Below, piece after piece: positions 1 to 64,000 of a stretch of 64,000 nucleotides of DNA (positions are counted from its first letter, which is position 1; each line of letters begins with the position of its first letter). The translations under genes were made by a program, and so were the position numbers. The notes under the pieces are model-generated. The model worked only from the letters and a program-made list of their open reading frames with translations, had not been told where the DNA came from and searched no databases. Source of the stretch: Ignavibacteriota bacterium. Lineage in GTDB: Bacteria; Bacteroidota; Ignavibacteria; UBA10030. The DNA is taken from assembly GCA_022616555.1 (NCBI GenBank), contig JAKEEG010000049.1, forward strand, positions 1-64,000, written 5' to 3'.

Positions 1-656
1 CGGGAGATAAACAGCGTCGACGGGTCGACCCAATAGACGCGGGTTGCGTTTACGTGCCGGTACGTCAGCACATACTGCTGGTTTTCGACGTCGAAATCGC
101 CGGTGGTTTCGCCGTCATCGGCAAGGAATGACGCGCCGGTGAACAAATTCATGAGGTCGTCGAACGTCACGTTGATCCGCAATGTTTTTGCCAGGTTTGC
201 GGAGTTCGTCTCACCCGTGATGAGCTCGTTTTGGAGGCTATTGTAGAAAAGAAATTCATTTCGTGTCACCAGCGCAGATCCGACTTCAATGCCAAAGGGA
301 CCTTCAATTTTGAGGAGCAGTGAATCCGGTTTCCGGAGCGCTATCTCAAAAGACCCTGAACCGGCCATTTCCGGGCTTTCCATGGAAATCGTTCCGGTTC
401 CGCTCAGTGTGCGAATATGCTCGATGTTTGCGCGGACGCGCTCGTGGATGAGAGCGGGAGTGACGGAATTTTTATCGACATTCAACGCCGGAGTCGATGA
501 GCATCCGGCTACGGCACCGACAACAACAAGAAGCCATCCCAAAAATAAAAATCTTCTAATCCGAAGGCGTCTCGCCGAGGATCCTAGGTTAATATGTACG
601 CTCGGCGTGGACGCCTTCGCGTTAGGTTGTTTTTTAAAAGCGATGTCGGCCAGCAT
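1..656 (-). CDS. LolB-like/DUF4292 outer-membrane lipoprotein (partial)
   Basis: The product is a lipoprotein of the LolB-like/DUF4292 type, probably in the outer membrane with a role in lipoprotein insertion. From ATG 656 the protein has an unusual N-terminal stretch of about 35 residues, then a basic segment and hydrophobic core ending in a lipobox AVAGC (Cys about residue 52), then a beta-rich domain with IRTLSGTGTISME, KIEGPFGIEVG and FLFYNSL, as in LolA/LolB folds. It runs off the left edge after about 218 residues. It lies 19 bp downstream of the TPR lipoprotein gene and probably shares its transcript. An in-frame GTG at 689 would add 11 residues and overlap the TPR gene. The true start is uncertain because the N-terminal stretch is encoded by an inverted repeat (556-625). 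Family call fairly sure; role inferred. Confidence 0.7.
   Translation of the reverse strand, partial: MLADIAFKKQPNAKASTPSVHINLGSSARRLRIRRFLFLGWLLVVVGAVAGCSSTPALNVDKNSVTPALIHERVRANIEHIRTLSGTGTISMESPEMAGSGSFEIALRKPDSLLLKIEGPFGIEVGSALVTRNEFLFYNSLQNELITGETNSANLAKTLRINVTFDDLMNLFTGASFLADDGETTGDFDVENQQYVLTYRHVNATRVYWVDPSTLFIS
556..625. repeat. Imperfect inverted repeat inside the N-terminus of the LolB-like gene
   Basis: Arms at 556-579 and 601-625 are near-perfect reverse complements sharing CGAAGGCGT and CGCCGAG blocks (about 21 of 25 positions), with a loop of about 21 bases. The element is read through in frame and supplies residues 11-34 of the lipoprotein ahead of its signal sequence. It looks like a short palindromic insertion rather than an original part of the gene. 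Confidence 0.6.
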
Positions 657-675
657 GAGGAAAAAATACTCAAAC

Positions 676-2400
676 TTATAACGATCCACGCGCCACCTTA
701 TCTTTGAGTGCTTGGTTGTTTCCGTTCATCTCCAGAGCTTTTTTCCAAAGCTCCATTGCTTTTTCTTTTTCGCCAAGTTGAAAATGGATATCGCCCATAT
801 GTTCGTGCACCACTGCGCTCGCCCCGCCAGTGGCAATGGCTTCACCGATGTATTTCCCCGCTTCCCGGTATTGTTGGAGCTTGTAGAGCACCCAGCCGAG
901 CGTGTCCAGGTATGACGCGTTTTTCGGTTCCGCTGTAACCGCGCGTTGAGCCATTTCCAGCGCGCGCTCGAGTTGAATACCGCGCTCCGAAAGGCTGTAG
1001 CTATAATTGTTCAGGATAAGATGCGAGTCCGGGTCGAGCCTGAGAGCCCGTTCGTACAATGAATCTGATTTTTCGTACTGTTGCATGCCGTCGTAGGTGA
1101 GCGCCAGTGTACCGAGAGAATTGATGTCGTCAGGGTTGAGTTCCAGCGCCCGCTCGAGAGCGGCAATCGCTTTATCATTCTCTTGGAGCCGGGAATAAGC
1201 AAAGCCTGCGAGGCTGTGGAGGCGATAATCTGTTGGAACAGATTTTCTCGCGCGCTCCATGACCTCTAACATTTGACGGATCTCTCCTCGTTCAAAATAG
1301 TACGTGCCGATGAAGTACCACGCGTCGGCATTCCATTCGGCAAGGGCTGTGACGCGGGAAAAATACGATGTCGCTTCTTCATTTCGCCCCTGCATGGCGG
1401 AGAGAAATCCCAAGTGCATATACGCGCGCCAGTCGTTCGGCAGCTCTTCGGTTATTTCCTCAAAAATCTCTTTCGCCTTGGGAATGAGAGTTGAATCGCT
1501 GCGTGCCATGCCGTAGTAGGCGATACCGACGCGTAGTTTGATTTCCTGGTTGGTTTTTCCGCGTTGCAGCAATTTTTCGTAGAGCTCGATGGCCTTTTGA
1601 AAATCGCGGCGGTCGAGATACAAGTCCGCGAGAGTAGCGATGATTTCCGGGTCGTTCTCATCGACTTCCAGCATCGATTCGAGTATTTCCAGCGCCTTGT
1701 CGAATTTCCCAGCGCGGCCGTACGTTTCGGCAAGCTGGCGGCGGAGCGCTTTATTGCCGGGGTCGAGTTCCAGCATCAGGGCGTATTTTTCAGCGGCCTC
1801 GTCGTATTGCCCGAGCGTGCGGTAAATCTCAGCCATCTGGAGGAGCACTTCCCAGTTCTCCCCTTCCTGCTTGAGCATGCGCTCGTAGATTTCCAGCGAG
1901 CGGAGGGGCTTCGATGCCTGGTACAATCGCGCAAGGTTAAACCAGCCTTCTTGGTACGTGGAATCCATCTCAACGATTTTTTCATACTCGCGAATTGCGA
2001 GCTCGGGCTGGTAGGCAGCTATATACACATCGGCAAGATGTTCGCGGTAGAGGATGTTCGACGGGTCCAGACGAATCGCGTCGCGCGCGTATTCCGCCGC
2101 CGATGCATGTTTACCGAGCGCGGCGTAATCCTTGGAAATCGCGTAATAAATTGCCGGGTTCTTATCTTTCTTGAGCGCTTCCTGGTACTCTAATATGGCG
2201 CGAGCGTATTCTTCCTTGCTGTCGTAGAGTGCACCGTCGATAAAATGTTGCAATGCCTCCTCGCGGCGCTTCTCGTCAGGAGCCGAGCGTTGCACGGAAG
2301 TTTGGTTTGCAGGAGTGGTACTTTCGCGGGAACCGCTGCACGCGGCAACAACCGTCAAACCCATCAACAGCAGCTTTTCGTAACGCATCATCAGTCTCAT
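676..2400 (-). CDS. TPR-repeat outer-membrane lipoprotein
   Basis: A 574-residue lipoprotein made almost entirely of tetratricopeptide repeats, a scaffold for protein-protein contacts. The N-terminus has a hydrophobic segment ending in lipobox VVAAC (Cys about residue 21). From about residue 45 to 570 there are some 14-15 TPR units, with repeated phrases such as YREHLADVYIAA, GWFNLARLYQ, LGTLALTYDGMQQYEKS and LDTLGWVLYKLQQY. A second start, Met5 at 2388, would give a shorter n-region and is equally plausible. The LolB-like gene follows in the same direction, and the YbgF-like lipoprotein gene is divergent across 147 bp. The neighbours suggest envelope assembly, but the partner is unknown. No domain other than TPR is visible. 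Confidence 0.85.
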   Translation of the reverse strand: MRLMMRYEKLLLMGLTVVAACSGSRESTTPANQTSVQRSAPDEKRREEALQHFIDGALYDSKEEYARAILEYQEALKKDKNPAIYYAISKDYAALGKHASAAEYARDAIRLDPSNILYREHLADVYIAAYQPELAIREYEKIVEMDSTYQEGWFNLARLYQASKPLRSLEIYERMLKQEGENWEVLLQMAEIYRTLGQYDEAAEKYALMLELDPGNKALRRQLAETYGRAGKFDKALEILESMLEVDENDPEIIATLADLYLDRRDFQKAIELYEKLLQRGKTNQEIKLRVGIAYYGMARSDSTLIPKAKEIFEEITEELPNDWRAYMHLGFLSAMQGRNEEATSYFSRVTALAEWNADAWYFIGTYYFERGEIRQMLEVMERARKSVPTDYRLHSLAGFAYSRLQENDKAIAALERALELNPDDINSLGTLALTYDGMQQYEKSDSLYERALRLDPDSHLILNNYSYSLSERGIQLERALEMAQRAVTAEPKNASYLDTLGWVLYKLQQYREAGKYIGEAIATGGASAVVHEHMGDIHFQLGEKEKAMELWKKALEMNGNNQALKDKVARGSL

Positions 2401-2475
2401 TCACTAAAAATATATTGAACCGGTGCTTGAATAACAAGTCCCGAAGGCATCTCTTTAGAGGGAAACAGGACAAGC

Positions 2476-2504
2476 TTGACTTTCAGCATATGGAATGATA
2501 CATT
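2476..2504 (+). promoter_or_regulatory. Sigma70-like promoter for the YbgF-like lipoprotein gene
   Basis: TTGACT at 2476-2481 (5/6 to the -35 consensus), 17-base spacer, TACATT at 2499-2504. It lies in the divergent gap about 45 bases ahead of the start at 2548, which has a GGAGG at 2539-2543. Confidence 0.5.
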
Positions 2505-2547
2505 GCACACATAACCAACTGATTTTACTCTCTTGTTTGGAGGACGT

Positions 2548-3279
2548 ATGGTTCTCTCGACACACCAGGGGGCGGGGAACGTGATGAGGGCCGTTGCAGC
2601 GGGCATGGCGTTGTTCGTGTCGCTGTTTGTCATAGGGTGTTCCGGCAGCGAAGAAATGTTGCAGCAGCAGCAACAGCAAATTGCCGACCAACAGCAACAA
2701 CTCGATGCGGTGCAAACGGAAAACACTAGTTTGCGCCAGCGCATTGTCAAACTCGAACAGGATAACAAGAATCTTGAAGCGCGCCTGAGCGAGGCGGAGG
2801 CGAAAGTCACGATGGAGGCCGAGCGCGCCAATAAAGCTGAAGCGGATTTATCGAAGGCGATGAAAACAAAAACGTCGGCTCCGGCGATGACGGAAATGAC
2901 CAGCATGTCCGCCGAAACGCCCGCAGGGTACGCCGAGGCATGGAGCGCGTTTAGCGCGAAAAATTACGACGACGCCATCGCGAAGTATGAAGCATTGCTA
3001 AGCGGCGGCGTGGCGAGCAATTGGGCGGATAATTGCCATTACTGGATCGGCGAGTGTTACTACGGCAAGAAAAATTTCCAGGAAGCGATCAACCACTTCG
3101 AGATGGTGACGGGGTACGCCGGCTCTGAGAAAATTGCCGACGCGCATTTTATGATGGCTCAAAGCTACGATAGGCTGGGGGACAAGGCGAAAGCAAAGTC
3201 GCATTATGAAACAGTGGCGAACGAATATCCCAGCAGTCCTAAAGTCGAAGTGGCGAAGCAGCGCGCCGCTAGCAGATAA
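2548..3279 (+). CDS. YbgF/CpoB-like TPR lipoprotein with coiled coil
   Basis: A lipoprotein resembling YbgF/CpoB (Tol-Pal associated cell-division coordinator), but lipidated. Start ATG 2548 is chosen for the GGAGG a few bases upstream; ATG 2584 is an alternative nearer the signal sequence. The lipobox is LFVIGC. The mature protein begins with a Gln-rich run and a coiled coil over about residues 40-100 (LQQQQQQIADQQQQ, then heptads through KLEQDNKNLEARL). After a Thr/Met-rich linker, the C-terminal 120 residues hold about three TPRs (AWSAFSAKNYDDAIAKYEALL, YWIGECYYGKKNFQEAINHF, AQSYDRLGDKAKAKSHYE). The coiled coil plus C-terminal TPR order matches YbgF, usually encoded near pal, which is absent here. 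A terminator follows at 3308. Confidence 0.8.
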   Translation: MVLSTHQGAGNVMRAVAAGMALFVSLFVIGCSGSEEMLQQQQQQIADQQQQLDAVQTENTSLRQRIVKLEQDNKNLEARLSEAEAKVTMEAERANKAEADLSKAMKTKTSAPAMTEMTSMSAETPAGYAEAWSAFSAKNYDDAIAKYEALLSGGVASNWADNCHYWIGECYYGKKNFQEAINHFEMVTGYAGSEKIADAHFMMAQSYDRLGDKAKAKSHYETVANEYPSSPKVEVAKQRAASR

Positions 3280-3307
3280 CATTTAGAACATTACCCTAAT
3301 ACAAACA

Positions 3308-3342
3308 CAAAACCCCGGACTTCATCCGGGGTTTTGTGTTTT
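3308..3342. terminator. Rho-independent terminator shared by convergent genes
   Basis: Perfect 12-bp stem (3308-3319 with 3325-3336: CAAAACCCCGGA / TCCGGGGTTTTG), a 5-base loop, and T-rich flanks on both strands. It sits between the ends of the lipoprotein gene and acpS and can serve both. Confidence 0.85.
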
Positions 3343-3345
3343 ACG

Positions 3346-3371
3346 TAGGGGCACAGCATGCTGTGCCCCTA
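3346..3371. repeat. 26-bp perfect palindrome, TAGGGGC arms, core ACAGCATGCTGT
   Basis: TAGGGGC ... GCCCCTA arms enclose a 12-base core that is itself palindromic. The same arms with different palindromic cores recur at 33186-33213 and, in part, at 38838-38857. It lies 5 bp from the acpS stop. Confidence 0.85.
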
Positions 3372-3376
3372 TTCAA

Positions 3377-3757
3377 TTATTTATTTTTTTCGATCACCAC
3401 AAACGCAACCACAGTCGTTTTTGTGTGTGAGAGCGAGAGGTGCACGCTGCTTTTTTTGAGTATCGTGGCGACGTGGCCGTAGAGGATAATGCGCGGCTCG
3501 CCCGAGCGTTCGTTCACCACCTCCACATCTTTCCACCGAAACTTCCCGCTCCAGCCCGTCTTCATCGCTTTGCTGACCGCTTCCTTGGCAGCAAAACGCG
3601 CAGCGAAATGCTCGTGCGAATTTTTTTTGGATTTACAATACGCCACCTCGCGCTCGGTAAACATTTTTTTCATCAGAGCGTTACCCTGTGCGTCAAGCGC
3701 TTCCTTCATGCGCTTGACGTCGACGATATCAACTCCGATTCCCTGGATGGCGCCCAT
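3377..3757 (-). CDS. acpS: Holo-[acyl-carrier-protein] synthase
   Basis: Transfers 4'-phosphopantetheine from CoA to the conserved serine of acyl carrier protein; cytoplasmic, essential for fatty-acid synthesis. The N-terminal IQGIGVDIVDVKRM contains the Mg-binding Asp, and FAARFAAKEAVSKAMKTGW holds the second metal/catalytic Glu and Lys region; LSLSHTKTTVVAFVV closes the fold. With start ATG 3757 the protein is 126 residues, the normal AcpS length. That start lies one base after the TGA of the upstream HAD gene, so the two are translationally linked. An earlier in-frame ATG at 3787 would overlap the HAD gene and add residues not seen in the family. It is the last gene of the rsmA-acpS operon. 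Confidence 0.95.
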   Translation of the reverse strand: MGAIQGIGVDIVDVKRMKEALDAQGNALMKKMFTEREVAYCKSKKNSHEHFAARFAAKEAVSKAMKTGWSGKFRWKDVEVVNERSGEPRIILYGHVATILKKSSVHLSLSHTKTTVVAFVVIEKNK

Positions 3758-3758
3758 A

Positions 3759-4439
3759 TCAGCCGTTTTCCTTCCGGACGATGTCAATTACGCGCGCGAC
3801 GTCGTCGATGTCATAATCCGCGTTCGACACTTTCGTGTTGAACGTATCCCCGTAACGGGCGAACACGGTCTTCATGCCTACTTGTTTTGCGCCGACGACG
3901 TCGCGTTCAGCCCAGTCGCCTACCATCAATGCCTCTTCCGGCTTCGCGTGCAGCCGCTCAAGCACCTTGCGAAACGGCCCCGGCTTGGGTTTATACTCTC
4001 CCGAATCGTCGAACGTGACAACGGCATCGAACAGATGGTGAAGGTTCAGGTAACAAAGCCGGAGCCATGCTTCCCGCGCTGGAGCATCTGAGACGACGCC
4101 GAGCTTCAGCTTCATTTTTGCGAGCTCGACCAACGTCATGTACACATGCGGGTAAGGAACGAGAGCTGCCTCCCGCGCACGGCGGTAAGCGATAACACCG
4201 GAGGAGAGAATTTTGTAGTCGATCTTGCTGAATTCGTCGTACAACAGCTGGTCGAATACGTTCTGGAATTCGATACCCCGCTGGGCGTAAATCGCGTCGA
4301 TGCGCTTGCGGATTTCTTCTACCGGCAAAGGTAATCCCGCGTCACGCATGGCGTGAATCGCCGCGTCAATTGCCTGACGCTTCATCGCCATGAAATCCAC
4401 CAGCGTATTATCGAGGTCGAAGATAACGGCGGTGATCAT
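3759..4439 (-). CDS. HAD-family hydrolase, phosphoglycolate-phosphatase-like
   Basis: A 226-residue HAD hydrolase, probably a phosphatase acting on a small phosphorylated metabolite. Motif I is FDLDNTLVDF (nucleophile Asp and acid/base Asp), motif II is in LGVVSDAPAREA, motif III Lys is in YKPKPGPFRKVL, and motif IV is MVGDWAERDVVGAKQ. A helical cap lies between motifs I and II at about residues 18-85, as in subfamily IA. The substrate cannot be told from sequence. The gene follows aroQ by 44 bp, a gap that contains a palindromic repeat, and ends one base before acpS. Confidence 0.85.
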   Translation of the reverse strand: MITAVIFDLDNTLVDFMAMKRQAIDAAIHAMRDAGLPLPVEEIRKRIDAIYAQRGIEFQNVFDQLLYDEFSKIDYKILSSGVIAYRRAREAALVPYPHVYMTLVELAKMKLKLGVVSDAPAREAWLRLCYLNLHHLFDAVVTFDDSGEYKPKPGPFRKVLERLHAKPEEALMVGDWAERDVVGAKQVGMKTVFARYGDTFNTKVSNADYDIDDVARVIDIVRKENG

Positions 4440-4451
4440 ACGGTTGGGAAC

Positions 4452-4485
4452 AACCCTTCCAAAAGTTTGAAACCTTCGGAAGGTT
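4452..4485. repeat. AACCTTC-type palindromic repeat between aroQ and the HAD gene
   Basis: The segment runs from AACCCTTCC to AAGGTT and contains the near-perfect palindrome AACCTTCGGAAGGTT. It belongs to the AACCTTCC / GGAAGGTT class of intergenic palindromes common in Bacteroidota and overlaps the last base pairs of the aroQ stop codon. It lies inside an operon, so it would appear in the transcript as a hairpin. Confidence 0.6.
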
Positions 4486-4915
4486 ATTTCCGAATAATTT
4501 TCAGCAATGCCTGCACAGCAAGCTCATATCCCTGCGATCCGAACCCCGCGATAACGCCTTTGCACACAGGGGCAATGACGGAATGCTTGCGGAATTCCTC
4601 CCTTGCATGCACGTTGCTCAGGTGCACTTCAATGACGGGAATTTTGAGTGCCGCCACGGCATCGCGAATGGCATAGGAATAATGCGTGTATGCGCCGGGG
4701 TTAAGGAGAACGCCGTCAAATGCCCCACTCATGCCTTTTTGCACGTAGTCGACAAGCGTGCCCTCGCTATTAGACTGGTAGAATTCAAATTTCACGTCCG
4801 GAAATTTCTTGGCGAGCGATTTTTCGATGTCGTCGAGCGTAACAGTCCCGTATACCTCGGGCTCGCGCTTGCCGAGGAGATTTAAGTTGGGGCCGTTGAT
4901 GACGAGAATACGCAT
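4484..4915 (-). CDS. aroQ: Type II 3-dehydroquinate dehydratase
   Basis: Converts 3-dehydroquinate to 3-dehydroshikimate, step three of the shikimate pathway; a cytoplasmic dodecamer in the family. The protein is 143 residues, normal for type II enzymes. The N-terminal ILVINGPNLNLLGKREPEVYG carries the catalytic Arg and Tyr; LLNPGAYTHYSYAIRDA contains the substrate-binding Asn; VIEVHLSNVHAREEFRKHS has the catalytic His and the binding loop. Start ATG 4915 begins directly at the conserved block. No other shikimate gene is near, so its place here reflects operon history rather than a pathway cluster. Confidence 0.96.
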   Translation of the reverse strand: MRILVINGPNLNLLGKREPEVYGTVTLDDIEKSLAKKFPDVKFEFYQSNSEGTLVDYVQKGMSGAFDGVLLNPGAYTHYSYAIRDAVAALKIPVIEVHLSNVHAREEFRKHSVIAPVCKGVIAGFGSQGYELAVQALLKIIRK

Positions 4916-4953
4916 TGTTCAGGAATTTCAAATAACAAAATCCAAATGTCAAA

Positions 4954-7407
4954 TTAAGTTGTTTTTACGACTACGATCGTCATATCGTCGTGCTGTTTTG
5001 CCTTCCCGACAAACGCTTTCATCTCTTTGAACACGCTGTCCATTACCTCGCCTGCGGAAAGTGAAGAGTATTGCATTACGACTTCGCACAGGCGGTCTTC
5101 GCCAAACTCTTCTTGCTTCTTGTTCATCGCTTCCGGAAATCCATCCGTATAGAACACGAACAAGTCTCCCGGTTGGTAGGGAATCTGCACCTCCTGAATC
5201 GTGCGAGCGAACGCCTCACCCGGTTCAAGTCCTAATGCGAGTCCGGTTGGATGGATGACCTCGACCTTATCGGCTAGGGGCTCACCCTTTCGCGGTTTTC
5301 GCATGATGACCGGATTGTGTCCCGCGCGCGCAAGCTTAAGCACACGTTGTTTGGAATCGAAAATGCCGTAGACCATGCTGATGAACGCGCCGCGCTCAAC
5401 GTTATCATAGAACAACTTATTCGCTTCCGTCAGTACTTTTGCAGGCGAATCGGACGAGCGTGCAAGCGCACGGAGGAATCCTTTCGTCAACGTCATGTAA
5501 AACGCTGCCTGCGTTCCTTTGCCGGAGACGTCACCGATGGCGATTCCGAGCTTGTGGCCGTCCAGATGAATAAAATCGTAATAATCGCCGCCAACCTCAA
5601 GCGCCGGCGCGCAGCGGGAGGCAATGCTCAAGCCCGGAAAATCCGGCTCCTTTTTCGGCAGAAACGTCATTTGCACTTTGCGTGCGACTTCCAGCTCTTG
5701 CTGCAGCCGCTGGCGCTCAGTAATATAGCGCGCAAACGATGGAGCCAGCTCCTGAAAATCCACCACTGGATCTTTCGTCGCGAGCGCGATACCGGAACCC
5801 ACCACAAGCACGGCGAAGAATCCCAGAACTGTATAACCAGAGAATAAGTAGGAGGCATTCCCGACGTTAAAGAAGGAAAGTCCCGTCCCCAACGCGCTAA
5901 ATGTGATCAGGCTGAAGAGCGACGTGAGCGTGTCGTATCGGTGAAACGCGTACACGAACAAAAAACCAATAACGGAAGCGATGACAATTCCCGCCCAAAA
6001 CGGATGGTATTTTTCCGTGTGAGCGAGACCGTAGAGCAAAGCAGCAATGACAAGCACCAGCGCGGTTGAGCGCATGCGTCGCGAGAGAAATGCTAGCATG
6101 AAGAGCACAAACAGTGCAAGCTGGTAGAAATTCCCGTAGAACGCCGTGCTCAATACTTCAAGTGCTGGAAACAGAGAATTGAGATAACCGGTTTCAATGG
6201 AGAGAGCAACAGTTGTGGTCGCATCTGCTCCGCGAATAATGCCAAGCCAGACAAGCAAAATGAGTACTCCGGCAGCTATGCCCTGCAGCAAGCTCGTACC
6301 GACACGCGAGTGGAGCACGTATCCGTTCAGCAACAGGTCGAATGAAACGAACTTGCTCTTCCACATTTCGCGGCCCATCGACTCGCTGACCGCCCACGCG
6401 AACAACAATCCTCCGCCGAGGAACAGGGGACCGAGGAGCAATGGGAAAATAATTGTCCAGCCCATTTCTAATGAGAGGGTTCCGTACATCTCGATACCAA
6501 CCAACACAGCGCCGAAGATGCCCAACACCCAAGCCGTGCGAAATCCCAGCTCGCCCGAACGCCATCTGCGGAATGTGAGAACAATCATCGTCACGATGCA
6601 CGCAACATAAAATAAAAAAACAGCAATGACGTAAATCGCCTGCCGTTCCTCGTTCTCGTACTCTTTCGGCGAATTATGGTCTATCGTCAGCCGCGAAATC
6701 ACATTGCCGGCAAGGGCGACTTTGAGCTTGACGTCGTTCGGCATCTCGGGGTACTTCGTCGCCCACGTAAATTCAAAATCGACGCGTTTGCCACGAAGCG
6801 TAAATTGTTCTTCTGCAAAGGAAATAACCATCAACCCGCTGCTTGTGGTATCAGCGGACGCTTGTTCTCGAAACATCGTATAGCGCTCAAGGAACGCGCG
6901 CGCGATGCCAAGCGCTTCCTCTTTGTTGGGATTAGGGTACTGTGTGGTGTCAGAAATCGCACGGCGGTAGCCGATCAAGTTCCCGCGCGTGTCAAAACGG
7001 AAGCGCACGTCGCTATTATTGACTTGATTATTGCCGGCCTGCACCTCCTCGCCGTCTTCATTTTGCGTGGTCGTAAAAAACGAAGGTTGTTGCTTGCGCC
7101 AGCGGACATCCCAGTAATACACTGGTAAGGCGTTCCGCGTCAGCTCGTTGGCGCGCTGCAAGCCGACTTCATGCTGGAGTTGGCGAAGAAGCGTGGAGGA
7201 TCGTGAGAGCTTTGGGTCGTCCCAGTACCCTTCGAAGGTTGCGCTAAGCTCGGCGCCGATCGATTCAGCTTTTGCCTTTGTTTCCTTCGGCGTCACACTG
7301 AGCTTGATACCCCCAAGAGGGTGTACGCTCGGGTACAACTGGTACGCGGCGTACACTCCGGCAACAATTAGCACCAGCGATGGAAGAACAACTTTTAGTT
7401 TGTCCAT
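4954..7407 (-). CDS. Membrane PP2C (RsbU/SpoIIE-type) serine phosphatase with CAAX-protease-like membrane domain
   Basis: An 817-residue signalling protein. TM1 lies at about residues 7-24, followed by a periplasmic domain to about 255 and a multi-pass membrane domain at about 258-545. A linker helix at about 555-585 leads to a PP2C phosphatase domain at about 590-817 with GGDYYD (606-611), GDVSGKG (625-631), FYTDGFPEAM and HDDMTIVV, all metal-binding motifs present. Such enzymes dephosphorylate anti-anti-sigma factors in partner-switching systems; no STAS or RsbW-type partner is in this window. The membrane part resembles CPBP/CAAX proteases around YGLAH (459-463) but lacks the EExxxR motif (YGNFYQ at 424-429). 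It is followed closely by aroQ (38 bp) and preceded by a small unknown gene (9 bp). Confidence 0.85.
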   Translation of the reverse strand: MDKLKVVLPSLVLIVAGVYAAYQLYPSVHPLGGIKLSVTPKETKAKAESIGAELSATFEGYWDDPKLSRSSTLLRQLQHEVGLQRANELTRNALPVYYWDVRWRKQQPSFFTTTQNEDGEEVQAGNNQVNNSDVRFRFDTRGNLIGYRRAISDTTQYPNPNKEEALGIARAFLERYTMFREQASADTTSSGLMVISFAEEQFTLRGKRVDFEFTWATKYPEMPNDVKLKVALAGNVISRLTIDHNSPKEYENEERQAIYVIAVFLFYVACIVTMIVLTFRRWRSGELGFRTAWVLGIFGAVLVGIEMYGTLSLEMGWTIIFPLLLGPLFLGGGLLFAWAVSESMGREMWKSKFVSFDLLLNGYVLHSRVGTSLLQGIAAGVLILLVWLGIIRGADATTTVALSIETGYLNSLFPALEVLSTAFYGNFYQLALFVLFMLAFLSRRMRSTALVLVIAALLYGLAHTEKYHPFWAGIVIASVIGFLFVYAFHRYDTLTSLFSLITFSALGTGLSFFNVGNASYLFSGYTVLGFFAVLVVGSGIALATKDPVVDFQELAPSFARYITERQRLQQELEVARKVQMTFLPKKEPDFPGLSIASRCAPALEVGGDYYDFIHLDGHKLGIAIGDVSGKGTQAAFYMTLTKGFLRALARSSDSPAKVLTEANKLFYDNVERGAFISMVYGIFDSKQRVLKLARAGHNPVIMRKPRKGEPLADKVEVIHPTGLALGLEPGEAFARTIQEVQIPYQPGDLFVFYTDGFPEAMNKKQEEFGEDRLCEVVMQYSSLSAGEVMDSVFKEMKAFVGKAKQHDDMTIVVVKTT

Positions 7408-7416
7408 AAAGAGGGA

Positions 7417-7683
7417 TTACAGCTTCACTGATTTGGTGAGTTCATCTTCGATGAACTCACGCAACACGGGCTTGAGGTACACTTCGTCGATGCCGATTTC
7501 CGCCAACCCCTGCGCAAGGATGGATGCCTTTTTCGCCGGCGCCAGCTTCTTATTAACAACGATAAGCCGCTCGGCTTTGAGGACGCAAAACCCGCCCTCG
7601 AAATCGCCTTTTTCGTAACGGATGGAAACCGAACACTGTGCGGCTAATTGTTCAAGTTCTTTGAGGAGTTCTTCTTGTGTCAT
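7417..7683 (-). CDS. Small conserved-looking protein of unknown function
   Basis: I do not recognise this 88-residue protein. Start ATG 7683 (MTQEELLKELEQLAAQC) is chosen because the longer reading back to 7755 runs into the end of the PAP2 gene and has no ribosome binding site. The N-terminal third is an amphipathic helix. The middle (IRYEKGDFEGGFCVLKAERLIVVNKKL) looks like beta-strands, and the C-terminus is helical (ASILAQGLAEIGIDEVYLKPVLREFIE). There is no signal peptide or TM, so it is probably cytoplasmic. It lies 9 bp ahead of the PP2C phosphatase gene and is likely co-translated with it, so a role linked to that protein is possible but unproven. Confidence 0.65.
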   Translation of the reverse strand: MTQEELLKELEQLAAQCSVSIRYEKGDFEGGFCVLKAERLIVVNKKLAPAKKASILAQGLAEIGIDEVYLKPVLREFIEDELTKSVKL

Positions 7684-7751
7684 TGTGTGAACATCAGTCA
7701 GGCAAACGGAGTAGAAGCAACACCCCAACATACTCAGTTTTACGTTGAGTT

Positions 7752-8684
7752 TCAAGCAGATGTTTCACGCCGCACCCGCTCCCACCAGCCGATGATTTTC
7801 CAGCCCGACCAGATGGTCAGCACAAAGAATATCGCTCCGCCTATTACGTCAACGACGTAGTGGTAGCGCAGGTACACTGTGCCGATGATTAGCAGCGCGG
7901 TGAGGATGGCGAGGAGCCAGCGCGTGGCAATCTTGTAATGGAACGCGCAGAACACAACAACAAGCGAAAGCTGCGTGTGCCCGCTGGGGAATACATCGCG
8001 CTGTACGAAGTCGACAGGGTTCGGCAAGTGCGAGGGAATAGACTCGCCCCAATTGACAAATGCGCGCAGCAACTCAGTGAGCAAAACACCGGGCAACTCT
8101 TGGTTCAGCATCTCAAATGAATGGAGCGTAAAACGGGGACCAACGGCTGGAAGCAGAAAATACCCGAGATAGGAAAGATAAAATCCGTAGACGATCATAA
8201 ACGCGGCGTTGTCATATCCTTGCCACGAGTGCTTGCGGATGACATCGATACCCAGAATAATAAAGAGCAGATAGTACGATGAATAGCCGAGCTGAAGGAT
8301 TTCCGTCAGAACAGGGCTTGTGAACTGTGCGAGCCACTCCGTGGGATTTACGCCGAATATCCATTTGTCTATTGAGATGAGCAGAGCGTCGTAATCGATA
8401 GGGTGAATCGGCCTCACCATAAAATAGAGCTCTTTGAAAGTGAGGAGCACCGCGGCGTACAGATACCAGCGGTGAATCTGCATCAACAATTTCGTCCGAT
8501 GTTGTTCGGCGCTGTGCGCGAGCAGTACTATTAATCCGATAAAAAGCGCGTTTGCCGGGACAAGCAGATACCACTCCGCCACATACGCGTGAAATATCAG
8601 ATTGAGCAGCGTCAGAAACGCGAGGAATGAAATTGTAACAATATCGGCAGAGTTAAGCGGTGCAAACAGCTTGCGGGAGGTCAT
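7752..8684 (-). CDS. PAP2-superfamily integral membrane phosphatase (Aur1/Ipt1-like)
   Basis: A polytopic membrane protein of about 310 residues with the PAP2 phosphatase signature: GPRFTL, then FPSGHTQLSL (catalytic His), then RYHYVVDVIGG (second catalytic His and Asp). Members act on lipid phosphates, or transfer phospho-alcohol head groups as in inositolphosphoryl transferases; the precise substrate cannot be inferred. About six TM helices are visible. Start ATG 8684 overlaps the mgtE stop as ATGA, so it is translationally coupled; an earlier in-frame Met five codons upstream is less likely. It belongs to the rsmA-acpS operon. Confidence 0.85.
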   Translation of the reverse strand: MTSRKLFAPLNSADIVTISFLAFLTLLNLIFHAYVAEWYLLVPANALFIGLIVLLAHSAEQHRTKLLMQIHRWYLYAAVLLTFKELYFMVRPIHPIDYDALLISIDKWIFGVNPTEWLAQFTSPVLTEILQLGYSSYYLLFIILGIDVIRKHSWQGYDNAAFMIVYGFYLSYLGYFLLPAVGPRFTLHSFEMLNQELPGVLLTELLRAFVNWGESIPSHLPNPVDFVQRDVFPSGHTQLSLVVVFCAFHYKIATRWLLAILTALLIIGTVYLRYHYVVDVIGGAIFFVLTIWSGWKIIGWWERVRRETSA

Positions 8685-10084
8685 ACAGGGGAGAGCCACC
8701 TCATCATAAGACTTGCGATTGTGAGAAAGACAGTGATGCCGATAACGTCCTGAAACGCGGTCTCGAACGGTCCGGCAGTGATGGCGGGGTCGAACCCGAG
8801 GCGCTTCGAGAGCAAGGGCGTGGCGCTGCCGATGAGTCCCGAAATATTAATAGAGATGAACATCGACGTGCCGACTACAAAACCGAACGCGGGTGTTCTG
8901 TGCCAAATCCCGCCGATGATACCGAGGATAACACCACAGGCGAATCCAAGGATAAGCGTAATTTGAAATTGGCGCTTGATTGGGTCGGTCCAACGGCTCA
9001 AATCCACATGCCCGGTTGCCAGCCCTCGCACGACAATAGCCGCTGCCTGCAAACCGGTGTTGCCGGAGAGCGCGGAAATAATCGGCATGAACGACGCGAG
9101 AAGGATTACTTTCGTAAGCGTCTCATCGAAGTTGTGAATAACGACACCGGCTAATAATTGGATCAAGAGCGTCATCATAATCCAGGGAAGCCTCAGCATG
9201 GCGATTTGCGACGGCGAGCGCCGCTCCATTTCTGTTGCTTCCGAACCGACCATGCGTGCGACGTCTTCTTCGTGCTCTTCGACTAACACGTCGACAACGT
9301 CGTCAACTGTGATGCGTCCCATGAGCTTGCCTGCGGTGTCGGTGACTGGCAGTGACACGACGTCGTACTTCTTGAAAATCTGCGCGACTTGTTCTTGGTC
9401 CACATCCGTTGTGACGCTCACGAAATCGGCGTTCATCAACTTATGAACACGCTTATTCGGAGCGTAGAGGAGCAGGTCTTGAAGCGCAACGCTGCCCACG
9501 AGGATTCCGTTATCGTCCACAACGTACACCGTGTAGATGTTCTTGTAGTCTTTCGCCATTTGGCGCACGGTGCGGATTGCCTGCTTAATAGTGGCGTTAC
9601 GGTGAACGACGGCGACTTCCTTCGCCATGATACCGCCGGCGGTGGCTTCGTCATATTGCAGCAGCTCTTCCACGCGGGAGGAGTCCTGCACGTCCAGCGT
9701 TTCCAGGACTTCCTCGGCGCGCTCGTTGGAAAGCTTGCCGAGAATATCTGCGGCGTCGTCCGAATCCATTCCCTGCACAAGCCTGGTCAATTGTTCTTTA
9801 GGAAGTGTCTTGACGATAAGCTCGCGGTGGCTTTCGTCGAGTTCTCGCAGCACTTCGCTTTGGCTATCAGCCGAGACGAGCTTGAACAGGTAATCCGCGT
9901 CATGGTTCTCGAGCTTATTGATAATGTGCGCGATGTCGGCGGGGTAGAGGTCTTGCAGGATGTTCAGGACGAGGAAGTCCGACCGCGAGCGCACGAGGTC
10001 TTCAAGGTCGCGCATCAGCTCGTCGTCGACTTCGAGGAGTTCCTTTGGCGGCGCCGTTTCAGTATAGAGTTTATTGTCTGGCAC
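8681..10084 (-). CDS. mgtE: MgtE-family magnesium transporter
   Basis: A 467-residue inner-membrane Mg2+ channel/transporter. The cytoplasmic N domain (about residues 30-135, HIINKLENHDADYLFKLV, DAADILGKLSNERAEEVLETL) is followed by paired CBS domains (about 140-262, with TVYVVDDNGILVGSVALQDLL and SLPVTDTAGKLMGRITVDDVVD), then five TM helices from about 285 with the conserved SGNTGLQAAAIVVRGLATG. Full family length, with all Mg-sensing domains in place. It overlaps the rsmA 3' end by 14 bp and the PAP2 start by 4 bp. Family members gate on intracellular Mg2+ through the CBS domains. Confidence 0.95.
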   Translation of the reverse strand: MPDNKLYTETAPPKELLEVDDELMRDLEDLVRSRSDFLVLNILQDLYPADIAHIINKLENHDADYLFKLVSADSQSEVLRELDESHRELIVKTLPKEQLTRLVQGMDSDDAADILGKLSNERAEEVLETLDVQDSSRVEELLQYDEATAGGIMAKEVAVVHRNATIKQAIRTVRQMAKDYKNIYTVYVVDDNGILVGSVALQDLLLYAPNKRVHKLMNADFVSVTTDVDQEQVAQIFKKYDVVSLPVTDTAGKLMGRITVDDVVDVLVEEHEEDVARMVGSEATEMERRSPSQIAMLRLPWIMMTLLIQLLAGVVIHNFDETLTKVILLASFMPIISALSGNTGLQAAAIVVRGLATGHVDLSRWTDPIKRQFQITLILGFACGVILGIIGGIWHRTPAFGFVVGTSMFISINISGLIGSATPLLSKRLGFDPAITAGPFETAFQDVIGITVFLTIASLMMRWLSPV

Positions 10085-10889
10085 GTAAAGGCAGTTTTAA
10101 ATTTCGTATCGACTGTTCAAATGGCTCAAGCAAACTCGTCAGACGAAGAAAATCTTCCACGGTCAACTCTTCAGGGCGTTTTTGGAGATCAAACTCAACA
10201 GTGTCCAATTGTTGCTCGCTGAAACCCATGTAGCGCAAGCCGTTCCGTAGAGTTTTACGCCGTTTGCCGAATGTCGAGCGCACGATACTTGTAAAAAGCA
10301 GGATGTTGCACCGGGGAAGCTCCTGTTTGAACGCCAAATGCACGATTGCGGAATCGACGTTCGGTTTCGGGTAAAACGAATTGCGTGAGACGTTGAACAA
10401 TATCTCCGGTTGTGTGTGGAGTTGCGTTGCCACAGAGAGGATGCCGTAGTCTTTTGTTTTCGGTTTGGCGACAAGCCTCTGGGCGACCTCGCGCTGCATC
10501 ATCAGCGTTGCATCCTGTACAACGGTTCGGAATTCAAACAGCCGGAAGAGTATTTCGCTTGTGATATAGTAGGGGATATTTCCCACCACACGCAGATGTT
10601 GTTTGTGTAAACGTGCCAGCTCAGCCAGGTCAATACGGAGGACATCGTCCTGCAATAATGCTAGCGCACTGCCGAACGTGTCATGCAACAGCTCAGCCGC
10701 CCGCTTATCTAGCTCGATGCCGATGACTGTTCTCGTCTCTGATAATAAATGCTTTGTCAGAGCGCCGCTGCCGGGCCCGATTTCTACCACCATGTCGTCA
10801 GGCGAGAGGCGGAGCGATGCGACAATCTTGCGCGCCACGTTTTCATCCCGCAAGAAGTTCTGGCCGAGCGATTTTTTGGCGACAATCAT
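10071..10889 (-). CDS. rsmA: 16S rRNA dimethyladenosine transferase
   Basis: KsgA/RsmA dimethylates the two adjacent adenines near the 3' end of 16S rRNA during 30S maturation. The 272-residue protein starts with AKKSLGQNFLRDENVARKIV (typical N-terminus) and has SAM motif VVEIGPGSGALTKHLL, acidic motif IGIELDKRA, and the catalytic NIPYYITSEILFRL (consensus NLPY). It is the promoter-proximal gene of the minus-strand operon, with a strong promoter at 10920-10948, and overlaps mgtE by 14 bp. Confidence 0.96.
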   Translation of the reverse strand: MIVAKKSLGQNFLRDENVARKIVASLRLSPDDMVVEIGPGSGALTKHLLSETRTVIGIELDKRAAELLHDTFGSALALLQDDVLRIDLAELARLHKQHLRVVGNIPYYITSEILFRLFEFRTVVQDATLMMQREVAQRLVAKPKTKDYGILSVATQLHTQPEILFNVSRNSFYPKPNVDSAIVHLAFKQELPRCNILLFTSIVRSTFGKRRKTLRNGLRYMGFSEQQLDTVEFDLQKRPEELTVEDFLRLTSLLEPFEQSIRNLKLPLRARQ

Positions 10890-10919
10890 GCAGGATGTAT
10901 GAGAAATTTTTCCCGCAGA

Positions 10920-10948
10920 AATATAACCAACCCCGTGAGGAATGTCAA
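10920..10948 (-). promoter_or_regulatory. Strong sigma70-like promoter for the rsmA-acpS operon
   Basis: Read on the minus strand: perfect TTGACA (10948-10943), 17-base spacer, TATATT (10925-10920). The predicted start site is about 25 bases ahead of the rsmA ATG. This is the best promoter match in the window. Confidence 0.7.
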
Positions 10949-11013
10949 TGAAACAAACGAAAAAATCTCTTGTTTCATGCTCTCTCAGTTATAGTTGCTG
11001 TTCGACGAGTGTC

Positions 11014-11042
11014 TTGCATTTCGGACGAAAATGGTGTACTAT
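11014..11042 (+). promoter_or_regulatory. Promoter candidate for the first glycan locus
   Basis: TTGCAT at 11014-11019, 17-base spacer, TACTAT at 11037-11042, about 40 bases before the GT2 start. The same TACTAT -10 with a 17-base spacer recurs at 12999-13027. Confidence 0.45.
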
Positions 11043-11082
11043 CACTAAGCAAGCTGTGAACATCGTCGGTTACCCATAGTCC

Positions 11083-12054
11083 ATGGCAAAAAAATCCTCG
11101 TTCAAGACAACCCGTTCCGCCTCTCAGCTCTATCTCAGTATTGTCGTTCCGCTCTATGACGAAGAGGCATCCCTGCGCGAGCTGCACGAAAAGATCTCTG
11201 TGGTTATGACGCGTTTGAAGAAATCGTACGAGGTCATTTTCGTTGACGATGGCAGCGATGACGGCTCGTATAAGATCTTGATGGAACTTCACCGGCAGGA
11301 CCCGCACGTGAAAGTTGTACGTTTCCGACGCCGGTTTGGAAAATCAGCCGCGCTCTCGGTGGGATTCCACGAGGCAAAGGGGGAGTTTGTCGTTACAATG
11401 GATGCGGATTTGCAGGACGACCCGGAGGAAATCCCTGGTCTACTTGATGCCTTGAACGAGAACCGCGATTTGATTTCCGGCTGGAAGAAACAGCGCCATG
11501 ATCCCATCACCAAAACGATTCCCTCGCGCTTTTTTAATTTTGTGACAGGCTTAATGACTGGCATACCAATCCATGATTTTAACTGTGGCTTAAAGGCATA
11601 TCGCGGTGAAGTCGTGAAAGAGTTAAATATCTACGGCGAGCTGCACAGATATATTCCCGTGCTTGCGCACTACGCGGGATACCGCGTGGGGGAAAAAGCC
11701 GTGCTGCATCACGAGCGCAAGTATGGGCATACGAAATTCGGTCTCAGCAGGTTTTTCCGCGGATTTCTCGATTTGCTGACAGTGCTCTACACCACGCGCT
11801 ACATCCGCCGCCCGCTGCATCTCTTCGGCGTGTGGGGAATCGTTTCGTTTATTGCGGGTACCGCCATCGATCTCTATCTTTCAATTGAATGGGCGATGGG
11901 ATTAACTTCGTTGAGCAATAGACCGCTGTTTCTTGTCGGGTTCTTGCTGATTATTATCGGCATTCAGTTCGTTTCCATCGGATTATTGGGCGAGATGATC
12001 ACACGCCAACAACGCCCGGATGAGGGGTATTCCATACGCGAGATATTGGAGTAG
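11083..12054 (+). CDS. GT2 glycosyltransferase, GtrB/DPM1-like
   Basis: A membrane-anchored family 2 glycosyltransferase of 323 residues, likely transferring a sugar from a nucleotide donor to a polyprenyl phosphate. The catalytic domain has IVVPLYDEEASL, VIFVDDGSDDGS, the DXD-like MDADLQDDPEEIP, and the dolichol-P-mannose-synthase-type FNCGLKAYRGEV. Two TM helices at about 248-272 and 284-308 follow, as in GtrB/ArnC-like proteins. It opens the plus-strand glycan locus, diverges from rsmA, and precedes the methyltransferase gene by 25 bp. Donor and acceptor are unknown. Confidence 0.88.
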   Translation: MAKKSSFKTTRSASQLYLSIVVPLYDEEASLRELHEKISVVMTRLKKSYEVIFVDDGSDDGSYKILMELHRQDPHVKVVRFRRRFGKSAALSVGFHEAKGEFVVTMDADLQDDPEEIPGLLDALNENRDLISGWKKQRHDPITKTIPSRFFNFVTGLMTGIPIHDFNCGLKAYRGEVVKELNIYGELHRYIPVLAHYAGYRVGEKAVLHHERKYGHTKFGLSRFFRGFLDLLTVLYTTRYIRRPLHLFGVWGIVSFIAGTAIDLYLSIEWAMGLTSLSNRPLFLVGFLLIIIGIQFVSIGLLGEMITRQQRPDEGYSIREILE

Positions 12055-12079
12055 AAAGATTAGTCTTCCTCACGGCTGA

Positions 12080-12988
12080 ATGAGTTCGGAGACAAACATA
12101 GCTGGTTCCTGTCCGCTTTGTAACAACACAGAGTATCGGTGTTTTCCCATTCACTATTACCTTGGTGAGAAAAGGTTCAACGTTCGGAAATGCCGCACGT
12201 GCAAATTTATTTTTGTCTTCCCGCGTCCCACCGACGAAGAAATTGGCGCAATGTACGCCGACGAATATTTCCTGCACGATGGGGCGGATTGCGGTGCGCA
12301 CTCGATGACGGATTATGAAACGGCGGCACAGCAAGGGTCGGTCAAATTTTCGGAGATTCTTGGGTATATCAAACAGTTCAAATCGAGTGGAGATTTTTTT
12401 GAAGTTGGAGCAGGCATGGGATATTTTTTGGACTATGTCCGTTCGGAAGGCTACACGGTAAACGGCATTGAATATTCTCCCCTTGGTGTAAGCAAGGCGC
12501 GTGAAAAGTTCGGTCTCAACCTGAGCCGAAGTTCGTTCGAACAATTCCCGGAATCACCGAAATCCCACGACATTGTTTTCTTCGGTGATGTGCTTGAGCA
12601 TTTGGTACAGCCGCTGGAGATGCTCAGGAAAGCACACTGTATGCTTCGTCATGGGGGTATCACCGTTGCCGAAGTGCCTTCCATGTTTAATTCCATCGTT
12701 GGCCGGGGAGCGGAAATAATTTTTGGAGCGCTTGGCAAGTCTAAGCGAATGCCCATGCCTCCGTACCACGTAAACGAATTCACGCCTGCTACGCTACAGC
12801 GAATTTTTCTCTCCGCTGGATATCGCGAAGCTACGGTATTTCAACGTATCAAACACCCATCAACCATCGCATTGCGTGGAAATGCATTTGAAAAAGCTAC
12901 GAAACTCGCGTTGCAGTACCCCAATTACATCGTTACGAAAGCGTTCGGTATTCTTGGCGACCGACTGGTTGGCATCGGTGTAAAATAA
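12080..12988 (+). CDS. Class I SAM methyltransferase with N-terminal zinc-ribbon-like cysteines
   Basis: A 302-residue methyltransferase. The N-terminus has paired cysteines (CPLC at about residue 11 and CRTC at about 38) forming a probable zinc knuckle. The SAM fold follows with FFEVGAGMGYFLDYVRSEG, VNGIEYS, and DIVFFGDVLEHLVQPLEML. This layout is common in glycan clusters, where members methylate a sugar or act as C-methyltransferases on nucleotide sugars. The 27001-27996 gene encodes a protein of the same layout. The target is unknown. It is probably co-transcribed with the upstream GT2. Confidence 0.85.
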   Translation: MSSETNIAGSCPLCNNTEYRCFPIHYYLGEKRFNVRKCRTCKFIFVFPRPTDEEIGAMYADEYFLHDGADCGAHSMTDYETAAQQGSVKFSEILGYIKQFKSSGDFFEVGAGMGYFLDYVRSEGYTVNGIEYSPLGVSKAREKFGLNLSRSSFEQFPESPKSHDIVFFGDVLEHLVQPLEMLRKAHCMLRHGGITVAEVPSMFNSIVGRGAEIIFGALGKSKRMPMPPYHVNEFTPATLQRIFLSAGYREATVFQRIKHPSTIALRGNAFEKATKLALQYPNYIVTKAFGILGDRLVGIGVK

Positions 12989-12998
12989 ACAGGGTTGA

Positions 12999-13027
12999 TT
13001 GTTTTTGAGAGAAAAACGGGCTACTAT
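12999..13027 (+). promoter_or_regulatory. Internal promoter candidate ahead of the GT9 gene
   Basis: TTGTTT at 12999-13004, 17-base spacer, TACTAT at 13022-13027. The -10 is only 8 bases from the ATG at 13036, so any transcript would have almost no leader. That weakens the call. Confidence 0.35.
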
Positions 13028-13035
13028 AAAATTTT

Positions 13036-14112
13036 ATGAACGAGAAGCTCCTACTTCATCCCGACTGCCGCCATTTTCGCGGTGACATCCCGTGCAAACC
13101 GCACAAACAGCACGGCGTGCATTGCGACGGGTGTTCGTACTACGACCCGACGGATTCGCATATTCTGATCATCAAGCTTGGGGCGCTTGGCGATGTTATC
13201 CGCACCACACCGCTACTGCATCGTTTGAAGCAGGATCACCCTCGAGCGATGATCTGGTGGCTTACGCTTTCACCGGAAATTCTTCCCCCTCAGGTGGATG
13301 TTAAGTTGAATCTTTCGCCGGAGTCCTTAACGACCTTGCGCTCGGTGCGATTCAAACTGCTCTACAATTTTGACAAGGAAAAAGAAGCCTGCGCGCTAAC
13401 CGATCAGCTTTCTTCAGACATTAAAAAGGGCTTCACTCTCAAAAATGGTAAATGCGCGCCCATTGATAAGGATGCAGAGCACAAATTCGCGACCGGCATC
13501 TTCGACGACCTCAACAAGGCAAATACAAAGAGCTATCCGCAGGAGCTGTTTGAGCTATGCGGTATGGAGTTCCAGGGCGAGAAGTACATTCTCCCCGTCA
13601 ATGAATGGAACGACAAACGGTGGAAACTGAATCCAAAGAAAAAAATTATCGGCTTGAACACCGGTTGCGGTGGACGCTGGACATCCCGGCTCTGGCCGGA
13701 TGCATCTTGGGTTATGGCTGCGAAGCATCTTAAGAAGACGGGTTATGAAGTGGTGCTCTTAGGAGGAGAACAGGAGCATAAAAAAAATCTCGCACTTGCC
13801 AAAAAAAGCGGGGCGCGATACTTCGGTCACTACCCATTGCAGCAGTTTATCAATTTGGTGAATCGCTGCGACCTCGTCGTCACGGCGGTCACAATGGCGA
13901 TGCACATCACGATTGGACTCGGGAAAAAGATCGTACTGTTTAACAACATTTTTAACAAGCATGAGTTCGAGCTGTACGGGTTGGGTGAAATTCTTGAGCC
14001 CGACTTCGAGTGCACGTGCTTTTACTCGCCCACCTGTCCAAATAACTGCATGCAGTATCTGAAGCCGGAACGGGTTGTGTCATCCGTTCAGCGGCTGCTT
14101 CCCCGAAAATGA
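13036..14112 (+). CDS. GT9 heptosyltransferase-like glycosyltransferase with two Cys clusters
   Basis: A 358-residue family 9 glycosyltransferase (ADP-heptose:LPS heptosyltransferase-like), expected at the cytoplasmic face of the inner membrane. The core begins ILIIKLGALGDVIRTTPLLHRLK, with IIGLNTGCGGRWTSRLWP (donor-binding loop) and a C-terminal CDLVVTAVTMAMHITIGLGKKIV. Unusually, a ~38-residue N-terminal extension contains Cys 11, 20, 30 and 33, and the C-terminus has another cluster (ECTCFYSPTCPNNCMQY). This suggests a bound metal or disulfides. Its stop overlaps the next GT4 start as ATGA. Confidence 0.85.
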   Translation: MNEKLLLHPDCRHFRGDIPCKPHKQHGVHCDGCSYYDPTDSHILIIKLGALGDVIRTTPLLHRLKQDHPRAMIWWLTLSPEILPPQVDVKLNLSPESLTTLRSVRFKLLYNFDKEKEACALTDQLSSDIKKGFTLKNGKCAPIDKDAEHKFATGIFDDLNKANTKSYPQELFELCGMEFQGEKYILPVNEWNDKRWKLNPKKKIIGLNTGCGGRWTSRLWPDASWVMAAKHLKKTGYEVVLLGGEQEHKKNLALAKKSGARYFGHYPLQQFINLVNRCDLVVTAVTMAMHITIGLGKKIVLFNNIFNKHEFELYGLGEILEPDFECTCFYSPTCPNNCMQYLKPERVVSSVQRLLPRK

Positions 14113-15233
14113 AGATTCTCATTCTCGGCACTGCGTATCCATTGCGCGGCGGCATCGCCCATTATAACGCGTTGCTCGCGAAACATCTTGGCGCACGGCA
14201 CAACGTTGAGGTGATTACGTTCAAACGGCAGTATCCGACTCTCTTGTTCCCAGGCAAGAGCCAGCAGGAAACAGGCGACCCCGGTGTTGCAATCGCGAGC
14301 GAGCAGTTGATCGATTCCATCAATCCCTTCAATTGGATTCGCGTTGGATTACAATTAAGTAAACGCAGACCGGATCTTGTTGTCTTTAAGTACTGGCTTC
14401 CGTTTTTCGGTCCGTGCATGGGAACAATCTGCAGGCTCATCAAGCGCGGTACTTCTGCAAAAGTCATAGCAATCTGCGACAATGTTATCCCGCACGAACA
14501 TCGCCCGGGCGATGGACTCTTTACGCGATATGCATTCGGAACTGTCGACGCATTCATTGTGCAATCGAGCACCGTTGAGCGGGATCTCCTCTCGGTTATT
14601 CACCAACCTCGCTATCAAAAAGTGGCGCATCCGGTGTACGAGATTTTCGGAACTGCTGTTTCGAAAGAGGAGGCGCGTCGAAGGCTTGGCATTACAGCCC
14701 AGCGCGTTGTGCTATTCTTCGGCTACATCCGCAAGTACAAGGGATTGCACGTGTTCATCGATGCGATGAAACTGGTGAACCGCTCTGTTCCTGTTAAAGC
14801 GCTGGCTGTTGGGGAGTTTTATGAAGATGATAAACCGTATCGCGAGCATATTCAACAGGCAGGAGTTGAGCAGTCGCTCCAGCTTGTGGCGGAGTACATT
14901 CCGAACGAACGAGTTGCCGAGTACTTTTGTGCGGCGGATGTTGTCGTGCTGCCGTATCTTTCGGCAACACAGAGCGGAATTGCGCAGATCGCGTATCAGT
15001 TCGACAAGCCGGTTATTGCTACCGACGTCGGCGGACTTGCCGAGGTGGTGATACACGGAGTCTCGGGATTTATCGTTCCGCCCAATGATCCGCAACAGCT
15101 TGCCGATGCGATTGTAAAGTTTTACCAGGAGAATTTGGAACGCAGCCTCTCGGTAGGCGCAAAGCAAGAAAAACGAAAGTACTCGTGGGACGTAATGGTA
15201 GAAGCGATTGAAGCCTTGGCGACAGATTCGTAA
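14109..15233 (+). CDS. GT4 glycosyltransferase
   Basis: A 374-residue retaining glycosyltransferase with GT-B fold. The N-terminal domain opens KILILGTAYPLRGGIAHYNALLAKHL (glycine-rich acceptor loop); the C-terminal donor domain has VVLFFGYIRKYKGLHVFIDAMKLV, then DVVVLPYLSATQSGIAQIAYQFDKPVIATDVGGLAE, the GT4 E-x7-E region being replaced here by S..GIAQIA. The start overlaps the GT9 stop by 4 bp, so it is translationally coupled. Sugar and acceptor cannot be inferred. Confidence 0.88.
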   Translation: MKILILGTAYPLRGGIAHYNALLAKHLGARHNVEVITFKRQYPTLLFPGKSQQETGDPGVAIASEQLIDSINPFNWIRVGLQLSKRRPDLVVFKYWLPFFGPCMGTICRLIKRGTSAKVIAICDNVIPHEHRPGDGLFTRYAFGTVDAFIVQSSTVERDLLSVIHQPRYQKVAHPVYEIFGTAVSKEEARRRLGITAQRVVLFFGYIRKYKGLHVFIDAMKLVNRSVPVKALAVGEFYEDDKPYREHIQQAGVEQSLQLVAEYIPNERVAEYFCAADVVVLPYLSATQSGIAQIAYQFDKPVIATDVGGLAEVVIHGVSGFIVPPNDPQQLADAIVKFYQENLERSLSVGAKQEKRKYSWDVMVEAIEALATDS

Positions 15234-15256
15234 CTTGAAGTGTCATTCGTGTCAAT

Positions 15257-16588
15257 ATGAAGAAAGTTCTTATCGTTGCGTATTATTTCCCGCCGTCGGG
15301 TGGGCCTGGCGTTCAGCGCGTGCTGAAATTTGTGAAGTACCTGACCGAGTTCGGCTGGCAGCCTGTTGTGCTTACCGTGGAGAATGGGGATTACCCAGCC
15401 CGAGATGAGTCCTTACTGGCGGAAATTCCCAAGCGCACAACTGTTTATCGAACAAAAATTTTCGAACCGTACGCTCTCTACCGCAAGTTCACCGGCAAAC
15501 CGGCACATGCGCCGGTCGATGTGGAGACCATCCCAAGCCGTGATAGAAGAAAATCGTTGTCGGAAAGTTTTGCGGAGTTTATTCGCTCGACTTTTTTTAT
15601 TCCTGATGCGCGCATTGGCTGGTATCCGTATGCAGTGGCAAAAGGGCTGGAGATTATTGAGAACGAACGAATCGATGCGATTTACTCTTCCTCCCCGCCG
15701 TACACAACGGCTGTGATCGCCCAGAAACTCCAGCGCTCAACCGGGAAACCGTGGCTTGCAGGTTTTCGCGACCCGTGGACGGGATTTCTCTCGACGCCAA
15801 ACCGATGGCTCTTTCCACGCGCGATCGATAGGGCGATGGAGCACTCGGTGTTCAAAGATGCCGGTATGGTTGAAGGAGCCTGGCGGGGAATTCTCAAAGA
15901 CATCATGGATAAATATCCCGACATCCCCTGTGAAAAATTATATTACCTCCCGAATGGATTTGATGCGGCGGATTATCCGAGCGACGAACAGCCGGTCAAA
16001 GATAAATTTACGGTTACGTATACCGGTTCAATGTACGGTTTACGCAATCCGAAAACATTCTTGCAAGCCGTCGAAGAATTGGTGGGCGAGAGTAAAATTG
16101 CGCAAGAAAAAATTCGATTGAAATTCATTGGTCGATTTGGCTCGGAAGTGCAGGAGATGTTTCGCGCGTCGTCAATCCGCGAATCGATCGAAGTTGTGCC
16201 GTATCTCCCGCATGGAGAAAGCATTCGCGAACTTCTTCGCGCACATACATTGTTGCTTGTTGTCGATGAAACAAAAGACAGCCGAGAGATAGTGCCGGGC
16301 AAAGTGTTCGAATACATCGGTGCACGGCGCCCCATTCTGGCGCTCGCTTCCGACGGCGCGGCGGCGGAGTTGCTGCGCGAGACCCGCAGCGGATACGTAG
16401 CCCCGAATACAGATATTCTTGCCATCAAAAACGCATTTCTTGAATGTTACGAGAAATTTGGCTATCGTCAAGAAACATTCGAGCCGAACGGAGAAGCTAT
16501 CAGGAAATACGAACGGAGAGAAATTGCCAGCCAGCTTGCGGTTTTGCTCGACACACTGTACGCTCAACACACGACCCCTCGCCGCTAA
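15257..16588 (+). CDS. GT4-like glycosyltransferase
   Basis: A 443-residue GT-B glycosyltransferase. The N-terminal VLIVAYYFPPSGGPGVQRVLKFVKYL is the typical GT4 opening; the C-terminal half has FTVTYTGSMYGLRNPKTFLQAVEEL, VPYLPHGESIRELLRAHTLLLVVDE and VPGKVFEYIGARRPILALASDGAAAELL. It follows the previous GT4 by 23 bp and precedes the YfhO-like gene by 3 bp. It probably acts in the same glycan assembly line at the inner-membrane cytoplasmic face. Confidence 0.87.
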   Translation: MKKVLIVAYYFPPSGGPGVQRVLKFVKYLTEFGWQPVVLTVENGDYPARDESLLAEIPKRTTVYRTKIFEPYALYRKFTGKPAHAPVDVETIPSRDRRKSLSESFAEFIRSTFFIPDARIGWYPYAVAKGLEIIENERIDAIYSSSPPYTTAVIAQKLQRSTGKPWLAGFRDPWTGFLSTPNRWLFPRAIDRAMEHSVFKDAGMVEGAWRGILKDIMDKYPDIPCEKLYYLPNGFDAADYPSDEQPVKDKFTVTYTGSMYGLRNPKTFLQAVEELVGESKIAQEKIRLKFIGRFGSEVQEMFRASSIRESIEVVPYLPHGESIRELLRAHTLLLVVDETKDSREIVPGKVFEYIGARRPILALASDGAAAELLRETRSGYVAPNTDILAIKNAFLECYEKFGYRQETFEPNGEAIRKYERREIASQLAVLLDTLYAQHTTPRR

Positions 16589-16591
16589 CCC

Positions 16592-19156
16592 ATGACAACT
16601 CCAAAAGACAAATCCGCCTCCGCACGCGAAGGCTCGGAAAGGGATATTATCCCCAAGCGGTACCAACACGCTGCAGCCATTGCTGTCTTGATTCTGGGCC
16701 TTGTGGTGTTCTTCAACCAGATCATCTTTGGCGGAAAAACAATTTTGGCGGAAGATAGTATAGCGTCTCACAGCTTTGACACGTATTTAAAAGACGCGAA
16801 CGAGCAAGGCATCTTCCCGCTGTGGAACCCATACATTTTCTGTGGCATGCCGGGTTATGGTAGCTTGTCGGTGACGGGTGACCGTTGGTACGACCTTTCT
16901 GCTCTTGTGGCTAAACGAACAATCGCAGTGGTCGGCAGTGTACTCAATGGTACGGTCGGATGGGTGGTAGTATATTATATGATCTTCGCGGTGGGGATGT
17001 ACGTGTTCGCGTACAGCAAGGTACAACATAAAGTCATTGCAACTGTCGTGGCATTAGCTGCGACATTTTCCACAGCCATCATTATCTGGATTGCGATTGG
17101 GCACAACACAAAAGTCATGGTGATGGCGTTCTTCCCGCTTATTTTTTATACGGTTGAACAATTGCGTCAACGGTTTAGTCTTCGCGACGCGCTGCTTCTC
17201 ACCGTATTTGTGCATTTTGCCCTCACGGAAAGTCACGTGCAGATGATTTTCTATATCTATCTCTCGTTGCTTGTCTACGGGGTGTTCTTTCTTATTCGAT
17301 CAGTGTTGAAAAAGGAAGACTGGAAAGGGGTCGTCCGCACAGCAGCCATCTTTACTGTCGCGACAGGGCTTGCCTTTGCCATGGATTCAGACCGGTATCT
17401 TTCAGTATTGGAATATAACCCTTACTCCATTCGCGGCTCGAACCCCATCACTCAAACTACAGCAGGAACAAACTCGAAAACAGTGAAAGGCGGGTTGGAT
17501 TACAATTACGCGACGGCGTGGTCACTAAGCCCCGGTGAAATGATAACGTTTGTTGTCCCGTCGTGGTACGGATTCGGTATTACGGAATTTCGCGGCTCCC
17601 TGACAAACAACCAACTTGCCCGCGCCTCTACCTATGCAGGCCCGCAGCCGTTTGCCCATAACCCACCTTACATGGGAGTGGTGGTGTTGGTGTTTGCCGC
17701 GATCGGGTTTTGGAGGAATCGAACAGACCCGTTCATCCAATATCTTGGAGTGTTGATTGTTTTTTCGTTGTTCGTTGCGTTCGGGAAAGAGCTGTCGATC
17801 GTTTATGATTTGATGTATAATTATTTCCCGGCATTTAACAAGTTCCGCGTTCCTTCGATGATCCTGGTACTGGTGCAAGTGTTTCTGCCGTTGCTCGCCG
17901 GCTACGGCGTCTTGTCGCTCATCAAATTGCGGAATGGGAAAAATGGTGTTCAATCCGTGAAAAAGTGGTTTCAGATTGTCGCGGGCTCGACAGTAGGAAT
18001 TGCCGCCGTGCTCTTGGTGGCGTATGAGAGCTTGCTCTCACGGCAGATGATACAAAACATGCTGGGTTCTTTTTTCGGGTTTGGTGTGCCGAAGGACAGA
18101 ATCGTTGAACAAGTCTTTACCCGGATTCCGGCGAATGTTATTCAAGAAGTTACAGGTCATGTTGTAAGCATGGTGAAATCGGACATTGTGATCGGCGCGT
18201 TATGTCTTCTTGCCGCCGCCGGGGCAGTGTATTTGTATACCAAGAAAACTCTCAGTTTGACGATTTTCTCTGCGATTTTTACCGTAGCCATCGTAGCCGA
18301 TTTATGGCACGTGGGCTATAAGCCGATGCATCTTCAGCCTCAACAGGATTTACAGCGATACTTTGCACCGACTGATTACGTCGAATTCCTTCACAAAGAT
18401 ACTACGGCATATCGCGTTCTGCAATTTGTCAACGGAGAGCTTCAGTACGATAACACGCTGGCGTACTGGCGCATACAAAACGCGTACGGTTATCAAGCCG
18501 CAAAAATCCGGGCATACCAAGATATGCTCGACGTTGTCGGGGGAAAAAATCCATTGCTTTGGAATCTGATGAACGTGAAGTACATCATCAGCAACCAGCC
18601 TGATACACTTGCTCCATTGCTGCAGGTATTTAGCGGCGCGCAGTCAAGTGTGTACTACAACACCGATGTGCTTCCGCGAGCGTACTTTGTCGATGGGTAC
18701 GAAGTTGCCGCCGGCAAGAAAATCCTTGATAATATTGCCGCGAAGGCGTTTGACCCGCGCAAAGTCGCTTACTTGATGGAAGACCCGGCCCTTAAGATAG
18801 AGCCACCGCAAGCGGGTGCACGCGCTGAGGTTGTCCGGGTCGGCATCCAGGATCTTGAAGTGAACGTTGCCGCGACGGGCAATAATTTGCTTGTGCTCAG
18901 CGAAACGTATTATCCTGAAGGGTGGAAAGCGTACATTGATGGAAGCCCAGCGGATATTTATCGAGTGAATTATCTTTTCCGCGGGGTGGTTGTTCCAGCA
19001 GGGGAACACACGTTGACGATGGTATTTGAACCGGACGGGTTTGCTCTGGGCAAAAACCTCAGCCTCGCTGTCAATGTTTTTGTTCTTGCCGCGCTCGGCG
19101 TTGTGGTCGTTATGCAAGCGCGTAAGAAAAATTCACTCACCATATCATCGGAGTGA
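16592..19156 (+). CDS. YfhO-family polytopic membrane protein
   Basis: An 854-residue membrane protein of the YfhO/GT-C-like class. The N-terminal two thirds carry about 12-13 TM helices, starting at about residues 28-48. WNPYIFCGMPGYGSLSVTG in the first loop and FNKFRVPSMILVLVQVFLPLLAGYG are typical of the family. The C-terminal soluble part (about 600-825) includes YRVLQFVNGELQYDNTLAYWRIQNAYGYQAAK and ends with a final TM at about 825-845. YfhO proteins are implicated in glycosylating lipids or wall polymers, probably using polyprenyl-phosphate sugars outside the membrane. No polymerase gene is recognisable in this locus, so a transfer role for this protein is an attractive inference. Confidence 0.85.
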   Translation: MTTPKDKSASAREGSERDIIPKRYQHAAAIAVLILGLVVFFNQIIFGGKTILAEDSIASHSFDTYLKDANEQGIFPLWNPYIFCGMPGYGSLSVTGDRWYDLSALVAKRTIAVVGSVLNGTVGWVVVYYMIFAVGMYVFAYSKVQHKVIATVVALAATFSTAIIIWIAIGHNTKVMVMAFFPLIFYTVEQLRQRFSLRDALLLTVFVHFALTESHVQMIFYIYLSLLVYGVFFLIRSVLKKEDWKGVVRTAAIFTVATGLAFAMDSDRYLSVLEYNPYSIRGSNPITQTTAGTNSKTVKGGLDYNYATAWSLSPGEMITFVVPSWYGFGITEFRGSLTNNQLARASTYAGPQPFAHNPPYMGVVVLVFAAIGFWRNRTDPFIQYLGVLIVFSLFVAFGKELSIVYDLMYNYFPAFNKFRVPSMILVLVQVFLPLLAGYGVLSLIKLRNGKNGVQSVKKWFQIVAGSTVGIAAVLLVAYESLLSRQMIQNMLGSFFGFGVPKDRIVEQVFTRIPANVIQEVTGHVVSMVKSDIVIGALCLLAAAGAVYLYTKKTLSLTIFSAIFTVAIVADLWHVGYKPMHLQPQQDLQRYFAPTDYVEFLHKDTTAYRVLQFVNGELQYDNTLAYWRIQNAYGYQAAKIRAYQDMLDVVGGKNPLLWNLMNVKYIISNQPDTLAPLLQVFSGAQSSVYYNTDVLPRAYFVDGYEVAAGKKILDNIAAKAFDPRKVAYLMEDPALKIEPPQAGARAEVVRVGIQDLEVNVAATGNNLLVLSETYYPEGWKAYIDGSPADIYRVNYLFRGVVVPAGEHTLTMVFEPDGFALGKNLSLAVNVFVLAALGVVVVMQARKKNSLTISSE

Positions 19157-19208
19157 ATGGTATGCTGAATTCTGACCTCTGCTTCCTTACTTCTGTCGTC
19201 TGCTTTCC

Positions 19209-21188
19209 ATGTGCGGTATAACCGGCATACTACAATACGCTCAAACGGCTCAAACTGTTGATGGAGCCTTGCTCTCAAGGATGCGCGATGAGCTTGCTCA
19301 CCGCGGTCCAGACCAGGCAGGGCAATTTGTTACACCCAGCCGTCGAGTCGGGTTGGGATTTAGGCGTTTGGCTATCGTCGACCTTTCCCCGGCGGGCCAC
19401 CAGCCGATGTTTTCGCAAGACGGCTCGGTGGCAATCGCGTTCAACGGTGAAATTTACAACCATCTCGTTATTCGAAAAGAGCTTGAACGCAAAGGGTACA
19501 AGTACCGTTCGCGCTCGGACACAGAGACGATCATCTATGCGTACCAAGAGTACGGGCTAAGCTTTGTCCACAAACTGTTGGGAATGTTCGCCTTGGCACT
19601 TTGGGATGAGCGGGCGCAGCGGCTTATCCTGGCGCGCGACAGGATCGGCATCAAGCCGCTTTATTATACGTTTGCGGATGGAAATTTCGTCTTTGGGTCG
19701 GAAATCAAGGCGATGCTCCATCATCCCTCCGTACATCGAGAGCTGAACGAAGAAGCGATGGACCATTATCTGACGTTCCTCGTCCCGCCCGCGCCGATGA
19801 CACTCTTTAAAGACATTTATAAACTCGAGCCTGGACATTTCCTGGTTGTCGGCACCGACGGTTATGTACACAAAGAACAGTACTGGGACCCCGTTCCACA
19901 GGGAGCGCAGCCCTCGATCGACTTTGATGGTTCACCAATTGCTCAATCAAAGTTGCTTGCCGGCGATGAGGCGATGAGCGAAGAATCGTGCGTGCGGAAT
20001 ATTCGAAAGTTATTGAAACAATCGATTAAAGACCGGATGATGAGCGACGTGCCATTCGGAGTATTTTTGAGCGGCGGCATCGATTCCAGCACCAACGTGG
20101 CCCTGATGGCAGAATTGATGGATCGGCCTGTCGATACGTTCTCCGTCGGCTTCCGCGATCTGGAAAAATATAACGAGCTGGGCTATGCGCGTCAAATTGC
20201 GGAGCAGTTCAAAACCAACCACCACGAAATTATCATCGATCATCGTGACGCGTTGGAATTCTTGCCCAAGCTCATCTATCATCAGGATGAGCCGTTGGCC
20301 GACCCGGTGTGCATTCCGCTCTATTTTGTTTCGAAACTCGCGCGGAACAACGGCACCATCGTGGTTCAAGTAGGCGAGGGTAGCGATGAACAATTTGCAG
20401 GCTATGCCTGGATGCAGAGAGAATTGCGTTTTTATCATACAGCATGGAAAGCGTACCGCGCGTTGCCAGCGTTTGCTCAATCCGCTATCTACAATACGGC
20501 CGCCGCAGTGTTGGAAAAACGGCAGTCCTATCTTATGCTCGAGTACATCCGCAAAGCGGTAATGGGCGAAGAACTCTTTTGGGGCGGAGCGATTAACTTT
20601 ACGGAAACACACAAGCGCCATTTGCTAAATGGCTGGCGCTCGAAGGATTCCCAATCGCCTCACGATTTCGCCCGGCAGTGGCACCGTCAGTTGTTAGAGC
20701 GCGACCCGAGTGCGGACTATTTGAAGCGCATGATTTATATTGAATTCAAGCACCGCCTGCCGGAGTTGCTTCTGATGCGCGTCGATAAAGTTTCCATGGC
20801 GACTTCTGTGGAAGCTCGTGTGCCGTTCCTCGACCACCGGCTCGTTGAATATTCGATGTCGATTCCGACGGAGTTCAAAATCAAAAACGGAGAAACGAAG
20901 TACATTCTGAAAAAAGCGGTTGAAGGTATCCTGCCGCACAACATCATTTACCGGAAGAAGCAGGGCTTTGCGGCTCCGGTGAACGAGTGGTTGCGGAATG
21001 AGTGGGGATCGTTCGCTGAAAGCAAGCTGCTCAACTCGACATTAAGCAACAACGGATATATGCACAAGGAATTTATCCGCTCGATGCTTGACCAGCACCG
21101 AACACGTAAACGTGACGCGGGTCAGTATCTTTGGAATCTCTTGAATCTTGTGTTATGGCATGAGCACTGGATTGAAGGGAAGTCGTAA
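19209..21188 (+). CDS. asnB: Glutamine-hydrolysing asparagine synthetase
   Basis: A 659-residue class II glutamine amidotransferase/asparagine synthetase. Cys2 follows the initiator Met (MCGITGILQYA) and is the amidotransferase nucleophile; LAHRGPDQAGQF and AFNGEIYNH complete that domain. The synthetase PP-loop is SGGIDSS at about residue 289, and EGSDEQFAGY and VEARVPFLDHRLVEYSM belong to the ATP-pyrophosphatase domain. AsnB paralogues in surface-glycan clusters may amidate uronic acids or similar sugars rather than aspartate; that is inference from context. It follows the YfhO gene by 52 bp. Confidence 0.93.
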   Translation: MCGITGILQYAQTAQTVDGALLSRMRDELAHRGPDQAGQFVTPSRRVGLGFRRLAIVDLSPAGHQPMFSQDGSVAIAFNGEIYNHLVIRKELERKGYKYRSRSDTETIIYAYQEYGLSFVHKLLGMFALALWDERAQRLILARDRIGIKPLYYTFADGNFVFGSEIKAMLHHPSVHRELNEEAMDHYLTFLVPPAPMTLFKDIYKLEPGHFLVVGTDGYVHKEQYWDPVPQGAQPSIDFDGSPIAQSKLLAGDEAMSEESCVRNIRKLLKQSIKDRMMSDVPFGVFLSGGIDSSTNVALMAELMDRPVDTFSVGFRDLEKYNELGYARQIAEQFKTNHHEIIIDHRDALEFLPKLIYHQDEPLADPVCIPLYFVSKLARNNGTIVVQVGEGSDEQFAGYAWMQRELRFYHTAWKAYRALPAFAQSAIYNTAAAVLEKRQSYLMLEYIRKAVMGEELFWGGAINFTETHKRHLLNGWRSKDSQSPHDFARQWHRQLLERDPSADYLKRMIYIEFKHRLPELLLMRVDKVSMATSVEARVPFLDHRLVEYSMSIPTEFKIKNGETKYILKKAVEGILPHNIIYRKKQGFAAPVNEWLRNEWGSFAESKLLNSTLSNNGYMHKEFIRSMLDQHRTRKRDAGQYLWNLLNLVLWHEHWIEGKS

Positions 21189-21222
21189 CGGCAGGAAAGT
21201 GGTTGATTCTAAGGTTCTTTTT

Positions 21223-21249
21223 TTGTTAACTAATATTTGCGCCTATATT
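21223..21249 (+). promoter_or_regulatory. Weak promoter candidate ahead of the beta-propeller lipoprotein genes
   Basis: TTGTTA at 21223-21228 and TATATT at 21244-21249 with a 15-base spacer, shorter than ideal (TATTAA two bases later gives 17). It lies in the 92-bp gap after asnB, an AT-rich interval. Confidence 0.3.
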
Positions 21250-21280
21250 AATAGCTGAATATTCACTCCACGCTTCTGAG

Positions 21281-22272
21281 GTGAACATGAAAACATATTT
21301 TTGTTATTGTTATATATTGTTGTTGACTCTTGTCATTGTTTCCTGCAAAAGCACTGTGGTCCAATCGGATGACATTATAACCCGATGGGAAATCCATGCT
21401 AACAACCCCGTCTTAGAACAGACCCCAGCGGGTTTCGATGCCAACCATTTTTATTTAGCAGAAGGTAAGGTGTTGAAAGTGGGAAGTGAATACAAAATGT
21501 GGTACACAGGCGGGACAAATTATGTTTTTGGTGACACTCAAGCAGTTCACTTAGCCACCTCGCCCGATGGTATCAATTGGACGAAAGCCGGTCCTGTTGT
21601 CTATCGCGGGCAACCTGGGTCGTGGAATAACATGGGATCGTTGAATTGTACCGTCTTGTACGACGATGGTATTTACAGAATGTGGTTTGAGGGGCACAGC
21701 AGTGCACAGGTGCATAACGGAATTGGTTACGCCACCTCATAGATGGAATTACTTGGGATGTTGCCAGCGAGAGAGTTCTTACACCAACCGTTCAGAAACC
21801 GGCCATTTTTTCACCGGAGATCATTAAGCATGAAAATACATATTACTTATACTATTCAGTCGAACTTAATCCTCCACCCGATTCATTATTCGAAGAGCTT
21901 TGGCTGGTAACTTCAACCGATGCTCTTACTTGGACTGACCGAGGTGTCATTCTTCGCGGTCGGGGGAATGTTGGCTGGGAACGTGCAGGAGTATTTACCA
22001 ATTCAGTAATTCATACAGGTAGTCGTTTTGAGATGTATTATACAACGTTCGATCAAAGCAATTGGTATATTGGAAAGGCTGTTTCTTCCAATGGTATCAA
22101 TTGGACTTTTGCAAGCAGTGAACCCGGAATTCAGCCGAGCGATCTTTTGCCATGGTCTGTTGAGCGGGTTGCTTATCCGTCTGTGTTGTTCGAAAACGGC
22201 AAACGCAAAATGTGGTTTTCGGGAATGGTATCTTTACCGCAATGGCATATTTGGTATGCGGAAGAACAATAG
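21281..22272 (+). pseudogene. Frameshifted beta-propeller lipoprotein (glycosidase-like)
   Basis: The first 153 codons encode a lipoprotein (MKTYFCYCYILLLTLVIVSC lipobox) with a five-bladed-propeller pattern: KVGSEYKMWYTGG, TSPDGINWTKAGPVVY, IYRMWFEGH. The frame stops at TAG 21740-21742 within GIGYATS. Shifting by one base there restores IDGITWDVASERVL and a continuous 175-codon remainder to TAG 22270-22272, ending RKMWFSGMV ... IWYAEEQ, colinear with the intact neighbour at 22300. So one base is missing at about 21738-21740 relative to the ancestor. The site is neither a homopolymer nor a slippery heptamer, so a real mutation or assembly error is likelier than programmed frameshifting. Full length would be about 330 residues. 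Confidence 0.85.
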
Positions 22273-22299
22273 ATTGGATTTCACCTTTGTGAGACAAAC

Positions 22300-23613
22300 A
22301 TGAAAACGTACATTCACACGTGTTACATATTATTGCTAGCGCTTCTTCTTGTTTCCTGCAAAACGACCACAATTCAATCAGGAGATGAGAGCGGAGGATC
22401 ACTGTTGTTGTTGATTTCGAAAGCGTCAACGCCTGCTGGAAGCTTTAGGATTGTCGTTCAAATGGAGCATGCGGAGTTTCCGGAGAGAAAAGATTCCGTC
22501 AGCGTTTTAGGCGGAGCGAATACAGAACAACTTCATCTGAAAAGTATTCAACCGGGGACTTGGCTACTGTCGCTGAGCGCAAAGGACAGTGCTGGTGTTG
22601 TATGGTATGATGCACAGGCATTGGTGGACATCCAAGAGGGGGAGGTATCTGTTGCTAACGTTTCGCTCGATGTATCAATGGGCGGACTGGAGGTTGTTAT
22701 TGCATGGCCTATAGTTACAGTGGATTTGTTGGCGTACGCGAACAACCCAGTCTTAGAACAAACCCCCGACGGTTTTGATGCGGATTATTTTTTCTTTCAC
22801 GACCCGAAGGTTCTCAAAGTAAATGGCGTTTATCGAATGTGGTACTCCAGCGGGTACAATGAAGCTACACAAGGAACAAACCTGAACTGGATAATATATG
22901 CAACATCTTCGGATGGTATCAATTGGGAGAAGCAGGGTCCGGTGTTAAACCCGGGTCCTCTCGGCAGTTTCTATGAGAAAGGGCCGGCTTTAGCCGCAGT
23001 GCTATATGATGAAGGGATATACAAAATGTGGTTTGTTGCAAATTCTGCAGCGGCATATGCAGTAGGCATTGCATACGCCGAATCAAACGACGGTATAAGC
23101 TGGACTGTCGACCCTGAGCTAGTGATTGAGAGCGATGTTTCAAAGCCTCAGCCACGATGGCCGGAAGTAATAAAAAAAGAAGGTGTGTACTATTTGTACT
23201 ATGGTCTTGGACCGGGTACCACGGGTATAATAGAAGTGTATCTTATGACTTCGACAGACGGAGAACAATGGACAGATAGAGGAAAAGTGCTTGGTAAAAG
23301 ACTCGGTGTTTCGTGGGAAACACAGGGTGTTGTTGCACCGGGAGTATTTGTCGAACAAGGTAAATTCAGGATGTTTTATACAGGACTCGGTGCAGGCGAA
23401 CACTCGATCGGGTATGCGGAATCAATTGACGGCGTACAGTGGTTGAATCGTAGCGCAGAACCAGTCCTAGTTCCTAGCCAAGCATCGCCGTGGCAAATAA
23501 CATATGCTTCGCATCCCACTGTAATGTGGGATGATGGTGCCTTGAAAATGTGGTTCTCGGGTTTGTCTCAATCTCCGTACCGGTGGGAAATCGGTTACGC
23601 AGAACAGCAATAG
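22300..23613 (+). CDS. Beta-propeller lipoprotein, GH43/GH32-clan-like
   Basis: An intact 437-residue paralogue of the preceding gene. The signal sequence (MKTYIHTCYILLLALLLVSC) closely matches its neighbour. Residues about 27-140 form an extra beta-sandwich-like domain (GSLLLLISKASTPAGSFRIVV, LHLKSIQPGTWLLSLSA) that the frameshifted copy lacks. Residues about 145-437 carry repeated SxDGxxW motifs (SSDGINWEKQGPVL, SNDGISWTV, STDGEQWTDRGKVL, SIDGVQWLNR) with YRMWYSSG, YKMWFVAN, FRMFYTGLG and LKMWFSGL strands, as in five-bladed glycosidase propellers. The catalytic acid set is not obvious. Expected anchored in the outer membrane; it may bind or trim the glycan made by the surrounding genes. Confidence 0.75.
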   Translation: MKTYIHTCYILLLALLLVSCKTTTIQSGDESGGSLLLLISKASTPAGSFRIVVQMEHAEFPERKDSVSVLGGANTEQLHLKSIQPGTWLLSLSAKDSAGVVWYDAQALVDIQEGEVSVANVSLDVSMGGLEVVIAWPIVTVDLLAYANNPVLEQTPDGFDADYFFFHDPKVLKVNGVYRMWYSSGYNEATQGTNLNWIIYATSSDGINWEKQGPVLNPGPLGSFYEKGPALAAVLYDEGIYKMWFVANSAAAYAVGIAYAESNDGISWTVDPELVIESDVSKPQPRWPEVIKKEGVYYLYYGLGPGTTGIIEVYLMTSTDGEQWTDRGKVLGKRLGVSWETQGVVAPGVFVEQGKFRMFYTGLGAGEHSIGYAESIDGVQWLNRSAEPVLVPSQASPWQITYASHPTVMWDDGALKMWFSGLSQSPYRWEIGYAEQQ

Positions 23614-23637
23614 GCCGAATTTGTAAACCATCACAGA

Positions 23638-24903
23638 ATGAATGAACTGCAAGTTGGATTATTACTCATCAACGGCCCTCTTCCTCCTCCGTATGGGGGT
23701 GTGGCGACATACCTGTCGCATGCCCTGCCGCATCTCGTACAAAAGGGATTCCGTGTCCACACTGTTCTCGAAAGTCCCCAAGAGAATTCACGACACTATC
23801 AAAAATATGAAAACCTGGGGGTTCGTATTCATTATGCAGAAACAACCAGGCTACAAAGACTGTTGAATGTTATTCGATACACTGGTCTGTGGATCTCGTT
23901 GTATCGTACCGCTCGCCTGCCCCTCGGGCTTTTTCTTCAAACTGTTGATTCAATCGCGCGCTGGCTTCATGTATGCGAGACTGTACTTCAACGCGCCTCA
24001 ATAGACATCATTCATGCGTACGATTCCCCGTGGTCTCAGGGATTTGTAGCGGCGTACTTGGCAAAAAAAAACGGGAAGAAATACGTTCAAACGACGTTTG
24101 GTGAGATCGTGCCCCACAAGGAGGAGCTCGTTCATCACGACCAGTATGGCGAGCGTTATAAAGACCTTGTCCGGCACGTGCTTTCAAACTGCGATCTGAT
24201 TATTTCAGTGAGTAAGCACTGCGCCGCTGAATTAAACTACGTTGGCATAACACACAATCGTGTACGCGTAAGTTACCACGGCGTAGATGGGAATTTTTTT
24301 AATACAAAGTACGATGGAAAGGAAATTCGAGACCGCTACCGATTGGGTACACATGAGGTTGTATTATTTCTCGGGCAAATGCGTCAACGCAAAGGCCCCC
24401 AGGTCCTTCTCGAGGCCATCCCACATATTGTACATCATGCCGACAATACTCGGTTTCTGTTTATCGGACCGGATTATGGCATGGTTGAGTCACTCAATCG
24501 CAGGGCGACCGAACTTGGCATTGAGCAAAATGTCATATGGGGAGGGGTGGTTCCAGATACGGATCTCCCCAACATCTATGCTGCTTGCGATGTTTTTGTT
24601 TTTCCAAGTTTAACTCCCATTGAATGTCTCGGTTTGTCGATGATTCAGGCTATGGCGTGCGGAAAACCAGTTGTAGCTTCTCGAATAAATGGTGCACCGG
24701 AGGTAGTCTCGGATGGAGAGACTGGATATCTCGTAGAACCAAACAACCCTGTACGATTAGCCAAAAAAGTGACCGAACTTTTGGTGCAACCGAATCTCCG
24801 CACGAGGATGGGGAAAGAAGGCCGCAGGAAGGCGGAGTCAAAGTTCAATCAGGCGACATTGGTCGAAGAGCTCCGTCAGTTGTATTTGGAGGTTATCCGA
24901 TAG
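23638..24903 (+). CDS. GT4 glycosyltransferase
   Basis: A 421-residue GT-B retaining glycosyltransferase. The N-terminus LLLINGPLPPPYGGVATYLSHALPHL has the glycine-rich loop; the donor domain reads EVVLFLGQMRQRKGPQVLLEAIPHI, IWGGVVPDTDLPNIYAACDVFVFPSL, and SMIQAMACGKPVVASRINGAPEVVSDGETGYLV, including the GT4 acidic motif region (ECLGLSMIQAMA). It lies 24 bp after the beta-propeller gene and one base before the next methyltransferase, so it is tightly operonic. Acceptor unknown. Confidence 0.9.
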   Translation: MNELQVGLLLINGPLPPPYGGVATYLSHALPHLVQKGFRVHTVLESPQENSRHYQKYENLGVRIHYAETTRLQRLLNVIRYTGLWISLYRTARLPLGLFLQTVDSIARWLHVCETVLQRASIDIIHAYDSPWSQGFVAAYLAKKNGKKYVQTTFGEIVPHKEELVHHDQYGERYKDLVRHVLSNCDLIISVSKHCAAELNYVGITHNRVRVSYHGVDGNFFNTKYDGKEIRDRYRLGTHEVVLFLGQMRQRKGPQVLLEAIPHIVHHADNTRFLFIGPDYGMVESLNRRATELGIEQNVIWGGVVPDTDLPNIYAACDVFVFPSLTPIECLGLSMIQAMACGKPVVASRINGAPEVVSDGETGYLVEPNNPVRLAKKVTELLVQPNLRTRMGKEGRRKAESKFNQATLVEELRQLYLEVIR

Positions 24904-24904
24904 C

Positions 24905-25663
24905 ATGGCTAAGCTGACAGAACAGGAATATCAAAGTTATTGGTTGAATGTACACAACAAGACGCCGGGCGATTTAGAAGCCGTGTGTTTTCCTCACAAA
25001 CCCCCGTACTTCAACAAGTTTTTCGACAGGACGCAACGATATGCCATCCAACAGTTTGTTGAGCGCGAACAATTACCGTTGCACGGTAAAGCGCTGCTCG
25101 ATGTCGGTTGTGGGAGAGGGAGGTGGTTGAATTTTTTCCATGAACGCTATGGTACGCACGTGAGTGGGGTTGACCTATCGAGTGAAGCGATAAGTGTTTG
25201 CAAGTCACGCGGATTCAACGCTTTTTGTGCTGATATCACAAAACTTCCATTTGAAAATGAAGAGTTCGACATTGTCACATCTGTTACCGTGTTGCTGCAT
25301 CTCCCGTATCCCCAAAAAGAGGCCGCAGTTGCTGAAATTGTTCGCGTGCTTAAACAAAACGGTACGGTAATTCTGTTGGAAAATACTTGGAATGATCCGG
25401 CACCGCATGTGTATAGTCTTTCACTTGCGCAATGGGAAGAACTCTTGAATCGATATCGCCTGCGGATGATTCACAAGTCTGCCCATTGCTTCAATGTGGC
25501 GAGGATGCATCTTCCAAATAGAGCTGTAATTACGCCGATTATAGATTTTGTATCGATTGCTCTTGACTATCCGATTGAATATGCACTTATGAATTTTTAC
25601 TATGGGAAGAGTTCTAACCGTTCACTACAGCATTTGATGGTGTTCCGAAAAGAAGGAGAATAA
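24905..25663 (+). CDS. Class I SAM methyltransferase
   Basis: A 252-residue SAM-dependent methyltransferase. Motif I is LLDVGCGRGRWLNFFHERYG, followed by VSGVDLSSEAISVCKSRG, CADITKLPFENEEFDIVTSVTVLLHLP (motifs II/III) and IVRVLKQNGTVILLENTW. The N-terminal region (EYQSYWLNVHNKTPGDLEAVC) is short and has no zinc-binding cysteines, unlike the 12080 and 27001 proteins. ATG is one base after the GT4 stop. Likely modifies a sugar or lipid-linked intermediate of this locus. Confidence 0.85.
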   Translation: MAKLTEQEYQSYWLNVHNKTPGDLEAVCFPHKPPYFNKFFDRTQRYAIQQFVEREQLPLHGKALLDVGCGRGRWLNFFHERYGTHVSGVDLSSEAISVCKSRGFNAFCADITKLPFENEEFDIVTSVTVLLHLPYPQKEAAVAEIVRVLKQNGTVILLENTWNDPAPHVYSLSLAQWEELLNRYRLRMIHKSAHCFNVARMHLPNRAVITPIIDFVSIALDYPIEYALMNFYYGKSSNRSLQHLMVFRKEGE

Positions 25664-25675
25664 GCTGTATATCGT

Positions 25676-26995
25676 ATGGCTCATTCAATTATCCGTGCTC
25701 TCCCCGTTCTCTTCGTCTGGCAATTGGTTTCGGTCGTTACTGGTTTTTTCACTCAGGTATTCCTTGCCCGCTCGTTGGGTCCACATGATAAAGGGATTCT
25801 CGATCTCTTTTTACTTATTCCTATTGTTGCTTCATCGGTTGTTGACGTCGGCCTGCTCTCGGCCAATACGTACTTTGCCGGAAAAGGAACAGCTTCCCTT
25901 CGTACTCTCCATGCGAATACATTGCTCTGGAGCATTTTTGTCGGTATGGCCACCATCATTATCGGATTCTTTTTGACGAGTGTTGGGAAAAGTCCGTTCG
26001 AGTCTCTGACAACCAGTCAATTTTTACTTTCCATCTCGTTGATATTGCCATCGCTGTACGTGTCTCTTTGGTCGGGGCTTATGTATGGCACCGGTCAATC
26101 CGTGTTGGTTTATCGAATCACGGGCGCAATTTCACTTGCCTCGCTGGCGGCATATGGTTTAGCTCTCTTGGGCGGCGCGCAACTTGAGAGCGTGCTTTGG
26201 ATAAGCATTGCGCTGATAACTATTAAAGCTCTTATACCTTTGGTTCATTTCTCGAGAAGTGTTGGTCTGGAATTTTCGATGGATTTCTCTATCTTGAAGC
26301 AATCCATCAAGTACGGGGTTGCCCTCTACGTGGGCATTGCTCTGAATATGCTCCATTTTCGGTTTAGTCAGTTTTTTGTAGAATCGTACCTGGGACCTTT
26401 CGAATTAGGTTATTATGCGCTCGCAGTACGCATTGCGGAATTAATTTGGCTCCTCGATTTTGTAGTGATCAACGCATCAGTTTTCAATATCACATCGTCT
26501 AGTCTCGAAGAATCTGCCCGGATTACCCAGCGCATGACTCGCATGATTGGGCTGATGGTGATTTTGTTCGCGCTCGCAGTCGGACTCGCCTCGCCTCAAC
26601 TCATACCTTTGGTGTTCGGAAAGGATTTTGCACCTGCAGTTACACCATTACTCCTTCTCCTTCCAGGCATCGTTGCATGGAGTGTCGGACGAAGTGTTGC
26701 GCAATTTATTTCCTATCAAGTGGGAAAACCCTGGCTCAATACTCAGGCAGCAGCATTTGCGTTTGTTCTCAATATCATCCTGAATATTTTGCTGATCCCA
26801 ACTTTTGGTGTTGCTGGGGCATCCCTCGCCGCTACATTTTCATATTTTAGTATCACGATAGTTCTTTCGCTGATCTTTCGAAAACTCGCATCCGTGAAAT
26901 TACTTTCCACATTCATTCCACAGCGAGACGACTTTCTCCTTCTGCGAGATACTGTCTTAAAAGACATCAGACTTTTCATGGCGGGTAAAAGGTAA
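25676..26995 (+). CDS. Polysaccharide flippase, Wzx/MATE-like
   Basis: A 439-residue inner-membrane protein with about 12 TM helices, of the oligosaccharide flippase (MOP superfamily) type. The N-terminal pattern WQLVSVVTGFFTQVFLARSLGPHDKGILDLFLL and the C-terminal VAGASLAATFSYFSITIVLSLIFRK are typical. It would export the lipid-linked glycan made by the genes on either side. A second flippase at 47880 serves the exopolysaccharide locus, so the two clusters appear to be separate assembly lines. Confidence 0.88.
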   Translation: MAHSIIRALPVLFVWQLVSVVTGFFTQVFLARSLGPHDKGILDLFLLIPIVASSVVDVGLLSANTYFAGKGTASLRTLHANTLLWSIFVGMATIIIGFFLTSVGKSPFESLTTSQFLLSISLILPSLYVSLWSGLMYGTGQSVLVYRITGAISLASLAAYGLALLGGAQLESVLWISIALITIKALIPLVHFSRSVGLEFSMDFSILKQSIKYGVALYVGIALNMLHFRFSQFFVESYLGPFELGYYALAVRIAELIWLLDFVVINASVFNITSSSLEESARITQRMTRMIGLMVILFALAVGLASPQLIPLVFGKDFAPAVTPLLLLLPGIVAWSVGRSVAQFISYQVGKPWLNTQAAAFAFVLNIILNILLIPTFGVAGASLAATFSYFSITIVLSLIFRKLASVKLLSTFIPQRDDFLLLRDTVLKDIRLFMAGKR

Positions 26996-27000
26996 GCGCC

Positions 27001-27996
27001 ATGCACATTTCTACCCTTCGTTGGGAAGAGTTCTACGGGCTTCTCGCACAACAATCGAATCGATTAATTGACCCTTCGACCGGGAAAGTCTTAGAGCAAT
27101 GGGTACACACTATTGCCTGTCCGATTTGTGGCTCCGCTGATTATACACTTCGTGTGTTTCGCAGCGGGTTTCAGTACGTAACATGCAACCGATGTGCCCT
27201 GGTCTATATCAACCCGCAGCTGACTCAAGAAGCAATTACTACTGTTTACAACGACGAAGCTGTACGAAAATTTTTTTTCGAACAACTGCTGCTGCCGTTT
27301 GTCGAAAGGGATCAACAGCCAGAATTTCATGCTCGCGCACGGGAATTACGGTCAATGGTTTCAACATCGCAGCCCCGGCTCCTCGATATCGGCAGTGCGG
27401 CGGGAAATTTTCTCCTGATTGCCCAGCAACACGGTTTTATTGGTGAAGGGCTGGAGTTGAATGAGTTATATCTCGATTTTATCAATAAGAATAGAAAACT
27501 TACTGTCTACAACAAATTGCTGGAGGATATGAAGTACCCCAACGCAACATTCGATGTAGTCACGTTGTGGGATGTGCTAGAGCATCTTCCCCAGCCTTGC
27601 CAGACAGTAGCGGAGATTTCACGGATTCTTCGGCCTCAAGGCCTTATCGCTTTAACGACAATTAACCATCGATGCTTCAATGAAAAAATTCTTAAAGAAC
27701 GTTGGAGATATTATACGCCGCCTGATCACCTTTGTTCCTTCACTCCCGGCGTGCTCAAAAATTTATTGAACCAATGCGGTTTTACCAACGTGACGATTCG
27801 TCACCATTATATGTTTGAGGTGTTGGCGGAGCACTACTTTCGATTTGCGTTGCCTCCTTCGGAAAGGGATTCCGTCAATCTGTTTATCAAAAAGGCAAAA
27901 AAAATCCTTTATTTATTGTTGACTCGAGGTTCAGAAGCGATCATGAATACCCTCAGAAGCGGCGATCTTTTGACTGTCTATGCTCGAAAAGATTGA
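27001..27996 (+). CDS. SAM methyltransferase with N-terminal zinc-ribbon-like cysteines
   Basis: A 331-residue methyltransferase of the same layout as that at 12080. CPIC (about residue 40) and CNRC (about 62) make a probable zinc site, then INPQLTQEAITTVYNDEAV, then SAM motif LLDIGSAAGNFLLIAQQHG, LELNELYLDFINKN, and VTLWDVLEHLPQPCQTVAEI. HRCFNEKILKERWRYYTPPDHLCSF is a typical downstream segment. It starts 5 bp after the flippase gene. Likely sugar or nucleotide-sugar methylation; target unknown. Confidence 0.85.
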   Translation: MHISTLRWEEFYGLLAQQSNRLIDPSTGKVLEQWVHTIACPICGSADYTLRVFRSGFQYVTCNRCALVYINPQLTQEAITTVYNDEAVRKFFFEQLLLPFVERDQQPEFHARARELRSMVSTSQPRLLDIGSAAGNFLLIAQQHGFIGEGLELNELYLDFINKNRKLTVYNKLLEDMKYPNATFDVVTLWDVLEHLPQPCQTVAEISRILRPQGLIALTTINHRCFNEKILKERWRYYTPPDHLCSFTPGVLKNLLNQCGFTNVTIRHHYMFEVLAEHYFRFALPPSERDSVNLFIKKAKKILYLLLTRGSEAIMNTLRSGDLLTVYARKD

Positions 27997-28034
27997 TTAA
28001 CTTTTCTGTTAATGAATGATAAATCAAAACTATC

Positions 28035-28505
28035 ATGAGCCAGACTGAACATAGTATCACCAATACTCGCGCCACCGTACTCGTCCTCTCAGGAAACTCA
28101 CAAACTCTTAGCGAGCAAGTCCGGCTGGCAACGGGCATTACGTCTGTTAACGTGGTTGCAACGGATGAAAGGATGATACGCCGGTTTCGAGAAATGCTCC
28201 GGTTAATAAGAAACGCATCGGGCTCATCCTTGCTATGCTTTGGATGCAGTGATCTTGAGCTGCAAAGATTTCAAGTTATCCTGAAAAGTTATTTGCTGTT
28301 GTCTGGGGCTTCAACTCTGTGTATTCTCGATGAGCGGGGGAGAAATGCCAAGGTTACGGTTCCGGCAGTGTTGTTGTTTGATATTCCGAGGTTCCTGTTC
28401 GAGTTAGCGGCGAGTGCCATCGTAATCGTTGTCACGTCAATCACATTGTTTGGTATGCGGTTTTCACTTCGGAAGAGAACACGAAAAGTAATTGTTGAAG
28501 AGTAA
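28035..28505 (+). CDS. Unknown one-TM protein in the glycan locus
   Basis: I do not recognise this 156-residue protein. The first 110 residues are predicted alpha/beta (TRATVLVLSGNS, SSLLCFGCSDLELQRFQVIL, ASTLCILDERGRNAKVTV), reminiscent of a Rossmann half, and a single hydrophobic helix at about residues 122-143 is followed by a basic tail (RFSLRKRTRKVIVEE). No catalytic motif is visible. Start ATG 28035 sits 38 bp after the methyltransferase gene, and the next methyltransferase starts 9 bp after the stop. It may be a membrane-tethered accessory for a glycosyltransferase. A truncated larger enzyme is another possibility. Confidence 0.65.
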   Translation: MSQTEHSITNTRATVLVLSGNSQTLSEQVRLATGITSVNVVATDERMIRRFREMLRLIRNASGSSLLCFGCSDLELQRFQVILKSYLLLSGASTLCILDERGRNAKVTVPAVLLFDIPRFLFELAASAIVIVVTSITLFGMRFSLRKRTRKVIVEE

Positions 28506-28514
28506 ACTTAAAGT

Positions 28515-29315
28515 ATGACTACCGAACAAAATGCAGAGCAACTAAAGCAAAAAGTTCGCGAGTATTGGAACGCAAACCCATGCGGAACTCAATTCGCTCA
28601 CACTGACTGGGGGACGAAAGAATTCTTTGACGAAGTAGAACGTTTCCGTTACTCCTCCCAGCCATTTATGAAAGAACTTGTGGGCTTTGACCGATTCGCC
28701 GGAAAACGGCTTCTCGAAATCGGCTGCGGTCTGGGAACCGATCTGTTTCAGTTTGCGCGCGGAGGCGCGAGTGTGACGGGAACAGATCTAACGCCCCGGA
28801 GCATAGAGCTCGCCAAGGCTCGGTTTGACATGGCCGGGGTTCCCGCGCAGATGTTGGTCGCAGATGCTGAGAATCTTCCGTTTGAAAACGATTCGTTCGA
28901 TGTCGTGTACTCGTTCGGAGTGTTGCACCACACGCCGAATACCGAAAAAGCAATCCGCGAGGCGTACCGTGTACTTCGGCCGGGAGGAACAATCATTCTG
29001 ATGCTCTATCACAAGCATTCGCTTCATGTGTATCTCGGCGCTCCGCTGTATTGGCTTGCAGGCAAGATTCGCAAGGGATCCCTCTCTGCGCTTGAGAATT
29101 ACATACGCATCTACGACGGCGACGAAAATCCGCTCGGCAAAGCCTACTCCCGCTCAGAAGCCCGACGGATGATGAGAAACTTTTCAAACGTGAGAGTGAC
29201 ATTATGCGACCCAATCCGCCGAAAATACTCGCGCCCGCTGAATACTGTCAATCAATTGTTGTTTGCGCGTTGGTTGGGATTTTGGATGGTATTGAAAGGA
29301 AAGAAGCCCGCGTGA
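28515..29315 (+). CDS. Class I SAM methyltransferase
   Basis: A 266-residue methyltransferase of the UbiE/Coq5-like type. An N-terminal helical segment (VREYWNANPCGTQFAHTDWG) precedes LLEIGCGLGTDLFQFARGGASVTGTDL (motif I), ADAENLPFENDSFDVVYSFGVLHHTPN (motifs II/III) and AYRVLRPGGTIILMLYH. The WNANPCGT opening is seen in many methyltransferases of surface-glycan clusters. The C-terminal 80 residues are basic and may contact membrane or substrate. Substrate unknown. Confidence 0.87.
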   Translation: MTTEQNAEQLKQKVREYWNANPCGTQFAHTDWGTKEFFDEVERFRYSSQPFMKELVGFDRFAGKRLLEIGCGLGTDLFQFARGGASVTGTDLTPRSIELAKARFDMAGVPAQMLVADAENLPFENDSFDVVYSFGVLHHTPNTEKAIREAYRVLRPGGTIILMLYHKHSLHVYLGAPLYWLAGKIRKGSLSALENYIRIYDGDENPLGKAYSRSEARRMMRNFSNVRVTLCDPIRRKYSRPLNTVNQLLFARWLGFWMVLKGKKPA

Positions 29316-29376
29316 GCAATATTCTTATGACCCATGACGTGCCTGTTTGCATGCTTGAACAATTCAGCAAGCAGTT

Positions 29377-30552
29377 ATGAAAGCGATGTTTCTCAGGACA
29401 GACTTTTACGGTCAACTGAACGTTGGAGGATCGTTTTCGCACGCAGCGGGATTCCTCGGGGGGCTTCGTAAACTTGGGCACCCCTACTTTGTCGTCAGCA
29501 GCGGCGCTTTTCCAGCGGCAAACGATGCACAGGTCTACCAGATTCCCTACTCCAAATTTTTTTGGAATCTTCCTGAAGTTCATTCGATAGCGTACAATGC
29601 AAGGGTCATCCGGCGCGCACAACAAATCCTTCAGCGAGAAGAACCCGATTTTATCTACCACCGGCATAGCGAGTTCAATTTCGCAAGTTCTGTGCTCGCG
29701 CGAAAATTCAGCATTCCACTGGTTCTCGAGTTCAACGGCTCGGAAGTATGGGTGAAAAAAAACTGGGGAGTGATGTATTTGAAAGGCATCCTACAAAACG
29801 CCGAGGATGTTCAGTTGTTGAGTGCGGACCTCATTGTGGTTGTTTCGGATGTGATTAAAGAAAGTCTTATTCAGTGGGGTGTCGACCCGGATAAAATTCT
29901 GGTTAATCCTAACGGTGTTGACCCGGATCAATTTCATCCCGGTGTTGATGGCTCGCAAGTCCGGAAGCTGAATCGGCTCGAGGGAAAAATCATAGCGGGT
30001 TTTGTGGGCACGTTTGGCGCGTGGCATGGCGTTGAAGTCATGGCGAAGGCAATTAAACCCACGATTGAGAAAAACCCGCTAGTACATTTTTTGATAGTAG
30101 GCGACGGCGCACTTCGCGGCGAGGTCGAAAGAATCATTCGCGACGATAATGTTGAGGAATACGTCACGTTGACCGGGTCTGTGGCTCATTCCGATATCCC
30201 CCGGTATTTGGCTGCGTGCGACGTATTGCTCTCTCCGCACGTCCACAGCGTTGACGGCACACAATTTTTTGGCTCCCCGACGAAGCTATTTGAATACATG
30301 GCGATGGCGAAACCGGTCGTAGCAAGTGGCGTTGGACAGATTGGTGATGTCATCCATGATGGGAGAAACGGTTTGCTGATGAAAGAACGCGATCACGTTG
30401 ACCTTGCGGAAAAAATTCTCACACTCTCTCACGATACTGCCTTGCGCGAACGTCTCGGAAGCGCAGCGCGACAAGATGCTCTTCAACATTATACCTGGGA
30501 GCAGAACGCGAGGCGAGTAACTGAAGCTGTCCAACCATTGTTGAAACGGTAA
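29377..30552 (+). CDS. GT4 glycosyltransferase
   Basis: A 391-residue GT-B glycosyltransferase. N-terminal MFLRTDFYGQLNVGGSFSHAAGFLGGL; acceptor-side YHRHSEFNFASSVLARKFSIPLVLEFNGSEVW; donor domain IIAGFVGTFGAWHGVEVMAKAIKP, VHFLIVGDGALRGEVERII, YLAACDVLLSPH, and FFGSPTKLFEYMAMAKPVVASGVGQIGDVI (the SP-K-EYMA acidic motif of GT4). It starts 61 bp after the methyltransferase gene and ends 3 bp before the heparinase-like gene. Confidence 0.9.
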   Translation: MKAMFLRTDFYGQLNVGGSFSHAAGFLGGLRKLGHPYFVVSSGAFPAANDAQVYQIPYSKFFWNLPEVHSIAYNARVIRRAQQILQREEPDFIYHRHSEFNFASSVLARKFSIPLVLEFNGSEVWVKKNWGVMYLKGILQNAEDVQLLSADLIVVVSDVIKESLIQWGVDPDKILVNPNGVDPDQFHPGVDGSQVRKLNRLEGKIIAGFVGTFGAWHGVEVMAKAIKPTIEKNPLVHFLIVGDGALRGEVERIIRDDNVEEYVTLTGSVAHSDIPRYLAACDVLLSPHVHSVDGTQFFGSPTKLFEYMAMAKPVVASGVGQIGDVIHDGRNGLLMKERDHVDLAEKILTLSHDTALRERLGSAARQDALQHYTWEQNARRVTEAVQPLLKR

Positions 30553-30555
30553 TTT

Positions 30556-32538
30556 GTGGAACGGACTCTCGACCATTATCGAAAACTTATTACGCACCGG
30601 ATAGTCCGCCCGCGATGGTGGCGTCTCGTACTTGCAGACCAATTGAGTAGGTTGACTGCCGTCAGTTTTCGAAAACTCTTTCCCTATCGTGCACCGAGTG
30701 ACGAGTGGCTTGAAGATTTTCACAAGAATGCACGGTTCCGTTTTTACGTTCATCCTCGAAACCAAAAAGATTTCTTTCTTCACCAATTGACTCAAACTCA
30801 GAGTCAAGACCAAATCCTTCAAGAAGCCGGAGATGTCTTAGAAAATAAATTTCAAACGCTTGGGTCCAGTACTGTCTCTCTGGGTAGCTCGATCAACTGG
30901 CAACTCGATTTTAAAAGCGGCAAAGAGTGGCCGCTCGCCGCTGCGGGTGAACTGGATTTACTTGACCTCACCTACCACTCGGACGTTAAAGTGCCATGGG
31001 AATTAAGTCGATTTCACCAAGTCTGGTGGCTGGGCAAAGCTTATTGGCTTACGCGCAACGAACAGTACGCGGAAAAATTCCGCGACCTTGTGAACGATTG
31101 GATTGACCAAAACCCAATTGGCAAGGGAGTCAATTGGGTTATTGCAATGGAAGTTTCCATCCGCGCCTGCAATTGGATCGCAGGCTATTACTTTTTTTGT
31201 GAATCGAAAACTTGTTCAAGTGATTTTTGGATAAAGCTTCTGAAAAGCCTGTATACCCACGGTCTGTTTATCAGGAATAATCTTGAATACTCGCGAAAAA
31301 GCGGAAATCATTTTCTCTCTAATCTTGTTGGACTCGTTTTTTTAGGCGTCTTGTTTTCCGATACGCGGTTCGGGAAAGAGTGGTTGCATGTCGGTGTGCA
31401 ATCCCTGACGAATGAACTGCCGTGCCAGGTTACACCGGATGGCGTTGACTACGAAAAGTCTACCAGTTACCAGCAATTGGTGCTTGAATTTTTTACTGCC
31501 GCAACAATTTTATGCCAACGGAACAAGATCCGTTTCAGCGAATCCTACATGAAGCAGCTGGAATCAATGTTTGAATACGTGCAGCACTACACGCGACCCG
31601 ACGGTTCCATTCCGCTTGTCGGTGACGCGGACGATGGGCGCCTGTTTCGGTTTTCCATGAACGACAACATCAACGACCACCGGCATATGCTTTCCGTCGG
31701 GGCTGTGTTGTTCAACCGCAGCGATTTCAAACATGCCGCGGGAAAATTTTCGCAAGATGCCCTCTGGTATTTCGGAGGCGAAGGCTTTGAGAAGTACCAG
31801 CTCTTGCGCGAGGAACCCAGGCCGCTTGCCTCACAAGCATTTCCACACGGCGGATTTTATGTCATGCGAGGCGTGAACGCACACGTATTCATCGACGCTG
31901 GAGACATCGGGATGAATGGACGAGGGGGCCACGGCCATAACGATACGTTCAGCTTCGAGCTATGGGTGGAAGGCCGGCCGTTTATCGTCGATTCCGGAAC
32001 CTACGCCTACACGTTCGATGTCGAAGCACGGCAGGCGTTTCGGAGTACTCGCGCGCACAATACAATCATGATCGACGATCGGGAAATCGCCGAGTTTGCC
32101 GGGCTCTGGAGCATTAAGGAAGATCTCACGAGTCCCAAGGTGTTGCAATGGAAAACATCCGGCGAATCGGACATTCTCGAAGCGGAACACTATGGTTACG
32201 CGCGGCTGTCACAGCCTGTCACACACCGCAGAAAGTACGAATTCGATAAACAAAGAACTTCATTAGCGATCACGGACACACTTTCCGGCACCGGGACACA
32301 TGTCCTACAGATGGGACTGCACCTCCATCCGGAGGTTGCAATAGAACAAACGCAGGGCAAACAATTTACAATATCGTCGGAAAAGGTGCGGTTGCGCATT
32401 GAGTTGAGCGAAAATGCGCATGTCGTTGATTCGTACTATTCACCGAGCTACGGGATGCGCATTCCCAATAAAGCGATACAGGTAAGAGTCTCCGCGCAGT
32501 TGCCTGTCAACATCAGCACGATGATTTCCCGCGGTTAA
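30556..32538 (+). CDS. Heparinase II/III-family protein
   Basis: A 660-residue protein starting at GTG 30556, 3 bp after the GT4 stop. The N-terminal alpha/alpha toroid includes WELSRFHQVWWLGKAYWLT, NWVIAMEVSIRACNWI and SGNHFLSNLVGLVFLGVLF; the C-terminal beta-sandwich includes GGHGHNDTFSFELWVEGRPF and VDSGTYAYTFD, the core heparinase II/III signature. No signal peptide is evident, which is usual for the version encoded in O-antigen and exopolysaccharide loci together with asnB and GT4 genes. The family cleaves or modifies uronic-acid glycans; in such clusters the true role is unsettled. It ends the plus-strand locus. Confidence 0.87.
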   Translation: MERTLDHYRKLITHRIVRPRWWRLVLADQLSRLTAVSFRKLFPYRAPSDEWLEDFHKNARFRFYVHPRNQKDFFLHQLTQTQSQDQILQEAGDVLENKFQTLGSSTVSLGSSINWQLDFKSGKEWPLAAAGELDLLDLTYHSDVKVPWELSRFHQVWWLGKAYWLTRNEQYAEKFRDLVNDWIDQNPIGKGVNWVIAMEVSIRACNWIAGYYFFCESKTCSSDFWIKLLKSLYTHGLFIRNNLEYSRKSGNHFLSNLVGLVFLGVLFSDTRFGKEWLHVGVQSLTNELPCQVTPDGVDYEKSTSYQQLVLEFFTAATILCQRNKIRFSESYMKQLESMFEYVQHYTRPDGSIPLVGDADDGRLFRFSMNDNINDHRHMLSVGAVLFNRSDFKHAAGKFSQDALWYFGGEGFEKYQLLREEPRPLASQAFPHGGFYVMRGVNAHVFIDAGDIGMNGRGGHGHNDTFSFELWVEGRPFIVDSGTYAYTFDVEARQAFRSTRAHNTIMIDDREIAEFAGLWSIKEDLTSPKVLQWKTSGESDILEAEHYGYARLSQPVTHRRKYEFDKQRTSLAITDTLSGTGTHVLQMGLHLHPEVAIEQTQGKQFTISSEKVRLRIELSENAHVVDSYYSPSYGMRIPNKAIQVRVSAQLPVNISTMISRG

Positions 32539-32541
32539 TTC

Positions 32542-33177
32542 TTATTGCTTGTGCTTCATGGCGAAGTAAAGAGCAACGCCGTACAAAACAAATCCTATTG
32601 CAAACAGTTCATACCAGTACGGCATCGGCATTTGCATGCGCAGCGTTGCATCGATGTCGTACGTAAATGAAAACAAGATGATAAGCGAGCCGAGTATCGA
32701 AAGCATCCACGCCCGTTTACCCGGCTTGTAGACTTCGCCGTTGCGCTCTCTCTGAAGAATTAGCCAGCCTGCCAACATTAACACGAGCGAAATCAGTACC
32801 GGCGCGATTACTGGACCGATCCAGGGAAAAGGGATAAGGAACAACACATCCCAGTCCAGCAGTGAAGAAGGCCAATCGAGCGTTACTTTCAGCCAGACGT
32901 AATAGAAAATATCCCACACGCCGAAGGCGATTGCGAAGTACGCGAACTTGCTCCACCGCGTTGTGCCGGCAATGATTCCGGCCGCACCGAGCATGATGAT
33001 TGTTGAAAACTCACGCGCAATCTCAACGATGAGGGGAAAATCCGGTGTGAACTTCAGCGGGAACTCAAACCCATGCGGATAGTACAACATCCGGAGATAC
33101 ACGACAACGGAAGCTTCCACAAACGCAAACGCGATGGCGAAGAGGGAAACCCAGAGGATGCGATGGTACATATTCAT
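32542..33177 (-). CDS. Six-TM membrane protein of unknown function
   Basis: A 211-residue integral membrane protein with about six TM helices (for example WVSLFAIAFAFVEASVVVYL, FSTIIMLGAAGIIAG, GPVIAPVLISLVLMLAGWLIL, YELFAIGFVLYGVALYFAM). Short loops carry conserved-looking Trp and Pro (TLDWPSSLLDWDVLF, FPWIGPV). I cannot assign a family with confidence. It is convergent with the heparinase-like gene (3 bp between stops) and 44 bp downstream of the sensor kinase gene, a gap holding a 28-bp palindrome. Confidence 0.75.
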   Translation of the reverse strand: MNMYHRILWVSLFAIAFAFVEASVVVYLRMLYYPHGFEFPLKFTPDFPLIVEIAREFSTIIMLGAAGIIAGTTRWSKFAYFAIAFGVWDIFYYVWLKVTLDWPSSLLDWDVLFLIPFPWIGPVIAPVLISLVLMLAGWLILQRERNGEVYKPGKRAWMLSILGSLIILFSFTYDIDATLRMQMPMPYWYELFAIGFVLYGVALYFAMKHKQ

Positions 33178-33185
33178 ATCAACTC

Positions 33186-33213
33186 GTAGGGGCAGAATAT
33201 ATTCTGCCCCTAC
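33186..33213. repeat. 28-bp perfect palindrome, GTAGGGGC arms, core AGAATATATTCT
   Basis: The arms match those at 3346-3371, but the 12-base core is different and is itself a palindrome. It lies between the sensor kinase stop and the membrane-protein start. Confidence 0.88.
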
Positions 33214-33221
33214 AAAATGAA

Positions 33222-34655
33222 TTATTGTATCGGCATGGTAATAATAAACGTTGTGCCTTTGCCTTCGGTCGATTGCACTTCGATTTTTCCGCCCTGCATG
33301 TCAATCGTGCGCTTGGCAAGCGCGAGGTTTAAGCCCACGCCGCGCTCCTGTACGATTTTCACAAACGGCTCGAACACTTTATCCAGAAACGCCGCCGGGA
33401 TACCGCTCCCGTTATCGGCAATGGTGATGACTAGTTTTCCGTTTTCATTTGCCGTTGAGAGCGTAATTTCGCCGTCCGGCGGTACATAATTAATTGAGTA
33501 ATTGATGATGTTCATCAACGCTCGGGTGACGCGGTCGTAATCGAGCTGCGCGCTGCCGGTGTAGCCCTGTTGGACCTGGAGCCGAATTCCCTCGCGCTCC
33601 AAATCGGGCCTTACCATTTGCTCGACATAACCGATGACCTGCGGCACTCGGGCGGACATTTTGTTCGCTTTCAAATCTCCCGTGGTGAACTCCAACAAGT
33701 CCTGTGTAATTTTCTGCATCGTCTGCACGGAATTTTTCGTTGTCTCAAATGCCTGTTTGCGCTGGTCATCTGAACCGCTCCGCTGGAGTTGGTCCACCGA
33801 TGAAAGAATTTCCCGTATGGGCGCGCGGAAATCTCGTATGAGCGATTGCGCGATTTGCCCGACCGTCGACGTGCGCAGCGCATCCTGGCTCTGCTTCAGG
33901 GCTTTGCGCATACGGTCGAATGACTCGGCAAGTATGCCGAGCTCGTCGCTGGATTTTTTCATGCCGACATCGTAATTCAGGTTGCCCTTGCGCAGTTCTT
34001 CGGTTGCCGTTACCAGATTGCGCACGGGTTTCTGGATGAGCGAGCGGTAGAAGATAAACCCGACGCCCAGCGACACCGCGGCAAACCCGAGCGAGATAAT
34101 CGCCGTGCGGTTGGAGTTTGCGCGAATCGATTGGTTGATTTCCGTGAGCGGCAGTTTTACATGCGCAACACCGAGAATATGCCCGACTTCCACTTCGTGG
34201 CATGCCTGGCATTTTCGTTCAGCCTTAAACGGAATGATCGCCTCAAAATCCTCCTCGCGCCGCACGTACATCGCCGTCCCAGTGCTGAATACCTCTTCGC
34301 CGATCGACCCCTTGCTCATCGCTTCGCGCATGCGCGCATTCAAGCGGGTTGCACGCGTGGTGTCGTCGTCGAGGTCTTCAAGCAGGTGGAGATTGTCCGG
34401 GCGAATACGGATGTAAAGGTCGAGTAAACCGCCTGCGGTGCGGATTTTATTGAGAAAACTATCCTCGACTTTATACTTGTCGACCATCTGCGAGACGAGC
34501 GCTTCGCGCACAATGTGCGCCTTCTGGAAGGCGGCATCCTTGGCCTGTTCCAGCATTTGCTCTTCGGATGCCTGGATCGTCAGCTCATAGCTGCCGATGA
34601 TCGCAATAATAAAGAGCGGGACGAACGTGACAAGCAATTTAGTCGATAGGCGCAT
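33222..34655 (-). CDS. CXXCH-containing membrane sensor kinase with degenerate H-box
   Basis: A 477-residue histidine-kinase-like protein. TM1 at about residues 7-25, periplasmic sensor to about 183 containing a c-type haem motif C149-Q-A-C152-H153, TM2 at about 184-203, HAMP at about 205-258, dimerisation helices, and an ATPase domain at about 370-477 with N-box NIINYSINYV, DNGSGIP (G1) and GVGLNLALAKR (G2). The H-box region reads GQIAQSLIRDFRAPIREI: Arg274 (codon CGA) stands where the phosphoacceptor His belongs. No response regulator is adjacent. It may bind haem as a redox or NO sensor and act through a partner kinase or by allostery; that is inference. Confidence 0.85.
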   Translation of the reverse strand: MRLSTKLLVTFVPLFIIAIIGSYELTIQASEEQMLEQAKDAAFQKAHIVREALVSQMVDKYKVEDSFLNKIRTAGGLLDLYIRIRPDNLHLLEDLDDDTTRATRLNARMREAMSKGSIGEEVFSTGTAMYVRREEDFEAIIPFKAERKCQACHEVEVGHILGVAHVKLPLTEINQSIRANSNRTAIISLGFAAVSLGVGFIFYRSLIQKPVRNLVTATEELRKGNLNYDVGMKKSSDELGILAESFDRMRKALKQSQDALRTSTVGQIAQSLIRDFRAPIREILSSVDQLQRSGSDDQRKQAFETTKNSVQTMQKITQDLLEFTTGDLKANKMSARVPQVIGYVEQMVRPDLEREGIRLQVQQGYTGSAQLDYDRVTRALMNIINYSINYVPPDGEITLSTANENGKLVITIADNGSGIPAAFLDKVFEPFVKIVQERGVGLNLALAKRTIDMQGGKIEVQSTEGKGTTFIITMPIQ

Positions 34656-34811
34656 TACGCGTCTCCTTATACTAGCCGTGCCAAAAAGCGTGGGAGTTAC
34701 TTAAGAATACGAAACCGGAACACAAACGGATTTCGATGCATACAAGACTGGTCGAGAGTGTACGGCATTATCAAGAAAAAATCCAATATTCTTTGAGCGC
34801 ACATAAATACA

Positions 34812-34845
34812 GTGTCCCGCTGTCTTTTTGCCGGCAGCGGGACAC
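34812..34845 (-). terminator. Hairpin, likely terminator downstream of the M28 gene
   Basis: Perfect 11-bp stem (GTGTCCCGCTG 34812-34822 with CAGCGGGACAC 34835-34845), 12-base loop with a T-run. A CTTTTTG on the loop side and A-rich flanks make the strand assignment uncertain; on the minus strand it would end M28 transcripts before the sensor kinase gene. Confidence 0.45.
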
Positions 34846-34879
34846 AAAAAGCTCTGTAAGAATTTTATATTGGCAACCC

Positions 34880-35020
34880 CCTGCATTCCGGTTAGCTGCG
34901 GCTAACCGGAACCTGCCTACCGGCAGGCAGGCGCGTCCCCCTTGAACAAGGGGGACAAAAAGCACTTGCGAAACGCTTTTCCCCTTCTTCATGAAGTCGG
35001 GACGGGGTGGCTGTCCTTCG
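34880..35020. repeat. Composite intergenic repeat, copy A
   Basis: Shares ordered blocks with copy B at 37043-37233: CCTGCATTCCG, TAACCGGAACCTGCCTACCG (ends in the CCTGCC/GGCAGG palindrome), GGCAGGCAGGCGCGT, CCCCTT, GGGGGACAA, CTTTTCCCC and TCGGGACGGGGTGG. It abuts the M28 stop codon. Confidence 0.7.
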
Positions 35021-36766
35021 CTAATTACCGCCAGCTTGTCGTTGCTGCGGCTGTTCCGGCTCGGGTTTGCGCGGGAACTTCGCATCGGTCATAGCCGCAT
35101 TGTACGCAAATGCCGCCATGATAATCGACGCCTGCTTCACATCGCCTTCCTGCACGCGCTCGTACACATCCATATTCGAGTGGTGTGTGCGGCTGTCGTA
35201 CTCAACGGGGTCTTGGATAAACTGGAACCCCGGCAAGCCGACGCCGTCGAATGCGAGGTGGTCGGTGCCTCCAGTGTTGTTCAACGTGAGCGTGTTCGCG
35301 CCCATGTCTTTGAACGGCGTGAGCCACGCGCGGAAAATATCCCGGGCCGTCTCGTTACCCTGCATATACACGCCGCGTACTTTTCCGGTGCCGTTGTCGT
35401 TATTGAAGTACACGGAGAATTTTTCGTGTGCCGGTTTGATGGTTAGTTCGCCACCGCCAGCTCCGGGCCTGCCGCCGGTCGGACTTTCCGCGAAGTGTTC
35501 TTTCACGTACTCACGCGAGCCGTGTAACCCCTGCTCTTCGCCGCCCCACAAGCCGATGCGGATGGTGCGGCGCGGTTTCAGTCCGAGTGATTGTAAAATC
35601 CGTACGGCTTCCATGCACACCGCCGAACCCGTGCCGTTATCCGTTGCGCCGGTGCCGGCTTGCCATGAGTCGAAGTGAGCGCCGATCATCACGACTTCGT
35701 CTTTCAAGTCGGTGCCGGGAATTTCCGCCATCACGTTGAAGCCGTTGGCGGCTTTGGTGAATTCCACCTCAAGCTCCATTTCCATTTTCAATTTTTGTCC
35801 CTTCTGGATCATTCGCACCATGCGGTTGTAATGTTCCGCGGCGAGGGAAATCTGAGGAATGATCTTCGGGGCTTTTGCATCATACACGCTGACGCGTTCG
35901 CTCGGCGGGGTGCTGGCAGGGTAGGGAACAGACGCTTGCTGCACGAAAATCGTGCCGCCGTCTCCACGTCCGGCATCGAGCGCTGCCACCGCGCCTTCGC
36001 TCTGAACAAATTCCAATTTTATGGGACCCAACCGCGACGCCATAATGTTGGTCATGGTGCGTTGAATGTCCTCTTCTTTTGCTCCGGGCATGAATTCGTT
36101 AATCAGCGCGCGCAAAGCAGAATCGCGTTGCACAGGCGGCATTTGCATAATTGCCGCCATGTTGGGCATGCGGAAACCGCCGCGCCTGCCGCCTTGCGGC
36201 ATGGGGGCGTTTGCCATTTGCAGTAAAACGGAATCGGCCAGGCGTTCTGCTTGCGGGTCGAAATGCGCCTCGACATCCCGCGGGCTGGAGACCAGAACGA
36301 ATTTCCCCTTAAGTTTTCCTTTGTACTTTTGCAGGTCGGCTTCCGAATCTGCGTCGAGGTACACAACGTCGGCTGAAACCGTTCCGTTCAATCCGGTTGA
36401 CCATGCTTTAGGATAGGCGATGACCGGGAATGCGCGAGGGCTTGTCAGGCTGGCGGAAAATTTTTTCAGCGTCCAGCCACGGCCAAACGGTCCCCACTCA
36501 TCATAATGAACATTCTGGAGACCCCACTCTTTCAGTTTGGCAGATGTCCAGTCTGCCGCCTCTTTGTATTCGGGCGAGTTGGTGAGGCGCGGCCCGTAGA
36601 CGTCCGTTAGCCAGCTTAGGGTTTCCATCACCTGAGAGCGGTTCATTCCCTCGTCGATGATTTTGTTGACGGCTGCAGTATCGTAGTGCGTTAAGGGCAC
36701 TTGTGCGAATGCCTGAGCGGCAAGCACGAGCATCAATAATGCAACAGGAAGGCACAGTTTTTTCAT
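35021..36766 (-). CDS. Secreted M28-family metallo-aminopeptidase/carboxypeptidase
   Basis: A 581-residue exported zinc peptidase. The signal peptide MKKLCLPVALLMLVLAAQAFA has a clear cleavage site. Residues about 110-300 form a PA-like inserted domain, with a Met/Gly/Arg-rich loop at 205-225. The M28 catalytic core holds VMIGAHFDSWQAGTGATDNG (zinc His and bridging Asp), WGGEEQGLHGSREYV (catalytic Glu and zinc Glu), and GGTDHLAFDGVGLPGFQF and TRTHHSNMDVYE with further zinc ligands. It likely degrades peptides in the periplasm or outside. It is flanked on both sides by copies of one composite repeat (34880-35020 and 37043-37233), and its own promoter is not obvious. Confidence 0.9.
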   Translation of the reverse strand: MKKLCLPVALLMLVLAAQAFAQVPLTHYDTAAVNKIIDEGMNRSQVMETLSWLTDVYGPRLTNSPEYKEAADWTSAKLKEWGLQNVHYDEWGPFGRGWTLKKFSASLTSPRAFPVIAYPKAWSTGLNGTVSADVVYLDADSEADLQKYKGKLKGKFVLVSSPRDVEAHFDPQAERLADSVLLQMANAPMPQGGRRGGFRMPNMAAIMQMPPVQRDSALRALINEFMPGAKEEDIQRTMTNIMASRLGPIKLEFVQSEGAVAALDAGRGDGGTIFVQQASVPYPASTPPSERVSVYDAKAPKIIPQISLAAEHYNRMVRMIQKGQKLKMEMELEVEFTKAANGFNVMAEIPGTDLKDEVVMIGAHFDSWQAGTGATDNGTGSAVCMEAVRILQSLGLKPRRTIRIGLWGGEEQGLHGSREYVKEHFAESPTGGRPGAGGGELTIKPAHEKFSVYFNNDNGTGKVRGVYMQGNETARDIFRAWLTPFKDMGANTLTLNNTGGTDHLAFDGVGLPGFQFIQDPVEYDSRTHHSNMDVYERVQEGDVKQASIIMAAFAYNAAMTDAKFPRKPEPEQPQQRQAGGN

Positions 36767-37042
36767 ACATCCTCCGATTGATATTGTATATGAGAAGGAA
36801 ACAGCGGCAGCGCAAGGTTGACCGCGGAATAAAAACTTCTGCGCGTCAACGTAGTAAAATAATTTGCAACTTACAATTTATTCGTTTACTGCCGTTCGGG
36901 GTGCAGAATTAGACGGATGAACGTTCTCGAAGTTGCTCAGGTTTTGCAAGCAGGCTCGTGCAGGCTCTCAAAAGTAATCTTCTATAATTACTGTCGATAA
37001 AGAAACCCTCCCGCTTTGCGGGATTTCGCAGAAAACGCTCAA
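36767..37042. other. Intergenic region with one small hairpin
   Basis: No gene is supported. The first part is AT-rich leader of the M28 gene. TCCCGC-TTT-GCGGGA at 37009-37023 is a 6-bp stem followed on the minus strand by GGGTTTCTTT, a weak terminator for the pair of small genes at 37273-38074. The rest shows no structure I can name. Confidence 0.4.
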
Positions 37043-37233
37043 CCTGCATTCCGACTACACGTAACCGGAACCTGCCTACCGGCAGGCAGGCGCGTTCCCC
37101 TTGTGCGTTTTTTTTGCATCCCGCTGTTTAATAGCGGGAGTTAGGGGGACAATAAGGCTTGAGAGAGGCTTTCCCCTCCTGTCAAAGGAGGGGTGTCCGA
37201 ACGTCTTTTGTCGGGACGGGGTGGTTATTCTTC
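37043..37233. repeat. Composite intergenic repeat, copy B
   Basis: Longer relative of copy A (34880-35020), with the same block order plus extra hairpins: TCCCGCT...AGCGGGA near 37122-37140 and CCCCTCCT...AGGAGGGG near 37173-37193. It ends with the same TCGGGACGGGGTGG. Confidence 0.7.
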
Positions 37234-37272
37234 TTCCATCCTCAAACACAATGTCATTTATTTAAAACGGCA

Positions 37273-37665
37273 CTAGTTTACCCGTATACGGATTCGCCAC
37301 TCTTGCTCGTACGTATCGTACAAACCGATAATATAGACCGGGGTGGTTCCGTTTTTCCCTTTAACCGAGCCATACCCTTGTATAATCATCCACTGTCCGA
37401 ATGTGAAGATATTCAGTCTCGTCTGGCCGTTGTTCAACATTTTTGAAGGCGCCTTAAAGCCCGTCATACTGCCCTCGCCGCCGCCCTGTGTTTTCAGCTT
37501 TGCGGCGTATTTTTTTCCCTCAATGATGACCGCGTCCATTTGCTGGTAGAGGATATCTTCGTCGTTCGATTGATTGTAGACATCGACAGTTTTATTGACG
37601 CCGTACGCAGCGAGGCCTACGACGATGGCGACCAGGACGAACAAGAGGAGTTGTTGATGGCCCAC
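37273..37665 (-). CDS. Small pilin-like one-TM protein, paralogue 2
   Basis: A 130-residue protein with N-terminal MGHQQLLLFVLVAIVVGLAAYGV, a short head and long hydrophobic helix like processed pseudopilins. This is followed by an amphipathic helix (YQQMDAVIIEGKKYAAKLK), a Gly-rich turn (TQGGGEGSMTGFKAPSKML), and a beta-rich tail ending DTYEQEWRIRIRVN. It is clearly a paralogue of the upstream gene (37673-38074), 7 bp away. No prepilin peptidase site precedes the helix: the Met-Gly start is right at the hydrophobic segment. I know of no assigned function; a fibre or membrane scaffold role is a guess from shape. Confidence 0.75.
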   Translation of the reverse strand: MGHQQLLLFVLVAIVVGLAAYGVNKTVDVYNQSNDEDILYQQMDAVIIEGKKYAAKLKTQGGGEGSMTGFKAPSKMLNNGQTRLNIFTFGQWMIIQGYGSVKGKNGTTPVYIIGLYDTYEQEWRIRIRVN

Positions 37666-37672
37666 GCGGTCT

Positions 37673-38074
37673 TTAATTCACGTATGTGATCGATGTCCAC
37701 CGGTCTTGAAGGCGGTGGTATTCCGCTACGACGTACACAGGAGTTTTTTTATCCCTTCCTTTACGTCCTCTTGCAACACCGAATCCCTGAAAGGTCAATC
37801 TGTTTTTTCGTACGTTGACCGTGAGCCAAACCTCATCCGTTTTGAGAAGATTCTTAGGCGCCTTGAAGCCGATAAAATCGCCTTGTCCACCGCCGAGGGA
37901 TTCTATTTTTGCCGCGTACTTTTTCGCTTCCGTTACGACGATATTCATTTGCAGCAAGATCATGTCCCGGTCGTGTGTTTGGTTGACCCAGTCGATTGTT
38001 CTCTGTGCGCCGTACATCGCGAACCCTGTTATGAACACAACAAGAGCGATAATTGTCAGTTGTTGTTGGCCCAT
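37673..38074 (-). CDS. Small pilin-like one-TM protein, paralogue 1
   Basis: A 133-residue paralogue of the gene 7 bp downstream, with the same order: MGQQQLTIIALVVFITGFAMYGA helix, LLQMNIVVTEAKKYAAKIE amphipathic helix, SLGGGQGDFIGFKAPKNLL turn, and a beta-rich tail ending YHRLQDRWTSITYVN. Shared residues include MGxQQL, the KKYAAK stretch, GGGxG, GFKAP, TPVY and the closing VN. The basic insert GVARGRKGRDKKTP is longer than in the partner. Probably anchored in the inner membrane with the bulk outside. Confidence 0.75.
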   Translation of the reverse strand: MGQQQLTIIALVVFITGFAMYGAQRTIDWVNQTHDRDMILLQMNIVVTEAKKYAAKIESLGGGQGDFIGFKAPKNLLKTDEVWLTVNVRKNRLTFQGFGVARGRKGRDKKTPVYVVAEYHRLQDRWTSITYVN

Positions 38075-38110
38075 CGAAATATATTCAGACTAGAAACTCA
38101 TTTCAAAAAC

Positions 38111-38163
38111 GAGATTGCTTCGCTTGGAAACGTCTGCCTACCGTCAGGCAAGCTCGCAATGAC
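38111..38163. repeat. Palindromic intergenic repeat with embedded CTGCCTACCG element
   Basis: GAGATTGCTTCGC on the left and GCTCGCAATGAC on the right form the familiar GAGATTGC...GCAATGAC intergenic repeat; a CTGCCTACCGTCAGGCA palindrome sits in its middle. It lies between two small minus-strand genes. Confidence 0.55.
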
Positions 38164-38190
38164 AGGTTTAGGGTATTTTTGAGACCGCTT

Positions 38191-38610
38191 CTAATTGACG
38201 TTTAATCCCATCAGTCCCAGCTCGCCCAATATAGCCCTCGATGAGCCACCGACAACGGTGAGCGCCCAGAACTCCGCTTGGTTTTTCTCAGCACAGTATC
38301 GCGCAAGCTGCGTGATCAGCCCGACTTTTTCTTCGTGCGAGAGCTCGCTCCACTCGGCGTCGGACACGACGAGCCTCGCATGGGGAACATCCAGCGACAT
38401 GACCAGTCCATCAGCCTCAAGTTGTCGCACGGCGGCGTCCACGTCGGAAAGCTGTTCCGGCAAAACAATACGGTTGGTGATCTGCACGTAGTCGTAAATC
38501 ACGTACCCGAAACCGGACAAGCACATCGCCGACAACACGACGATGATCATCGTTTGCCGGCGGTCTTCCCTTTGCACTTGAGCGACTGTCTTAACTCTTA
38601 CTGCTGCCAT
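38191..38610 (-). CDS. One-TM protein of unknown function
   Basis: A 139-residue protein with a basic N-terminal tail (RVKTVAQVQREDRRQ), one TM helix (about residues 20-43, MIIVVLSAMCLSGFGYVIYDYV) and a C-terminal domain of about 90 residues (VDAAVRQLEADGLVMSLDVPHARLVVSDAEWSEL, then LITQLARYCAEKNQAEFWALTVVGG). This domain has the look of a small alpha/beta fold. I do not recognise a family. It is 116 bp upstream of the pilin-like pair on the same strand and could share its transcript. Function not assignable. Confidence 0.7.
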   Translation of the reverse strand: MAAVRVKTVAQVQREDRRQTMIIVVLSAMCLSGFGYVIYDYVQITNRIVLPEQLSDVDAAVRQLEADGLVMSLDVPHARLVVSDAEWSELSHEEKVGLITQLARYCAEKNQAEFWALTVVGGSSRAILGELGLMGLNVN

Positions 38611-38837
38611 CGTGGGGGATACTCAACGTCTTACAACGAAACGGTACGGCCGCGCGTGTGCGCAGGGTTTTCGGAAAAAGTAGCACAATATACTTGCCGT
38701 GTAGGGCAAAAGCAATGGACAATTCGGATATTTAGCATGCTTGTAGGACAAGAGGAAGCCGTTTCGCATATTTTTTTATTTTTTCGTTTCAATTTGAGGC
38801 AATAGATGAATTATTTATTTACTTTTGAAACTTCACA

Positions 38838-38857
38838 GGGCGTTCAATTGAACGCCC
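38838..38857. repeat. 20-bp palindrome just upstream of galK
   Basis: GGGCGTTCAATTGAACGCCC, followed by CTAC on the right, so the right arm matches the TAGGGGC family (3346, 33186), but the left flank is CACA rather than GTAG. It ends 9 bases before the galK ATG and occupies the place of a ribosome binding site. Confidence 0.75.
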
Positions 38858-38866
38858 CTACAATCC

Positions 38867-40021
38867 ATGCCCATCATCGAATCCGTCGCATCGAAATTCA
38901 AAGAATTGTTTCGCGAGACGCCGCTGTTGGTGCGCTCGCCCGGCCGCGTAAACCTGATCGGCGAGCATACGGACTATAACGATGGCTACGTTCTGCCCGC
39001 GGCAATCGATGAGGCGATGTATTTTGCCATCGCGCCGAACGGAGGGAACGAGTGTCGCGTGCACGCGCTCAATCTGAATGCCGAGCACCGTTTTACCATC
39101 GGGCACGCGAATCACTCCGATAAGCGCTGGCCCAACTACCTGATGGGCGTTGTTGAACAGTTCAACAATGCCGGTTATCGCGTGGGCGGATTCAATTGTG
39201 TCTTCGGCGGCGATATTCCCATCGGCGCTGGGATGTCGTCCTCCGCTGCGTTGGAAACAGGGCTCGCGTTCGCGTTGGATCGTTTGTTTGCCTTGAAGGT
39301 CGACGCCCTCGCACTGGTGAAGCTTGCGCAGAAAGCCGAGAACGAATTTGTCGGTGTGGAGTGCGGCATCATGGACCAGTACATCAACATCTTCGGCAAG
39401 CGCGGCAACGCGCTGCGCATCGATTGCCGGACGCTGGAATCCGAGCTCGTGTCCTTCCACCATCCCGCGGCGATTGTGCTGTTCGATGCGGGCGTCTCGC
39501 ATTCCCTTGCCGGCTCCGGGTACAATAAACGCCGCGTTGAATGCTCCGCCGGTGTTGCCGCCGTAAAACAGAAACACCCGGCGGTAACGCATTTGCGGGA
39601 CGTCAGCATTGCCATGCTGAGCGGCTGCAAGGGTTTGATGGATGCCACTGTATATCGGCGCTCCAAATACGTCGTTGAAGAAAATGACCGGGTGTTTGCC
39701 GCTTGCGCGGCGCTGGCGCGGAACGACCTCACTGCGTTCGGTGCCCTGCTGTATGCTTCGCACGAAGGCTTGAGCCGCGAATACGAAGTGAGCTGCGCAG
39801 AACTCGATGTCCTTGTCGATGTTGTCCGTGAAATGCCCGGCGTGTATGGTGCGCGGATGATGGGCGGCGGTTTTGGGGGCTGCACGATTAATTTGATACA
39901 ACCTGATGCTGTTGAGCTTGTGAGCACGGCTGTGCGCAAGCAATACGCGAAGAAGTTCGGACGCGAACCGAAGGTGTACGTTACGTCCATTAGCGATGGG
40001 ACTAGCATTGTCGTACCCTGA
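38867..40021 (+). CDS. galK: Galactokinase
   Basis: Phosphorylates galactose to galactose-1-phosphate, the first step of the Leloir pathway; cytoplasmic GHMP kinase, 384 residues (normal). Motifs: VRSPGRVNLIGEHTDYNDGYVLPAAID (galactokinase signature), PIGAGMSSSAALETGLAFAL (ATP-binding GHMP motif), CGIMDQYINIFG with the catalytic Asp, and GARMMGGGFGGCTINLI (C-terminal GHMP motif). No Shine-Dalgarno is visible: the palindrome at 38838-38857 and the tail CTACAATCC lead directly to ATG. galT lies 1.47 kb downstream, beyond a repeat island, on the same strand. Confidence 0.96.
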   Translation: MPIIESVASKFKELFRETPLLVRSPGRVNLIGEHTDYNDGYVLPAAIDEAMYFAIAPNGGNECRVHALNLNAEHRFTIGHANHSDKRWPNYLMGVVEQFNNAGYRVGGFNCVFGGDIPIGAGMSSSAALETGLAFALDRLFALKVDALALVKLAQKAENEFVGVECGIMDQYINIFGKRGNALRIDCRTLESELVSFHHPAAIVLFDAGVSHSLAGSGYNKRRVECSAGVAAVKQKHPAVTHLRDVSIAMLSGCKGLMDATVYRRSKYVVEENDRVFAACAALARNDLTAFGALLYASHEGLSREYEVSCAELDVLVDVVREMPGVYGARMMGGGFGGCTINLIQPDAVELVSTAVRKQYAKKFGREPKVYVTSISDGTSIVVP

Positions 40022-40036
40022 AGGCAAGTTAAAAGC

Positions 40037-40213
40037 TTACTTTCTTTCCGAGAAAGAAAGTAACAAAGAAATCTTTCCGAAATCGAAACGCACGCTCATG
40101 ACCGTCCTACGCACGATCCTGAAATCAGCCTTGGAAAGCGAGGCTGATTTCAAATGCACGCCTGCCTGCCGGCAGGTCATGAGCTACCTCTCGCGCACCG
40201 CCATCGATTTCGG
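40037..40213. repeat. 177-bp dispersed repeat, copy 1 (after galK)
   Basis: Begins TTACTTTCTTTCCGAGAAAG and is base-for-base the same as copy 2 (42580-42742) over the first ~65 bases, through CCGAAATCGAAACGCACGCTCATG. Inside is a hairpin (AAATCAGCCT ... AGGCTGATTT) and an embedded CCTGCCTGCCGGCAGG palindrome. It closes with TCGATTTCGG, the inverse of CCGAAATCGA at 40077-40086. Confidence 0.85.
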
Positions 40214-40244
40214 AGGCCTCACACAAAAGCATCAACATAAAAAC

Positions 40245-40331
40245 ACCTCCCCCTTTACCCCCCTCGGAGAGGGGGATAGAAAAGGCTGAACCCATCCCCT
40301 AGCCCCTTCCCTAAAAGTTAGGGAAGGGGAA
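40245..40331. repeat. Two C-rich/G-rich hairpins
   Basis: CCCCCTC-GGA-GAGGGGG at 40259-40275 and a perfect 12-bp stem CCCCTTCCCTAA-AAG-TTAGGGAAGGGG at 40303-40329. Such pairs are a common class of palindromic intergenic repeat. The second is followed by an A-run, so on the minus strand it reads as a hairpin preceded by Ts rather than a terminator. Confidence 0.65.
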
Positions 40332-40521
40332 TAAAAAAAGAAGCACACCCACTCTTTACGTCACAAAGGATCATCGTTTTATATAGCAGAAGGGCAACAC
40401 CACCTAGCCACTCCTCGGAGAGGAGGGGGGACGCGTCAGCGAGTGATTTCGATATGTTTTTGTTTTGTCTTTTCTTCTATCTCCTAACTTCTTGCTTCTA
40501 AGTTCTGCCTTAAAAAAATAT

Positions 40522-40797
40522 CCTAACAGTGAAGGTGCTCCCGCGTGCCGGGCGGGACGTGCCTGTAGCGCTCAACCGGTACGGCTGTTTCGTCCGGTGG
40601 AGCCGTCTTTATTCAAAAGACGCATCAGCCCGTTTGGTACCCGCAGCACGGGCGACGAGGCACGAGGCTGAAATTTTTTCCTGGCTTTGAACAGCTTTGT
40701 GTGTTCAGCGAGACACCTTGGAGCCTTCTGCGGAGCGACCGCAGATACGCCTCGAACTTGTCGGGAGGCTGCCAAGGCCAGACACCTTCACGTTAGG
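40522..40797. ncRNA. ~276-bp structured element with terminal inverted repeats (unknown RNA or mobile element)
   Basis: The ends are inverted repeats (40522-40537 and 40783-40797, 15 of 16 matching: CCTAACAGTGAAGGTG with CACCTTCACGTTAGG). Inside are nested stems: CCTTGG/CCAAGG enclosing CTGCGG-AGCGA-CCGCAG and GCCTC/GAGGC; GAACA/TGTTC; GCCCGT/ACGGGC; GTCTTT-ATTC-AAAGAC; and GTGCC/GGCAC. On the minus strand the closing helix is followed by ATATTTTTTT, as at the 3' end of a terminated small RNA. No tmRNA, RNase P, SRP or 6S signature is present, and all frames are broken or short. It could be a structured RNA on the minus strand or a non-autonomous mobile element. Confidence 0.5.
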
Positions 40798-40815
40798 AGA
40801 ATGTGGATTCGCGCG

Positions 40816-40836
40816 CCTGCCTGCCGGTAGGCAGGG
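40816..40836. repeat. CCTGCC-type palindrome
   Basis: CCTGCCTGCCGGTAGGCAGG, the same class as the elements inside 34880-35020, 37043-37233 and 40037-40213. It stands alone here, 19 bases from the end of the structured element. Confidence 0.65.
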
Positions 40837-40978
40837 ATTTCACGGATTTACGCGGATACGCATATTCTAAATGATCGTACGCGAGACAGCGCAGTGCAAT
40901 CATTCCAGGTGCATCTGCACGATTGTTGGATACTTGAGTTACAGCTGGTAACTTCGGGGCGATTTTGGGGTGTTTCTC

Positions 40979-41068
40979 CGTAGGAGTTCTCGGACCCCTA
41001 CGAGAGTCTTCAGACTGCAGAAACGGAGAGATTGCGCTTTCCGGTATTTGTACGAAGCGCAAAATCTC
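40979..41068. repeat. Two-hairpin intergenic repeat
   Basis: CGTAGG...CCTACG (40979-41002) and GAGATTGCGCTTT...AAGCGCAAAATCTC (41028-41040 with 41055-41068). The second is a strong stem followed by TTTTTCTT, so it could end any plus-strand transcript coming through the island before galT. Confidence 0.55.
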
Positions 41069-41357
41069 AATTTTTCTTAATTTACTATAATGATTTCAAA
41101 ATGTCAAGTAAAAAATGCAGGGAATGTAAATTATTTTTGATGCACGAAACCCCTGTCGTTATTGGCTAAATTCATTTTACTTAATTTTTAAGTAGAAAAT
41201 TGATGGATTTGTTCGATTTTTCGTCAATTTTATAAAACCCCCGATACATAGGTGTTTTATGGTTTTAAAAAAATGAATTTTTCTGTATCACAGAAAATAC
41301 CCGTCTGGAGGGGTTTTTCTGAGGCATCGATTTCGTGCCCGTTTGGAAGGGGTTTTT
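41069..41357. other. AT-rich intergenic block before galT
   Basis: About 290 bases, markedly AT-rich compared with the rest of the window up to about 41290. No gene, RNA or clear promoter can be supported. It may be a remnant or a regulatory spacer for galT. Confidence 0.4.
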
Positions 41358-41391
41358 AAACCTGCGAGGTTTTTGGAAACCTCGCAGGTTT
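41358..41391. repeat. AAACCTGCGAGGTTT palindromic repeat
   Basis: Perfect 15-bp stem (41358-41372 with 41377-41391) and a 4-base loop TTGG. This exact hairpin class is widespread between genes in Bacteroidota and supports the placement of the host. Confidence 0.8.
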
Positions 41392-41491
41392 CTCGGTCTC
41401 GGTCGGAGACCTTCGACAATAAAAGGGTATGAGATGTGGGTTTTGAGGTGCGTTTGCACCCGCTTAAATCAACCCGTATATTCAGCCTCGT

Positions 41492-42547
41492 ATGACCACC
41501 GAACCACATCCCTTATCCCAATACCCACACCGGCGGAAGAATATCCTGACGGGCGAGTGGGTGATGGTGTCGCCGCACAGGACGGGGCGGCCCTGGCAAG
41601 GGGAGATCTCCCTGCCTGAAAGTGACCGCAGGCTAGCGTACGACCCGCAGTGCTATCTTTGTCCGGGGAACACACGCGCGGGCGGGCATGTGAATCCCCA
41701 CTACGAAAGCACGTATGTGTTCACGAACGATTTCTCTGCGCTCGCTGAGGACGCGCCAGCATATAAAGAGTCGGGCGGAGGGTTATTCAATGCCCGCACG
41801 GAGCGGGGGATTTGTCGGGTGGTGAATTTCTCTCCCCGCCACGATTTGACGCTGGCGGAGATGAAAGAGCGGGACATCGAGAAGGTCATAGCCGTATGGC
41901 AGGAGGAGTACGGCGCGCTTGGGGCAAAGCCGCACATCAACTATGTACAGATATTTGAGAACAAGGGCGCGATGATGGGTAATAGCAATCCCCATCCACA
42001 CGGGCAGATCTGGGCGCAGGAGAATATCCCCGGCGAGCCGGCAAAAGAGCTGAGGCAATTCGCCGCGTACTATAAAAGAAAGAAGCGCAGTCTGCTTGCC
42101 GATTATCTCAAAGCTGAGTTGGAAGCGGGCGAGCGCGTAGTCTATGAAAACGCCTCGTTCGCGGTGGTAGTGCCGTACTGGGCGGTGTGGCCTTTTGAGA
42201 CGCTGTTGATTTCCAAGAGGCGGGTTGGGGACATTGTGCGATTTACGCCGGAGGAGTCGAAAGATTTTGCCAACGCGCTTTCGGTGCTGACGGTAAAGTA
42301 CGATAATGTGTTCAAGACGTCGTTCCCGTATTCGGCGGGCATGCATCAGGCTCCGACGGACGGGAAGAAACATCCGGAGTGGCATTTCCATATGCATTTC
42401 TATCCGCCGCTGTTGCGTTCGGCGCGTGTGCGGAAGTTTATGGTGGGGTACGAGATGTTGGCGGAACCACAGCGGGATGTGACTCCCGAATGGAGCGCGA
42501 AGATGTTGAGAGAATTGCCGGGGGTGCATTATAAGGCTGGTTCTTGA
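41492..42547 (+). CDS. galT: Galactose-1-phosphate uridylyltransferase
   Basis: Exchanges UMP between UDP-glucose and galactose-1-phosphate (Leloir pathway); cytoplasmic, 351 residues. The N-terminal PHRRKNILTGEWVMVSPHRTGRPWQG and zinc-binding YLCPGNTRAGG are typical of GalT class I, and the active site SNPHPHGQIWA has the nucleophile His170 of the HPH motif (His168-Pro-His170). EWHFHMHFYPP is the C-terminal metal site. It partners galK, though 1.47 kb of repeats separate them; galE is not in the window. The 177-bp repeat lies on each side (40037-40213 and 42580-42742). Confidence 0.96.
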   Translation: MTTEPHPLSQYPHRRKNILTGEWVMVSPHRTGRPWQGEISLPESDRRLAYDPQCYLCPGNTRAGGHVNPHYESTYVFTNDFSALAEDAPAYKESGGGLFNARTERGICRVVNFSPRHDLTLAEMKERDIEKVIAVWQEEYGALGAKPHINYVQIFENKGAMMGNSNPHPHGQIWAQENIPGEPAKELRQFAAYYKRKKRSLLADYLKAELEAGERVVYENASFAVVVPYWAVWPFETLLISKRRVGDIVRFTPEESKDFANALSVLTVKYDNVFKTSFPYSAGMHQAPTDGKKHPEWHFHMHFYPPLLRSARVRKFMVGYEMLAEPQRDVTPEWSAKMLRELPGVHYKAGS

Positions 42548-42579
42548 GCCGTTCCGTTTGTCGTTAGTAACTTGGGTCT

Positions 42580-42742
42580 TTACTTTCTTTCCGAGAAAGA
42601 AAGTAACAAAGAAATCTTTCCGAAATCGAAACGCACGCTCATGGCTTCCCAATGCATGAGCCAGATTTCAGCCTCTGAAAAACGAGGCTGAAATCAAACT
42701 CACGCCATGAGCTTGTCCGCCCGCATCCGCCGTCGATTTCGG
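42580..42742. repeat. 163-bp dispersed repeat, copy 2 (after galT)
   Basis: Same opening block as copy 1 (40037-40213), then a different middle with a longer hairpin (GATTTCAGCCT ... AGGCTGAAATC), closing with the same TCGATTTCGG at 42733-42742. The variable middle between constant ends is the notable feature. Confidence 0.85.
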
Positions 42743-42790
42743 TTTGCCTGCGCGCACAAGAAAATAGAGAAGACCTACAAAGAATAAGTT

Positions 42791-43321
42791 ATGAGCAAAC
42801 AGAGTACACATAGTTCGTTTGATGAAACGCAGATGAAGGTGGAGCTGGTACGCCCCCTGGTAAAATTTTTGCTTGCTGCGCCGGTGGTGTTTGTGTTGCA
42901 CGTAATAGAAGAGAGTCCGGGTTTTGTAGAGTGGTTCAACGCGCATGTGAATCCGGATATTACCGAAGGGGTGTTTTGGAGCGTGAACGCGTACGGGCTT
43001 GTCATCACGCTGGTGGTGTGCGCGTACGAGTGGTACGCAGCGAGCGCTGTTTCGCTGCTCGCAGTAATGGCGTGGTTTAGTATGCTGATGCTCGCGAACG
43101 GCGCGTTTCACATTCTCAGCGCTGCATTGGACAATGCGTACACGCCGGGTGTCATTACCGCGACCGTGTTGTACATCCCGTACTATTTTGTGCTGATGAT
43201 GAAGGTTGCCCAGGCCAAACGAGTGAGCTTTTCCATTCTTGCGGGCGCAGCGATTGTTGGTTCCATCCCCATGGTGTTGCATGGGTATTTGATTTTGTTT
43301 GAAGGCAGCAGATTGTTTTAA
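42791..43321 (+). CDS. HXXEE-motif membrane protein
   Basis: A 176-residue integral membrane protein of the HXXEE family, named for a conserved His-x-x-Glu-Glu seen here as FVLHVIEESPGFVEWF at about residue 38. Five or six TM helices follow; a second conserved-looking His lies in NGAFHILSAAL, and YTPGVITATVLYIPYYF is a typical later segment. The paired His and Glu residues inside membrane helices suggest a membrane hydrolase or metal site, but the family has no established function. It is 48 bp after the second dispersed repeat and has no close neighbour on its strand. Confidence 0.8.
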   Translation: MSKQSTHSSFDETQMKVELVRPLVKFLLAAPVVFVLHVIEESPGFVEWFNAHVNPDITEGVFWSVNAYGLVITLVVCAYEWYAASAVSLLAVMAWFSMLMLANGAFHILSAALDNAYTPGVITATVLYIPYYFVLMMKVAQAKRVSFSILAGAAIVGSIPMVLHGYLILFEGSRLF

Positions 43322-44023
43322 TGAACGATGCACCGTTTGCTTGCATAGCGTTTTTTTTCTTCCCGAATTTAACTTCACAGAAGCCTCAGTTATTTTTTAC
43401 AATCGCCTTGCGCTGAACTACTCATCATTCCAGAGCCGAACCGGGTTGAACCGATTTATAAGTAGGAACCGTACCGTTATCGGGTTCTCAGTATCAAGAA
43501 AAACGGAAGAGGACCATTGATTTTTTTTTCTTTGGCAAAGTTCAGTTGAAGAGAATTCTTGAAAGGAAGCGTCAATGCGCAGAGGTGGAACGACTTTAGG
43601 TGGATAAGATGTGACCGAGATAACATTACACGGCGATTTGCTTGTATTTCATGGTGTTAGGCGGGTTTTTGCTTGATTTTTTGCGAGGGTCTGGTTATAT
43701 TGAAACAATAAAAATAAACCAGAGTTTTCATTTTTTGCATGCTTGTTACATCCCCTAAGGCATCCCGCTGTGGCGGGGCGCCAGTTGATTCTCATCGCAG
43801 TAGCACGGTGTACATTTCCACTAACGGGTAAAGTACGTACGCCCGTTGTTCCTCCCAGTGATTCGCTCTGTGAGTTCACCAAGGAGGATGTTGGCTTACC
43901 GGTAAGCGATGGAGGGAACGATGTTCTGAACGTGCTCACAGCGAGAGAACGTCGTGTTCGCCCCTTCGAGTGATTCGCCCTGCGTGTAAAATGTGAAAAT
44001 TCTTGCCGGAAGGTGAGTAGGGA
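43322..44023. other. 700-bp intergenic region without a supported gene
   Basis: Short open frames occur on both strands (for example 43743-43973 plus, 43649-43939 minus), but none has a ribosome binding site, family signature or consistent composition. Small inverted segments include GCATCCCGC...GCGGGGCGCC near 43761 and CTTACCGGTAAG near 43895. It may hold remnants of a decayed gene; I cannot name one. Confidence 0.4.
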
Positions 44024-44725
44024 TTACATTCCCTGAAAGAGACGACGGGAAAGACTTGAGGGAAGTCTGTTTTGTGTGATTGAATCGGCGGCTCGCTGTA
44101 TATCGTAATCCAGTCGATAGTTCTCGTATGTCCAGTCGGTGGAATCGAATATGCCGAGGCTCAGCTTAGGATTGCCGTCTCGAGGTTGGCCGATACTCCC
44201 GACATTGATGAGAAAGCGGAAACCCTTTCTCAGTTGAAAGTATCCGGGCTTCTCGCAGAGAATTCCCGGAACATGGGTGTGTCCGATAAAACAGAGTTCG
44301 GTGTTCATCGCGGCGAAAACGTCTTTGGCTTTGAAAGGCGAATCGATATACGTCCAGAATTCGGGTTTGAATGGAGAAGCGTGAACGAAGGTGGCGTTTT
44401 CGTGCTCCAGTAACAAAGGCAAAGAAGCGAGGTATTGAGTATTGTCTTTTGTGAGGACCTCCATTGTCCATCGCATGGCGGCTTTGCCGGGAGCGTTTAA
44501 GTGGTTGAGCGGGAGGGAGCCGATTGCCACAGCGTCATGGTTGCCCAAGACGGCGTGCGAGCACTGTTGCCGGACTAACTCGATACATTCGTTTGGTTGT
44601 GCGCCGTAACCGACAATGTCTCCCAGGCATACAATGTTGTCGATCTGATGGTGTTGAAGGAAACCGAGCGCAGCGGTGAGAGCGGGCAAATTTGCATGAA
44701 TGTCTGAGATGATGGCAATGCGCAT
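44024..44725 (-). CDS. Calcineurin-like metallophosphoesterase (YfcE/diadenosine-type)
   Basis: A 233-residue metallophosphoesterase. Start ATG 44725 gives MRIAIISDIHANLPAL with the D-x-H motif immediately; longer in-frame starts would run into the divergent gene. Other motifs: IVCLGDIVGYGAQPNE (GD), AVLGNHDAV (GNHD), HASPF, CFIGHTHVPG (GHTH) and INVGSIGQPRDGN, all metal ligands present. Members hydrolyse phosphodiesters or phosphomonoesters of small molecules; substrate unknown. It is divergent from the wzc-like gene with only about 24 bp between starts. Confidence 0.88.
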   Translation of the reverse strand: MRIAIISDIHANLPALTAALGFLQHHQIDNIVCLGDIVGYGAQPNECIELVRQQCSHAVLGNHDAVAIGSLPLNHLNAPGKAAMRWTMEVLTKDNTQYLASLPLLLEHENATFVHASPFKPEFWTYIDSPFKAKDVFAAMNTELCFIGHTHVPGILCEKPGYFQLRKGFRFLINVGSIGQPRDGNPKLSLGIFDSTDWTYENYRLDYDIQRAADSITQNRLPSSLSRRLFQGM

Positions 44726-44749
44726 AACGTGGAGATAAGATAAGGAACA

Positions 44750-47218
44750 ATGGAACAAAATCAAGCCGAATATGATTTTACAGGGGGTACAATGAAGAAC
44801 GGACGGAATGGAGTGGAGACGAACGGGATGTCGCACGTTCACGAGCCGACGTTTCAGGATTACTTCCGCACGATACTGAGGGAGAAAAGGATTATTTTAA
44901 CATCGTTCCTCACGGTTTTTACCGCGGCGGCGCTGTACGCGTTTTTCTCGAAACCGGTGTACGAATCCACAGCGGCTGTACTCGTTGATACCAAGCAGCA
45001 ACAGATGCAGCTCCAGATGTTTGATTTGATGGGGGTCGCAGGGGTGAAGAACATCAAAAATGAACTGGAGATTTTACAATCGAGGTCTCTGGCGGAAGAT
45101 GTGGCGAAGAGATTGATCGCTTTGAAGCATACCGATTCCTCGCAAGAAGAAGAAATCCTTATCATCCAGCCTCCAGAGGACAAGGAAGAGGCGGCGCGGA
45201 TTCCATTAATTGCGCACGTCGTAGAGAACCTCGAAGAGGATGTTGAGTTTGAACCCGTGCGCGAATCTGACGTGATCAAGATTACTGCGCAAAGCACTCA
45301 AGCGCGTGAAGCCGCGCTTATTGTCAACACGTATGCCCAAGCGTATTACGACCGGAATTTGTACACCAGCCGCACCCGTTCCCGTGCAGTGCGAGAGTTT
45401 TTAGAGGAACAACTCGTCACTCGAAAAACCTCCCTGGACCAGTCTGAGACAGCCCTGTTGGGGTACATGGAAACGAAGGAAATTGTGTCGTTGGATGAAG
45501 AGGCTAAGAAAGTTATTGAACAGCTCGCGACGTTAGAAGCCCAGCGTGACGGAATTAACATCAGCCTTGGGTCGCTGGAGAGAACGTTGGTACTGTTACA
45601 GGAGGAGTTGACACGGTTAGAGCCGAAGGTTGCTAAAGCGATTGGTGAAGCGAACGACACGTACATCCGTTCGTTGCAAGAAAAATTAGCAGAGCTGGAA
45701 GTAAGGCGAGATGTGAGCATTGCCCAGGCTGCCGCCCAAAACCCCACGATTACAGGCCAGTCTGTTTACAACCAGACGTTTAAAGAATATGACGATCAAA
45801 TCAATACACTGCGGCAAAATCTTCAAAAGCGGACGGATGAGTACCTCGCGTCGTTGATTCCGGGTGAGCGAAAACCGGGGGTGGGAAATAACGACCCGAC
45901 AAATTTCGTGAGCGAGCTGAAGGCGCGGATTATCGAGGCGCAAATTCTGCAGCAGGAACAGGAAGCAAAGAAACGCGCGCTTTCAACGGTGATTATGCAG
46001 TATGAAAAACGTTTTGAGAGCATCCCGGAGAAGCATATAGAATATGCGAGGCTTCAACGCACGCGTCTCAGTAATGAGAAGTTGTATCTCTTCGTCGAAG
46101 AAAAGTTCAACGAAGCGGCTATTACCGAAAAGTCGGAATTTGGGTATATCGATATTATCGACCCGGCGGTCGTGGAGATCGAGCCGATCCGGCCCAAGAA
46201 ATTGTTGAGCCTGATTCTCGGCGCCATACTCGGAATCGGCTTAGGGGCGGGGATTGTCTTTGTCCGTGAGTTCCTCGATATGCGTGTTCGCGTTCCCGAC
46301 GACTTGAAAAAACGAGGCATGCCACTGTTAACAACAGTTGCCTTGATGAACGAAGAGATTCAAAAGTTGAATGGTGCCGGGAAGATTGAGAACAATGGTG
46401 TGGAAGTCGATGCGCATCTTGTTACGCTGTTCAACCCACTCTCTACAATCGCCGAATCGTTCCGGCGATTAAGGACGAATATTCAGTACGCCCAGCTCGA
46501 CACCCACGCGCGGGTGATCTTGGTGACCAGCTCAAATCCTGGGGAAGGGAAGTCGACTATAGCCAGCAACCTTGCCATTACGTTTGCCCAGACTGGCAAG
46601 AAGGTGTTGTTGATCGATTGCGATTTACGGAAACCGACTCTGCATAGCGAGTTCGGTGTTGAGAGAGGTCTGGGGATTACGGAGCTTCTTGTGGGGACGG
46701 CTTCGTTTGAGAAAGTAGTGAGGAAAACGCCTGCCGAGAGTCTCGATTTAATTTGCAGCGGGGGTATTCCGCCGAATCCGGCAGAAATGTTGGGGTCGAA
46801 CAAAATGAAAGACCTTCTTGAAAAGTTTCGCAGTCGCTACGATTACATTTTGCTGGATTCGCCTCCTGTTCTGGCTGTGACGGATCCGGTGATTCTGTCA
46901 ACTATTGCTGACGGGGTGGTGGTAGTGGTTTCCGCAGACAGCACGCGGATGGAGGCGCTTGAGCGTACGACCGAAACATTGGGAGAGGTCGGAACGCGGC
47001 TCATTGGGTTTGTCTTGAATAATTTTGATTTCCGGAATACGGGCGGTTATTATAGTGCCTACGAGAATAAAAAGTATGGGTTAGCGGTGGAGCTTGGGTA
47101 TGCGTTTCGCGACGCGAACAATAGTAGTAACGGAGGCCATGGAAGGGGCAACGGGCACCATGATAAGGAAAGGGAGAAGGAAACACCACACAAGCATACG
47201 TTTAAGCATAAAGGATAA
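44750..47218 (+). CDS. Wzc-like polysaccharide copolymerase/BY-kinase
   Basis: An 822-residue inner-membrane chain-length regulator and tyrosine autokinase. TM1 is at about residues 48-66 (RIILTSFLTVFTAAALYAFF); a long periplasmic Wzz-type domain with coiled coil runs to about 480; TM2 is LLSLILGAILGIGLGAGIVFV. The cytoplasmic kinase has Walker A SSNPGEGKSTIASNLAITFA (from residue 594), Walker A' VLLIDCDLRKPTLH and Walker B YILLDSPPVLAVTDP. The tail has a short Tyr cluster (GGYYSAYENKKYG). It controls export and length of the exopolysaccharide. ATG 44750 has AAGGA just upstream; ATG 44791 with GGGGGT is an alternative. It opens the second glycan locus. Confidence 0.93.
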   Translation: MEQNQAEYDFTGGTMKNGRNGVETNGMSHVHEPTFQDYFRTILREKRIILTSFLTVFTAAALYAFFSKPVYESTAAVLVDTKQQQMQLQMFDLMGVAGVKNIKNELEILQSRSLAEDVAKRLIALKHTDSSQEEEILIIQPPEDKEEAARIPLIAHVVENLEEDVEFEPVRESDVIKITAQSTQAREAALIVNTYAQAYYDRNLYTSRTRSRAVREFLEEQLVTRKTSLDQSETALLGYMETKEIVSLDEEAKKVIEQLATLEAQRDGINISLGSLERTLVLLQEELTRLEPKVAKAIGEANDTYIRSLQEKLAELEVRRDVSIAQAAAQNPTITGQSVYNQTFKEYDDQINTLRQNLQKRTDEYLASLIPGERKPGVGNNDPTNFVSELKARIIEAQILQQEQEAKKRALSTVIMQYEKRFESIPEKHIEYARLQRTRLSNEKLYLFVEEKFNEAAITEKSEFGYIDIIDPAVVEIEPIRPKKLLSLILGAILGIGLGAGIVFVREFLDMRVRVPDDLKKRGMPLLTTVALMNEEIQKLNGAGKIENNGVEVDAHLVTLFNPLSTIAESFRRLRTNIQYAQLDTHARVILVTSSNPGEGKSTIASNLAITFAQTGKKVLLIDCDLRKPTLHSEFGVERGLGITELLVGTASFEKVVRKTPAESLDLICSGGIPPNPAEMLGSNKMKDLLEKFRSRYDYILLDSPPVLAVTDPVILSTIADGVVVVVSADSTRMEALERTTETLGEVGTRLIGFVLNNFDFRNTGGYYSAYENKKYGLAVELGYAFRDANNSSNGGHGRGNGHHDKEREKETPHKHTFKHKG

Positions 47219-47225
47219 TTATACG

Positions 47226-47777
47226 ATGAAGGGAATTCAAGCCTTCGCTCGCGGCATAAGGCCACATCAACGGAGTTGGATGATAGTTGTGATAGCGGGG
47301 CTCTTCACGCTAGCGTTTAGCGAACAGACATTCGGGCAGTCATCACAAAGCGGCTTGGCGCCGGTTTTACCGACGGCGTCAGCCGCTTCCTACTATTATA
47401 TCGCTAAACCCGGCGAGTTGACCATGCAGGTGAATATTTGGGGCTTCGTGCAGAAACCCGGGCGGTATGAGGTTTCGAGTTCCACCGACCTCGTGCAGTT
47501 GATTTCGTTTGCCGGCGGGCCGCTTCAATATGCCGATTTGAGCGATGTGAAGTTGACACGTGTGTACAGGGGCGACTCGACATCTCAGCCGGAGACATTT
47601 ATCATCAATTTGGAGCAGTTGGAAGATTTGTCGCCGACTGATTTAGTACTCTATCCAGGCGATACGATCCATATTGAGCACTCCGCATGGATAAGCTTCC
47701 GTGACGCGTTCGGCGCGTTTACGACGCTTGCCCTTATTACGACGGCCATCGCACAATTGATCAACGCAACGCGTTGA
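47226..47777 (+). CDS. SLBB-domain exported protein, polysaccharide export
   Basis: A 183-residue protein; start ATG 47226 is 7 bp after the wzc-like stop. The N-terminal signal or anchor (MIVVIAGLFTLAFSEQTFG) is followed by a single SLBB domain (VNIWGFVQKPGRYEVSSSTDLVQLISFAGGP) and a C-terminal hydrophobic helix (FGAFTTLALITTAIAQLI). The N-terminal Poly_export domain of Wza is absent, so this is not a full outer-membrane Wza. It may be a periplasmic adaptor for the wzc product, as its position suggests. Confidence 0.82.
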   Translation: MKGIQAFARGIRPHQRSWMIVVIAGLFTLAFSEQTFGQSSQSGLAPVLPTASAASYYYIAKPGELTMQVNIWGFVQKPGRYEVSSSTDLVQLISFAGGPLQYADLSDVKLTRVYRGDSTSQPETFIINLEQLEDLSPTDLVLYPGDTIHIEHSAWISFRDAFGAFTTLALITTAIAQLINATR

Positions 47778-47879
47778 CGTACACGCGGGAAGTTGGCCAT
47801 TTTGTTAAGAGAGTAAAGGGGGGTGAGCACATACTACTTTCACTAACGAGGCTTCTATCTCTGTGGTTTATGGCTTGCC

Positions 47880-49184
47880 ATGGTGAGTGATCTTTCTTGG
47901 AACAATATCAGGAGATGGATCGTTGCGGGTGGTTTTGCCATAGTTGAGCAGGCTCTCTTTGCCGGTACCAACTTTATTGTCAATATTCTCTTAGCGCGGC
48001 TACTCAGCCAAGAAGACTATGGCGCATTTGCAATAGCATTTTCGATTTATCTTCTTGTGGGGTATTTTCATTTGGCTCTTCTGACGGAGCCGATGTTGGT
48101 TTTCGGGGCTGGCAAGTATGCAAAGAAGAACAACACGTATCTTGCGCTGCTAATTTATTGTCACGTAGTGTTGACTGTTGTGTTAGGGGTATTGCTGGCG
48201 ACAGGAGCATTTGCGGCTACAGGGTTAATTGATGTAAGCTTGCAACAGGCATTGTTTGGTCTCGGTCTATCCATCCCGATGATTATGTTGCTCTGGCTTG
48301 TGCGGAAGGTGTTTTACGTGCGTTTTCAGCCGAGCTCAGCGGCTCTTGGCGGGTTTCTCTATATGGCCTTGTTGTTGATTGCTACTTTTCTGATTCAAAA
48401 AGCTGGGCTGTTAAATACGTTCACAGCGTACCTTATAATGGGTGGGAGTGCATTGATTGTTTCGTTGATCTTTCTTGCGACGTTAAAGCCGCAATGGACA
48501 ACCGTTGCTCATCCTATGTTTTTTGAGGTGGTGGGCGATCACTGGAGGTACGGCAGGTGGGCATTAGGTACGGCAGTGTTGGTCTGGATTCCAACTAATA
48601 TTTATTATCTGGTGTTGCCGACTTTAGGGGGATTGGAAGCAAGTGGAGCTTTGCGGGCTATCATGAATCTCCTGTTGCCCGTATTGCATGTTTACTCAAC
48701 GATCTCTTTCCTTCTCATTCCACAATTTGTCAAGCTTATTGAAAAAGGCGGGAAACAATCTCTCACAAGGCGGGTACAATCTGTGCTTATTGTGTTTGTT
48801 GGCGGAGGGGTTCTGTTTTGGATATTTTTGGGGTTGTTTAATACTGAAATCCTCGATGTTCTCTATAAGGGCCAATATCTTAGCTATGCCGGGACCATAA
48901 CGATGATAGGCTTTTTAGCAGTGCTGGCCGCTATCGCAGCAGTGATGGGTGCTGGTTTGCGTGCGATGCAACAGGCAAAGTATGTGTTTTTGAGCTATAC
49001 GGTATCCACCATTATTACATTAACAGTTGGGATGTGGCTTTGTTTCGCGTATGGTATTCAAGGAGCTATTGCCGCTTTAATTGTTTCATCACTCACAACG
49101 ACGATCATGATGACAATATTTTATTTCAAGCGAATGGGTATTGCTGTCGTTGATACAACATCCGGCGAATTTTTGGCGCAATAA
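47880..49184 (+). CDS. Polysaccharide flippase, Wzx-like
   Basis: A 434-residue membrane protein with about 12 TM helices of the MOP flippase superfamily (ALFAGTNFIVNILLARLLSQEDYGAFAIAFSI at the N-terminus; GALRAIMNLLLPVLHVYSTISFLLIPQFVKL in the middle). It would flip the lipid-linked repeat unit of the exopolysaccharide for polymerisation by the 50425 gene product. It starts 102 bp after the SLBB gene. Distinct from the flippase at 25676. Confidence 0.88.
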   Translation: MVSDLSWNNIRRWIVAGGFAIVEQALFAGTNFIVNILLARLLSQEDYGAFAIAFSIYLLVGYFHLALLTEPMLVFGAGKYAKKNNTYLALLIYCHVVLTVVLGVLLATGAFAATGLIDVSLQQALFGLGLSIPMIMLLWLVRKVFYVRFQPSSAALGGFLYMALLLIATFLIQKAGLLNTFTAYLIMGGSALIVSLIFLATLKPQWTTVAHPMFFEVVGDHWRYGRWALGTAVLVWIPTNIYYLVLPTLGGLEASGALRAIMNLLLPVLHVYSTISFLLIPQFVKLIEKGGKQSLTRRVQSVLIVFVGGGVLFWIFLGLFNTEILDVLYKGQYLSYAGTITMIGFLAVLAAIAAVMGAGLRAMQQAKYVFLSYTVSTIITLTVGMWLCFAYGIQGAIAALIVSSLTTTIMMTIFYFKRMGIAVVDTTSGEFLAQ

Positions 49185-49426
49185 TTTTTGGAAGGGGACG
49201 CTGTCGTGTCTGTTTTAACAGCAGCGATACATTGACCTGTACACCTGTGATGACTGAGATTCGGCGGTTCTATCTTACTTCAGATATCTTCCTAATCCAA
49301 CATCGAAATTTGCACGACTTCTGTCCTTGAAGTTATCGAATAAAAATCACAATTGAGGCGTCAACTGCGTAATCCTCGGGTGAGACATTAGATAGTAAAA
49401 CATTCACACAAAATTGAATTGATGAT

Positions 49427-50281
49427 ATGTTGAAAAAAATATTACTGTATTGCTATAGAATACTTAAACCAGTGTTATCGGGGTATGGTCTCCGAAGATT
49501 ATATCCCGTTCAACGTATACTTCACTATTTAAAATCTGATTATGCGATGGTTCAGGGTCACAAGATGTTTTTAGATTCGAGCGATTCTCTCAGGTTATCT
49601 TTTCATAATGGGATTTACGAGGAATTTGAAACCAACCTCATAAAGAAGGAGGTCAAGGCAGGTGACGTTATCTTAGATATCGGCGCCAATATAGGTTATT
49701 ATACACTTATTTTTGCTAGGTTAGTGGGAGACACTGGAAAAGTTTTTGCGTTCGAGCCAGACCCGACAAATTTTTCTTTGCTTAAGAAAAATGTTGAAAT
49801 CAACGGATATAAAAATGTTATACTCATCCAAAAAGCAGTTTCAAATAAGTCGGAGACATTGAAGCTCTATTTATGCGAGGACAACAGAGGGGACCATCGA
49901 ATATATGATTCAGGCGACAGCAGACAATCCGTTGAAATAGAAAGTCTTGTGATGGACGAATATTTCCAACATAATGGACAGAAAATCAATTTCATTAAAA
50001 TGGATATTCAGGGAGCTGAATTGAGGGCTGTGAGCGGAATGGCAAATATATTAAAGCAAAACAAATCTGTAAAAATTATCTCAGAATTTTGGCCTTATGG
50101 TTTAACAACGTCTGGGGCATCTCCTGTAGTATATTTAGAATTATTTACGAACAATGGTTTCAAGCTTTATGAATTAAACGAGAAAAATAAAAAATTAGAT
50201 TCGGTTAATATCCAAGAGCTACTTCAAGCATACACAATCGAAAAGAAAAATTATACAAATATATTCTGTGTAAGAGATTAA
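49427..50281 (+). CDS. FkbM-family methyltransferase
   Basis: A 284-residue methyltransferase with the FkbM pattern: DVILDIGANIGYYTLIFARLVG (SAM motif), VFAFEPDPTNFSLLKKNVEING, LIQKAVSNKSETLKLYLCED and FIKMDIQGAELRAVSGM (C-terminal FkbM motif). Likely O-methylates a sugar of the polysaccharide. The gene is clearly more AT-rich than its upstream neighbours and stands alone, with 242 bp before it and 143 bp after, which suggests acquisition from elsewhere. The 242-bp gap upstream holds nothing I can identify. Confidence 0.87.
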   Translation: MLKKILLYCYRILKPVLSGYGLRRLYPVQRILHYLKSDYAMVQGHKMFLDSSDSLRLSFHNGIYEEFETNLIKKEVKAGDVILDIGANIGYYTLIFARLVGDTGKVFAFEPDPTNFSLLKKNVEINGYKNVILIQKAVSNKSETLKLYLCEDNRGDHRIYDSGDSRQSVEIESLVMDEYFQHNGQKINFIKMDIQGAELRAVSGMANILKQNKSVKIISEFWPYGLTTSGASPVVYLELFTNNGFKLYELNEKNKKLDSVNIQELLQAYTIEKKNYTNIFCVRD

Positions 50282-50424
50282 GCATGATGCTTTATCGGAT
50301 TTAAATTTGTGTCTGAGTTTTTGGTTTGCACGCGACACACGTGAAAATATTTTGTTCTTACGATGTACTTTTTTGTTTGATTTTCTAAGGAGAGCGCGGC
50401 ATTAGGTAAACGGGGTTAAAAGCG

Positions 50425-51654
50425 ATGAAAAGGCAGTTGACATCGGGTGTTTTCTACACGGTATTTTTTCTTTTGTTTATTGCAGGGGGCGTAATAGCTA
50501 ATCTGGGCATTGTTCCATTTCGACCGGTCTATGCTTGCCTACCCATTGCTTTGCTAGTTCCATTTTATGGAATAAAGTTCGATTCAAGAGCTCTAGCGTT
50601 TTTTGGATTATCTGCCGTAATCATCATCTCTGGTTTGGTGAACGACTCTTCACTAGAAGAAATTGCACTGTTTTTTCGGTACGTCCTGATATCATATTCA
50701 ATGTACTATCTCGTAAACGTATACGTTAATGAAAACAACCTGACGAAGATTACAAACCTTGTTTTTACTCTGGGCATGTGGCAACTTCCGCTTGTGGTTT
50801 TTCAGAGGTTCTCTTATGACTGGGTTTCTCGATTCTTTGCTGTAACAGTCATTCCGGTGGACTTCAATGTGGGGACTTTCTACGTGGATTCAACGACAGG
50901 GCCTTTTCTCATAGGGTTGATATTAATTTTACTCTTTGACAAGTCGAATACGTATCATATTAAGAACAGGAACCTTAAGATCGTTTGGTATACCGCTACG
51001 GTTTTTTTGACCAATTCATTTATTTCGCAGCTCATGTTGATAGGAATTTTTGGTTTCTATTTGTTTAGGGTCTTTACTCTTAAGACGATTGTTCGATTCT
51101 CCCTTGCGGCTTTGGGTGTCATGACTGTCTTCTTCTTGCTTGGCTGGACGGATGACTGGATTGCATGGGTCAGTTCTGCTATTGGACAGGCAACCCTCAG
51201 CGAGCGGGGAAGTTTTGAAACTTTCTCCCAAGGCGGGTATTCAAGGAGTGCTGCTGTTTTATACTATCTGGAACAACCGTTGAGTTTTCTCGGCGATGGG
51301 CCCTCCAGGTATTATGACCCAGTTGCACAGAGTTATGAAGTGGGAAATCGTGGGCAATTGTTTACTTTTTATTCGGAAGTTGGAATATTTGGATTGATTG
51401 CGGGGTACTGGGTTCTCTATTCGATCGCGAGTAAACGCTTTATTTCGCTAACCCGTATGGAGTTCATCTTTTTTTTGGTGACCGTTGGGCTTACTGCAAC
51501 GACCAATGTATTAAGCGGTGCTGACAAGATGCTTGCATATTGTCTCCTGTTGAAGATTCAATCAGGCATTCAACCTGATGAGAGCTTGCAGGAATCGCGT
51601 CAGGAATATCGACTCAGAAAAAATTTTCACCGACAGGCATATTCAGCACTATGA
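50425..51654 (+). CDS. Wzy-like polysaccharide polymerase/O-antigen ligase-like membrane protein
   Basis: A 409-residue protein with about 10-11 TM helices. The large loop between late TMs (WVSSAIGQATLSERGSFETFSQGGYSRSAAVLYY ... GDGPSRYYDPVAQ) is typical of Wzy/O-antigen ligase-like proteins. Sequence in this class is poorly conserved, so the call rests on topology, length and context between flippase and transferase genes. It is AT-rich. Its stop overlaps the next FkbM gene as ATGA although the two genes differ sharply in base composition. Confidence 0.75.
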   Translation: MKRQLTSGVFYTVFFLLFIAGGVIANLGIVPFRPVYACLPIALLVPFYGIKFDSRALAFFGLSAVIIISGLVNDSSLEEIALFFRYVLISYSMYYLVNVYVNENNLTKITNLVFTLGMWQLPLVVFQRFSYDWVSRFFAVTVIPVDFNVGTFYVDSTTGPFLIGLILILLFDKSNTYHIKNRNLKIVWYTATVFLTNSFISQLMLIGIFGFYLFRVFTLKTIVRFSLAALGVMTVFFLLGWTDDWIAWVSSAIGQATLSERGSFETFSQGGYSRSAAVLYYLEQPLSFLGDGPSRYYDPVAQSYEVGNRGQLFTFYSEVGIFGLIAGYWVLYSIASKRFISLTRMEFIFFLVTVGLTATTNVLSGADKMLAYCLLLKIQSGIQPDESLQESRQEYRLRKNFHRQAYSAL

Positions 51655-52364
51655 GTATCCTCTCGAATATAGCGGGCTTCTTGCCTGCCGGGGTTCAAGT
51701 CCCCGCACGTTACTGGAAGCGCCGCATTAGTCGTGAACTGGAGCCGGAGATACAGTGGATGGTGGCGAATGCGCCCCGCGGCCGGTTGGTTGTGGACATC
51801 GGAGCGAACATGGGTAATTACACGTACGCTGCGTTGCGGGCGGGCTCAAGCGTAATCGCGTTTGAGCCATTCCCAACCTGCGCAGCGTATTTGTCGGCCT
51901 ATGCCGTACGGCATCCCCAGCTGATCTTTCACCAAATTGCGCTCGGCGATTCCCATGGCGAGTCTACCTTGACCGTACCGCTCCGGAATGGGCGGCCGTC
52001 CTTCGGCCGCGGCTCGCTCCAAAGGCAACACAGCGACGAGCGTGATGTCATAGAGGTCAAGGTGGCAGTTTCTACACTAGACAGCTTTGATTTGCCGACC
52101 TTGGGGCTGGTGAAAATCGACGTTGAAGGTTATGAGCTAGCAGTTCTACGCGGCGCACACGACACGATCACGCGCGATCGGCCGATTCTGATGACAGAGT
52201 TAAATCCCGACTGGCTCGGCGTTTCACGTGATGAGGCGTTTCGCACCATCGCCGCACTAGGCTATGACGGTTCCTTTCTCGATAAGAACGGACACGAGCG
52301 ATCCATTGACGGTCGAGCGCAGACCATACCAGTTGGAGCGCTGTTTCTTTGGCGTCCGCATTAG
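51651..52364 (+). CDS. FkbM-family methyltransferase, GC-rich
   Basis: A 237-residue FkbM-type methyltransferase: LVVDIGANMGNYTYAALRAGSSVIAFEP, then ALGDSHGESTLTV, then GLVKIDVEGYELAVLRGAHD, then PILMTELNPDWLG. Base composition and codon choice (GCG, CGC, CTC) are much more GC-rich than both neighbours, so it is probably a separate acquisition. Yet its ATG overlaps the polymerase stop by 4 bp, so it is translationally coupled. Likely methylates a sugar in the same polysaccharide; the second FkbM gene is at 49427. Confidence 0.87.
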   Translation: MSILSNIAGFLPAGVQVPARYWKRRISRELEPEIQWMVANAPRGRLVVDIGANMGNYTYAALRAGSSVIAFEPFPTCAAYLSAYAVRHPQLIFHQIALGDSHGESTLTVPLRNGRPSFGRGSLQRQHSDERDVIEVKVAVSTLDSFDLPTLGLVKIDVEGYELAVLRGAHDTITRDRPILMTELNPDWLGVSRDEAFRTIAALGYDGSFLDKNGHERSIDGRAQTIPVGALFLWRPH

Positions 52365-52391
52365 TTAGCTTTCAGGTTGTTAACACTCAAA

Positions 52392-53630
52392 ATGTCCAAA
52401 AAGAAGAATTTACTTTTTCTGTCGAGTTGGCCCCCTCTGCCAGTTGAATCTGGTGGTCAGGTTGTCACCTCTATGTTGTTGTCGTATTACAAGGAAATGG
52501 GGTTTTCGATTGATCTCATGTCTCTCGTCCCTCGAGAAGAACAAGCAAAATATACTTCTTATTTAGGCACTACAAGTCTATTGAACTCGGCACATCTTGT
52601 CCCGTACGATCATTTTTACGCACAGACGAGGCTTAAGCATTATCTATTAGCTATCTGGAGCTTAGTTACAAAACAACCCTTTTATTACTTGAAACAAAAT
52701 GTACAAGACGCATTAAGATGTATCGACCGACTTCTTAAAAACACAAAGTATGATTTGATTCACTGCGAATATCCCAACGCGCTACTGTTTGTAGCCCAGA
52801 AACGGGCAAAAATTCCTCTAGTGTATGTTCAGCATAACATAGATTTTTTGTACCTGAAGGAAAGAGCCCGTACGTATCAAAACCCGTTCATTCAAAGTTT
52901 CTTTAACCAGCAAGCTAACTTAACGAAGGAACTGGAAAAACAAGTCATCGAATCTTCTGATCTTGTTTTGTGCATGGGTAATGATGATATACAACTGTTG
53001 AATCCCATTGTTTCTAATTCGCATAAACTGCACGCTGTTAAGTTTCGGTTAGAAGATAGAATTAACGACAAACCCAAGAAGGGATACAGTATTGTTTCCC
53101 TCGGTTCGCTCTCTGCGCTGAAACGAGCAAGGGGAACAATGTGGTTTGCAAGAGAAGTCTTTCCGCTCGTCAAGAAAGTGACTCCATCGGTGGAATGGTA
53201 CATCGTTGGGCGTTTTCCGTCAAAAGAAGTGAAAGACCTAGATGATGGGAAAAATGTTCATGTCCATGGTTATGTAGAGAACATAGAATATCTTATGGAA
53301 AAGACTAAAGTCTGTGTGGTGCCGTTGTTTGAGGGTAGTGGCAGGCAAATGAAGATAGATGAGATGGCGTCGAGAGGCATCCCTTGTGTGACGACAACAA
53401 CTGGGTTCAGAAATTCTGACTTGACAGCCGGTAAAGAAATATTTGTTGGTGATGAGCCGGAGACATTCGCGAAATATGTAATTGACTTATTGACAAATGA
53501 TGAATTGTACTCCACAACAAAACATCATTTATCACAAGTTGTGGGTAAATCAAGATTGCATCCTAATGGATTTACAGCCATCATATCGGGTTTATGTGAT
53601 CGGGAGAAGATTGAGGTTCAAACTATATGA
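52392..53630 (+). CDS. GT4-like glycosyltransferase
   Basis: A 412-residue GT-B glycosyltransferase starting MSKKKNLLFLSSWPPLPVESGGQVV (ATG 52392; the upstream TTG is unlikely). The donor domain includes SIVSLGSLSALKRARGTMWFA, VEWYIVGRFPSKEV, VHGYVENIEYLMEKTKVCVVPLFEGSGRQMKIDEMASRGIPCV, the GT4 acidic motif region being GSGRQMKIDEMA. AT-rich like the 50425 gene. It likely adds one sugar of the exopolysaccharide repeat unit. Confidence 0.87.
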   Translation: MSKKKNLLFLSSWPPLPVESGGQVVTSMLLSYYKEMGFSIDLMSLVPREEQAKYTSYLGTTSLLNSAHLVPYDHFYAQTRLKHYLLAIWSLVTKQPFYYLKQNVQDALRCIDRLLKNTKYDLIHCEYPNALLFVAQKRAKIPLVYVQHNIDFLYLKERARTYQNPFIQSFFNQQANLTKELEKQVIESSDLVLCMGNDDIQLLNPIVSNSHKLHAVKFRLEDRINDKPKKGYSIVSLGSLSALKRARGTMWFAREVFPLVKKVTPSVEWYIVGRFPSKEVKDLDDGKNVHVHGYVENIEYLMEKTKVCVVPLFEGSGRQMKIDEMASRGIPCVTTTTGFRNSDLTAGKEIFVGDEPETFAKYVIDLLTNDELYSTTKHHLSQVVGKSRLHPNGFTAIISGLCDREKIEVQTI

Positions 53631-53690
53631 TTAAAAGTGCCATAATGAATATTTTTCTCCAAATTCCAATATTATAATTCGAGGGCCTGA

Positions 53691-55046
53691 ATGGAATCAG
53701 TTTCGGTAGTCGGTTTAGGTAAGCTTGGGCAATGTTTTGCCGCGTGTTATGCCAAACGGGGGTTTCGAACAATCGGCGTAGATGTAAACGCGCAGGTTAT
53801 CGAATCACTCAATGCAGGCAGAGCCACTCTTGTCGAACCGGGTTTACAAGACATTATTGAAGAATGCGCGGGTAAGACGTTCTTTGCGACCACGGAACAC
53901 GCGAAAGCGATTGCAGAAACCGATGTGACGTTTATTCTCGTTGCAACTCCTACGGATCATCAAGGGAATTTTTCGAACGAGTACGTCGAATCGGCTCTCG
54001 TTGCACTTGCTCAATCTCTACGCGCCAGCGAAAAGAAACATCATCTCTTCGTTGTCAGCAGCACGTTAATGCCGACGGCGATTGAACAGAGGATTATCCC
54101 GCTGATCGAGGAGCATTCCGGTCGTCGTTTGAACGATGGTTTCTCTGTTTGTTACAACCCGGATTTCGTTGCCTTGGGAAACGTCGTTCACGGTTTTCTC
54201 AATCCGGATTTTGTGCTGATCGGAGAGAGCAGTCCCGAGGCAGGCGCGCGTGTTGTGGAACTCTATGAACGTTTTTTGGAAAACAAAGCGCCGGTATTTC
54301 GCATGAACATTGTTAGTGCTGAAATTGCCAAGGTGAGCCTGAACACGTACATCACAATGAAAATCAGTTTCGCGAACACGCTGGCAAACATCTGTGAAAA
54401 GGTGCCTGGCGCCGATGTGGACTCCATTACACGTGCGATTGGGACCGACAAACGAATTTCACCGTACTATCTTAAAGGCGGCCTGGCTTATGGTGGAACT
54501 TGTTTTCCCCGCGACACGGGGGCCTTCATCAGTTTTTCAAAGAAGGTTGACAACCCACCGTTACTCATTGAAGCTGTGGAGCGGGTGAATCAATTGCAAG
54601 ACGAGAATCTCGCTTCGATTGTTCTCAGAGAAACACATGCACTCCGGGAGTCAAAGAAAAAAACCAACATACGGGTTGGAATTTTAGGGGCTGCGTTTAA
54701 GCCTGGAACGCCGGTCATCGTTGCCTCCCCTGCGATTGCGCTTATTGACAGGCTTCTCCATGAGGGTGTGGAGGTTCTTGTGTACGATCATCTCGCCACA
54801 GAGAATGTGAAACAACGGTATGGTGAAAGAGTGAAGATTGCATCAAGCATACGCGAGTGTTTCAACGATTCTTCCGTCGTTGTTGTTGCAGGCGCGGACA
54901 AAGAATTTCAGAACATGAATGAGTCTGTTATTGCCCATAATCCGACTACAGTAGTTGACTGTTGGAGGCTTAATCAAAAACTCAGTGAACATCGGGGCGT
55001 ACGTTATCTCGCCTTGGGAAAGCCCTATGCGCATTCTGCTGATTAG
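53691..55046 (+). CDS. Nucleotide-sugar 6-dehydrogenase (UDP-glucose/GDP-mannose dehydrogenase family)
   Basis: Oxidises a nucleotide sugar at C6 to the uronic acid using NAD. 451 residues: NAD domain VVGLGKLGQCFAACYAKRG at the start, LVEPGLQDII, VATPTD, VVSSTLMP, central helix with EIAKVSLNTYITMKISFAN, catalytic Cys271 in LAYGGTCFPRD, and the C-terminal VGILGAAFKPGTPVI. The family includes UDP-GlcDH and UDP-ManNAcDH; which sugar is used cannot be told. Its stop lies inside the following GT4 gene (20 bp overlap). Confidence 0.93.
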   Translation: MESVSVVGLGKLGQCFAACYAKRGFRTIGVDVNAQVIESLNAGRATLVEPGLQDIIEECAGKTFFATTEHAKAIAETDVTFILVATPTDHQGNFSNEYVESALVALAQSLRASEKKHHLFVVSSTLMPTAIEQRIIPLIEEHSGRRLNDGFSVCYNPDFVALGNVVHGFLNPDFVLIGESSPEAGARVVELYERFLENKAPVFRMNIVSAEIAKVSLNTYITMKISFANTLANICEKVPGADVDSITRAIGTDKRISPYYLKGGLAYGGTCFPRDTGAFISFSKKVDNPPLLIEAVERVNQLQDENLASIVLRETHALRESKKKTNIRVGILGAAFKPGTPVIVASPAIALIDRLLHEGVEVLVYDHLATENVKQRYGERVKIASSIRECFNDSSVVVVAGADKEFQNMNESVIAHNPTTVVDCWRLNQKLSEHRGVRYLALGKPYAHSAD

Positions 55047-56238
55047 CCATCATCGGAAGTTCAAAGCGTACCAACGGCGGTCCGGCTCATTTGCGAAAAT
55101 ACTCGCAAAGAGGGGTTACGATGTAACGCTCATGTGCATCTCAGACGATGCTCTGTTTCAACTGAGAGAGTACCAACGGGATGGGGTAACGGTTGTTGAA
55201 ACACCCGACCTCCTCCCGGGAAAAATGCGCTCAGGGTGGGACCCATGGGGTACGATGCGAAGAATGTCGTATCTTTCGGGCAAACAGTATGACTTGATCC
55301 ATGCTTTTGAGACGCGTCCCGCTACCATTTATCCGATTCTATCGTATATACAAAGGACAGACACTCCGCTTGTCGTTGATTGGTCCGATTGGTACGGTAG
55401 AGGGGGTATCATCAAAGAACTCCGTCCTAAATGGTACCAGGCGATGTTTGGATCCATGGAAACGTATTTTGAAGAACGCTTCAGAACATTGGCATCGACC
55501 ACGACGGTTATCGCTCATGCATTGGGGGAGCGCGCCGTTTCTCTTGGCGTCGATCCCGAAACAATCTATTGGATACCGAATGGGGTCTTTCCGGATTTGT
55601 TTCTTGATGTCTCCCCTGAGACGTTTCGAACGAAGTACAGAATACCGGATAACGGAAAAATTCTAGGGTTCATGTCGTTAGATGTGATCCATGATCTTCC
55701 TCTCGCATTTGGGGCTCTCAAAGAGCTTGTTCAAGAAGACCCCAGGGTTCAGCTCATAATGCTTGGGAATAGATCAAATCAGATTGCGAAGCTGGCAGCC
55801 CAATATGGGGTGTCTGACAACTTTCGTATGTTTGGCTATCTTCCTTATGAGCAGGTCCCAGAAGTACTTTCATGTGTAGACGTGTTTCTTCTTCCGTTTA
55901 AGAATAACGTTGCCAACCTGGGTAGGTGGCCGAACAAAATTGGCGAGTACATGGCTGCCGGAAGACCGACGGTCACAAACGCGATCGGTGAAATGAAAAT
56001 TTTGTTTGCAAATGAACAGATAGGACTTACAGCCGAAGAGTCTGCCGAGGATATGGCTCGTCAGGTCAGGACTCTTCTCAATGATGCAGACTTACGCACG
56101 CATTTAGGATCTAATGCTCGTCGTGTAGCAATGGAAAAATATTCATGGGATTGTGTCACGGATGAACTGGAAAAATGTTATCAAACAGCACTAGCCCAAC
56201 AACAGCAGCAAATTCAAAGCATAGCGGAGGAAGTGTGA
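55027..56238 (+). CDS. GT4 glycosyltransferase
   Basis: A 403-residue GT-B glycosyltransferase. Start ATG 55027 (MRILLISHHRKFKAYQRRSG) overlaps the dehydrogenase gene by 20 bp; longer readings would add residues that do not fit. Donor domain: KILGFMSLDVIHDLPLAFGAL, VQLIMLGNRSNQIAKLAA, FGYLPYEQVPEVLSCVDVFLLPFKNNVANLGRWPNKIGEYMAAGRPTVTN, with the GT4 acidic motif in NKIGEYMAAG. The C-terminal Gln-rich tail (ALAQQQQQIQS) ends in a GTGA overlap with the epimerase gene. Confidence 0.9.
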   Translation: MRILLISHHRKFKAYQRRSGSFAKILAKRGYDVTLMCISDDALFQLREYQRDGVTVVETPDLLPGKMRSGWDPWGTMRRMSYLSGKQYDLIHAFETRPATIYPILSYIQRTDTPLVVDWSDWYGRGGIIKELRPKWYQAMFGSMETYFEERFRTLASTTTVIAHALGERAVSLGVDPETIYWIPNGVFPDLFLDVSPETFRTKYRIPDNGKILGFMSLDVIHDLPLAFGALKELVQEDPRVQLIMLGNRSNQIAKLAAQYGVSDNFRMFGYLPYEQVPEVLSCVDVFLLPFKNNVANLGRWPNKIGEYMAAGRPTVTNAIGEMKILFANEQIGLTAEESAEDMARQVRTLLNDADLRTHLGSNARRVAMEKYSWDCVTDELEKCYQTALAQQQQQIQSIAEEV

Positions 56239-57233
56239 CCAAACAGCAAACTGCCCTTGTGTGCGGCGCCGGTGGGTTCATCGGCAGCCATCTCGTCAAG
56301 CGACTGAAACAAGAAGGATTCTGGGTGCGAGGCGTGGACTTAAAGTACCCGGAGTTTAGCAAAACTGCAGCGGATGATTTCGTGATCGGCGATCTGCGCG
56401 ATCAGTCGGTCTGCCGTGATGTACTTGATCAGCCGTTCCATGAAGTGTATCAGCTTGCAGCTGATATGGGCGGCGCCGGTTATATTTTCACCGGTGAACA
56501 TGATGCAGACGTGATGCACAACTCGGCGTCTATCAATCTTAACCTCGTCGATCTTTGCAAGAAGCATGGGGTAGGAAGAGTGTTTTATTCCTCTTCAGCG
56601 TGTATGTATCCCGCGTACAATCAGGAAGACCCGGATAACCCCAAATGCTCAGAGGACTCCGCGTACCCGGCCGCGCCGGACAGTGAGTACGGTTGGGAGA
56701 AGCTCTTTAGCGAGCGGTTGTATCTTTCGTACCAACGCAACTATGGTTTGCTGGTTCGTGTCGCCCGTTACCACAATATTTTCGGACCGGAAGGGACGTG
56801 GACGGGTGGAAGAGAAAAGGCGCCCGCCGCAATATGTCGAAAGGTCGCGGAAGCAAATGACGGCGGAGAGATAGAGATTTGGGGGGATGGAAAACAGACC
56901 CGCTCGTTTCTCTATATAGATGAGTGCGTCGAAGGAACGCTGAGGCTCATGCGCTCAGATTTTATCGGCCCGGTCAATATCGGTTCTGAAGAAATGGTGA
57001 CAATTGACGAACTTGCAGAGATGGCTTCGCGCATAGCAGGAAAAAATATAAAAATAAAACATGTACCAGGCCCAACGGGAGTTCGAGGAAGGAATTCGGA
57101 TAACAACGTGATTCGACAGAAACTTGGTTGGGAACCGTCGATGGCTTTAGAAGAAGGGTTGCGACGTACATATTCTTGGATTCGCGAGCAAGTGGAGAAA
57201 TCACTTGTTGAAAACGTTGCTTCTCAACGCTGA
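56235..57233 (+). CDS. GDP-mannose 3,5-epimerase
   Basis: Extended SDR enzyme expected to convert GDP-D-mannose to GDP-L-galactose (and GDP-L-gulose). Start GTG 56235 is set by a GGAGGAA just upstream and the GTGA overlap with the GT4 gene; 332 residues. NAD motif GAGGFIGSHLV; catalytic Cys123 in SSSACMYP, Tyr152 and Lys156 in YGWEK, and Lys195 in GGREKAPAA. The distances between these equal those in Arabidopsis GME (Cys145, Tyr174, Lys178, Lys217). Flanking phrases (ADMGGAGYI, HNIFGPEGTWTGGREKAPAA, GVRGRNSDNN) also match the plant enzyme. It likely provides an L-sugar for the exopolysaccharide. Confidence 0.93.
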   Translation: MTKQQTALVCGAGGFIGSHLVKRLKQEGFWVRGVDLKYPEFSKTAADDFVIGDLRDQSVCRDVLDQPFHEVYQLAADMGGAGYIFTGEHDADVMHNSASINLNLVDLCKKHGVGRVFYSSSACMYPAYNQEDPDNPKCSEDSAYPAAPDSEYGWEKLFSERLYLSYQRNYGLLVRVARYHNIFGPEGTWTGGREKAPAAICRKVAEANDGGEIEIWGDGKQTRSFLYIDECVEGTLRLMRSDFIGPVNIGSEEMVTIDELAEMASRIAGKNIKIKHVPGPTGVRGRNSDNNVIRQKLGWEPSMALEEGLRRTYSWIREQVEKSLVENVASQR

Positions 57234-57398
57234 AGTATTCAATAATGTTTCGTACTGAAATCTCAAATCGATACTTGTTCTTGAAGTTTTTTCTTCGCTA
57301 ACCGTTCTAAGTCATTCAAGAAATATCTCGCAAGAAGTAGCGTAGCATATTGGGTGACAAATTGCACATAACCCTACAGAGAAATCTGTAAGTAGGGG

Positions 57399-57426
57399 TT
57401 GATTTTTCATTAGACAGATGTATATT
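57399..57426 (+). promoter_or_regulatory. Promoter candidate for the sugar transferase gene
   Basis: TTGATT at 57399-57404, 16-base spacer, TATATT at 57421-57426, giving a leader of about 55 bases before ATG 57489, which has AAGGGG as ribosome binding site. The 255-bp gap upstream is otherwise featureless. Confidence 0.5.
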
Positions 57427-57488
57427 TCAGTTCTCCTATACATTTATAATGGAGGCTGTGGCGTTCTTGCTCCACCACAAGGGGAATT

Positions 57489-58934
57489 ATGTTAAAACGT
57501 AATTGGCGTACAATCTTCATCCTGATGACTGTCGTTACGGATAGCTTGGCTATCGTAGTAACAGCTGTCTTAGCTTTTTATCTAAGAAAAATTTTCCCTA
57601 ATGTTCCAGCGTTCCCGCTTGATGTATTTACTGCGGTAACCCTCTTTGTCGGGACGGTACTCATCGGCTATGCTACGTTCCTTGGTGTGTATAGATCAAG
57701 TTTCCGCACCACAGTACAGAAACAATATCGCTTAGCGTTGCGAGCGTACTGGTATGCAATTCCTACAGTGTTCTCGCTTTTTTACTTGTTGCAATGGTAT
57801 GACTTTCCAAGGCGTTTTACCGTTCTGTTCTTCGTATCGTTGCCTATTGTGTTTCTGATTGGGCGGGAACTGCTCAGTCGTTTGAACTTTATTATGCAAC
57901 GACGAGGATATGGGCTGCGGAAAGCCCTCGTCTTCGGTTACGACGATGGCTGGCTTGATGTGTTTGAGCGCTTCACCAGATTTCCAGAGGTGGGATATGA
58001 AATCCAAGGTGTTGTTGCTAAGAAGCCTCTGAATGGGCACGACAATTTCATCAGAATTAACGGCACGACGGTCGCTTTATATTCTCCAACCCAACTTCCA
58101 TGGCTTGTGGAGAAAAACTCTATCTCAAGAATTTTTATTCCTTCTCCCACGATCGTTTCAAACGGTTCTGCAGCCATCTTGGACCTGTGCAAGATGAATG
58201 ACATCAAGCTGAAGGTACTTTCGCCTGAGTCCGAAGGCTTGCTGCAGATGGCTCATGTTCATGATGTTGCCGGCATTGCATTGTATTCACCTCCCAGAAT
58301 ACACGTCGAACTACTCCGGCGGATTACCAAAAGAATGTTTGATGTTATCGGCGCGCTTATTCTGATTGCACTATTCTCACCCTTGTTTGTGCTGACGGCG
58401 ATCGCTATTTTGATAGAGTCCGGGCGCCCAATATTTTTTAGCCAACGGCGTTCTCTCACAAAAACCGGTAAGGGGTTTAATTTTTATAAATTTCGGAGCA
58501 TGGTACATAACGCCGACGAACAGAAAGAAGAGCTTTTCGAACACAACGAGAGCGATGGCGCGTTATTCAAAATCAAAAACGACCCCCGTTTGACAAGGGT
58601 AGGGAAGTACATTCGGAAATTCAGTATCGACGAGCTTCCGCAATTGTTCAATGTCCTCATCGGAGATATGAGTCTTGTCGGCCCTCGGCCATTACCGATT
58701 GGTGATTTTGAAAAGGTCAAAGTGAATGACGAATTCTGGGAAGCGATAAAAGACCGGGAAAAAGTAAAGCCTGGTATAACGGGCTTGTGGCAGATTTCCG
58801 GCAGAAGCAAGATCGGGTTTAAGGAAATGGTGCTGCTTGATGCTTATTATGTAGAAAATCAATCGCTTCTGTTCGATATTGAGATTCTCTTTGAAACCGT
58901 CCCGGTAGTGTTATTCAGTAAGGGCGCGTATTAA
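57489..58934 (+). CDS. Undecaprenyl-phosphate sugar-1-phosphate transferase (initiating enzyme)
   Basis: A 481-residue polyprenyl-phosphate hexose-1-phosphate transferase (WcaJ/WbaP type) that starts the repeat unit. Four TM helices in the first 130 residues, a CoA-binding-like domain at about 140-270, a re-entrant helix at about 282-304 (MFDVIGALILIALFSPLFVL), and the catalytic domain FFSQRRSLTKTGKGFNFYKFRSM, DPRLTRVGKYIRKFSIDELPQLFNVLIGDMSLVGPRP, and GITGLWQISGRS. All family motifs are present. It has its own promoter (57399-57426), so the priming step may be controlled separately from the cluster upstream. Confidence 0.94.
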   Translation: MLKRNWRTIFILMTVVTDSLAIVVTAVLAFYLRKIFPNVPAFPLDVFTAVTLFVGTVLIGYATFLGVYRSSFRTTVQKQYRLALRAYWYAIPTVFSLFYLLQWYDFPRRFTVLFFVSLPIVFLIGRELLSRLNFIMQRRGYGLRKALVFGYDDGWLDVFERFTRFPEVGYEIQGVVAKKPLNGHDNFIRINGTTVALYSPTQLPWLVEKNSISRIFIPSPTIVSNGSAAILDLCKMNDIKLKVLSPESEGLLQMAHVHDVAGIALYSPPRIHVELLRRITKRMFDVIGALILIALFSPLFVLTAIAILIESGRPIFFSQRRSLTKTGKGFNFYKFRSMVHNADEQKEELFEHNESDGALFKIKNDPRLTRVGKYIRKFSIDELPQLFNVLIGDMSLVGPRPLPIGDFEKVKVNDEFWEAIKDREKVKPGITGLWQISGRSKIGFKEMVLLDAYYVENQSLLFDIEILFETVPVVLFSKGAY

Positions 58935-59074
58935 AAAGCAGTACATGTCGGAAGCCGCGGAGACGATCATCGCAAGTGTAACCCATCGTTTACCCCTTTG
59001 CAGAAGATGATGCTTGTATCTGGTTGTACCCCGGTCTATACACCAGGTTTTACTCTTACAACTCAAAAAACCCC

Positions 59075-60688
59075 ATGAATAAACGAGTATTTTCTTCTTT
59101 AGTTCTAGCCTCTTTTATAAGTATCGTTGCCGTAGCACAGGATGTATACTTGCCTTCTCAGCATGAAGTCTATGCCTTTTTGAAACGGATGGAAGCCAGA
59201 CAATTGCTAAAAGGTTACCGAGACGCGGCAAAACCGTTGCCTCGGACAACCGTGGCGAAATTTCTTGGAACCCTGGAATCCTCGCGCAACATGATGACGA
59301 CGGTGGAGCAAGAAACGTATGATTATCTCAAAGAGGAGTTTGTGCCTGAGTTTGCTTTGCTAGATGCAAAGGTTGAGCGGGGCGGGGGGAGAGACCACAT
59401 GCTTTCACTTTCCCTCCATCATGGGGAGATGTATGTCGACCCGAACCTCGAATTGAGGGGCAAAACCAATAGTGACGGCGATGTATACACGTGGGTGTGG
59501 GGAGCTAAGGCGTACGGGTATATTTCTGACGCGGTTGGGTTTTATTTTAACCAAATACTTGCACGCGAGGGTGGAGAAGCAAGAGATATCGCTAAAAAGC
59601 AAACCCCGGAACGCGGGATTGTCGTTCAGCGGGGAAAGCTCACATTTTTCGAATACAATACCACCGAAGCACAGATCACATTCGGCTGGAAAGACGTTCG
59701 CTTTTCGTTAGAAAAAATGCAAAACGTCTGGGGGTTAGGGAGACAGGGTTCCCTGATATTATCCGACAAAGCGCCTTCCTATCCACAAATCAAACTCCGC
59801 ATTGCTTTAGCCGATTGGATGGATTTTATTTATCTCCATGGCGACCTCCATTCAAACGTTGTTGATTCAGCACGCTCGTACCGCGCCACCACTTCGCAGA
59901 TCACGGATTCTTACAGGACAGTGTACCGGTCAAAGTATATCGCGGCACACCAGTTTGAAATTACTCCGATAGACGGACTGGACATATCGATCGGCGAATC
60001 TGTTATCTATTCAGACAAGGGGCCGCAGTTCATCTACCTTGTCCCCTTAATGCTATTTAAGTCGGCCGAACATTACAATCGCGATACGGACAATGTACAG
60101 ATTTTCGGCAGCGCTGACGTCAATCTCATCCCCAATGTCAATCTCTACCTCTCGGTATTTGTCGATGAGCTAAACACGGAAGAATTGTTTAGCGAGTCTG
60201 GAAACCGTAACCAAGCAGGATTTACCGGCGGTGTACAGTTATACGATATCGGCATCGAAAACTCGGAATTGCTCATCGAGTACACAAGGTTGAACCCATG
60301 GACGTACACTCACAAGTTTCCCGCAACGACTTTTACCAATAACGGCTACGAACTCGGGCATTGGATCAGTCAAAACTCGGATCATTTGTACGCTGAAGCT
60401 GTATACCGTTTCTCGCGCCCGTTACGCGTGAGTGTCTTTGCCGAGAGGTTAAGGCACGGCGGTTTGACGGACATTGTCGAACAGTATATTCCTCCGGCCG
60501 AGCCATTTCTCTATGGTCCTGTGAGACGAGTGAGTTCTTATGGGCTTTCGGGTGAGTATCAGTTGGTTAGGGATGGATTTATCTTCGGCTCCGCCCGCTG
60601 GAATACTATTTCAGACGAGGGTGCAACATTCAAAAACCGTAGCGGTCAATTGGAGGTTGCATTGACTATTCGCTATGGACTGTGGTAG
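59075..60688 (+). CDS. Wzi-like capsule-assembly outer-membrane barrel
   Basis: A 537-residue outer-membrane protein. Start ATG 59075 (MNKRVFSSLVLASFISIVAVAQ) gives a normal signal peptide; the longer reading from 59024 does not. The mature N-terminus is helical (EVYAFLKRMEARQLLKGYRDAAKPLPRTTVAKFLG), as in Wzi-family proteins. After it come alternating amphipathic beta-strands (RDHMLSLSLHHGEMYVDPNLELRG, LTFFEYNTTEAQITFGWKDVRFSLEKM, ELLIEYTRLNPWTYTHKF) and the C-terminal VALTIRYGLW, the aromatic ending of barrels. Wzi helps retain capsule at the cell surface. It closes the exopolysaccharide locus, 140 bp after the sugar transferase gene. Confidence 0.85.
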   Translation: MNKRVFSSLVLASFISIVAVAQDVYLPSQHEVYAFLKRMEARQLLKGYRDAAKPLPRTTVAKFLGTLESSRNMMTTVEQETYDYLKEEFVPEFALLDAKVERGGGRDHMLSLSLHHGEMYVDPNLELRGKTNSDGDVYTWVWGAKAYGYISDAVGFYFNQILAREGGEARDIAKKQTPERGIVVQRGKLTFFEYNTTEAQITFGWKDVRFSLEKMQNVWGLGRQGSLILSDKAPSYPQIKLRIALADWMDFIYLHGDLHSNVVDSARSYRATTSQITDSYRTVYRSKYIAAHQFEITPIDGLDISIGESVIYSDKGPQFIYLVPLMLFKSAEHYNRDTDNVQIFGSADVNLIPNVNLYLSVFVDELNTEELFSESGNRNQAGFTGGVQLYDIGIENSELLIEYTRLNPWTYTHKFPATTFTNNGYELGHWISQNSDHLYAEAVYRFSRPLRVSVFAERLRHGGLTDIVEQYIPPAEPFLYGPVRRVSSYGLSGEYQLVRDGFIFGSARWNTISDEGATFKNRSGQLEVALTIRYGLW

Positions 60689-60921
60689 ACTGCTCAGTTT
60701 GTGCAATACGCTCTAAATGAAGGACTCACGTTTTACTTGCCAGATGATAAATATTGTGACAGCTAATTTATTGTTCTGCTGTTAATTACCACCTCTATTT
60801 TACACTTCACTTCTAAACATCACCCCAGTGTTGCTTAAAATATACGCCCTATCTCAAGTCTAAGAAAAGTCCCCGAGTGTAGTTCAGCTGATTTTTTTCT
60901 GCTTTGAGCGCATTTTTGTAC
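60689..60921. other. Intergenic region ahead of the LacI-type gene
   Basis: AT-rich stretch with no gene I can support and no strong hairpin. The regulatory elements begin at 60922. Confidence 0.4.
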
Positions 60922-60950
60922 TTGACACTCAAGAATTTATCCATCATTTT
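60922..60950 (+). promoter_or_regulatory. Promoter candidate for the LacI-family gene
   Basis: TTGACA (perfect -35) at 60922-60927 with a weak -10 (CATTTT at 60945-60950, 17-base spacer). The operator palindrome at 60952-60965 starts 2 bases after it, well placed for repression. Confidence 0.5.
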
Positions 60951-60951
60951 G

Positions 60952-60965
60952 TGGAAGCGCTTCCA
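60952..60965. promoter_or_regulatory. LacI-family operator palindrome
   Basis: TGGAAGCGCTTCCA, a perfect 14-bp palindrome with the central CG typical of LacI/GalR operators. It sits just downstream of the promoter and 24 bases before the regulator start, which suggests autoregulation and control of the following amylase gene. Confidence 0.8.
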
Positions 60966-60989
60966 AAAAAGCGTGTTATTTGAGTCGCC

Positions 60990-62039
60990 GTGTCAGTGAC
61001 CATCTATGATATTGCCAAGAAGGCGAAGGTTGGAATAGGCACCGTTTCGCGTGTCTTAAACAACCATCCCAACGTTTCCGAGCCGACGCGCAAACGGATT
61101 TTTTCCATCGCGCGCAAGCTGCAATACCGCCCGCACCCGGTTGCTCGCGCATTGGCAGGCAAAGGCAGTAATTCGATCCTTGCTTTTATTCCGTTTTTCC
61201 CCACACACTTTTTTTCAGAAGTCCTTCAAGGCGTCCAATCGCGTCTTAGCGATATCGATTGGGAGCTGATTCTCTACGGCGTAAACCATCCCGACCAACT
61301 TGGCACGGCGTTCGAGCGCCACGTGTTGCGTACGCATGTGAGCGGAATGCTGTTGTTTTCGATGAAAGTTAATAAAGAGTTTGTCAAAACCAGCCGCAAC
61401 CTGAAAACACCGCTCGTCTTGGTCGATGCGTTTCATCCTTCATTTGACTCTATTACGGTCGATAACAAACGCGGGGCGTATCTTGCAACTCAGCATCTCA
61501 TTGCGCTGGGGCATAAACGAATTGGTTTACTAAACGCAAACCCGCAGAGCGTACCTGCGCGAGAACGTTTGGATGGGTACAAAGAAGCCATGCGGGATGC
61601 AGGACTGACTGCCCACCCTGAATTGATAAAACAAAGCCGTTCGAAGGTGTTTGACGGATTTACGCGCGTCACCGGTGCTGAGTTGATGAAAGAATTTATC
61701 GCGCTGAAAAAAAACATGCCGACGGCGATCTTTGTTGCAAGCGATACACAAGCTCTGGGAGCGTTAGAAACACTTGAAGAAAATCAGTTGCGCTGCCCGG
61801 AAGATATCGCTCTAGTTGGGTTTGACGATATCGAATTAGCGCGTTACATGGGGCTCACCACCGTGCGCCAACCGATGTTTATGATGGGGGCGCTGGCAGT
61901 TGAAATGTTTGAACGGCGGCTGAAAAACCTCAAAGGCGCGCCGGTGCATTCACAATTTACTCCCGACTTAGTTGTGCGCACAAGCTGCGGCAGTTCGCGC
62001 GAGCGAGCCCGCTCGTTGGATATTTTGAGAAGAGCATAG
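60990..62039 (+). CDS. LacI/GalR-family transcriptional regulator
   Basis: A 349-residue repressor starting at GTG 60990. HTH at residues 3-28 (VTIYDIAKKAKVGIGTVSRVLN), hinge RVLNNHPNVSEPTRKRIFSIA, then a periplasmic-binding-like effector domain (SILAFIPFFPTHFFSEVLQGVQS, LVLVDAFHPSFDSITVDNKRGAYLATQHLIALGHKRIGLLN, AIFVASDTQALGALETLEE, VGFDDIELARYMGLTTVRQPM). The effector is unknown; the amylase gene 12 bp downstream suggests maltose or an alpha-glucan fragment. The 60952-60965 palindrome is its probable site. Confidence 0.94.
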   Translation: MSVTIYDIAKKAKVGIGTVSRVLNNHPNVSEPTRKRIFSIARKLQYRPHPVARALAGKGSNSILAFIPFFPTHFFSEVLQGVQSRLSDIDWELILYGVNHPDQLGTAFERHVLRTHVSGMLLFSMKVNKEFVKTSRNLKTPLVLVDAFHPSFDSITVDNKRGAYLATQHLIALGHKRIGLLNANPQSVPARERLDGYKEAMRDAGLTAHPELIKQSRSKVFDGFTRVTGAELMKEFIALKKNMPTAIFVASDTQALGALETLEENQLRCPEDIALVGFDDIELARYMGLTTVRQPMFMMGALAVEMFERRLKNLKGAPVHSQFTPDLVVRTSCGSSRERARSLDILRRA

Positions 62040-62050
62040 TTGACAAACAC

Positions 62051-63958
62051 ATGAAACTTGTTACTCAGTCGAAATTCTTACTCGGTACTTGTTTGGCTGC
62101 TACTCTCAGCGTGGTGTTGTTGCTGACTGTCGGCGGGCGATCTGCTGAGCTTAACGACGGCACGAGCAAGGATGCGTTCTACCCTGTCCCGGAGTGGGCG
62201 AAGAATGCAATTTGGTACCAGATTTTCCCGGAGCGTTTCCGAAATGGAGACCAGGGCAACGACCCAATGAGAAACGACCTCATCGGCTCGTGGCCCCACT
62301 ATTCGCCGCAGGGTTGGCAGCCTAGCCCGTGGACAAGCGATTGGTACAAGCTCCAACAGTGGGAGCAGACGGACGACAAAGGGTTTTATGTCCACGTGCA
62401 GAACCGGCGGTACGGCGGAGACCTGCAGGGCGTCTTCGACAGACTTGATTACCTCCAGCAGCTTGGCATTACGGCTCTTTACTTCAACCCACTCTTCGAA
62501 TCCCCTTCGCTCCATAAATACGACGCAACTCTGTATCATCACATCGACAACAACTTCGGTCCCGACCCTGCGGGCGACCGTGCGATCTGGGCGAAAGAGA
62601 ACCCTGCCGACCCTGCAACATGGCAATGGACTAGCGCCGATAAGCTGTTTCTGCGTCTCATTCAAGAAGCGCACAAACGCGGAATGAAGGTGATTATTGA
62701 CGGCGTGTTTAACCACGTGGGCATGACCTTCTGGGCATTTGAGGACGTCAAAAAGAACGGCGCCAAATCGAAGCACAAAGACTGGTTTACCATTAAACGA
62801 TGGGATGATCCGAAGACGCAAGAAAATGAGTTTGATTACGAGGGCTGGTTCGGTGTGCGGGAGTTGCCGGAGGTTCGCGAAGATGAGAACGGCCTCGTAA
62901 AGGGTCCCCGGGAGCACGTTCACGCAATCGCGAAACGCTGGATGGACCCTAACGGCGACGGCAACCCCGAAGACGGCATCGACGGGTGGAGGTTGGATGT
63001 TGCGGAAATGGTGAACAAGAATTTCTGGCGCGACTTTCGGCGTTGGGTGCGGGCAATCAACCCGGAGGCGTATCTCACAGGTGAAGTGTGGTGGGAAGAC
63101 TGGAATAACGAAAAGATGTTTAATGCCGCTCCGTGGTTGCAAGGCGATGTGTTCGATGCAGTGATGAATTACCGGTGGGCGCGTGAAGCGTTTCGATTTT
63201 TTTCCGGCGATAAGAGCAAGATCACAGCATCGGAATTAGCCGTCCGCCTTCAAGAACAGTGGAGCGAGTATCCATCCGATGTGAATTATGTTTTACAAAA
63301 TCTGTATGACAGCCACGATACCGACCGGTTTGCATCACATATATTGAATGCCGACGCGCTCTACGATAAACGCGTTGGGTTCCAGGATAATAGACAGTTT
63401 AACGTTGCCAAGCCGGGTGAGCGCGAACGGGCGATTCAGAAATTGATGGTTTTCTTTCAGATGACGAGCGTTGGGGCGCCGATGATTTACTACGGCACGG
63501 AAGCCGGGATGTGGGGTGCCGACGACCCGGATTGCCGCAAACCGATGGTGTGGGATGATTTGGACTATGAAACCGAGAGCGTGCGACCGTTCGGAATGGC
63601 GTCGGTGAACGACCCGGTGAAGTTTGATTCCGATTTGTACGCCTGGTATTCATCTTTTACTCACTACCGTTTGGAGCACCCGGCATTGCGAACTGGGAAG
63701 ATTTCATTTTTAAAGACAGATGACGAGAATGACGTTCTTGCCTACCATCGTGGCTCTGAGAGCGACAACGTTATCGTTGTACTGAATGCATCAGAACAGC
63801 GACGCGATGTGGTGATCGACCTCCCGGCCGATCTTGCCGGAAAACGCTGGATGATGGGGGCGGGAAACACAACATTTGAAATTCGAGATAACCGGCTTGT
63901 TGTTACGCTTCAGAGCAGGTCTGGTTTAGCTATACATTCGGAGCAATCGGAACAATGA
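62051..63958 (+). CDS. Secreted GH13 alpha-glucan hydrolase (cyclomaltodextrinase/neopullulanase-like)
   Basis: A 635-residue glycoside hydrolase family 13 enzyme with an N-terminal signal (SKFLLGTCLAATLSVVLLLTVGG) and the (beta/alpha)8 barrel: WYQIFPERFRNGD, YFNPLFESPSLHKYDATLYHHID, VIIDGVFNHVGMTFW (region I), DGWRLDVAEMV (nucleophile Asp316), EAYLTGEVWWEDW (acid/base Glu345) and LYDSHDTDR (transition-state Asp423). A C-terminal beta domain ends at 635. The MPDPF-type region reads ELPEVRED. It likely degrades starch-like alpha-glucans in the periplasm or outside. It is 12 bp after the LacI gene, and its stop overlaps the next start. Confidence 0.94.
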   Translation: MKLVTQSKFLLGTCLAATLSVVLLLTVGGRSAELNDGTSKDAFYPVPEWAKNAIWYQIFPERFRNGDQGNDPMRNDLIGSWPHYSPQGWQPSPWTSDWYKLQQWEQTDDKGFYVHVQNRRYGGDLQGVFDRLDYLQQLGITALYFNPLFESPSLHKYDATLYHHIDNNFGPDPAGDRAIWAKENPADPATWQWTSADKLFLRLIQEAHKRGMKVIIDGVFNHVGMTFWAFEDVKKNGAKSKHKDWFTIKRWDDPKTQENEFDYEGWFGVRELPEVREDENGLVKGPREHVHAIAKRWMDPNGDGNPEDGIDGWRLDVAEMVNKNFWRDFRRWVRAINPEAYLTGEVWWEDWNNEKMFNAAPWLQGDVFDAVMNYRWAREAFRFFSGDKSKITASELAVRLQEQWSEYPSDVNYVLQNLYDSHDTDRFASHILNADALYDKRVGFQDNRQFNVAKPGERERAIQKLMVFFQMTSVGAPMIYYGTEAGMWGADDPDCRKPMVWDDLDYETESVRPFGMASVNDPVKFDSDLYAWYSSFTHYRLEHPALRTGKISFLKTDDENDVLAYHRGSESDNVIVVLNASEQRRDVVIDLPADLAGKRWMMGAGNTTFEIRDNRLVVTLQSRSGLAIHSEQSEQ

Positions 63959-64000
63959 TGAATACACAAAAAAGCAACAGATTCCTCTTGATTGTAGGAA
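63955..64000 (+). CDS. Start of a further gene (partial)
   Basis: ATG 63955 (or 63958) overlaps the amylase stop and opens an uninterrupted frame MMNTQKSNRFLLIVG to the window edge. The basic start and hydrophobic continuation suggest a signal peptide or TM. Too short for a family call; the overlap suggests co-regulation with the amylase, so another carbohydrate-active or transport protein is likely. Confidence 0.5.
   Translation, partial: MMNTQKSNRFLLIVG

Follow-up and report, generated by a model that had tools for sequence, protein, structure and literature searches.

A probable family of structured RNA genes, with at least 27 copies, in the genome of an Ignavibacteriota bacterium

Introduction

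The window analysed here, a stretch of 64,000 nucleotides (positions 1 to 64,000 of contig JAKEEG010000049.1, assembly GCA_022616555.1), carries between two plus-strand genes, which we take from their translations to be galK (38867-40021) and galT (41492-42547), a densely folded element closed by inverted repeats. An earlier, sequence-only reading considered it the best candidate in the window for an undescribed RNA or element, the minus-strand end resembling the 3' end of a small RNA, and the terminal repeats fitting a mobile element equally well. The question raised by the locus is whether it is the gene of a structured RNA, a mobile repeat, or a cis-acting part of a neighbouring gene.

The window element

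The limits first proposed for the element, 40522-40797, were right to within one base (Table 1). Its terminal repeats, TCCTAACGTGAAGGTG and CACCTTCACtGTTAGGA, which had been described as 15 bp long and perfect-looking, are indeed present, but they are near-perfect, forming 16 pairs with one bulged base. The terminal helix encloses a three-way 5' domain, P3, a multibranched P4 domain and a 3' hairpin. That many nested stems exist is borne out by the suggested comparison of folding energy with shuffled controls: the minus-strand core folds at -127.2 kcal/mol, against -97.3 +/- 5.0 kcal/mol for dinucleotide shuffles (z = -6.0), and none of the 200 shuffles equals it; with the flanks added, the z-score is -6.25. 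The plus strand also folds strongly (z = -4.9), and good folding of both strands is what a chance fold of GC-rich intergenic DNA would give; this explanation is nevertheless refuted by the z-score of -6, the 27 copies described below, and covariation far above that of shuffles and slid controls. The absence of a reading frame was likewise correctly noted, as none is kept across the copies of the RNA family; a protein-coding reading was rejected, since most copies have stops in all frames. An open antisense frame occurs in most type E copies, and the type D copies are without it. Where the earlier account erred was in taking approximately 276 bp as the whole element, since the full unit, of which this stretch forms just the core, spans some 620 nt or more.

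Table 1. Features of the window copy (window coordinates) and the copies of types A and B
Feature	Position or copies	Strand	Remarks
-35 element TTGACA, predicted promoter	41102..41107	minus	TTGACA-N17-TAAATT
-10 element TAAATT, predicted promoter	41079..41084	minus	
Leader motif AAAATCGCCCC	40956..40966	minus	common to copies C6, C18, C35 and C78
Leader palindrome module ATGATTGCAC...CGATCATTTAGAAT...ATCCGCGTAAATC	40843..40905	minus	precedes many copies; also elsewhere in the genome
Structured core, type A	40521..40798	minus	one of 5 type A copies in the genome
Terminal helix, 5' arm TCCTAACGTGAAGGTG	40783..40798	minus	arm differs among copies with compensation
Terminal helix, 3' arm CACCTTCACTGTTAGGA	40521..40537	minus	
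Purine-rich heptad tail, ending in ACATATCG (40450-40457)	40450..40520	minus	
Type A copies	C1 (= window), C11, C83, C35, C85		BLAST
Type B copies	C60, C78		BLAST

A family of five types in two clans

The source genome contains at least 27 copies, a lower bound in that the copies were listed by targeted searches, and these fall into five sequence types (A, 5 copies; B, 2; C, 1; D, 11; E, 8) and two clans (A/B/C and D/E). BLAST within the genome found seven copies, five of type A and two of type B, which have in common mainly their first 75 nt, the 3' hairpin and the ends. Type C was found at C18 via a covariance model of the 5' domain, C6, of type D, was reached through a leader repeat, and type E was found at C26 and C43 via a pattern for the common ends (TTAGGA N45-75 ATATCG); BLAST with E and D then gave 8 and 11 copies, respectively. 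Contig C31 (125,326 bases) is counted once among the D copies: its matches are paired at p and 125327-p, which suggests an inverted duplication, probably introduced during assembly. The D covariance model recovers all of the D copies and 8/8 E copies at 34-49 bits, and D and E are thus homologous. By contrast, the A/B and D models found no cross-clan match above noise; homology of the two clans was rejected, their context being common to both without detectable homology.

Cores of approximately 175-420 nt are closed by a helix, with the boundaries TCCTAA...TTAGGA. A leader of about 80-410 nt separates the -10 element from the core, and a purine-rich heptad tail, ending near ACATAYCG (often as ACATATCG, ACATACCG or similar), follows most copies, in all five types. 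At C91:9323-9333 (L112), a promoter and the leader motif AAAATCGCCCCC are followed by a hairpin without a known core, possibly a further relative or an empty unit.

All of the copies lie between protein genes, in mixed orientation. This is one of several observations that suit the main rival to an RNA gene family, namely, a non-autonomous selfish element, one whose core, alone or with its promoter and tail, would be mobilized in trans, and whose fold would serve its own mobility, whether as RNA or as single-stranded DNA. High copy number together with mixed orientation is, moreover, the published criterion for 'mobile/repeat sequence candidates' (PMC11109978); the terminal inverted repeats have a fixed boundary, the genome is rich in other palindromic repeats, and among its genes is at least one for an IS200-like (Y1) transposase, which lies 0.67 kb away from copy C60. 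Set against this, inspection of the A and B copies revealed no evident target-site duplication, and there is no consistent transposase neighbour.

Covariation and the RNA strand

Base-pair changes were counted, using RNAalifold and pair counting, in alignments of 8 type E and 10 type D sequences. In type E, 13 of 49 pairs are changed on both sides, with 99% of cells paired and 19 double-changed cells against 5.0 in shuffles; in type D, the corresponding figures are 13 of 45 pairs, and 31 cells against 9.6. For both types, sliding the partners by 1-3 columns abolishes the pairing. The strand is indicated by cells that can pair on one strand only, G.U on the RNA strand and A.C on its complement: these stand at 30:3 in E and 57:8 in D, and this large excess of G.U identifies the functional molecule as RNA, in the window RNA of the minus strand. 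A hand alignment of A, B and C gives 13:1 and 15 double-changed pairs, a weaker count on account of the manual alignment. Type A by itself has only three both-sided changes, such that the case for its structure leans on the hand-aligned B and C sequences and, by analogy of context, on D and E. Selection on RNA structure is, thus, shown by sequence for D and E, and by hand alignment for A/B/C, albeit as judged from paralogs of one species, which gene conversion can homogenize. With respect to the selfish element, the G.U bias argues for selection on RNA as opposed to single-stranded DNA.

Predicted transcription units

A near-consensus sigma70-like promoter (TTGACA or close to it, a spacer of 16-18 nt, and TATATT, TAAATT or similar) lies upstream of every copy, and when the best upstream site of each strand is compared, the RNA strand has the stronger one in 25 of the 27, the other two being ties; such placement of promoters also speaks against the selfish-element explanation. 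Together with the G.U bias, the promoter on the same strand upholds the original choice of the minus strand in the window. The promoter regions hold 78 TGTAA/TTACA boxes, where 18.4 are expected from shuffled promoter regions; this enrichment suggests co-regulation, although the AT-rich character of promoter DNA could lie behind part of it.

The promoter of the window copy is the top-scoring site of its intergenic region, transcription would be expected to start near 41072, and from there to the end of the tail the unit measures approximately 620 nt. Its leader motif, AAAATCGCCCC, has 12 matches in the genome, five of them at family copies, against one for a control pattern. The U-run TATTTTTTT that follows the minus-strand helix, and had been read as a 3' terminator, is real in the window, but in other copies it is replaced (for example, by ATATGAAAGC or ATATTAAAGC), and it is therefore not a conserved terminator; indeed, no conserved terminator was found among the copies. 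The window transcript could end at a terminator-like hairpin located at 40063-40037 on the minus strand.

Some of the copies are followed by a same-strand gene, for instance dnaG at C11, as would be required of a cis-acting leader, attenuator or giant terminator of the neighbouring gene. However, the window copy runs tail-to-tail into galK, the genes downstream of other copies occupy both strands, and the U-run is not conserved; the orientations in particular render a cis-acting role unlikely, and we consider it very improbable.

Reassortment of leaders, cores and tails

Similarity between leaders and similarity between cores disagree among the copies. One leader class (C11, C83, C85, C60 and C49) is found with A, B and D cores; C6 (type D) and C78 (type B) have 268 nt of leader in common at 79% identity, and C84 (E) and C64 (D) 121 nt at 88%. 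The reverse is also seen: the cores of C20/C87 and C43/C69 are 93-94% identical, yet the leaders cannot be aligned. From -244 up to the TCCTAAC boundary, C5 (E) and C71 (D) have homologous leaders, and at that boundary the core type switches. Tails are also common to different types, as in C5/C6 (87% over 47 nt). A further leader match, at C31:90256, was rejected, as it comprises just an ATCCGCG palindrome ahead of a protein gene. The conflict between leader, core and tail similarities implies that cores and expression contexts have been newly combined, either through recombination or through movement of the core.

These observations bear on two of the explanations. The mobile-element alternative gains in that reassortment suggests exchange, and near-identical cores in unrelated contexts are in keeping with a selfish element, but non-homologous cores are also found in one context, which transposition of the core alone leaves unexplained; given additionally that no target-site duplication was evident at the A and B copies and that no transposase is a consistent neighbour, we regard the selfish element as possible, but not probable. 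A second explanation is cassette exchange, whereby a limited set of promoter-leader-tail units has its cores swapped by dedicated recombination at TCCTAA/TTAGGA. The end of leader homology at the core boundary in C5/C71, the leader class with A, B or D cores and the common tails are all as this would predict; on the other hand, homologous recombination or gene conversion coupled with fast leader decay could look alike, the break falls exactly at the boundary only in C5/C71, which have two related core types, and no recombinase was identified. Dedicated exchange is accordingly a somewhat doubtful proposition.

Other repeats in the genome

Another palindromic element, of about 190 bp and likewise dispersed (CCGAAATCGA..GGCGG ... 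TTTCGATTTCGGAAAGATTTCTTTGTTACTTTCTTTCTCGGAAAGAAAGTAA), lies at 42580-42765 on the minus strand of the window, and also downstream of copies C1, C35, C6 and C26. A palindromic module of about 120 bp, GCAGATTTCACAGATTCC...CATTCAGAAT...ATCCGCGAAATCC, occurs at C23:32023, C68:6499, C90:33167 and C60:27306; it stands ahead of many copies and adjoins ordinary genes too. Degenerate purine heptad arrays (CAGAATTCAGGAGTCAG), resembling the tail of the RNA, are present at C97:2591, C60:26974, C63:34420 and C9:16644 (L026-L030), and several of these arrays are close to where protein genes end. An IS200-like (Y1) transposase gene of the RAYT kind, at L021:4818-5474, has the hairpin GGCGAGGATATATATCCTCGCC inside its frame; the hairpin recurs, with a CCTGCCTGCCGGTAGGCAGG palindrome nested in it, as an interruption of type A cores.

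Distribution

No match to Rfam 15 was obtained for the tested cores of types A-E, permissive thresholds included, the weak hits at L138/L139/L219 lying outside the cores. The type A sequence is absent from 99 relatives save for one short coding match: 45 nt (81%) of the 5' arm at L016:1500-1545 (genome G050), which we rejected as probably due to chance, as it lies inside what reads, on the opposite strand, as a dihydroorotase gene. The covariance search in other genomes that had been recommended found no homologues: the A/B 5' domain model has no match in 97 other genomes of the order, the D model none in 31 of the family, and the E model none in 394 of the phylum, and, in those 97 genomes of the order, the only match to the E sequence is one of 19 nt, attributable to chance. 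BLAST did not find the window copy in the plasmids or phages searched. A scan of 85,000 genomes with a pattern for the A/B core motif gave 28 matches, all unrelated; among viral contigs, the A/B pattern gave 0 matches and the E pattern 31, all attributable to chance or coding sequence. The genomes searched differ by type and include no other of the genus; among them, the family appears to be restricted to one, a narrow distribution that would also suit a selfish element.

A probable family of stand-alone RNA genes

With at least 27 copies, covariation in the two largest types and no match in Rfam, the designation 'undescribed RNA or element' was apt. We consider it probable, from these sequence comparisons, that the window core belongs, on its minus strand, to a multigene family of stand-alone structured RNA genes that is undescribed and restricted to one species, with at least 27 paralogous members. 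These genes would be expressed together via a regulator of the common TGTAA/TTACA boxes, unless strong AT-rich promoters simply resemble each other. The RNAs would presumably act in trans, the folded core offering conserved unpaired motifs (for example, ACACGACG, or UAUUUGUCGUCAACU in type D) to a common partner, and new combinations would arise when recombination at the conserved boundaries swaps cores behind existing promoters. We would only tentatively go further, to a system of interchangeable structured RNA cassettes in which unrelated cores are exchanged at fixed boundaries inside co-regulated units; if true, this would constitute a rapidly diversifying repertoire of approximately 27 abundant structured RNAs in one bacterium. 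Should the genes be expressed, they would represent a new class of RNA, or two, missed by databases through confinement to one lineage. Direct tests of structure, partner binding and exchange are made possible by the 27 natural variants, from which one would also learn the speed at which such RNAs can arise, spread and reassort.

Comparison with known systems

In bacteria, it is rare for complex structured RNAs to form large families whose members have promoters of their own, and we know of no family with two unrelated core folds behind common promoters and boundaries. In being folded and of comparable size, the cores resemble HEARO/omega RNAs, group II introns, retron RNAs, tmRNA, RNase P, SRP and 6S RNAs, several of which are associated with mobile elements, but they differ in matching no Rfam 15 model. 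The REP elements of IS200-like (RAYT) transposases are palindromes of 20-40 bp with GTAG or similar, whereas here both the unit and its core are far larger, with a multibranched fold. Bacterial palindromic elements and MITEs of the ERIC/RU, Nezha and QMITE type are similarly short, strongly folding repeats that lie between genes and end in inverted repeats (PMC2229807, PMC5896051); in the present family, the types keep structure, not sequence, with compensatory change, different cores occupy one transcription frame, and no target duplication was seen at the A and B copies.

Closer parallels are offered by two further systems. MRSC-65-2 is also a structured motif with many copies per genome, inconsistent orientation and covariation, but it consists of one long stem and is spread over diverse phyla (PMC11109978), whereas the cores described here are complex, have upstream promoters and occur in one genome among those searched. 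FopS of Bacteroides thetaiotaomicron comprises 14 paralogous sRNA genes, scattered and mostly with their own promoters, that have one common structure (PMC11697453). The present family is similar in that its 27 copies are paralogous non-coding genes, scattered over one genome, each with its own predicted promoter on the RNA strand. The FopS RNAs, however, are approximately 65-70 nt long and conserved across the Bacteroidaceae (PMC11697453), and the core of the FopS R1' consensus has no match in the window with up to 3 mismatches allowed; the cores reported here, by comparison, are multibranched, about 175-420 nt long, of two unrelated clans and seen in just one genome. In size, in fold and in the reassortment of promoters with cores, the family is, thus, distinct from both FopS and the mobile/repeat sequence candidates.
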